Origin: a virus
DNA: 27,604 nt
Strand: one strand, 5' to 3'
IMG/VR virus record: IMGVR_UViG_3300031758_000451
Span: 1-27,604 of that record
Under the pieces are notes generated by a model that was not told where the DNA came from, did no database searches, and worked only from the letters and a program-made list of their open reading frames with translations. Position 1 is the stretch's first letter. Each line of letters opens with the position of its first letter. The position numbers and the translations under genes were made by a program. Below, piece by piece: positions 1-27,604 of the stretch.

Positions 1-2
1 CA

Positions 3-1112
3 GCTACTTCTACAAACGTAAAAGAAGGTCTTGTGATGTCTTTTTATTACAGTAGCATAGAAGAACCTATAACATTAGAAAACTTTGACTCGTCTGTAAA
101 AGCAGCTATATCAGCCACAAATAGAAATAAAGATATAGACGCTAATCTTAAAGAAGAACTTACAACCTATTTAAGAGGCATACAAAAAAATAAAGACAAC
201 GTTAAAACGCTTAATCAACCACTATCTCAAGCGCTAACGATAAAATCAGCTTATCCTGATGCAAGATTGGTAAGATCTGGCATATTTAACGCGTACAGAT
301 CAGAAGCGCAACAACAATTAAAAATGCCTGCAGATAAGTGGTGTCCTGGAGATGTGTATGTGTTATTAAATTCCGCAGAAGCAGAAACGATATTAGCATT
401 AGCAAAGGAACAAGACAATCCAGCTTCATTCATAGAGATACTCAACGATGCATTTAACGAAAACTGGGGATCTAAAGAAGCACCTATGACAGCTGTTTCT
501 CTAAAGTTCGAAAAAGCTCAAGGAGGTAAAGCAAAAGCTTACTTCGAAAAATTTAGAGCAATAAAAGACGACTATAACCTAACAAAGGACGAGATAAACT
601 ACAAAGAAAAGAATTACATAGACGGTATACAGAGGCTAAGAAAAGTGATTCAAAGCAAAGTAAGAGGTGTAAAAGACATAAAATATATTCTACCCGCTGG
701 AGATAAACTTGAAAAAAACATAGATAAACTTAGAGGTAAATACGCCGCATTAAAAGCGCTTAATTTCTTCTTTGATCAACTTGATAAGTCAGAATACGAC
801 GATGGCCTTGTGGCTCTAGTAGCTTTTGCAATGTCGCTTTCCGACACTTCTCCTGCGTTTTTCAAAGTAGTTGCAAGTTCATCCGGTCAACCAACAAAAC
901 CAGAAACATACCCTCGCGGTGGATCTTTAGCGCTGTTCATGGAAAACAACAAGATCATGCCTATAGAGATAGTAGACGAACCAAGTTTCGGTGGCCTTAA
1001 GATAGACATGACAGTTAGTAAAGGCGGAGATCCCTACAGAATAAACCTTGTAGCAAGAAACAACGGTGGCGTACAAGGAACAATAGAAATAGCGAGTGTA
1101 AAACCACAATAA
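3..1112 (+). CDS. Conserved phage protein, possible PD-(D/E)XK nuclease fold, 5' end cut by window
   Basis: The frame is open from the left window edge, so the gene probably starts upstream. The first starts inside the window are GTG at 33 and ATG at 36, the latter 7 bases after a purine-rich AAAGAAGG, so a complete gene starting at 36 is also possible. Numbered from GTG 33, there is a W-C-P-G-D-V-Y-V-L stretch at residues 103-111 and a beta-strand-like V-S-L-K at 155-158. An acidic residue in a hydrophobic strand followed by a strand ending in xK is the layout of the PD-(D/E)XK nuclease core (D107, K158 as candidates); this is inference from pattern only. The middle is Lys-rich and helical and the C-terminus (from about 290) is beta-rich. 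There is no signal peptide or membrane segment. It is separated from the next gene by 50 AT-rich bases with their own promoter-like motif, so it probably ends the preceding transcription unit. Confidence 0.6.
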   Translation, partial: ATSTNVKEGLVMSFYYSSIEEPITLENFDSSVKAAISATNRNKDIDANLKEELTTYLRGIQKNKDNVKTLNQPLSQALTIKSAYPDARLVRSGIFNAYRSEAQQQLKMPADKWCPGDVYVLLNSAEAETILALAKEQDNPASFIEILNDAFNENWGSKEAPMTAVSLKFEKAQGGKAKAYFEKFRAIKDDYNLTKDEINYKEKNYIDGIQRLRKVIQSKVRGVKDIKYILPAGDKLEKNIDKLRGKYAALKALNFFFDQLDKSEYDDGLVALVAFAMSLSDTSPAFFKVVASSSGQPTKPETYPRGGSLALFMENNKIMPIEIVDEPSFGGLKIDMTVSKGGDPYRINLVARNNGGVQGTIEIASVKPQ

Positions 1113-1132
1113 AAATAAATGTATTAAAATTA

Positions 1133-1154
1133 AAAAATAATTGTTACATTTATA
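1133..1154 (+). promoter_or_regulatory. Promoter-like motif shared with the glycosyltransferase operon
   Basis: The AT-rich block contains AATAATTGTTACATTTATA and ends 8 bases before the ATG at 1163. Almost the same 22 bases (two differences) sit at 21221-21242 just before the glycosyltransferase gene and were not noticed elsewhere in the window. The short distance to the start codon would give a very short leader. It could be a promoter of a class separate from TATTTAT, or an operator. Direct observation for the match, inference for the role. Confidence 0.45.
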
Positions 1155-1162
1155 AAAAAGTT

Positions 1163-1636
1163 ATGAACATATTCTATTTACACGAAGATCCAATCTTGGC
1201 AGCAAGAGATCTGTGCGATCAACACATTCTAAAAATGGGTATAGAATCTGCGCAAATGCTGTCAACTGCACACTGGGCCACAGGCGGCCAAGCTCCATAC
1301 AAAAAAGCTCACCTAAATCACCCATCGACAAAGTGGGTTAGAGAATCAATACAACACTATAGGTGGTTGGTATACCACGCTGAAGAGATATTTAACATAT
1401 ACACAAAGCATTACGGAAGAGTACACAAAACCCAAGGAATATTAGAGTGGCTAAAACAAAACGAGCCAAAAATACCAGACAACGGTTTTTATGCACCGCC
1501 CCAATGTATGCCTGATGAATACAAGCAAGAGAACGCTGTAGACGCTTATAGAACGTTTTACGCCCTTGATAAAATAGTCGGTAAACAATTAACTTACAAC
1601 AGGGTTAAAGCCAAACCAGAATGGCTATATAGCTAA
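1163..1636 (+). CDS. Conserved phage protein of the MNIF-x-DP / CD-x-H-xx-KM family, function unknown
   Basis: A 157-residue soluble protein. The N-terminus M-N-I-F-Y-L-H-E-D-P, the C-D-Q-H-I-L-K-M block at residues 18-25, E28, the H53-P-S-T-K-W57 block and a C-terminal P-x-W are the hallmarks of a family frequent in tailed phages and usually left as hypothetical. The invariant-looking Cys, Asp, His and Lys suggest an enzyme or metal site. A loose resemblance of the D-Q-H segment to T4 endonuclease V (pyrimidine-dimer glycosylase) is noticeable but too weak to assign. The gene has its own upstream motif and is followed after 31 bases by the next gene, which has a separate TATTTATA element, so it may be a single-gene unit. 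The cysteine-rich, cytoplasmic-looking sequence argues against a virion structural role. Confidence 0.8.
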   Translation: MNIFYLHEDPILAARDLCDQHILKMGIESAQMLSTAHWATGGQAPYKKAHLNHPSTKWVRESIQHYRWLVYHAEEIFNIYTKHYGRVHKTQGILEWLKQNEPKIPDNGFYAPPQCMPDEYKQENAVDAYRTFYALDKIVGKQLTYNRVKAKPEWLYS

Positions 1637-1642
1637 TACACA

Positions 1643-1650
1643 TATTTATA
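1643..1650 (+). promoter_or_regulatory. Candidate late promoter element TATTTATA
   Basis: CATATTTATAG lies in the 31-base gap between the stop at 1636 and the ATG at 1668, 17 bases before the start. The same ATATTTATAG string precedes the genes at 6029 and 14277 at nearly the same distance. Confidence 0.5.
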
Positions 1651-1667
1651 GATAAAGTTTAAAACAA

Positions 1668-2039
1668 ATGAATTTATTCAATTCTTTAAAGAAGATCAGC
1701 GAAAAGTGGCTAAAACCAGTTTCTTTTATAGTTGGCTGCCTTTTATTTTTGTACATTTTTATTGTAGTATTTACGCCAAAAACAAAAATATCTAAAGAGT
1801 CAAGGAATAAATTGGATTCTATAGAATTGCAAATACAGGCTTTGAAAAAACAGCAAGTAAAACAAGACTCGTTGCTTACAGTTGAATCTAACGAAAGAGT
1901 CGCTATCGATAAACAGTTAGAAACGGTAAACAATAAAACTACAATCATTAGAGAGTATTACATAGAAAAATCAAAAGAAGTTTCGAACTACAACTCCACA
2001 CAGTTAGACTCATTTTTCAGATCAAGATACGGATACTAA
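1668..2039 (+). CDS. Small membrane-anchored coiled-coil protein, possible inner-membrane spanin-like
   Basis: 123 residues. A short basic N-terminus is followed by one strong membrane helix at about residues 16-37, then a Lys/Glu/Gln-rich coiled coil (about 42-105) and a C-terminal D-S-F-F-R-S-R-Y-G-Y tail. An N-in anchor with an external coiled coil is the architecture of Rz-type inner-membrane spanins, which span to the outer membrane at lysis. The neighbouring gene 13 bases downstream encodes an exported coiled-coil protein, so the two form a pair. No catalytic motif is seen. It could instead be an envelope protein involved in assembly or superinfection. The membrane topology is confident; the lysis role is inference from architecture and pairing. 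Confidence 0.7.
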   Translation: MNLFNSLKKISEKWLKPVSFIVGCLLFLYIFIVVFTPKTKISKESRNKLDSIELQIQALKKQQVKQDSLLTVESNERVAIDKQLETVNNKTTIIREYYIEKSKEVSNYNSTQLDSFFRSRYGY

Positions 2040-2052
2040 AAATTAAAAAAAC

Positions 2053-2457
2053 ATGAAAAGCATCTTCATCTCCATATTCACAATTTTTTTATTATCTTTT
2101 GCAGAAAAAGCCAAATCGCAAGACACCATAAAAATACCAGTATTTGTAGCTAAACAGATAGCCAAAGATCTAGTATCTTACGATAGCGCTAGAGCAGAGC
2201 TGCTTTTATCAAAACAGAGGATAGACTTACTAAATTTAAAAGTTGATTCTTACAACAAAAGCATTTCAGTGTATCAAGAGAAAGAGGTTAACTACGTAAA
2301 TCAGCTAAATTTATCTGCGGCTAAGTTGGACATTTGGAAGAAAGAATACAACGACTTGGCTAACAGATACAGATCACTGAAGTTAAAAAATACAAGAACA
2401 CAGATAATAGCTGGTGTATTGGTAGGAACTCTAACTTACTTTGCTATAAAACGTTAA
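2053..2457 (+). CDS. Exported coiled-coil protein with C-terminal membrane segment, spanin-partner candidate
   Basis: 134 residues. A typical signal peptide occupies residues 1-23 (hydrophobic core I-F-I-S-I-F-T-I-F-L-L, likely cleavage in A-K-S-Q|D). It is followed by I-P-V-F-V-A-K-Q-I-A-K-D-L, a block that I associate from general knowledge with Bacteroidota-phage proteins. A long helical coiled-coil region runs to about residue 112, then a Gly-containing hydrophobic segment at about 116-131 ends in basic residues. No Cys lipobox is present, so it is not a classical outer-membrane spanin lipoprotein. It follows a single-TM coiled-coil gene and precedes the terminase by 6 bases, so it is transcribed with the packaging genes. 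Lysis or envelope function is an inference. Confidence 0.7.
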   Translation: MKSIFISIFTIFLLSFAEKAKSQDTIKIPVFVAKQIAKDLVSYDSARAELLLSKQRIDLLNLKVDSYNKSISVYQEKEVNYVNQLNLSAAKLDIWKKEYNDLANRYRSLKLKNTRTQIIAGVLVGTLTYFAIKR

Positions 2458-2463
2458 CAAAAC

Positions 2464-4056
2464 ATGAGTACACCGAACGTTGATTTAAGGGACAGAATAA
2501 AAGAGGAGTTTGTTAAGTGCGCCTCTGATCCTGTGTATTTCATGAGAAAGTACTACATGATACAACACCCCACAAGGGGAAGACAGCTGTTCGATCTTTA
2601 CGAATTCCAAGAAAAAGTACTTAAGATATACCAAAACCAAGAGTATGTAATAATAAACAAATCGAGGCAGTTGGGTATATCCACTCTAGTTTCGGCTTAT
2701 TCGCTATGGATGATGCTGTTTAATAAAGATAAGAACGTTCTTGTGGTTGCTACTACGCAATCAACAGCAAAAAACATGGTAACCAAAGTGCGATTTGCGT
2801 ATCAGAATTTGCCAACCTGGTTAAAAATAGGTCACACTGAAGACAACAGGCTTAGTTTAAGGTTAACAAACGGTTCTCAAATAAAAGCTGTATCAGCCGC
2901 CGGTGACGCAACACGTTCAGAAGCGGTATCGTTGCTTGTCATAGACGAAGCTGCGTTCATAGATCGTATCGAAGAGATATTTACCGCAGCTCAACAAACT
3001 CTTGCAACAGGCGGTCGATGCATAGCTCTTTCTACGCCAAACGGAATAGGTAACTGGTTTCACAAGACATACACCAAAGCCCAGAAGAAAGAAAACAATT
3101 TCACCCCCGTAAGCTTGCCCTGGAGAGTACACCCAGAAAGAGACGAGACTTGGAGAGAGCAACAAACAAAGGAGTTGGGCGTAAGAAACGCAGCACAAGA
3201 GTGCGATTGCGATTTCGCCACTTCAGGAAACAGTTACATAGAACCGGACATACTAACCCACTACGAATTGAACACGGTGAGCGAGCCTTTCGAAAGACGT
3301 GGAATGGACAAGGCCCTTTGGATTTGGGAATATCCCGATCCAGTGAAACACTACATGTTGATAGCTGACGTTGCGCGTGGAGACGGAAGCGACTATTCTG
3401 GCTTTCACGTAATAGACATAGAAACAATAACCCAAGTCGCAGAGTACAAAGCGCAAATAGATACAAGAGAGTACGCGAACATTCTTTTAGCGACAGCGAA
3501 CGAATACAATCAAGCTTTATTGGTAGTAGAAAACGCAAACATAGGTTGGGACGTAGTTCAAACCCTAGTTGAAAGGAATTACACAAACTTGCACTACGGT
3601 CACAGGGCAGACAGCGACGGTAGCTTTGAAAAATACGTAGACAGATTCGATAGAGCTGCAGGACTAGTTCCAGGGTTCAGTACAACTCAAAAAACAAGAC
3701 CGCTTGTACTAGAAAAAATGAGAGATTTTATAGAAAACAAAGTGTGTACAATAAGATCTGTAAGACTGTTAGAAGAGTTGCGTGTATTTATATGGAAGAA
3801 CGGTAAACAACAAGCGATGCAGGGGTACAACGATGATCTAGTGATGAGCTTCGCAATAGGCATGTACCTTAGAGAGACTTCTTTGAGATTCAAAAAAACA
3901 ATGAACAACTTGACTAGCGCTACGATAAACAACATAAGTAAAACTAGTCAACCAAACTCTTACTATAACCCAAACAGTTACTATAACGATCCTTGGAGCA
4001 TGAGCATAGCAACTCCACAAGGAAGCGAAAATATAGACATTAGCTGGTTAATATAA
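2464..4056 (+). CDS. terL: Terminase large subunit (T4 gp17-like packaging ATPase/nuclease)
   Basis: 530 residues, slightly shorter than T4 gp17 (610). It is the DNA-packaging motor that docks on the portal, hydrolyses ATP to translocate DNA and cuts the concatemer. The ATPase domain carries a Walker A variant S-R-Q-L-G-I-S-T at 67-74, Walker B L-L-V-I-D-E at 157-162 and a coupling motif A-L-S-T-P-N-G at 188-194. The nuclease domain (from about 285) has the expected acidic triad: D302 in I-A-D-V-A-R-G-D, E356 in L-V-V-E-N-A-N, and D457/D458 in G-Y-N-D-D-L-V-M-S. The C-terminal 50 residues are Asn/Ser/Tyr-rich and probably flexible. The portal gene follows after 4 bases. No small subunit was recognised in the window; it may lie upstream. 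Confidence 0.97.
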   Translation: MSTPNVDLRDRIKEEFVKCASDPVYFMRKYYMIQHPTRGRQLFDLYEFQEKVLKIYQNQEYVIINKSRQLGISTLVSAYSLWMMLFNKDKNVLVVATTQSTAKNMVTKVRFAYQNLPTWLKIGHTEDNRLSLRLTNGSQIKAVSAAGDATRSEAVSLLVIDEAAFIDRIEEIFTAAQQTLATGGRCIALSTPNGIGNWFHKTYTKAQKKENNFTPVSLPWRVHPERDETWREQQTKELGVRNAAQECDCDFATSGNSYIEPDILTHYELNTVSEPFERRGMDKALWIWEYPDPVKHYMLIADVARGDGSDYSGFHVIDIETITQVAEYKAQIDTREYANILLATANEYNQALLVVENANIGWDVVQTLVERNYTNLHYGHRADSDGSFEKYVDRFDRAAGLVPGFSTTQKTRPLVLEKMRDFIENKVCTIRSVRLLEELRVFIWKNGKQQAMQGYNDDLVMSFAIGMYLRETSLRFKKTMNNLTSATINNISKTSQPNSYYNPNSYYNDPWSMSIATPQGSENIDISWLI

Positions 4057-4060
4057 AAAT

Positions 4061-5992
4061 ATGGCAGAAGAACAAAAAAAACCCGAAAACAATCTATTTA
4101 GCGCTCTGAGAAGACTATTCTCTACCGATGTAATCATTCGTAACGAAGGCGGTGGAATGGTAAAAGTCATCGATAGCGATAAGATACAAACGTCAGGCGT
4201 AATACAGACGAACAGTCTTATAGATAGATTCCATAAAGTCTACACAACGTCAACAGCGTACGGTGTTAACATGAACTTGGCGCAAAACTACCAATCAGCG
4301 AGAGTTCAGATATACGCAGATTACGACGCGATGGACACAGACGCTATCATCGCTTCCGCGTTGGACATCATCGCTGACGAGTGTACGTTGAAGAACGAGC
4401 AAGGAGAAGTGCTACAGATACGGTCTTCTGACGAAAACATCCAAAAGCTTCTTTACAACTTGTATTACTCTATACTAAACGTAGAGTTTACTCTGTGGTC
4501 TTGGATAAGAAACATGTGTAAATACGGTGATTTTTACATAAAACTGGAAATAGCAGAGGGTTTCGGAGTGTACAACGTGATCCCGTTCTCTGCCTACAAC
4601 ATAGTTAGACAAGAGGGGTACAACATAAAAAACCCAAGCGAAGTTAGATTTAAGTACGATCCAAACGCAGCTATCGCATCTACCACAGGTTACGGCTCAG
4701 CTTTCAACAACCAAGATACTGGCATCTTCTTCGATAACTACGAGATGGCGCATTTCAGACTCACAGGCGACGTTAACTACCTGCCTTACGGTAGATCTTA
4801 TTTGGAGCCAGCAAGAAAGCTGTTTAAGCAGTATACGCTTATAGAAGACGCCATGTTGATTCACAGGATAGTAAGAGCCCCAGAAAGACGAGTGTTCTAC
4901 GTTAACGTTGGTGCTATACCTCCAAACGAAGTAGAAAACTACATGCAAAGGATGATCAATAAGATGAAAAAAACTCCTTTGATAGATCCCCAGACAGGCG
5001 ATTACAACCAAAAGTACAACGTGCAAAACATGCTCGAGGACTACTTCATACCTGTAAGAGGCAACGATCAGGCCACAAGAATAGACACAGCGAAGGGTCT
5101 GGATTACAACGGTATCGAAGACGTTGCGTACTTTAGAGAGAAACTTTTTGCAGCGTTGAAGGTACCAAAGGCTTTCATGGGATACGAAAAGGATTTGACA
5201 GGTAAAGCGACCCTAGCAGCAGAAGACATACGATTTGCAAGAACCGTAGAAAGGATACAAAGGATCATAGTTTCAGAATTGACTAAGATCGGTTTGATCC
5301 ACCTATACGCTCACGGATACACGAACGAATCAGCTGCCAACTTCACAATATCGTTAACAAATCCGTCTATCATATACGATCAAGAAAGGATTGCGTTATT
5401 CAAAGAAAAGATAGACTTAGCAAGACAAGCGATGGAAGGTCAATTGTTACCAAGAGACTTCATATACGATAAAGTATTCCACTTCTCTGAAGATCAATAC
5501 CTAGAGCTGGAAGACATGATACTAGAAGACCAAAAACGTCTATTCAGATACAAACAAATAGCTGAAGAAGGCAACGATCCATCAGAAACAGGACAAGCGT
5601 TCGGTACTCCTCACCAATTGGCCAGTCTTTACGGAGGCAAAGGTGATATGCCACTTGACGTACCGACAGGATACGATGAAAATAAACCTAAAGACGAATA
5701 CAAATCCCCAGGCCGTCCCCAAAAGCACAAATCTATACGTGGCACAGACGCTAGTTCTTTTGGAAGAGACGCAATGGGTACTTACGATTTAAAATCAAAC
5801 GCTGAAACAGGAGAAGATAACATGAAACCTGAATACCGTGGAGGTCCTTTAGCTTTCGAAAACTCTAACAGCGAATTTTACAAAAACAAAAAAATGTTAG
5901 ATTCAATGTTTTCTTCAAAATCAAGAAAAACAAAATTATTTGAAGAGAGCGATATATTAAACGAAGATAACATATTAACAGATCCGGAGTAA
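4061..5992 (+). CDS. gp20: Portal protein (T4 gp20-like)
   Basis: 643 residues; T4 gp20 has 524. It forms the dodecameric ring at the unique head vertex, nucleates prohead assembly and is the docking site of the terminase. Supporting stretches are the N-terminal D-T-D-A-I-I-A-S-A-L-D-I-I-A-D-E (about 92-107), the central R-A-P-E-R-R-V-F-Y-V-N-V-G (about 277-289), and the helix-rich F-M-G-Y-E-K-D-L-T-G-K-A-T-L-A-A-E-D-I-R segment (about 379-398), all characteristic of T4-type portals. The extra length is mostly a polar, low-complexity tail from about residue 525 onward, rich in Lys, Gly, Asp and Asn. Position directly after the terminase fits. Start ATG follows the terminase stop by 4 bases. 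Confidence 0.95.
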   Translation: MAEEQKKPENNLFSALRRLFSTDVIIRNEGGGMVKVIDSDKIQTSGVIQTNSLIDRFHKVYTTSTAYGVNMNLAQNYQSARVQIYADYDAMDTDAIIASALDIIADECTLKNEQGEVLQIRSSDENIQKLLYNLYYSILNVEFTLWSWIRNMCKYGDFYIKLEIAEGFGVYNVIPFSAYNIVRQEGYNIKNPSEVRFKYDPNAAIASTTGYGSAFNNQDTGIFFDNYEMAHFRLTGDVNYLPYGRSYLEPARKLFKQYTLIEDAMLIHRIVRAPERRVFYVNVGAIPPNEVENYMQRMINKMKKTPLIDPQTGDYNQKYNVQNMLEDYFIPVRGNDQATRIDTAKGLDYNGIEDVAYFREKLFAALKVPKAFMGYEKDLTGKATLAAEDIRFARTVERIQRIIVSELTKIGLIHLYAHGYTNESAANFTISLTNPSIIYDQERIALFKEKIDLARQAMEGQLLPRDFIYDKVFHFSEDQYLELEDMILEDQKRLFRYKQIAEEGNDPSETGQAFGTPHQLASLYGGKGDMPLDVPTGYDENKPKDEYKSPGRPQKHKSIRGTDASSFGRDAMGTYDLKSNAETGEDNMKPEYRGGPLAFENSNSEFYKNKKMLDSMFSSKSRKTKLFEESDILNEDNILTDPE

Positions 5993-6001
5993 ATAATCAT
6001 A

Positions 6002-6009
6002 TATTTATA
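6002..6009 (+). promoter_or_regulatory. Candidate late promoter element TATTTATA
   Basis: ATATTTATAG lies in the 36-base gap after the portal gene, 19 bases before the ATG at 6029. The same ten bases occur at 1642-1651 and 14251-14260. Confidence 0.5.
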
Positions 6010-6028
6010 GGTAGAATCTAATCACAAT

Positions 6029-6877
6029 ATGGCAGTTAAACACAGCAAATATAGAAACACAGCAATTCTGTTTGAATTGTTGGTTAGACAAACAACATCT
6101 GACTTACTACAAAACAGGGATTCGAAGTCTGTTAAGATTTTAAAAAAGTATTTTAGTAATACAGAGTTAGGTAAAGAGTACGCTCTGTACAGTTCGTTTA
6201 ACACTACGCCCAAGTTAACAGAGGGAAAAGCTGAAATGTTCATAAGCACAGTTTTGGACCAAAGAAAAAAATTGGATCAAGAAAAATTGGACAGATTGAA
6301 GTATAACTTGATAAAAGAGATCAAAAGCAATTACGATATCGATAACTTCTTCAAAGCCAAAGTTGACAATTACAAAACTTACGCGTCCATATACACAATA
6401 TTTGAATCTCACACAAACAAATCTTTCGACGTAAAGCAAGTACTTTTAAGTAAAATAAACCTACTAGAACATATAACCGAAGAGAACATCGAAAACAAAC
6501 CGATATCTTCCGTAATGGTAGAGGAGTTTATGAAAGAGGACAAAGAGATTAGACTTCTAGCTTACAAAATAATAGTTGAAAAATTCAATTCAAAGTATTC
6601 GAAATTTTCTGAAAGACAAAAGAACGTTTTAAAAGAATACATAAACAGTGTATCCGATACAGAATACCTAAAAGCGTATCTTAACAAAACCATCAAAGAA
6701 ATAAAATCAGAGCTTGTTTCAATCAAAGATTCGGTTAAAGACGACGTTACAAGGATTAGATTGAAAGAGACTATAAAGCTTTTGGAACCAATAAAGCCAA
6801 ATCAAAGCATAAAAGACGAGAACATATCTAACGTCTTACAGTACTTAGAATTGGTAGAAGAGTTAAAGAAACTTTAG
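6029..6877 (+). CDS. Conserved head-cluster protein, all-helical, function unknown
   Basis: 282 residues, Lys/Glu/Leu-rich, predicted almost entirely helical, no signal peptide, no membrane segment. The N-terminus K-Y-R-N-T-A-I-L-F-E-L-L-V-R-Q and the following T-E-L-G-K-E-Y block resemble a protein that I recall as recurring beside the portal and prohead-protease genes of uncultured T4-like phages. In T4 this position holds the small prohead core genes 67 and 68, so a scaffold or core role is plausible but unproven. It heads a unit with its own TATTTATA element and is followed by the next gene after 11 bases. No enzymatic motif is visible. Confidence 0.75.
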   Translation: MAVKHSKYRNTAILFELLVRQTTSDLLQNRDSKSVKILKKYFSNTELGKEYALYSSFNTTPKLTEGKAEMFISTVLDQRKKLDQEKLDRLKYNLIKEIKSNYDIDNFFKAKVDNYKTYASIYTIFESHTNKSFDVKQVLLSKINLLEHITEENIENKPISSVMVEEFMKEDKEIRLLAYKIIVEKFNSKYSKFSERQKNVLKEYINSVSDTEYLKAYLNKTIKEIKSELVSIKDSVKDDVTRIRLKETIKLLEPIKPNQSIKDENISNVLQYLELVEELKKL

Positions 6878-6888
6878 AATCAAAAAAT

Positions 6889-8049
6889 ATGCAATTTAAC
6901 AACCAGTTTGCTACAATAAAACTGAGAGAAACCATCGCTGAGAACCAGGTTATCTTCTCGATAGACGACCAAAAGATAGATGATTTGTTTTCAAACGAAT
7001 TTAGAGGCGATGTAGAATACGTACAAGACGGTTCAGACGTTTACTACGTGATTGATCAAAACGACTTTGAGAAGTTTGTAGACTACGTACAAAGCGTAGG
7101 ATTGGATTCGAACAACATACACGTTCACGAATACTTTAAAGAACAGGGTAACGTTACAGGAGGAGGAGAAGCGTATTTACCGGGGTTGGACGTTCCAGAA
7201 AAAAAGTACAAAGGCCAAAACGAAGGAGACGGGTACGAAAAAGTAAAGGGATTCAGAGCGGGCCACACTCCGGATAGAGGCGGTTTCCAATACAAAGATT
7301 TGTGGGACGTTAACGAAGAGTACGAAACAGACAAAAAGCTTAAAGTAACTCTTAAAGGTAACATAAACTACAACAAGATAGGCGACGTAACAGACGTTTC
7401 GAAAGACGGAAAGTACTACACACTACAATTCAAAAACGGGAAAACAGCTATATATCACCAATCAGACTTAACTAAACCCGCTGCACAAAAATCTTTTGAA
7501 GAGAAACCAAGACTAGACATAAGCGAAGAGGATATACAAGAGGCGTACGTACCAGACAACATAAAGAATTTTGCTAAAAGAAAACAGATTACTGGCATTG
7601 TAAATCAAGTAGCTCGTTGGGCTGAAAAAGCAGGTAAACGCATTGTTGGTGGAACAGCTGTTGGTAAAAATTATAGTACATTAATACTAGATTTAACTTA
7701 TCAAGGCGGAGAAGTACGCATCAATACAGATGATGAAACTATTGAAGTTAATGGAGATTGGGTTGACAGCTACCAGGGCTTTGTAGCTGCTTTAAGCGAT
7801 GAATCACTAAACGAAAACTACCACCGCTTCAAGAAAGAGACTGTAACCAGAAGCAAAGAGCAGCAGATGCACGAAGCCATTAAATTGGTGCGCAAGAAGC
7901 TGTACGAAGCTGAGAAGGTTATGGATTACGTAAACACAATGAAAGAAGAGCTTGGACTACGCGAATACAAGGGTCACACAAGCAAACTGATGGAGAAGCT
8001 TCAAGTATCCATCTCCGAGATATACAAAAAATACAAATCAATAAAGTAA
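6889..8049 (+). CDS. Modular head-cluster protein with an inserted domain of different codon use
   Basis: 386 residues, not recognised as a named family. The N-terminal ~90 residues are acidic and mixed alpha/beta. A Gly-rich stretch follows (about 88-125), then a small SH3-like beta segment (about 148-195, D-V-T-D-V-S-K-D-G-K-Y-Y-T-L-Q-F-K-N-G). Residues about 228-305 form a compact separate domain (I-T-G-I-V-N-Q-V-A-R-W-A ... L-I-L-D-L-T-Y-Q-G-G-E-V-R-I-N-T-D-D-E-T-I) whose codons (AAT, GTT, TTA, CGC) differ from the flanks, suggesting insertion. The C-terminal ~80 residues form a coiled coil (K-K-L-Y-E-A-E-K-V-M-D-Y-V-N). It lies between the portal and prohead protease, so a prohead core or scaffold-linked role is possible. 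Stop is 1 base before the next ATG. Confidence 0.7.
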   Translation: MQFNNQFATIKLRETIAENQVIFSIDDQKIDDLFSNEFRGDVEYVQDGSDVYYVIDQNDFEKFVDYVQSVGLDSNNIHVHEYFKEQGNVTGGGEAYLPGLDVPEKKYKGQNEGDGYEKVKGFRAGHTPDRGGFQYKDLWDVNEEYETDKKLKVTLKGNINYNKIGDVTDVSKDGKYYTLQFKNGKTAIYHQSDLTKPAAQKSFEEKPRLDISEEDIQEAYVPDNIKNFAKRKQITGIVNQVARWAEKAGKRIVGGTAVGKNYSTLILDLTYQGGEVRINTDDETIEVNGDWVDSYQGFVAALSDESLNENYHRFKKETVTRSKEQQMHEAIKLVRKKLYEAEKVMDYVNTMKEELGLREYKGHTSKLMEKLQVSISEIYKKYKSIK

Positions 8050-8050
8050 C

Positions 8051-8179
8051 ATGGCAAAATCAAAATCATCAGGAGATAGCCGTAAAGTAACTTTCGGTAA
8101 AAGAAAAAAAGGAAGCTCACAAAAATCACACAACAAACACGATAGAAAAGAAAAAATGTATCGTGGACAAGGAAGATAA
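8051..8179 (+). CDS. 42-residue highly basic conserved small protein
   Basis: An ATG one base after the previous stop opens a 42-codon frame: M-A-K-S-K-S-S-G-D-S-R-K-V-T-F-G-K-R-K-K-G, ending Y-R-G-Q-G-R. Over a third of residues are Lys, Arg or His. The R-K-V-T-F-G-K-R and Y-R-G-Q-G-R blocks resemble short proteins found at the same place in related phages, which supports a real gene rather than chance. The extreme charge suggests binding to nucleic acid or to the very acidic scaffold protein encoded downstream. It occupies the place of T4 genes 67/68 (prohead core). Tight 1-base spacing on the left and 11 bases on the right indicates co-transcription. Confidence 0.75.
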   Translation: MAKSKSSGDSRKVTFGKRKKGSSQKSHNKHDRKEKMYRGQGR

Positions 8180-8187
8180 TATTTATT
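8180..8187 (+). promoter_or_regulatory. TATTTATT element immediately before a start codon (role doubtful)
   Basis: TATTTATT lies between the stop at 8179 and the ATG at 8191. It matches the candidate late element, but only 3 bases separate it from the start codon, which is too close for a normal -10 element unless the mRNA is leaderless. It may be coincidental or have another function. Confidence 0.25.
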
Positions 8188-8190
8188 GAT

Positions 8191-10158
8191 ATGAACATAA
8201 CCAAACTATACCAACAGCTACAAGAGGGTAAAACGTCCCGCGATTACTTCGTTAAAGAAGCACGCAGACAATTTCCACAGTTCATCAGTCCAGTGACTTC
8301 TTTTAAAGACGCTGTGAACATACTAAAAGGAAAAAGACTAGTATCAGAGAACGTAACCAAAGAGGTAAGCGGTGCATTCTTCGATGCTCCAACTTTTAAA
8401 AACGAATTACAAACCACCGAAGAATCTTTACAGGAGATAAAGGGCGTAGACGAAGAACTTCTTGATATAGTGCTTAAGTACGTTAAAGATCCTGACGAAG
8501 CTATACAGTATATAAAGAGGGGAATGCCGGATTGGTTAGAAGCTAATCTAGATAGAGACGAAGATTATAAGAATTATTTAAAAAGTACGAGAGGAGTAGA
8601 TCTATACCCCGGAAACATGGGAGATGAGATGTCTGCTCCTAGAGAAGGAAAAATAAACGAAGCCCACAAACTTGACACAGAGCAGATATTGGATCGCATG
8701 TCTCCTTACGCTGTTAGAAAGGGCATAGAGTTAGAGTTGAAGAAAGAAAAGGTGATAGACAACACTACACTCAATAAAATCAAGACCCGTGTCGCTAAGA
8801 AGCTTCAAAAAAATAAAAACGCTTACGAAGACCAAGTTTTCTCAAACGTTAAAGAAATAGACAAAAAAGATAAGCAATTAGAAACAAAGGAAGTAACCCA
8901 AGAGTTGAACGATAAACACAACTCAATGAAAAAAATTAAGGGGTACAAAGAAGAGAAGGCAAACACAAAAGCTTCTAAGAAAGAAAACAGAAAGGGAAAA
9001 CCTAAAGGCGTAAAAGTGATGCCTGACAAAGGCGTTACTGGATCTGAAAAGATATTAAAAGAAGACATTCAGGATAGAGCAGACGCTATTAATAGGTTCG
9101 CTAGACTAGTTAAATCTAAAAACATCGAAGATATAAAAAACGAATTAGAAGCGATAGTACAGTTTCCAGAACAGAGCAGTATTACGCCTAGTGAAGCAAC
9201 AAAGATAATTAAAAAATATTGCACACCAGAAGAAGCTCAGCAGATATTAGACGACATAAATCAACCAATGACCGATCCAGCTGGTGGCAGCGGTTTATCT
9301 TCTCATCTTGAAGAGGATGAATTTAGAGCACCAACAAACAAACCGTTGGTTAACAAAGAAGAGGTGGACGACCAAGAATTGGAAGCATTAAAAATGAAAG
9401 TTATAGGTTGGTATAAAAAAAATTATACTAATTCAAAATCACCGCTCGTTTCAAAATGGGCAACTGAATTTGAGGCAGACGTAAACAGAGCTACAAACAA
9501 ACAAGAAATCAAACAAGTCGTAGATAGCATATTGATGGGAGATACAACCACCGCTATGACTAACTTGGGTTTAAACGAAGACAAAGCGGAGGTGTTGAAC
9601 AATATAAAAGAGTTTTTACAAGAGTACAGCTACTTGGAATACCACCAAGGCATGGAAGTAAACACACCAGACGGTCCCGGAGTAGTTAAAGAAATAATGG
9701 GCGGTACGTTAACTATAGAGTTGGAAGACAGCGCTTTAAGAGACTATCAGATGAACGTGATAAACAAAGCAACAACAGATAGTAAAGAACAACCAAAACA
9801 AACACCGCAAGCCGCAGCAGTCGACAAAGACAAAGAAGATAGGGACGCAGCATTCTCAAAGTTTCCTTTTGGCAACCTTGGCAGCGTAAAGGGCCCAGAC
9901 ACTGGAATAAAGAAAGAGGCCTACAAGAACATGACACACGAAGAGAAACTTAAAGCGATAATGGAAAAAGTTCAAGCGATGGAAGAGGGCGAAAAGAAAC
10001 ACAAGGCTTTGGACATTGTAAAGAAGAAGTTGAAAGAGGCTACAAAAATCCACGCAGGAGGAGAAGTTTTTTTTAAGAAAGATTCAGAAGTACCAGGATT
10101 TGAAGCTGATCTAAAATCAGCAGGAGTTAAATACACAAAAGAGAGAGTAGCATCATGA
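8191..10158 (+). CDS. Large multi-domain head-cluster protein, function unknown
   Basis: 655 residues, Lys/Glu-rich. Domains by eye: an N-terminal helical module (about 1-60, L-Y-Q-Q-L-Q-E-G-K-T-S-R-D-Y-F-V-K-E-A-R); a conserved-looking acidic segment at about 70-150; a D-R-M-S-P-Y-A-V-R-K-G-I-E-L-E-L helical module (about 170-215); a highly charged linker (about 225-290); a helical module at about 400-450 (G-W-Y-K-K-N-Y-T); a small SH3-like module at about 486-525 (V-N-T-P-D-G-P-G-V-V-K-E-I); and a charged C-terminus. The start ATG at 8191 follows the basic small gene by 11 bases, and the stop overlaps the protease start (ATGA). Being translationally coupled to the protease it may be a prohead core component that is processed or expelled, but no family was recognised. 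Confidence 0.7.
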   Translation: MNITKLYQQLQEGKTSRDYFVKEARRQFPQFISPVTSFKDAVNILKGKRLVSENVTKEVSGAFFDAPTFKNELQTTEESLQEIKGVDEELLDIVLKYVKDPDEAIQYIKRGMPDWLEANLDRDEDYKNYLKSTRGVDLYPGNMGDEMSAPREGKINEAHKLDTEQILDRMSPYAVRKGIELELKKEKVIDNTTLNKIKTRVAKKLQKNKNAYEDQVFSNVKEIDKKDKQLETKEVTQELNDKHNSMKKIKGYKEEKANTKASKKENRKGKPKGVKVMPDKGVTGSEKILKEDIQDRADAINRFARLVKSKNIEDIKNELEAIVQFPEQSSITPSEATKIIKKYCTPEEAQQILDDINQPMTDPAGGSGLSSHLEEDEFRAPTNKPLVNKEEVDDQELEALKMKVIGWYKKNYTNSKSPLVSKWATEFEADVNRATNKQEIKQVVDSILMGDTTTAMTNLGLNEDKAEVLNNIKEFLQEYSYLEYHQGMEVNTPDGPGVVKEIMGGTLTIELEDSALRDYQMNVINKATTDSKEQPKQTPQAAAVDKDKEDRDAAFSKFPFGNLGSVKGPDTGIKKEAYKNMTHEEKLKAIMEKVQAMEEGEKKHKALDIVKKKLKEATKIHAGGEVFFKKDSEVPGFEADLKSAGVKYTKERVAS

Positions 10159-10790
10159 GCAAACAACTTTTAATAGAGCATTCTTTTTTTACACCAACTA
10201 TTAACTTACACGAGGGATTAAAAAACCAAAACGGTAACCTTATAGTTAGGGGTAAAGTGCAAGCTAGCGACAAACCAAACGCAAACCGCAGAGTGTATCC
10301 TTACGAAACTCTGTTCGAACAGGTTAAAAAATACGTCGACGGTCCTATAAAAGAGAAGCGTGCGCTCGGAGAACTGGATCACCCAGAGAGCTCTATCATA
10401 AATTTGAAAAACGTTTCTCACAACATACTGGATCTTTGGTGGGAAGGTAAAGACGTTTTCGGTACTATCGAAATACTGCCTACTCCCTCTGGTAACATAC
10501 TCAAAGAGCTTTTTTTAAACAACATAACTGTAGGCATATCCTCAAGGGCTTTGGGTTCAACCACTCCCATGGCAGAAGGCTTAGTGAAAGTTGAAGAAGA
10601 TTTGGAATTGATATGTTGGGACTTTGTTAGTCAACCCTCAACCTACGGTTCTTACATGAAACCTGTTAACGGTTTAAGAGAGTCTTACGACGCAACAATC
10701 ATAACTCAAACGCAAAACAAATACACAAACGTTAACAATTTGATGAGAGACATCATATGTGAAATGTCGGGTGTATGTTGCATAAACTAA
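10155..10790 (+). CDS. gp21: Prohead core protease (T4 gp21-like serine protease)
   Basis: 211 residues, the length of T4 gp21. It cleaves scaffold and capsid proteins during head maturation. The fold signature is clear: R-R-V-Y-P near residue 45, the catalytic-His block G-E-L-D-H-P-E with H76, and the catalytic-Ser block V-G-I-S-S-R-A-L-G with S129/S130. W-D-F-V-S-Q-P-S-T at about 155-163 is also typical. The ATG overlaps the stop of the 655-residue gene (ATGA), consistent with translational coupling. The C-terminal ~35 residues (after the V-N-G-L block) are less conserved-looking. The likely substrates, the gp22-like scaffold and gp23-like capsid, are encoded immediately downstream. Confidence 0.93.
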   Translation: MSKQLLIEHSFFTPTINLHEGLKNQNGNLIVRGKVQASDKPNANRRVYPYETLFEQVKKYVDGPIKEKRALGELDHPESSIINLKNVSHNILDLWWEGKDVFGTIEILPTPSGNILKELFLNNITVGISSRALGSTTPMAEGLVKVEEDLELICWDFVSQPSTYGSYMKPVNGLRESYDATIITQTQNKYTNVNNLMRDIICEMSGVCCIN

Positions 10791-10795
10791 TAAAA

Positions 10796-11164
10796 ATGAA
10801 ACTATTTGAAATATTAAGCGAAGAGTTTTCAGCAAACGATCCGGTGTTAATGGCTCTTAGAGCTGCTAAAGATACTAGACAAAAAAACTTAAAAGCCTAC
10901 GCCGCTAGTATGAAAAAAAGGGTGTATGGAAAGAAGAGAGAAGACCTCGTAGACAGATTAGAAACTCTTAACGATGATCTTTTGGATTTGTATAAACAAA
11001 AAAAGCAAGCGTTTATAGACATGGAATTAGACGCGGGTGAGAAAGGAAGTTCGTGGAGCGACCAAGATGCTAACGAATACGGTGATATGCTAAACAGCAT
11101 TGATGAAAAAATAGACTCTTTGATAAAAACTAGACAAAAGATTGAAATAGCTTTATCGTACTAA
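10796..11164 (+). CDS. Small helical coiled-coil protein of the head cluster
   Basis: 122 residues from the ATG at 10796 (M-K-L-F-E-I-L-S-E), 5 bases after the protease stop. An in-frame ATG at 10775 would overlap the protease by 16 bases and add a poor leader peptide, so the later start is preferred. The protein is charged and helical, with two likely coiled-coil segments (about residues 40-75 and 95-120). No signal peptide or enzyme motif is seen. It is the last gene before a strong terminator, closing the transcription unit that contains the protease. A small core or assembly factor is possible; function unknown. Confidence 0.75.
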   Translation: MKLFEILSEEFSANDPVLMALRAAKDTRQKNLKAYAASMKKRVYGKKREDLVDRLETLNDDLLDLYKQKKQAFIDMELDAGEKGSSWSDQDANEYGDMLNSIDEKIDSLIKTRQKIEIALSY

Positions 11165-11191
11165 TAAGAAAAGCAAAATATTTTTAGAAAT

Positions 11192-11216
11192 AGCTAACTT
11201 TTTGTTAGCTTTTTTT
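11192..11216 (+). terminator. Rho-independent terminator
   Basis: AGCTAAC (11192-11198), loop TTTTT, GTTAGCT (11204-11210), then TTTTTT. Perfect 7-bp stem followed by a U-run. It separates the portal-to-protease unit from the scaffold/capsid unit. Confidence 0.85.
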
Positions 11217-11247
11217 GTGTATATACATATTCTACAAAAAATGCACG

Positions 11248-11255
11248 TATTTATT
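11248..11255 (+). promoter_or_regulatory. Candidate late promoter element TATTTATT for scaffold/capsid
   Basis: CGTATTTATTGG lies just after the terminator and 94 bases before the scaffold ATG. Its place at the head of the capsid unit is consistent with the same element seen before other units, though here it would create a long leader. Confidence 0.5.
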
Positions 11256-11349
11256 GGTAAATGCGCAAATCTCACTATTGCGCTAAATCAATGAAACCTC
11301 ATATTGCTTCCCTCCCCCAAATAAGCAATTAAAAATCAAAGGAAACATA
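11256..11349 (+). other. Structured 5' leader of the scaffold/capsid mRNA
   Basis: Two hairpins are visible. The first is GCGCAA (11263-11268) with TTGCGC (11278-11283). The second is ATTGCTT (11303-11309) with AAGCAAT (11323-11329), enclosing a pyrimidine-rich loop CCCTCCCCC. A Shine-Dalgarno-like AAAGGA (11338-11343) lies 6 bases before the ATG, one of the few in the window. The structures may protect a very abundant mRNA from 5' decay or tune translation. Confidence 0.45.
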
Positions 11350-12372
11350 ATGGAAACAAACATTTACAAGCAATCACTTCTTGATGCTAAAGCGGTGCGT
11401 GCGAGCATTATCGCTAACGCAAAAGCTGAACTTCAAGAGGCAATTGAGCCAAAGATCCAAGACATGATACGCACTAAGCTATCAGAAGAATTGGAAGAAG
11501 AACTCGAAGAGGAAGTAGAAGAAGGATACGACATGGAAGAAGGCGAAACTCACGAAGAAGGCTACTACGGCGAAAAAGAAGATCAAACAATGTCTGAAGA
11601 CGACGTTACAGACGCAACTTTGGAAGAAATTCTTGCCGAATTAGACGCTTTGGAAGAAGACCAGAACCTTAACGAAGTAGAAGAAAACGTTGAAGAAGAA
11701 GGCTACAACATGGAAGAAGGAGTTGAAGAGGCTGAAGAAGAAGCCGAAGACGACGAAACCGTTGATGCAGAAATCGAAGACGAAGAAGAAACTACTGACG
11801 ACGAAACCAAAGTTGTAGACATCACTCTTGGCGACCTCAAACAAGTTCTACAGTCTGTAATGGCACAAAAAGACACGACCGCCGACGAATTCGAAGCAAG
11901 CGAAGAAGAGTCAGAAGAAAGCTCAGAAGAGCCTTTATCTCTTGACGAAATCTTGGCAGAATTAGAAGAAGCCGAAGGTCACAAAGAAGAAAAGCACGAA
12001 GAAGGTAAAAAAGTTGAAGAGATGGAAAAAGAGCTAGAAGAAGCAAAAAACACTATAGCTGCTTTAAATGAAACTCTACAAGACATCAACCTATTGAATG
12101 CGAAGCTTCTTTACATGAACAAAATTTTCAAAGCAAAAACTTTGACAGAATCAGAAAAAGTAAAAGTAATTAAAGCTTTCGATAGATCTACTTCTGTTAA
12201 AGAGGTTAAAAACACTTTTGAAACATTAAAAGAATCTTTAAGCGTTAAAAAATCACAGCTAAAAGAATCTGTAGGTTTTGCATCGAAAGCCGCGGGCGTA
12301 GCACCTAGCAAACCAATCATCGAATCAAACGATTTCGTTTCTAGATGGCAAAAAATCGCAGGCATTAAATAA
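11350..12372 (+). CDS. gp22: Prohead scaffold / core protein (T4 gp22-like)
   Basis: 340 residues. Residues about 40-230 are extremely acidic, with long runs of Glu and Asp, including two similar E-E-G-Y-(D/N)-M-E-E-G blocks, as expected for a prohead core protein that is later degraded and expelled. The C-terminal third is helical (L-N-A-K-L-L-Y-M-N-K-I-F-K-A-K at about 252-266) and ends F-V-S-R-W-Q-K-I-A-G-I-K, a tail typical of gp22-like proteins that contacts the shell. The gene sits directly before the major capsid protein, as in T4, with 21 bases between. It has its own leader and upstream terminator. Many [L/I]-x-E sites could serve as cleavage sites for the gp21-like protease, but none is provable here. 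Confidence 0.85.
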   Translation: METNIYKQSLLDAKAVRASIIANAKAELQEAIEPKIQDMIRTKLSEELEEELEEEVEEGYDMEEGETHEEGYYGEKEDQTMSEDDVTDATLEEILAELDALEEDQNLNEVEENVEEEGYNMEEGVEEAEEEAEDDETVDAEIEDEEETTDDETKVVDITLGDLKQVLQSVMAQKDTTADEFEASEEESEESSEEPLSLDEILAELEEAEGHKEEKHEEGKKVEEMEKELEEAKNTIAALNETLQDINLLNAKLLYMNKIFKAKTLTESEKVKVIKAFDRSTSVKEVKNTFETLKESLSVKKSQLKESVGFASKAAGVAPSKPIIESNDFVSRWQKIAGIK

Positions 12373-12393
12373 CAACAAAAAAAACTAATAACA

Positions 12394-14067
12394 ATGGCAA
12401 ATTTAGTACAATCTTTACTAAAAGAATCAGCCCAATCAACTTTCGAGAGCCAAACTAGCGTTGCTAGCAGACTCGCAAAGAAATGGGAAAAATCTGGACT
12501 CCTAGAGGGACTCCAAGATTACGAAAAGAATAACATGTCTGTTATTCTAGAAAACCAAGCTAAGCAGCTTGTAATCGAATCATCACAAACAAACGGTGGC
12601 TTAAACTCAGGCGGTGCTACTTTCACTCCTGGTACCGGCGAACAGTGGGCGGGCGTTGCTCTTCCTTTGGTTCGTAAAATCTTAGGCCAAATCGCATCTA
12701 AAGAGTTCGTTAGCGTACAGCCGATGAATCTTCCTGCTGGTCTAGTGTTCTATTTGGATTTCCAATACGGAGATTCTAAGAGACCATTCGCTTCAGGCGA
12801 TTCTATCTACGGTACTCCGTCTAGCAACTTTGGTAACTTAGCAGCAGGTGCTCTTTACGGAGCTGGTAAATTCGGTTATTCTCTTAACCAATTCTCTGCT
12901 TCAATCTCATCATCAGCTGCAAATTTTGCTTCTGCTTCTGCTACTTGGGCTGAATTGGAATTCAACTCTGATTTCTCAGCTTCTGCAGCTGCAAGAACAA
13001 TCACAAAAGTAACAGTTCCTACATCTTCTATTGATGCTAACATCAACATTGATGGCGTAAGAGCTTTCATCATCACATCTGGTTCTACAGTTAACTCTGC
13101 TGATAACTTACAGCAATTCACTGTTCTTTCTTCAAGTGCTGCTGGTGTGTTTGTTAACTTCTTCGTAAACAAGGCTTTGAGCACTTTTAGCGCTCCTCTT
13201 ACTTACGTTGTTAACTACAACAAGAAGACAGACTTCAACACTCGCGGTGATTTCGAAGACAGAACAGGTGCTCCTTCAGTTCCTAACGCTGCTAGCAACA
13301 CATCTATCGTTATCCCTGAGATCAACGTACAGATGAAGTCTCAGACAGTTTCTGCTAAGACTCGTAAGTTGAAAGCGCAGTGGACTCCTGAATTTGCGCA
13401 AGACCTTAACGCTTACCACTCACTTGACGCTGAAGCTGAATTGACTGGTATCCTTTCTGAGCACATCTCTCTTGAGATCGACCTCGAAGTATTGGATATG
13501 TTAATTCAAAACGCTCCTACAGTTGAGTACTGGTCTGCTAAGGTTGGTAACCAAATCAACAACACCACAACTGGCTTTGATGTTAACACAGCGGGTGTTT
13601 ACTACACTCAAATGTCTTGGTTCCAAACTTTGGGCATCAAGATGCAAAAGGTTTCTAACATCATCCATCAGCGTACTTTACGCGGTGGCGCTAACTTCAT
13701 CGTAGTATCTCCAACAATCGCTACAATCCTTGAGTCAATCCCTGGATTCGCTGCTGATACTGACGGAGCTGCTGACACAATGAAGTACGCTTTCGGTGTA
13801 CAGAAGATCGGTGCGCTTAACAGCCGTTACAAAGTGTACAAGAACCCCTACATGACTGAGAACGTGATCCTTATGGGTCTTCGTGGAAATCAATTCCTTG
13901 AGTGCGGCGCGGTTTACTCTCCGTACGTTCCATTGATCATGACTCCTCTTGTGTACGATCCTAACACTTTTACTCCGCGTAAAGGTATCATGACTCGTTA
14001 CGCTATGACTATGGTGAGACCAGAATTTTACGGATTGGTTGTTGTGGCTGACACAAACGTGATCTAA
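12394..14067 (+). CDS. gp23: Major capsid protein (T4 gp23-like, HK97 fold)
   Basis: 557 residues, close to T4 gp23 (521). It forms the hexamers of the head shell. Family signals are the N-terminal amphipathic delta region (residues 1-60, L-L-K-E-S-A-Q), the G-E-Q-W-A-G-V-A-L-P-L-V-R-K-I-L-G segment (about 81-97), F-V-S-V-Q-P-M at about 105-111, A-R-K-L-K-A-Q-W-T-P-E-like text near 325, and the C-terminal T-R-Y-A-M-T-M-V-R-P-E-F-Y-G. The pre-cleavage N-terminus contains I-L-E at 51-53, which fits the [I/L]-x-E cleavage rule of gp21 proteases. Codons are visibly different from neighbours (more GCT, TCT, CGT, CTT), consistent with very high expression. A terminator follows 21 bases after the stop. 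Confidence 0.96.
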   Translation: MANLVQSLLKESAQSTFESQTSVASRLAKKWEKSGLLEGLQDYEKNNMSVILENQAKQLVIESSQTNGGLNSGGATFTPGTGEQWAGVALPLVRKILGQIASKEFVSVQPMNLPAGLVFYLDFQYGDSKRPFASGDSIYGTPSSNFGNLAAGALYGAGKFGYSLNQFSASISSSAANFASASATWAELEFNSDFSASAAARTITKVTVPTSSIDANINIDGVRAFIITSGSTVNSADNLQQFTVLSSSAAGVFVNFFVNKALSTFSAPLTYVVNYNKKTDFNTRGDFEDRTGAPSVPNAASNTSIVIPEINVQMKSQTVSAKTRKLKAQWTPEFAQDLNAYHSLDAEAELTGILSEHISLEIDLEVLDMLIQNAPTVEYWSAKVGNQINNTTTGFDVNTAGVYYTQMSWFQTLGIKMQKVSNIIHQRTLRGGANFIVVSPTIATILESIPGFAADTDGAADTMKYAFGVQKIGALNSRYKVYKNPYMTENVILMGLRGNQFLECGAVYSPYVPLIMTPLVYDPNTFTPRKGIMTRYAMTMVRPEFYGLVVVADTNVI

Positions 14068-14088
14068 TAAGCTCACAATAAATAAAAT

Positions 14089-14118
14089 AAGGTCGATCCC
14101 GTAAGGTCGGCCTTTTTT
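14089..14118 (+). terminator. Rho-independent terminator after the capsid gene
   Basis: AAGGTCG (14089-14095) pairs with CGGCCTT (14108-14114) through one G-U pair, followed by a T-run to 14118. Confidence 0.8.
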
Positions 14119-14120
14119 AT

Positions 14121-14210
14121 GCTCCCAAGTGATCCCGGAGCTCACCCCTTAGCTCTATTGTCCAATACAATGTAACATATAAGCTAAAAATGAGCTTCCC
14201 CATGAGCTCC
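14121..14210. repeat. Cluster of GAGCT inverted repeats in the capsid-phoH gap
   Basis: GGAGCTCA (14137-14144) is a perfect inverted repeat of TGAGCTCC (14203-14210). Each arm also folds locally: GAGCT-N8-AGCTC occurs at 14138-14155 and again at 14192-14209. GCTCC at 14121-14125 could pair with GGAGC at 14137-14141 as well. On the minus strand the second hairpin is followed by TTTTT, so it could act as a terminator against antisense reads. No ORF is supported in this gap (14068-14276). Confidence 0.4.
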
Positions 14211-14251
14211 AAATCACTTCTAGTAAATTAACGCTATTGCGTGCCACTACA

Positions 14252-14259
14252 TATTTATA
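14252..14259 (+). promoter_or_regulatory. Candidate late promoter element TATTTATA before phoH
   Basis: ACATATTTATAGG lies 17 bases before the ATG at 14277, the same spacing as before the gene at 1668 and close to that before 6029. It supports choosing the ATG at 14277 rather than an upstream GTG at 14241, which would place the element inside the coding region. Confidence 0.55.
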
Positions 14260-14276
14260 GGAAACACAGTTGTAAG

Positions 14277-14951
14277 ATGGAAAATCAAGACGTTTCGCAA
14301 AAAAGAAAGCCGAAAAATCCGATAAAGTTTCAAGTTTCATTGAACGAGGAGCAAAAAGAAGCAAAATCGATCATACTGGCGAACAAGATAACGGTTTTAA
14401 AAGGACAAGCCGGTTCAGGTAAGTCGTTGGTAGCAGCACAGGTAGCTTTGGACATGTTGTTTAAAAGGGACGTTGAAAAGATCATACTCACTAGACCCGC
14501 TGTCACATCTGGAGAAGAGATAGGATACCTTCCTGGTGATAAGGACGCTAAGTTGGCTCCCTACACCGCGGCGATATACGACCAAATGTACAGGTTATAC
14601 AACAAAGAAAAGATAGATAAAGAGGTTTCAGAAGGACGAATAGAAGTTATACCCGTTGGTTTCCTAAGGGGACGCAATTTTACCAACTGCGCAATTGTGT
14701 GCGACGAATCACAAAACGTGACACACCGTCAAATGGAATTGTTGTTGGGTAGAATGTGCAGTGGAAGCAAGATGATTGTGGTAGGAGATACGTCTCAGAT
14801 AGATTTGAAAGACAGAAAGATGAGCGGTTTTCAATTTCTGTGCACAAACTTTAAAGAAGTGCCAGGATTCGCGGTAGTGTCTTTGAAAACCAATCACAGA
14901 GACCCAATAGTAGAAGACATACTAAAAATATATAAAGAACACACAGACTAA
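14277..14951 (+). CDS. phoH: PhoH-like P-loop ATPase
   Basis: 224 residues from ATG 14277. The in-frame GTG at 14241 is rejected because the TATTTATA element lies between them. Walker A is G-Q-A-G-S-G-K-S at residues 43-50, Walker B C-A-I-V-C-D-E-S-Q at 138-146, and V-V-G-D-T-S-Q-I-D at 168-176 is the sensor region; T-R-P-A-V at 72-76 and N-H-R-D-P at 206-210 are also PhoH hallmarks. PhoH proteins are predicted ATPases related to helicases and are frequent in marine phages, where the exact role is unsettled. The gene lies between the capsid terminator and the neck genes, with 2 bases before the next ATG, so it heads the neck-gene unit. The location inside the virion region is notable for a non-structural enzyme. 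Confidence 0.93.
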   Translation: MENQDVSQKRKPKNPIKFQVSLNEEQKEAKSIILANKITVLKGQAGSGKSLVAAQVALDMLFKRDVEKIILTRPAVTSGEEIGYLPGDKDAKLAPYTAAIYDQMYRLYNKEKIDKEVSEGRIEVIPVGFLRGRNFTNCAIVCDESQNVTHRQMELLLGRMCSGSKMIVVGDTSQIDLKDRKMSGFQFLCTNFKEVPGFAVVSLKTNHRDPIVEDILKIYKEHTD

Positions 14952-14953
14952 AG

Positions 14954-16120
14954 ATGCCAAATCCATTAATATATGACGGTACGCCAATAGCGATATCAGG
15001 AAGCACGCCTTTCGGATTCTACGATAACGATGCCCAGTTCCAATCAGACGGTCCCAAAGTAGCTACGTTTGTGGCGAGAAAGTTGGGATACGGCGTTATG
15101 GACGTAGAATTGGACGATTTAAACATATACGCTTGCTTCGAAGAAGCGGTGTCCATATACGCGGAAGAACTTTACCAATCCAAAATAAAGGACAACTACA
15201 TAAGTTTAGAGGGTTCGCCTACCGCCTCCCAACTGAACAACATAGTTGTGACTCCAAATCTCCAAAACATAGTTGCGATTGCAAGCGATTACGGAGAACA
15301 GGTTGGAGTAGGAGGAAACGTAGAGTGGTACACAGGTTCTTTGGACCTTAAGAAAAAAGTTCAAGTGTACGATATGAAACAGTGGGCGGTAGAAAACGCA
15401 AATCTACAACCGGGAGATAACATCATAATAAAGAGGATATTCTACGAAGCGAACCCAGCGGTTAACCAATACTATGATCCTTACATAGGTGGATCCATAA
15501 ACTACCAAGGCGCAACAGAAAACTTTGGTTGGGCGAGTTATTCCCCAGGTCTAAACTTCGTTCTATTCCCTGTCTATTGGGACATTCAACGTATCCAACA
15601 AATAGAAATGTCAAACACCGTAAGAAGATCGGCGTTTACTTTCGAATTGATCAACAACAAATTACGCATATTTCCGATACCCGAAGACGAAGAGAGAAAG
15701 CTTTTCTTTCAATACTCAAAACAGAGCGAAGCTGGCAATCCGATATCTAGTAGCTACTACAACGGTAACACTGGCCTGGTAACAAACCCTTCGAACGTGC
15801 CTTACGGATTAGTGGTATACTCCCAAATAAACTACCCAGGCAAACAGTGGATCTACGAGTACACCTTGGCGTTAGCAGCAGAACTGCTTGGATTGATAAG
15901 GGGTAAGTACACAAACGTACCGATACCAGGATCTGAAGTTACTTTGAACGCTGGCGATTTGATAGCAAAAGGACAGAACAGACAGCAAGAATTAAGAGAC
16001 AAGTTGAGACAGGACTTCGACGACATGAGCAGAAAAGCACAGTTGGAGAGGAAACAGTCAGAGAACCAATCTCTCAGCGACACGTTAACAAACATACCAT
16101 TAATGATTTACATAGGATAA
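14954..16120 (+). CDS. gp13: Neck / head-completion protein (T4 gp13-like)
   Basis: 388 residues, near the length of T4 gp13 (309) with extra internal sequence. The N-terminus has G-S-T-P-F-G-F-Y-D-N-D and F-V-A-R-K-L-G-Y-G-V-M-D-V-E-L-D, typical of gp13-like neck proteins that bind the portal-side connector after packaging. A beta-rich middle (F-V-L-F-P-V-Y-W-D-I-Q-R-I-Q-Q-I-E) and a helical C-terminus with L-R-Q-D-F-D-D-M-S-R-K follow. It is directly followed (1 base) by a gp14-like gene, the same pairing and order as in T4. No enzymatic motif. Confidence 0.8.
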   Translation: MPNPLIYDGTPIAISGSTPFGFYDNDAQFQSDGPKVATFVARKLGYGVMDVELDDLNIYACFEEAVSIYAEELYQSKIKDNYISLEGSPTASQLNNIVVTPNLQNIVAIASDYGEQVGVGGNVEWYTGSLDLKKKVQVYDMKQWAVENANLQPGDNIIIKRIFYEANPAVNQYYDPYIGGSINYQGATENFGWASYSPGLNFVLFPVYWDIQRIQQIEMSNTVRRSAFTFELINNKLRIFPIPEDEERKLFFQYSKQSEAGNPISSSYYNGNTGLVTNPSNVPYGLVVYSQINYPGKQWIYEYTLALAAELLGLIRGKYTNVPIPGSEVTLNAGDLIAKGQNRQQELRDKLRQDFDDMSRKAQLERKQSENQSLSDTLTNIPLMIYIG

Positions 16121-16121
16121 C

Positions 16122-16613
16122 ATGGCAATATTCGGATCATCCAGAGACATAAGTACTTTCAAAGGCATATCAAGAGAGCTTTTGGAAAATGTAGTTTCAC
16201 AAAACTGCGGATACTACAAAATTGTTTTAAAGGATACGGAAATAAACGTATACGGGGAAGGGATGACAAAGTATTACGTGGGTCCCGTGCTAATAAACTG
16301 TTTGATAGAAAGGGGAGATTTCACCGCTAACAAAGAAGACTTCGGTGTACAAGTAAGCAGAAACGTGCAGTTCAGGTTTTTAAAGTATCACCTGGAACAA
16401 GCAAACGTAGTACCAGAAGTTGGAGACGTCATAATGTACAACGAAGATTACTATCACGTAGGAAACGTAAACGAAAACCAATTGATCGTGGGAAAAGACA
16501 ACGACTACTCTTACGAGAGCGGTTTACAAAATTTTGGAAACTCGTACTCCATACTGTTAGATACGCACTTAACAAGTCCTGACGCTCTTGGCATAACAAA
16601 AAATAGATTATAA
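16122..16613 (+). CDS. gp14: Neck protein (T4 gp14-like)
   Basis: 163 residues, shorter than T4 gp14 (256). Features are Y-G-E-G-M-T-K-Y-Y-V-G-P-V (about 45-57), a central beta-rich region containing F-R-F-L-K-Y-H-L (about 84-91), and the E-V-G-D-V-I-M-Y-N-E-D-Y-Y-H-V block (about 99-113), as in gp14-like proteins that together with gp13 form the neck. The stop codon shares one base with the ATG of the next gene (TAATG), implying coupled translation. Assignment rests on order and these blocks rather than an alignment. Confidence 0.72.
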   Translation: MAIFGSSRDISTFKGISRELLENVVSQNCGYYKIVLKDTEINVYGEGMTKYYVGPVLINCLIERGDFTANKEDFGVQVSRNVQFRFLKYHLEQANVVPEVGDVIMYNEDYYHVGNVNENQLIVGKDNDYSYESGLQNFGNSYSILLDTHLTSPDALGITKNRL

Positions 16614-17866
16614 TGGCCCAACAGACTAGACCCAGAAACAGAAAAGAATTCATGACTTCTTTGAGTAAGCCTTACACCACTCAAGGGACAGATCCTACGA
16701 AAATATTTTCTGAACCGAAAAAGGCAGGCCAACCCGAAATAAACAGATCGCTACAGACTTCAATGGACAACGATTCCGATAAGGATTACTACATCGGAAT
16801 AAAGGACATAGACGAAGCTGTGATGCACTATTTCAAAGACGTATTGAAACTGTACGTAATACAGAACAACGCTAGGGTAGACATACCCATACTGTACGGA
16901 ACGCCAGAGAACTGGAAAAGCTTTCAAAGAGACGGTTACTACAGGGACAAAGAGGGTCGTTTGATGGCACCGCTTCTGGTTTTTAAAAAGAACAGCATAA
17001 CCCAAAACAGAAACTTGGGAAACAAGTTAGACGGAAACTCTGCTCAAAACCTACAGTACTTTGAAAAGGGATACTCAAAGAGAAATTTCTACAGCAATTT
17101 TGGAGTTTTAAACAACAGAGTTCCACAGAAAGAGTACATAGCGACCGTGATTCCTGACTACGTTACTGTTGAATACTCTTGCGTGATATGGACGTACTAC
17201 ATGGAACAGATGGACAAAGTAATTGAAGCTTTAAACTACGCTTCAAGAGCTTATTGGGGAGACCCGAACAAATTCCAATTTTACAGTTCCATAGAGACTT
17301 TCAGCGATACAACTCAATACGAACAGGGAGAAGATAGAGCGGTTAGAACAAACTTTGATTTAACCCTAAACGGGTATTTGATACCCGATAGCCTAAACAA
17401 ACAGCTATCGTTTAACGGTAAAGTGTACAGCACAAGCCAGGTGATATTCGGTTTTGAAACCACAGATTCTTCGCTAGAGAGTTACACCGTAGCTAAAAAG
17501 CCTGCAGGAAAGTCTTTGGCTTCTGTTATAGCCGCAGACTCGATAAACACAGTAATAAACCAAACCATAAACACAGTGAACCCAGAAGCGTTAACGTACA
17601 TAAACACGAACAAACAAGTCACAGGAGTGTACGTAAACGATACAACAGTGCAGTTTAACAACCAGTGGTTGGTGGCTCCAACAGGGTTCCCGGCCACAGG
17701 TATCGATAACTTTACTTTCTTCTGTAACGGACAATTGATAGAAAGAACAGCAATAGTTAGTTTTACGCAAAACATAAACGGAGGCGCTCTGGTGATAAAT
17801 CCAACGCTTCTCAGTTACGCTTTTGATAACACAGACGAAGTTGTGGCTATAGGAAAATTCGCATAA
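16613..17866 (+). CDS. gp15: Tail terminator / sheath stabiliser (T4 gp15-like) with C-terminal extension
   Basis: 417 residues; T4 gp15 has 272. Residues about 60-265 show the gp15 pattern: R-V-D-I-P-I-L-Y-G-T-P-E-N-W (about 88-101, compare V-P-I-T-Y in T4), P-D-Y-V-T-V-E-Y-S-C-V-I-W-T (about 180-193), M-D-K-V-I-E-A-L-N-Y (about 201-210), and R-T-N-F-D-L-T-L-N-G-Y-L-I-P (about 243-256, matching the F-E-V-N-G-W-x-Y-P block). gp15 caps the finished tail and joins it to the neck. The C-terminal ~120 residues (from about 295) form a separate beta-rich domain absent from T4 gp15. It follows the gp14-like gene with a one-base overlap, giving the T4 order 13-14-15. Confidence 0.75.
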   Translation: MAQQTRPRNRKEFMTSLSKPYTTQGTDPTKIFSEPKKAGQPEINRSLQTSMDNDSDKDYYIGIKDIDEAVMHYFKDVLKLYVIQNNARVDIPILYGTPENWKSFQRDGYYRDKEGRLMAPLLVFKKNSITQNRNLGNKLDGNSAQNLQYFEKGYSKRNFYSNFGVLNNRVPQKEYIATVIPDYVTVEYSCVIWTYYMEQMDKVIEALNYASRAYWGDPNKFQFYSSIETFSDTTQYEQGEDRAVRTNFDLTLNGYLIPDSLNKQLSFNGKVYSTSQVIFGFETTDSSLESYTVAKKPAGKSLASVIAADSINTVINQTINTVNPEALTYINTNKQVTGVYVNDTTVQFNNQWLVAPTGFPATGIDNFTFFCNGQLIERTAIVSFTQNINGGALVINPTLLSYAFDNTDEVVAIGKFA

Positions 17867-17867
17867 A

Positions 17868-18170
17868 ATGGCAAGACTAAAATTTAAACAGATACTTTCA
17901 AACCTTCACTACGATGAAGTTAACGATCAACTGATATTGAGCGGATCAAAAGTGCCAACTGCTTTACAGAATTGGGACAACGCTTCAGGTTCTTGGGAAG
18001 ACGCTCTTGGAACGTGGGACGGCAGCAGAGCGAACATACCGGACTTCGTAATATACGGATCTACGTTTGTCACATCGAGCACATACACAACCGGATCGAT
18101 CACAATAAACGGAGTAGACACGTTTGGTGATAGTGGAAGCTTCGATACTGTAGATTTAGGAGAATACTAA
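17868..18170 (+). CDS. Small virion-cluster protein, Gly/Ser/Thr-rich, function unknown
   Basis: 100 residues. The N-terminus M-A-R-L-K-F-K-Q-I-L-S-N-L is basic and helical. The rest is Trp-, Ser- and Gly-rich, with repeated short blocks (N-W-D-N-A-S-G-S-W, A-L-G-T-W-D-G-S) and a beta-rich C-terminus. No enzyme motif or signal peptide. It follows the gp15-like gene after 1 base and immediately precedes the TATTTATT element of the fibre gene, so it probably ends the neck-gene unit. A fibre-attachment or baseplate-linked role is plausible from position only. Confidence 0.7.
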   Translation: MARLKFKQILSNLHYDEVNDQLILSGSKVPTALQNWDNASGSWEDALGTWDGSRANIPDFVIYGSTFVTSSTYTTGSITINGVDTFGDSGSFDTVDLGEY

Positions 18171-18178
18171 TATTTATT
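18171..18178 (+). promoter_or_regulatory. Candidate late promoter element TATTTATT before the repeat fibre
   Basis: It starts directly after the stop codon at 18168-18170 and ends 22 bases before the fibre ATG at 18201. Confidence 0.5.
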
Positions 18179-18200
18179 TACAAGATATAACACAAAAAAA

Positions 18201-21200
18201 ATGTCATCACTTACAGGACAAAACATAAAAGACACTTACCAATCACTACTAAAAGTAGGCGATAACGGTCAAGTAACAAGCGTAGCTAAAGGAGTTACCG
18301 ATGGATTAGGTAATTCAACCGGCCTATATCTCCAAAACGATGGAGTTCTATTGAGTGGATCCGTTAGCGTGTCTGGAAGTTTAAACGCGTCGGCGTCCTA
18401 CGCACTCACAGCTTCATACGCATTGAACGGTGGCGGCGGAGGCGGCGGAACACCCGGTGGTTCGAATACACAGATACAGTTTAATAGTGCAAATACTTTT
18501 GCAGGAACTGGATCTTTTACTTTTAACTACACAAGTCAAAGCTTACAGCAAGGCTTAACTGTTACGGCTAAAGGACAGTATTCACACGCTGAAGGTCAGC
18601 AAACGGTAGCAGTAGGAGATTATTCACACGCAGAAGGTAATACTACAACAGCAATAGGAGGTTGGTCACACGCAGAAGGATTTGTAACAATAGCAGTAGG
18701 AGGCTATTCTCACGCAGAAGGATCCTTCACAACAGCAATAGGAATCGGTTCACACGCTGAAGGTACTAATACAACAGCAATAGGAAATGGATCACACGCT
18801 GAAGGATTTGTAACAACAGCAGCAGGATTTGCATCACACGCAGAAGGTGAGCGGACAACAGCAGTAGGTGACTACTCACACGCTATCGGTGGATACGTCG
18901 TAGCAATAGGCAACGTTTCACACGCAGAAGGAAGCAATACAACATCAGTTGGAAACAGCTCTCATGCTGAAGGTAATACTACAATAGCAGTAGGTGACTA
19001 TTCACACGCAGAAGGTAGACAGACAACAGCAATAGGAGTCGGTTCACACGCAGAAGGTGGAAGTACGACAGCAATAGGAGGTGGATCCCACACAGAAGGT
19101 CAGTTTACTATAGCAATAGGAGGCTACTCGCATGCCGAAGGTGGTCTTACAATAGCAGACGCTTTATCAGGCTACTTCGGTATACAAGGCTACTCACATG
19201 CCGAAGGTTACTTAACTGTAACATCCGGATCTATAGCTCACGCTGAAGGATATCAAACAACTGCGATAGGGAATATGTCCCACGCTGAAGGCGGCCTTAC
19301 AATAGCAATAGGAGACTATTCACACGCAGAAGGTCTAAGTACAACAGCAGTAGGAAATAGCTCACACGCAGAAGGTCAAAATACAACAGCAGTTGGTTTA
19401 GCATCCCACGCTGAAGGTGACCAAACAACAGCAATAGGAGGTGGATCCCACACAGAAGGTCAGTTTACTATAGCAATAGGAGGCTACTCGCATGCTGAAG
19501 GTAGTAATACAACAGCAGTTGGTTTAGCATCACACGCCGAAGGAAGCAATACAACATCAGTTGGAAACAACTCTCATGCTGAAGGTGGTCTTACAATAGC
19601 AATTGGACTTCAATCACATGCTGAAGGTCGGTTTACAACAGCAATAGGAGGCTATTCTCACGCAGAAGGTTCTAATACAACAGCAGTAGGAACCCACTCA
19701 CACGCTGAAGGTAGTAATACACAAGCAATTGGTGCAGATTCACATGCAGAAGGCGGCTTTACAATAGCAGAGGCACTCACAAGCTATGGTGGTATACAAG
19801 GCTACTCACATGCTGAAGGTTACCAGACAGTGACGTCAGGCTCGATGGCTCATGCTGAAGGATATCAAACAACTGCGATAGGGAATATGTCCCACGCAGA
19901 AGGTCAAAGCACGACTGCAGTAGGACAACAATCACACGCAGAAGGATTTATAACAACAGCAATAGGAGACAGCTCACACGCAGAAGGTCAAGGTACAAGA
20001 GCGGTAGGACAACAATCACATGCAGAAGGTTCTAGTACAACAGCGGTAGGAAACAATACACACACCGAAGGTGACCAAACAACAGCAATAGGAGGTGGAT
20101 CCCACACAGAAGGTCAGTTTACTATAGCAATAGGAGGCTACTCGCATGCTGAAGGTGGTCTTACAGTAGCAAATGCTGTTTCTGGTTATAATACGTTATT
20201 TGACGGATTTGGTACAATTCAAGGCTACTCACACGCTGAAGGATTCAAGACAGTAACATCAGGATCAGCAGCACACGCTGAAGGTTACCGTACAACGGCT
20301 TTAGGCAATTTATCCCACGCTGAAGGTTCACTTACGAAAGCAACAGGAGATGTTTCACACGCTGAAGGTAATAATACAACAGCTATAGGCACAGGTTCAC
20401 ACGCAGAAGGTCAAAGCACAACAGCGGTAGGACGAGGATCGCACGCAGAAGGAATTGGTACAATAGCAGTAGGAGACTATTCTCATGCTGAAGGTACTCA
20501 AACAACAGCAATAGGATATGTATCACACGCAGAAGGTAACAGGACGACAGCAGTAGGAGACTATTCTCATGCTGAAGGATTTGTAACGATGGCAATAGGA
20601 GGCTACTCACACACCGAAGGGTTTACTACAACAGCAATAGGAGATTGGTCACACGCAGAAGGTGTAGCAACAACAGCAGTAGGAGTTTACTCACATGCAG
20701 AAGGTGAATTTACAACAGCAATAGGAACTGGCTCACACGCAGAAGGATTTGTAACAATAGCAGTGCAACGCAATTCCCACGCTGAAGGTAGTGGTACAAT
20801 AGCATTAGGAGGCTATTCTCATGCTGAAGGTTCTCAAACAACAGCAATAGGAACCCACTCACACGCTGAAGGTGAACGCACAATAGCATTAGGCCAATCA
20901 TCACACGCAGAAGGTGCAAGTACAGTAGCTTCTGGCTCTTACCAACTAGCTATAGGCGGATATAACACTCAGGGAGATGATAAATCGGCTTTCATAATTG
21001 GCGCTGGAAGTATACTGACCAGAGCAGACGCTCTTAAAGTACAAGTATTTAATAGCAGTGGATTACAAAACGTAGGCACGCTTGCAACAAGCTCAGTAGT
21101 GCTACCTCAAGTATCACAATCTCTTAACTTTGCAGACGATACTGCAGCCGCAGCTGCTGGTGTTCCGCTAGGAGGATTGTATCACACAACAGGTACCATA

Positions 21201-21218
21201 AAGATAAGATTGACATAA
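18201..21218 (+). CDS. Giant repeat fibre / adhesin with 54 SHAEG beta-roll units
   Basis: 1005 residues. Residues 1-75 form an N-terminal region with A-S-A-S-Y-A-L-T-A-S-Y-A-L, a motif shared in style with the 1269-residue fibre. A Gly-rich hinge (about 77-87) follows. Residues 126-912 are 54 tandem units, usually 14 residues, consensus x-x-S-H-A-E-G-x-x-T-T-A-I-G, resembling YadA/Hep_Hag head repeats that form a trimeric left-handed beta-roll. Three units (14, 28, 37) carry 9-16 residue insertions ending I-Q-G. The C-terminal ~90 residues (F-I-I-G-A-G near 933) are a cap domain. No membrane anchor is present, so this is a phage tail fibre rather than a bacterial autotransporter. Thr at unit position 10 recurs in almost every unit, making many possible O-glycosylation sites. 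The two glycosyltransferase genes follow. Confidence 0.88.
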   Translation: MSSLTGQNIKDTYQSLLKVGDNGQVTSVAKGVTDGLGNSTGLYLQNDGVLLSGSVSVSGSLNASASYALTASYALNGGGGGGGTPGGSNTQIQFNSANTFAGTGSFTFNYTSQSLQQGLTVTAKGQYSHAEGQQTVAVGDYSHAEGNTTTAIGGWSHAEGFVTIAVGGYSHAEGSFTTAIGIGSHAEGTNTTAIGNGSHAEGFVTTAAGFASHAEGERTTAVGDYSHAIGGYVVAIGNVSHAEGSNTTSVGNSSHAEGNTTIAVGDYSHAEGRQTTAIGVGSHAEGGSTTAIGGGSHTEGQFTIAIGGYSHAEGGLTIADALSGYFGIQGYSHAEGYLTVTSGSIAHAEGYQTTAIGNMSHAEGGLTIAIGDYSHAEGLSTTAVGNSSHAEGQNTTAVGLASHAEGDQTTAIGGGSHTEGQFTIAIGGYSHAEGSNTTAVGLASHAEGSNTTSVGNNSHAEGGLTIAIGLQSHAEGRFTTAIGGYSHAEGSNTTAVGTHSHAEGSNTQAIGADSHAEGGFTIAEALTSYGGIQGYSHAEGYQTVTSGSMAHAEGYQTTAIGNMSHAEGQSTTAVGQQSHAEGFITTAIGDSSHAEGQGTRAVGQQSHAEGSSTTAVGNNTHTEGDQTTAIGGGSHTEGQFTIAIGGYSHAEGGLTVANAVSGYNTLFDGFGTIQGYSHAEGFKTVTSGSAAHAEGYRTTALGNLSHAEGSLTKATGDVSHAEGNNTTAIGTGSHAEGQSTTAVGRGSHAEGIGTIAVGDYSHAEGTQTTAIGYVSHAEGNRTTAVGDYSHAEGFVTMAIGGYSHTEGFTTTAIGDWSHAEGVATTAVGVYSHAEGEFTTAIGTGSHAEGFVTIAVQRNSHAEGSGTIALGGYSHAEGSQTTAIGTHSHAEGERTIALGQSSHAEGASTVASGSYQLAIGGYNTQGDDKSAFIIGAGSILTRADALKVQVFNSSGLQNVGTLATSSVVLPQVSQSLNFADDTAAAAAGVPLGGLYHTTGTIKIRLT
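19068..19135 (+). repeat. 68-bp tract present identically three times in the fibre
   Basis: The same 68 bases occur at 19068-19135, 19428-19495 and 20082-20149, encoding the end of one unit, S-H-T-E-G-Q-F-T-I-A-I-G and the following G-Y-S-H-A. The second and third copies are identical over 90 bases (19413-19502 and 20067-20156). Confidence 0.9.
19242..19285 (+). repeat. 44-bp tract duplicated at 19854-19897
   Basis: The bases encoding A-E-G-Y-Q-T-T-A-I-G-N-M-S-H-A are identical at 19242-19285 and 19854-19897. Both copies follow an insertion-bearing unit and a 13-residue unit, so they are part of a larger super-repeat. Confidence 0.85.
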
Positions 21219-21220
21219 AC

Positions 21221-21242
21221 AAAAATAATTGTTATATTAATA
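21221..21242 (+). promoter_or_regulatory. Promoter-like motif of the glycosyltransferase operon
   Basis: AATAATTGTTATATTAATA sits in the 27-base gap after the fibre stop, ending 3 bases before the ATG at 21246. It matches 1133-1154 apart from two positions. Its presence implies that the glycosyltransferases can be transcribed separately from the fibre. Confidence 0.45.
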
Positions 21243-21245
21243 GCT

Positions 21246-22367
21246 ATGAAAGTTTTAGTTATATTCCCTGACAGCATTTCTACGCCTACAGGAGGCCTTG
21301 GTGTGCAATTTAAGAACATACACTCTAGGTTAAAAAACAAGATAGATTTTTACGTGGCAGGTTACCCAGACGGCCCAAACGGGGTTGATAATTACGTAGG
21401 GGTTTACCACCCTATACCGTCAATAAAACACGGATCTGTTAACACTTTGTTGGGCCACACTATATACCTGGCAGAAGCTTTAAAGTTTCCAAAACCTGAT
21501 GTAGTTCACGCGTACGATTGGTCCACTTACTTTGCTGGGGTTTACTTAGCACAAATACACAACGTACCGTTGCTTTTATCAATGCAACTTTCAGCAAACG
21601 CGATGGTCTCTGCTGGAATTACAAACTGTTACGACTTCAATACAGTAGACGGTTACTGGTTGCACAAAGCTCACGTAGAGACTGAATGGTTTGGTCTGCA
21701 AAAAGCAGATAAAATTATAAACGTTTCTAAAGGGTACGCAAAGTATTTCCCTCAGTTCTCCAATAAAACTACGATCATACCAAACGGAATCGATCTAAAA
21801 GATTGGCAACCCACAGACAAAGTCAAATTACCAGGAGATAGAAAACACAAGATCGTCTACATAGGTCGTTTTTCCTTAATGAAATCAACAGACGTTTTAC
21901 TTGACGCAGAAATACCAGAAGACGTAGATCTAATATTTGTTGGATCTTACAATGGAGGAGATCATGCGTGTGTATCCAAACTAGAAAAAACCATCGGAAA
22001 TAAACCGGGGTTTCACTATTACGGTCCCGTGTACGAACAAGACAAAGTAAATTTACTGCATTCAGCCGACGCAGTCATAATGCCCAGCAAACACGAACCC
22101 TTCGGTATCGTAGCGTTGGAGGCCTTAGCGTCTAAAAACGTATTAATAGCTTCCAGAGTAGACGGGTTGGGGGATTTTTTGAATGACGATAATAGCATCA
22201 ACTGCGGATTAACAGCAGAAGACATGTCAGCAGCTATGCACAAATTCACACAATTAAGCGATTTAGAGAGGGAAAACATGATTGAAAACGGTCTTAAGAC
22301 GTGCGAACAGTACAAATGGGACGAAATAGCCGAAGAATATTACGAAGTTTATAAATCTATGCTATGA
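21246..22367 (+). CDS. GT-B fold glycosyltransferase, family 4-like
   Basis: 373 residues, full length for the family. N-terminal domain: M-K-V-L-V-I-F-P start strand and G-G-L-G-V-Q loop at 16-21, which contacts the donor phosphate; V-V-H-A-Y-D-W at 86-92 is also typical. C-terminal domain: I-P-N-G-I-D at 178-183, K-I-V-Y-I-G-R-F-S at 202-210, and the E-x7-E motif in H-E-P-F-G-I-V-A-L-E with E284 and E292. It transfers an activated sugar to an unknown acceptor; the donor cannot be read from the sequence. No membrane segment or signal peptide. The stop overlaps the next ATG (ATGA), so it is translated together with a heptosyltransferase-like enzyme. It lies directly after a Thr-rich repeat fibre, which is a candidate acceptor. 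Host surface glycans are the alternative. Confidence 0.88.
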   Translation: MKVLVIFPDSISTPTGGLGVQFKNIHSRLKNKIDFYVAGYPDGPNGVDNYVGVYHPIPSIKHGSVNTLLGHTIYLAEALKFPKPDVVHAYDWSTYFAGVYLAQIHNVPLLLSMQLSANAMVSAGITNCYDFNTVDGYWLHKAHVETEWFGLQKADKIINVSKGYAKYFPQFSNKTTIIPNGIDLKDWQPTDKVKLPGDRKHKIVYIGRFSLMKSTDVLLDAEIPEDVDLIFVGSYNGGDHACVSKLEKTIGNKPGFHYYGPVYEQDKVNLLHSADAVIMPSKHEPFGIVALEALASKNVLIASRVDGLGDFLNDDNSINCGLTAEDMSAAMHKFTQLSDLERENMIENGLKTCEQYKWDEIAEEYYEVYKSML

Positions 22368-23410
22368 AAGTAAAAGTAAGTTACGTTACCCAAAACCCGA
22401 CTACATTAGGTTCACCAACGATAGCTGTCGCAGATTCACCTTACGAAAAAATACTTGGAGATTTGACAGATCTGTCTGATAACACGTCTTACAAAATAGA
22501 GTTAAACAAACAGAACAACTTTACTTATTTTGGTCCAAAACAGTGGTTTGGTCATTGGGATGTAAAATTACACAATCCGTTTGGAAAACAGATACACTCA
22601 GAGACCTACGATGCGACTGGTAAAACTGTCTTCATCAAGATAGACGCATCAGCGCTGGGAGACAATCTGGCTTGGATAGACTACGTGGATCAGTTTAGAG
22701 TCAAACACAATTGCAACGTTGTATGTTCGACTTTTTTTAACGAACTGTTTATAGACTCGTACCCAAAGATAATGTTTGTAAAACCAAACACTAGAATAGA
22801 TAATGTCTACGCGCAGTATTACGTAGGAACAAACAACCATTTAAATCGTGTGTACCAACCATCTTTGTATTTAGATAACCCTTTACAAAAGATAGCATCC
22901 GATATATTGGGATTGAAATACCGAGAGTCCGTAGCTAAGATAAAGTTACCCACTCATTTACAGAAGAAAAAACAAGTTACCATAAGCGAATACGCCTCTT
23001 TAAGAGTCAAAGAGTGGAATGTAGTGGGTGGCTGGCAGTCTATAGTAGATCTGTTTAACAGTTTAGGTTTTGAAGTGATAGTAATAAGCAAAGAATACTC
23101 TTACTTACAAAACGTAACTAACAAATCAGGAGATCTTCCATTAGAGGATAGGATTAAGGACATATACCAATCCAAGTATCACGTAGGACTGTCAAGCGGT
23201 CTATCGTGGTTAGCCACAAGCTGTTGTACGCACACATTTTTGATATCAGACTTTACTCCACCGTATCACGAAATAAAATCAAACGTAACTAGAATATACA
23301 ACGAAACACACCCAAGAGACTCAATAACCTACTCAGAAGTGAAAAATCCAGTAACCATTGAGCACGTCCTAGACAAAATAAGACTAAAATTAAACAAAGA
23401 CGGTTATTAA
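22364..23410 (+). CDS. TibC-like (autotransporter strand-loop-strand) O-heptosyltransferase
   Basis: 348 residues. In bacteria such enzymes transfer heptose from ADP-heptose to Ser/Thr of repeat adhesins. Matching blocks are A-L-G-D-N-L-A-W-I at 97-105, C-S-T-F-F-N-E-L-F at 121-129, P-L-Q-K-I-A-S-D-I-L-G-L-K-Y at 173-186, G-G-W-Q-S-I-V-D-L at 222-230, V-I-V-I-S-K-E at 238-244, G-L-S-S-G-L-S-W-L at 275-283, and L-I-S-D-F-T-P-P at 293-300. The Cys-x-x-Cys plus W-C iron-binding finger normally found near the C-terminus of TibC is not seen: after T-R-I-Y-N (309-313) there are no cysteines. Cys287-Cys288 is present instead. Cytoplasmic. It overlaps the upstream glycosyltransferase by 4 bases. The family match is by remembered blocks, not alignment; another acceptor or sugar is possible. 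Confidence 0.8.
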   Translation: MKVKVSYVTQNPTTLGSPTIAVADSPYEKILGDLTDLSDNTSYKIELNKQNNFTYFGPKQWFGHWDVKLHNPFGKQIHSETYDATGKTVFIKIDASALGDNLAWIDYVDQFRVKHNCNVVCSTFFNELFIDSYPKIMFVKPNTRIDNVYAQYYVGTNNHLNRVYQPSLYLDNPLQKIASDILGLKYRESVAKIKLPTHLQKKKQVTISEYASLRVKEWNVVGGWQSIVDLFNSLGFEVIVISKEYSYLQNVTNKSGDLPLEDRIKDIYQSKYHVGLSSGLSWLATSCCTHTFLISDFTPPYHEIKSNVTRIYNETHPRDSITYSEVKNPVTIEHVLDKIRLKLNKDGY

Positions 23411-23413
23411 TGG

Positions 23414-23421
23414 TATTTATT
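23414..23421 (+). promoter_or_regulatory. Candidate late promoter element TATTTATT before the holin-like gene
   Basis: It begins 3 bases after the stop at 23410 and ends 30 bases before the ATG at 23452. Its presence argues that the ATG at 23410 is not the true start of the downstream small gene. Confidence 0.45.
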
Positions 23422-23451
23422 AGAGAATTATTGACACTTAAAACAAAAAAT

Positions 23452-23658
23452 ATGTGGGAAAAAATCAATAAACTATCTGTAAAAGTAGTTGTAGCTGTCA
23501 TCATTGTACTAGCAAGTTTTGGTTTACTGTACTTTTTATTATTCAAACAAGTACCTGAACACAACAAACAACTTTTAGATGTAATGGTCGGTGCCACTGT
23601 TGGCAGCTCGATGACAGCTGTATTGGGATGGTTATTTACGCAATCTAAGACGGGATAG
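23452..23658 (+). CDS. Small two-helix membrane protein, holin-like
   Basis: 68 residues from ATG 23452 (M-W-E-K-I-N-K-L). An in-frame ATG at 23410 overlaps the heptosyltransferase stop and would include the TATTTATT element, so it is less likely. Two membrane segments are visible, about residues 10-31 and 43-62, with a short polar loop and a C-terminal T-Q-S-K-T-G. Small size, two helices and a Gly-rich second helix followed by a polar Ser/Lys tail fit class II-type holins or related phage membrane proteins. No endolysin is seen nearby, so the lysis role is tentative; a superinfection-related membrane protein is another option. Confidence 0.6.
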   Translation: MWEKINKLSVKVVVAVIIVLASFGLLYFLLFKQVPEHNKQLLDVMVGATVGSSMTAVLGWLFTQSKTG

Positions 23659-23672
23659 TACGCAATATTACA

Positions 23673-23680
23673 TATTTATT
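23673..23680 (+). promoter_or_regulatory. Candidate late promoter element TATTTATT before the large modular fibre
   Basis: ACATATTTATTA lies 55 bases before the ATG at 23736, with two palindromes in the leader between. Confidence 0.45.
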
Positions 23681-23683
23681 ATA

Positions 23684-23721
23684 AGCTATATAGCTGCGCC
23701 AATAAATTTAGTATATACTAA
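23684..23721. promoter_or_regulatory. Two perfect palindromes in the fibre leader
   Basis: AGCTATATAGCT (23684-23695, 12 bp) and TTAGTATATACTAA (23708-23721, 14 bp) lie between the TATTTATT element and the fibre start. Either could be a repressor or activator site or an RNA hairpin. Nothing else in the 77-base gap suggests a gene. Confidence 0.4.
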
Positions 23722-23735
23722 TCCCCTATTGACAC

Positions 23736-26700
23736 ATGTCAAACCAATATCTTAAGCTTCGCAGAAGCACCATTCCTGGTAAAACGCCAACAACAGAATC
23801 TTTAGATTTCGGAGAAATAGCGTTAAACACGTACGATGGTTTGGCGTTCATAAAAAAGAGCGGATCAAACGGGGAAGAGATAGTTACTATAGGTGCTACA
23901 TCCGCAAACCAATTCTACTACACAGGTAGCGCTCCTTCTGGTTCTTTCATATCGACAGGATCGCTTTGGATGGATTCCGACGACGGCAACCTCTACATTT
24001 ACATAGACGATGGCACCAACAAACTTTGGTTGCAACCTACCGTCGAAGGCGCTCAAGGTCCACAGGGTCCACAAGGTCCATCTGGTTCACAGGGCCAACA
24101 GGGTCCATCAGGATCAAGCGACATATCGGGTTCGGAGTATTACGCGGCTGTGTACATTTCCCCAGACCAACTGAGGACTGGCTCAATATACGATAGCGGA
24201 TCTTTCACTGCCATAGGTGCAACAGCTCCCGTAGATCCAACAAATCCCGATAGGCTTTTTATAGACGCTGGAGACACAGAATCGTATAACCTACTTTCAG
24301 GTCACGGTACAGTAAACAATTACCTGCAACTAAACATTCAAAATTTTAGTCCAGGAGAAACAGGCTCATCTGATATAGTAGCAACGGCAGACAACGGAGA
24401 TGAAACTGGCTACTTTATCGACATGGGCATCAACGGCAGCGGGTATGCCAGCCCTAGCGGTATAGGCAACGCTAACGATGCTTATTTGTATTCCACAGGA
24501 CAAGACCTATTGATTGGTAACGCAACTCCTAACCACAGAGTTATCATCTTTAATGGAGAGGGCCCAGCATTAGATAACGCTAGACTCTACATTACAGCTC
24601 AAGGTACGGTAGGTGTTAATGCTAGCGATACAAACCTAAGCAATCCTGAAGCCCTACTCGTAGAACCTTTGATATCGGGGAGCGCAGGCAACGATTTTAG
24701 TAACCTCATCATAGGCAGAGGCACGGTAAATGAAAACTACATGCAGCTAAATATCCAGAACTTAGGTTCTGGTTCAGCTGCCTCATCCGATATAGTAGCC
24801 ACTAACGATATAGGTGATGAAACAAGCTATTACATCGATATGGGTGTTAATAGTAGTGGATATAATACTCCCAATGCTGTTGGTACAGCAAGCGACGCCT
24901 ATCTTTACTCAACAGCAGAACACTTACATATAGGAAACGCATCAGCAGGAATGCCTGTAATGTTTTTTGCTGGTGGATTAGATGCAGAAGCAAATAAAAA
25001 ATTAGAACTATGGCCAGACAACCAACACACAATGTCTGGTTCTTTAAACATAACAGGTTCACTAAGAGTACTAGAAGGAATTACAGGTTCATTATTTGGT
25101 ACTGCAAGTTGGGCTCAAAACGCTCTAACAGCTTCGTTTGCTCTTAATGTTTCGGGCACAATAAACAACGCTATAAACGCCGAAACAGCATCTTACGTAA
25201 ACCCGCTAAGACAAGAAGTTATCGTAACCGGTTCTCTTAAATTATCCGGATCTGTAGAATTGGTATCTAATATCAGTTGGCCAACGGTAGGATTTAATCC
25301 AACGATATCCACCGTTGCTTCTAATACTTTAAATATACAAGGTGGAGCAGTAAATATTTCATCTATAAACACAGGTATTAGATTAGCCTACAGTACAGCA
25401 AACACCTACTATTTCGGCGGTATCCACACATCAGAAACAGCTCCAACCCAACCAAACACAAATCCGGCTACTAACGGCGGTGCTTATTTTCAAATAACAT
25501 CTACAAGGTACGGAACGTTAATAACAAGAACCGACAGAGTAAGCTCAATAACAGGCTCAGCTCAAGGCTTATTAACCTACGCAACAGCAAGCAACGTTGA
25601 AGGTTTTTGGTACTACAATTCTGGGTCTTACCAGGGTTGGACAAGAATGCTTAACGATTCTGGTTCACAAACTATAAGCGGTTCTCTAACAGTGACCCAA
25701 GGCGTAACAGGTTCTTTATTTGGAACTGCTAGTTGGGCTCAAAATGCTCTAACAGCTTCGTTTGCTCTTAATGTGTCTGGTACAATAGACAACGCAATAA
25801 GTTCATCCTACGCTGAAACAGCATCCTTTGCGCCCGCTTACCTCCCTCTTACTGGTGGTACAATAAACGGTGACGTTATACTAAACGGAACAGCCTCTAT
25901 AGCTTTCTTAAACGTAACCTATGAGTCCGCTTCTGTGATATACTCAAGCGGATCCAACCAGTTTGGAGATGCTACTAACGACGTTCAAACACTAATAGGG
26001 ACTGTAACTGTATCAGGAAGCCAACAAGTTACCGGTTCATTAAATGCTCCCAACATAACAGGATCTTTGTTCGGTACTGCTAGTTGGGCAAATAACGCGA
26101 CTACAGCATCTTATTTCTCAGGATCTGTATCAAATGCTTTAACTTCGTCTTATTCTTTAGTTAATCTTCAACAGGTAACGGATAATGGGAATACTACAAC
26201 AAATGACGTTTTTTTTAATAAAACAGAAGGTAGCGTTTCAATAACAAATGATGGTGGCGATCCTATTTTATCTGTTACTGCAAACAATGGCAACTACGCA
26301 ACTATAACACCAAGCTATATTGAGCTTTATACAAATATATCAAGCTCAAATAATAATCTTAAAATAACTATACCATATTCGTACAGTAACAGGTCAAGAA
26401 CATTAAAGTTTCCTTTACCTTCGAGTTTAGATGAAAAGTTCATCCCCTTATCAGTACGTTTAAATAATGTAGAATATATATCTGATGATACAGGAAGTAT
26501 AGATTTAGGAACAATAACTAATGTTCCAACAGCTTCATACGTTCTAAATGCTGTATCAAGTTCATTTGCTATAAGTGCTTCTCAAGCACAAAATGCAATA
26601 ACGGCATCCTACGTACTAGCCTCCGGAGTAGCAGGTTTAAACCTCACGCAAATAGCAACTGCTAGTTTTACTGCTAGTGTATCACCAACGCAATTCACAG

Positions 26701-27545
26701 TAACTAGTGGAAGTATAACCGAGTTTATAGTTACAGGAACGGGTGTTGCTATTGGAAGTGTAAGCACTGATACCCACACTGTAACAGGCTCTCTTAACGT
26801 ATCGGGTTCGGGTGCGTTTACAAGCGATCTTACTGTATCTACTGCTTTAAAAACGTTTCCTACAAGCAACAACGTATTCGTAGGATCAACACCAATAGAC
26901 AGCGGCTTTAAATTAGATGTAAACGGCACCACTAGACTACAAAACACGTTAACAATATCTACAGGTGGAGCCAACATTACAGGAAACGTCAATGTTAACG
27001 GATCTGTAACAGCGTCTGCTGCTTTAATCTCAGGATCAGGAACACAAAGACTAACAGTTTTGGGGTCAGGCTCATTAGAACCACTATTCACTGTACGAGG
27101 TTCTCAAGGCGAATTATTCACTGTATCTGATAGCCTATCAGGTTCTCTGTTCAGTGTAAACGACATCTCAGGTTTTCCAGTGATCGAAGTGTTCTCGGAC
27201 AGCACAACGCTGATGGGTAGCTATACAGCACCGTCGCTAAACACGACAGTCAAAACAACGACCACAAACAGCGGTAGCTTTACAATATACTCTTTACCTA
27301 TCGGTTCTTATGACGGTGCGTTCGTGGAATACACAGCGAAATCGGGTTCAAATGCAAGAGCGGGTCAGTTCATGGCTATATGGAGCGGATCTCTTGTTAA
27401 TTACACAGACAACTCAACAACCGACTTCGGTAACACAGCAGCGTTCTCCCTCTCAGGATCAGTATCAGCAAGTTTATTGGTAATCACAGGTAATGTAACA
27501 ACAGGAAGCGGGTGGGTTATCAAATCTATAATACGAGGTATATAA
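23736..27545 (+). CDS. Large modular tail fibre with collagen-like segment
   Basis: 1269 residues. The N-terminus K-L-R-R-S-T-I-P-G (about 7-15) through F-G-E-I-A-L-N-T (about 25-32) is like the attachment domains of phage fibres. Eight collagen-type G-x-y triplets follow at 105-128. Two related ~137-residue modules occupy about 165-300 and 300-435 (each with Q-L-N-I-Q-N and S-S-D-I-V-A-T). The motif T-G-S-L-F-G-T-A-S-W-A occurs at 450, 658 and 775, each followed by A-x-x-A-x-T-A-S-(F/Y), a linker style also present in the N-terminus of the repeat fibre. Ser/Thr/Gly/Asn-rich beta structure dominates. The C-terminus (about 1115-1269) has F-T-V repeats and I-S-G-F-P-V-I-E-V-F-S. No enzyme motif was seen, so it is probably a trimeric receptor-binding or whisker protein. 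Confidence 0.82.
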   Translation: MSNQYLKLRRSTIPGKTPTTESLDFGEIALNTYDGLAFIKKSGSNGEEIVTIGATSANQFYYTGSAPSGSFISTGSLWMDSDDGNLYIYIDDGTNKLWLQPTVEGAQGPQGPQGPSGSQGQQGPSGSSDISGSEYYAAVYISPDQLRTGSIYDSGSFTAIGATAPVDPTNPDRLFIDAGDTESYNLLSGHGTVNNYLQLNIQNFSPGETGSSDIVATADNGDETGYFIDMGINGSGYASPSGIGNANDAYLYSTGQDLLIGNATPNHRVIIFNGEGPALDNARLYITAQGTVGVNASDTNLSNPEALLVEPLISGSAGNDFSNLIIGRGTVNENYMQLNIQNLGSGSAASSDIVATNDIGDETSYYIDMGVNSSGYNTPNAVGTASDAYLYSTAEHLHIGNASAGMPVMFFAGGLDAEANKKLELWPDNQHTMSGSLNITGSLRVLEGITGSLFGTASWAQNALTASFALNVSGTINNAINAETASYVNPLRQEVIVTGSLKLSGSVELVSNISWPTVGFNPTISTVASNTLNIQGGAVNISSINTGIRLAYSTANTYYFGGIHTSETAPTQPNTNPATNGGAYFQITSTRYGTLITRTDRVSSITGSAQGLLTYATASNVEGFWYYNSGSYQGWTRMLNDSGSQTISGSLTVTQGVTGSLFGTASWAQNALTASFALNVSGTIDNAISSSYAETASFAPAYLPLTGGTINGDVILNGTASIAFLNVTYESASVIYSSGSNQFGDATNDVQTLIGTVTVSGSQQVTGSLNAPNITGSLFGTASWANNATTASYFSGSVSNALTSSYSLVNLQQVTDNGNTTTNDVFFNKTEGSVSITNDGGDPILSVTANNGNYATITPSYIELYTNISSSNNNLKITIPYSYSNRSRTLKFPLPSSLDEKFIPLSVRLNNVEYISDDTGSIDLGTITNVPTASYVLNAVSSSFAISASQAQNAITASYVLASGVAGLNLTQIATASFTASVSPTQFTVTSGSITEFIVTGTGVAIGSVSTDTHTVTGSLNVSGSGAFTSDLTVSTALKTFPTSNNVFVGSTPIDSGFKLDVNGTTRLQNTLTISTGGANITGNVNVNGSVTASAALISGSGTQRLTVLGSGSLEPLFTVRGSQGELFTVSDSLSGSLFSVNDISGFPVIEVFSDSTTLMGSYTAPSLNTTVKTTTTNSGSFTIYSLPIGSYDGAFVEYTAKSGSNARAGQFMAIWSGSLVNYTDNSTTDFGNTAAFSLSGSVSASLLVITGNVTTGSGWVIKSIIRGI
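24230..25050 (+). repeat. Diverged tandem duplication inside the modular fibre
   Basis: Two modules about 410-417 bases apart share order and many residues: G-T-V-N-N-Y-L-Q-L-N-I-Q-N near 24307 against G-T-V-N-E-N-Y-M-Q-L-N-I-Q-N near 24724, then Y-F-I-D-M-G-I-N against Y-Y-I-D-M-G-V-N. Module ends are approximate. Confidence 0.7.
25083..25172 (+). repeat. 90-bp fibre linker repeat, second copy at 25707-25796
   Basis: The two segments encode nearly the same text (T-G-S-L-F-G-T-A-S-W-A-Q-N-A-L-T-A-S-F-A then L-N-V-S-G-T-I), with about ten mostly synonymous base differences. A shorter, more diverged copy starts at 26058. Confidence 0.85.
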
Positions 27546-27555
27546 AACATTAAAT

Positions 27556-27604
27556 ATGTTTAAAGTAAGAGGTAAAACTAGAATTGGACCGTTAAACATA
27601 CTTA
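27556..27604 (+). CDS. Start of a further gene, cut by window end
   Basis: An ATG 10 bases after the fibre stop opens M-F-K-V-R-G-K-T-R-I-G-P-L-N-I-L and runs off the window. The A-rich leader and tight spacing match the other genes here. Too short to assign; position suggests another fibre-associated or virion protein. Confidence 0.5.
   Translation, partial: MFKVRGKTRIGPLNIL

Follow-up and report, generated by a model that had tools for sequence, protein, structure and literature searches.

The locus analysed here raises the question of whether a phage can glycosylate its own fibre with enzymes encoded beside it. To our knowledge, glycosylation of a virion fibre by a phage's own enzyme has been little studied. 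The window, i.e., the whole stretch of DNA that was analysed, is a 27,604-base IMG/VR virus record; it is a phage fragment with a T4-like late module, and its major genes are all on the plus strand (Table 1). The phage is tailed and aquatic. Among cultured phages, the nearest terminase is that of Flavobacterium phage vB_FspM_immuto (56%), followed by that of Microcystis phage Mel-JY01 (52%), the latter phage being annotated with the gene order terminase, gp20, gp23, and PhoH. A Bacteroidota host is likely.

Gene content of the window

The initial annotation placed a repeat fibre gene, a GT-B family 4-like (GT4) gene, and a TibC-like gene in that order at 18201-23410, which is borne out by Pfam and NCBIfam profile matches. 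It also described ATGA overlaps in this cluster. The GT4 and TibC-like genes do share 4 bases, but a 27-base gap separates the fibre stop from the GT4 start. The open reading frame (ORF) for the predicted membrane protein starts on the stop of the TibC-like gene (1-base overlap). The second fibre-like protein contains a short collagen-like stretch and GSLFGTASWA motifs; it is a neighbour whose membership in the cassette is not shown. The fibre-GT4-TibC-like region recurs without any difference on two other contigs, L002 and L003.

Table 1. Positions of the genes and repeats of the fibre and glycosyltransferase region
Feature	Positions	Strand	Evidence
Phage fibre, proposed acceptor protein, 1005 aa	18201..21218	+	PF05658 E 1.8e-84; PDB sequence matches
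54 units of a 14-aa repeat, SHAEGxxTTA[IV]Gxx	18582..20942	+	Motif count
GT-B family 4-like glycosyltransferase, 373 aa	21246..22367	+	PF00534 7e-21, PF13439 6e-12
Fingerless TibC-like (BAHT-type) putative O-glycosyltransferase, 348 aa	22364..23410	+	TIGR04414 6.3e-48; TibC 4RAP; model; residues
Predicted membrane protein, 82 aa	23410..23658	+	Sub-threshold membrane-family matches only
Second fibre-like protein, 1269 aa	23736..27545	+	Weak PF01391, tail-fibre PHROGs

A recount of the fibre repeats gave the 54 units claimed earlier, comprising 53 [SA]H[AT][EI]G units and one THTEG unit. The fibre matched the Pfam YadA head repeat (YadA_head) in 27 stretches and passed its gathering cut-off (277 bits versus 25), and no membrane-anchor family of trimeric autotransporter adhesins was found in the Pfam scan of this protein. 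Its matches among PDB sequences were BpaC (7O23, 3e-15), BoaA (3S6L), and YadA (1P9H). A single-sequence model of the fibre had a pLDDT of 92, and Foldseek returned BpaC and BoaA only at E >1. Units are numbered here S1 H2 A3 E4 G5 x6 x7 T8 T9 A10 I/V11 G12 x13 x14. Thr8 is present in nearly all regular units of the window fibre, and position 9 is Thr or Ser in about 60% of them. His2 occurs in all 54 units and Glu4 in nearly all; the stacked His/Glu ladder is perhaps buried or metal binding.

A TibC-like enzyme with a conserved active site

TibC of ETEC and AAH of DAEC are bacterial autotransporter heptosyltransferases (BAHT, TIGR04414). The only NCBIfam match of the 348-aa phage enzyme was to TIGR04414 (hepto_Aah_TibC), at 163.6 bits and thus below the curated cut-off of 200 bits, for which the absence of the iron finger described below may be responsible. 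In a PDB sequence search, the only match was TibC (4RAP/4RB4). An AlphaFold model built from 30 relatives (pLDDT, 95.3) was closest in structure to TibC (Z, 35.7; rmsd, 2.1 Å; 334 residues, model residues 1 to 348), and the predicted fold comprises the barrel and GT-B parts of TibC, including the N-terminal barrel region. The next structural matches were GT9/WaaC/WaaF enzymes (Z, 18 to 20).

In TibC, Asp110 is the candidate catalytic base, the sugar is held by Thr226, Lys230, Arg286, and Trp305, and residue 300 sets stereoselectivity, being Pro in TibC but Ser in AAH, an enzyme that accepts either ADP-heptose (PMC4358343). The phage residues D100, S212, K216, R263, S277, and W282 correspond to TibC D110, T226, K230, R286, P300, and W305, so that S212 is a conservative change and the other four catalytic and sugar-contact residues are kept. 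The catalytic Asp, the Lys, and the Trp were identical in 30/30 relatives and the Arg in 29/30, and Ser277, the equivalent of AAH Ser294, was found in 24/24 clade members. The TibC-type assignment made earlier is thus supported by the active site, the predicted fold, and the profile match, but the score lies below the cut-off and the iron finger is missing. By its active site the enzyme looks like a TibC-type transferase; we refrain from counting it as a BAHT member in the strict sense because one defining feature of that family, the iron finger, is absent.

The fold similarity to GT9/WaaC, together with a GT4 partner of a kind often found in polysaccharide synthesis, would fit transferases that both modify host surface glycans or lipopolysaccharide (LPS) to block superinfection, or that modify host proteins. 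We consider such targets very improbable, since members of the nearest family act on proteins, the alignment with TibC extends along the full length of the enzyme with the N-terminal barrel included, the gene context is late and structural, and the fibre covaries with the enzyme at Thr9 (see below).

Absence of the iron finger

The iron finger of TibC consists of four Cys residues (339, 342, 358, and 370); TibC depends on it both to form the dodecamer and to be active, and the finger follows the right-handed helix of TibA (PMC4358343). It is absent from the phage enzyme, with 0 to 1 Cys after residue 300 in place of the four ligands of TibC. Scans of viral contigs recovered two main kinds of TibC relatives, fingerless proteins of ~345 aa and proteins of ~400 aa or fused proteins with the finger. 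In a maximum-likelihood tree, 34 short phage enzymes formed one clade (support, 100/100); the finger is missing in all members of the short clade and present in most of the wider relatives. One long viral protein outside the fingerless clade (L347) also has no recognisable finger. The sister pair of the fingerless clade (90/91), L052 and L146, has kept the finger, and both genes already lie beside a SHAEG fibre. This placement suggests that the enzymes became partners of SHAEG fibres before they lost the finger.

Finger-bearing and fingerless enzymes also occur together on single contigs, namely, on L017 (1-327 and 7261-8289) and on the contig shared by L035 and L146, and in both cases the fingerless enzyme adjoins a SHAEG fibre. 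Elsewhere, finger-bearing TibC-like phage genes are found in a recurring late block (L039, L040, L044, L045, L048, L059, L062, and L067) with the order large glycosyltransferase (650 to 900 aa), GT4 (~315 aa, sometimes fused to the TibC part), TibC-like gene, and ~82-aa protein, followed by genes resembling those for tail sheath and tail tube. These blocks are candidates for a second, larger set of virion-modifying enzymes. In L062, a 1425-aa collagen-like fibre (1760-6037; PF01391, 5.9e-125) lies directly upstream of the large glycosyltransferase, GT4, and finger-bearing TibC genes, and it is a possible collagen-type acceptor. The product annotated as an FkbM methyltransferase in Microcystis phage Mel-JY01 (PP395634.1:4750-8430; L287) holds a TibC-like domain, so that the annotation is likely incomplete.

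Association of the fingerless enzymes with SHAEG fibres

Enzymes were clustered at 90% identity, and association was defined as a YadA-head fibre within six ORFs. A SHAEG fibre was nearby in 17/36 fingerless clusters and in 3/53 clusters of other TibC relatives (Fisher p 5e-6). Control loci anchored on the capsid gene of the window had a fibre in 5/80 cases (p 8e-7 versus the fingerless clusters), and clustering at 70% identity gave 12/27 fingerless versus 3/36 other clusters (p 0.002). Gene order and accessory enzymes vary among the enzyme-fibre loci. In two phages (contigs of 140 kb and 128 kb), the enzyme gene is upstream of the terminase and SHAEG fibres are elsewhere on the contig.

The adjacency expected from the window therefore holds for part of the clade, but the other 19/36 fingerless clusters have no such fibre nearby. 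Retention of the transferase in the absence of a repeat fibre, which the initial annotation regarded as counterevidence, was partly observed: on several related contigs of one sub-branch, up to 149 kb long, a fingerless enzyme is kept while neither a SHAEG fibre nor another kind of repeat fibre was detected, and no YadA-head match or obvious repeat fibre was found on enzyme contigs G014, G017, and G021 (97 to 149 kb, possibly incomplete). Conversely, the enzyme was absent from 48/50 tested contigs with other SHAEG fibres, and the fibre thus does not need the enzyme. In L023 to L028 and L033, the fingerless enzyme gene lies among small genes near a thioredoxin-like gene, and no repeat fibre of any kind accompanies it.

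No SHAEG fibre accompanies the enzyme in the branch formed by L023 to L028, L033, and L038, and finger-bearing phage relatives precede tail sheath genes or adjoin a collagen-like fibre. Both observations would be expected if the enzyme glycosylated another virion protein, such as a second fibre, a capsid decoration protein, or a sheath-associated protein, and if its adjacency to SHAEG fibres reflected the clustering of late tail genes; glycosyltransferases of the mycobacteriophage Corndog structural operon have likewise been proposed to modify capsids (PMC4351075). We regard this explanation as unlikely, since the excess of Thr9 follows the enzyme also where it is encoded at a distance from the SHAEG fibre, and since finger-bearing relatives, although also located in tail modules, rarely occur with SHAEG fibres.

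Covariation of Thr9 with the enzyme

If the enzyme modifies the fibre, then enzyme-linked fibres should be richer in acceptor residues. A comparison of Ser/Thr between linked and unlinked fibres, made separately for all 14 positions of the unit, singled out position 9. The frequency of Thr9 was 0.52 in 15 linked clusters and 0.28 in 53 unlinked clusters (p 1e-6), the strongest of 83 residue/position tests (next best, p 5e-3), a covariation that is a correlation among fibres partly of common ancestry. The linked fibre exceeded the mean of the three most similar unlinked fibres in Ser/Thr at position 9 in 15/15 comparisons (Wilcoxon 6e-5). Units matching those peptides in the scan for unlinked fibres that had Ile or Met at position 9 were removed before the tests. 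Fibre contig L145, first classed as unlinked, has Thr9 frequencies of 0.50/0.54, and a fingerless enzyme was found elsewhere on it; because this contig stayed in the unlinked group during the tests, the contrast is on the conservative side. When the repeat proteins were deduplicated at 50-45% identity, almost all of them fell together, and the result carried no information.

The effect was also seen in a test set of ten fibres that had been fetched or read after its discovery and had not been used for it, comprising six fibres adjoining fingerless enzymes and four fibres in G001 and G002 with the enzyme far away. All ten had Thr9 frequencies of at least 0.43 (mean, 0.54; p 1.3e-5, or p 1e-4 without L292/L293), with the p values overstating independence because the ten fibres represent about six enzyme lineages.

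The initial annotation had pointed to a recurrent Thr10, which is T8 if the unit is taken to start two residues earlier. This near-invariant Thr was rejected as the acceptor, being equally frequent in fibres with and without the enzyme; instead T9 covaries, and on these sequence comparisons Thr9, rather than Thr8, is the likely acceptor. Overall Ser/Thr content did not differ between the groups (p 0.14) and was discarded as a signal of the enzyme. The Thr9 signal could be a lineage effect, with Thr-rich fibres and the enzyme both residing in one phage or host group, as would fit the small number of independent lineages and the opposite shift of Ser/Thr at position 11 (0.35 in linked versus 0.50 in unlinked fibres). 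However, no other residue or position comes close to Thr9, the nearest-neighbour comparison was uniform, and the linked enzymes are scattered across the clade, and we therefore judge a lineage effect to be quite improbable.

Register of the repeat and proposed exposure of Thr9

In left-handed beta-roll heads, Gly is conserved at layer position 8, residues 5 and 7 form part of the trimer core, and, as described for BpaC, loop insertions occur between positions 14 and 1 (PMC9543794). G5 is invariant in the SHAEG units, with the invariance of His and Gly beyond the window being partly by construction because the unit search required both. All long insertions in the window fibre, three in number, lie between A10 and G12, and insertions in other fibres also spare the SHAEG half. 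Since the invariance of G5 and the insertion sites match the layer rules, we infer the register S1=4, H2=5, E4=7, G5=8, T8=11, T9=12, I11=14, and G12=1, in which T9 would be on the outer strand facing the solvent and the His and Glu residues would be in the core. Owing to the pseudo-symmetry of seven residues, the units could also adopt another register, as in the PDB sequence alignment, with T9 turned towards the core, and the single-chain fibre model permits no choice between the two registers. Of all steps in the mechanism proposed below, the exposure of Thr9 is the weakest.

Accessory genes

The GT-B family 4-like assignment was upheld, with Glycos_transf_1 (7e-21) and Glyco_transf_4 (6e-12) both over the Pfam cut-off, and the profile search proposed for the two transferases thus gave matches for each. 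Models of the glgA-like type in NCBIfam matched the GT4 protein well under their cut-off. A GT4 partner conserved across loci was rejected: this gene was seen only in the window and the identical contigs L002 and L003, BLAST against other glycosyltransferase neighbours of TibC-like genes gave no significant match, and matches in the phage database were only 23 to 29% identical. With a distribution so limited, a role of GT4 in extending the first sugar stays a guess.

Pairs of sulfotransferase and APS-kinase genes adjoin a SHAEG fibre and a fingerless enzyme in two layouts (L007:7854-10004 and L030:11447-13298); the gene order of L010 is similar to that of L007, and the L030 locus also carries DUF2827. 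These neighbours fit a modification cassette, suggesting a sulfated sugar.

Proposed mechanism

We consider it probable that this phage relative of TibC and AAH O-glycosylates its own SHAEG fibre at Thr9, where it would most likely attach a single heptose or a related sugar. Fibre self-glycosylation, as put forward in the initial annotation, is well supported by the active site, the predicted fold, the gene association, and the Thr9 covariation, but the acceptor Thr differs from the one first named and about half of the clade has no such fibre nearby. The fibre and the enzymes would be expressed late in infection, and the TibC-like enzyme would transfer the sugar to Thr9 of many fibre layers in the host cytoplasm, after which GT4 would perhaps lengthen it and the decorated fibre would be assembled into the virion. 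In the absence of the finger with which TibC reads the right-handed helix of TibA, the phage enzyme would have to recognise the left-handed YadA-like roll by another route.

The sugar would most likely be a heptose, or a related nucleotide-activated sugar, drawn from the host. No hldE gene (TIGR02198 match) was found in the 12 phage contigs searched; a phage-encoded supply of ADP-heptose was therefore rejected, which leaves the host to supply the donor. HldE-like matches at 1e-80 or better were present in 126/149 genomes sampled from the class of the Bacteroidota genome G076, 15 of them over the curated cut-off, which makes host ADP-heptose a plausible donor; another nucleotide sugar could also serve.

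A fuller scenario has about even chances, falling if anything on the doubtful side: an adhesin heptosyltransferase would have become, in a phage clade, a glycosylation enzyme for left-handed beta-roll fibres and lost its finger after the switch to SHAEG fibres, and the fibres would have gained an acceptor Thr in about half of their layers, resulting in dozens of sugars per chain that in some phages are perhaps sulfated. Sequence data alone suggest the enzyme, its substrate, the residue modified, and a conceivable course of evolution, all of which are directly testable. If the mechanism is correct, an adhesin-decorating enzyme could be retargeted to another repeat fold and would provide a compact O-glycosylation tool for beta-roll scaffolds. 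It would also explain why genes for sugar modification are seen close to phage fibre genes in aquatic viromes, and the modification could affect receptor binding and adsorption, fibre stability, and recognition by bacteria and their defences.

Comparison with known systems

We found no report of a phage heptosyltransferase of this kind in the open-access literature, most subscription journals being outside the search. In Corndog, the glycosyltransferase genes inside the structural operon are proposed to modify virion proteins; Corndog belongs to another phage group than the window, and its proposed substrate is the capsid, without a suggested acceptor site (PMC4351075). Glycosyltransferases in virion gene blocks are thus already known. 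The LPS heptosyltransferases WaaC and WaaF (GT9) share the catalytic fold with the phage enzyme (Z, about 18.5), but their matches span only residues 87 to 348, without the N-terminal barrel, and are far weaker than that of TibC. With the YadA-head trimeric adhesins BpaC, BoaA, and YadA, the phage fibre shares 14-residue repeats (PF05658) that may likewise form a left-handed beta-roll, whereas it has no membrane-anchor match and is distinguished by the SHAEG motif with its near-invariant His and Glu. The closest known systems are TibC and AAH, to which the phage enzyme is related by sequence homology, the predicted N-terminal barrel and GT-B fold, the catalytic Asp, the sugar-contact residues, and a gene adjoining that of a repeat adhesin. 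It differs from them in being phage encoded and without an iron finger, and its partner would be a left-handed YadA-type roll, probably modified at Thr, rather than a right-handed helix.
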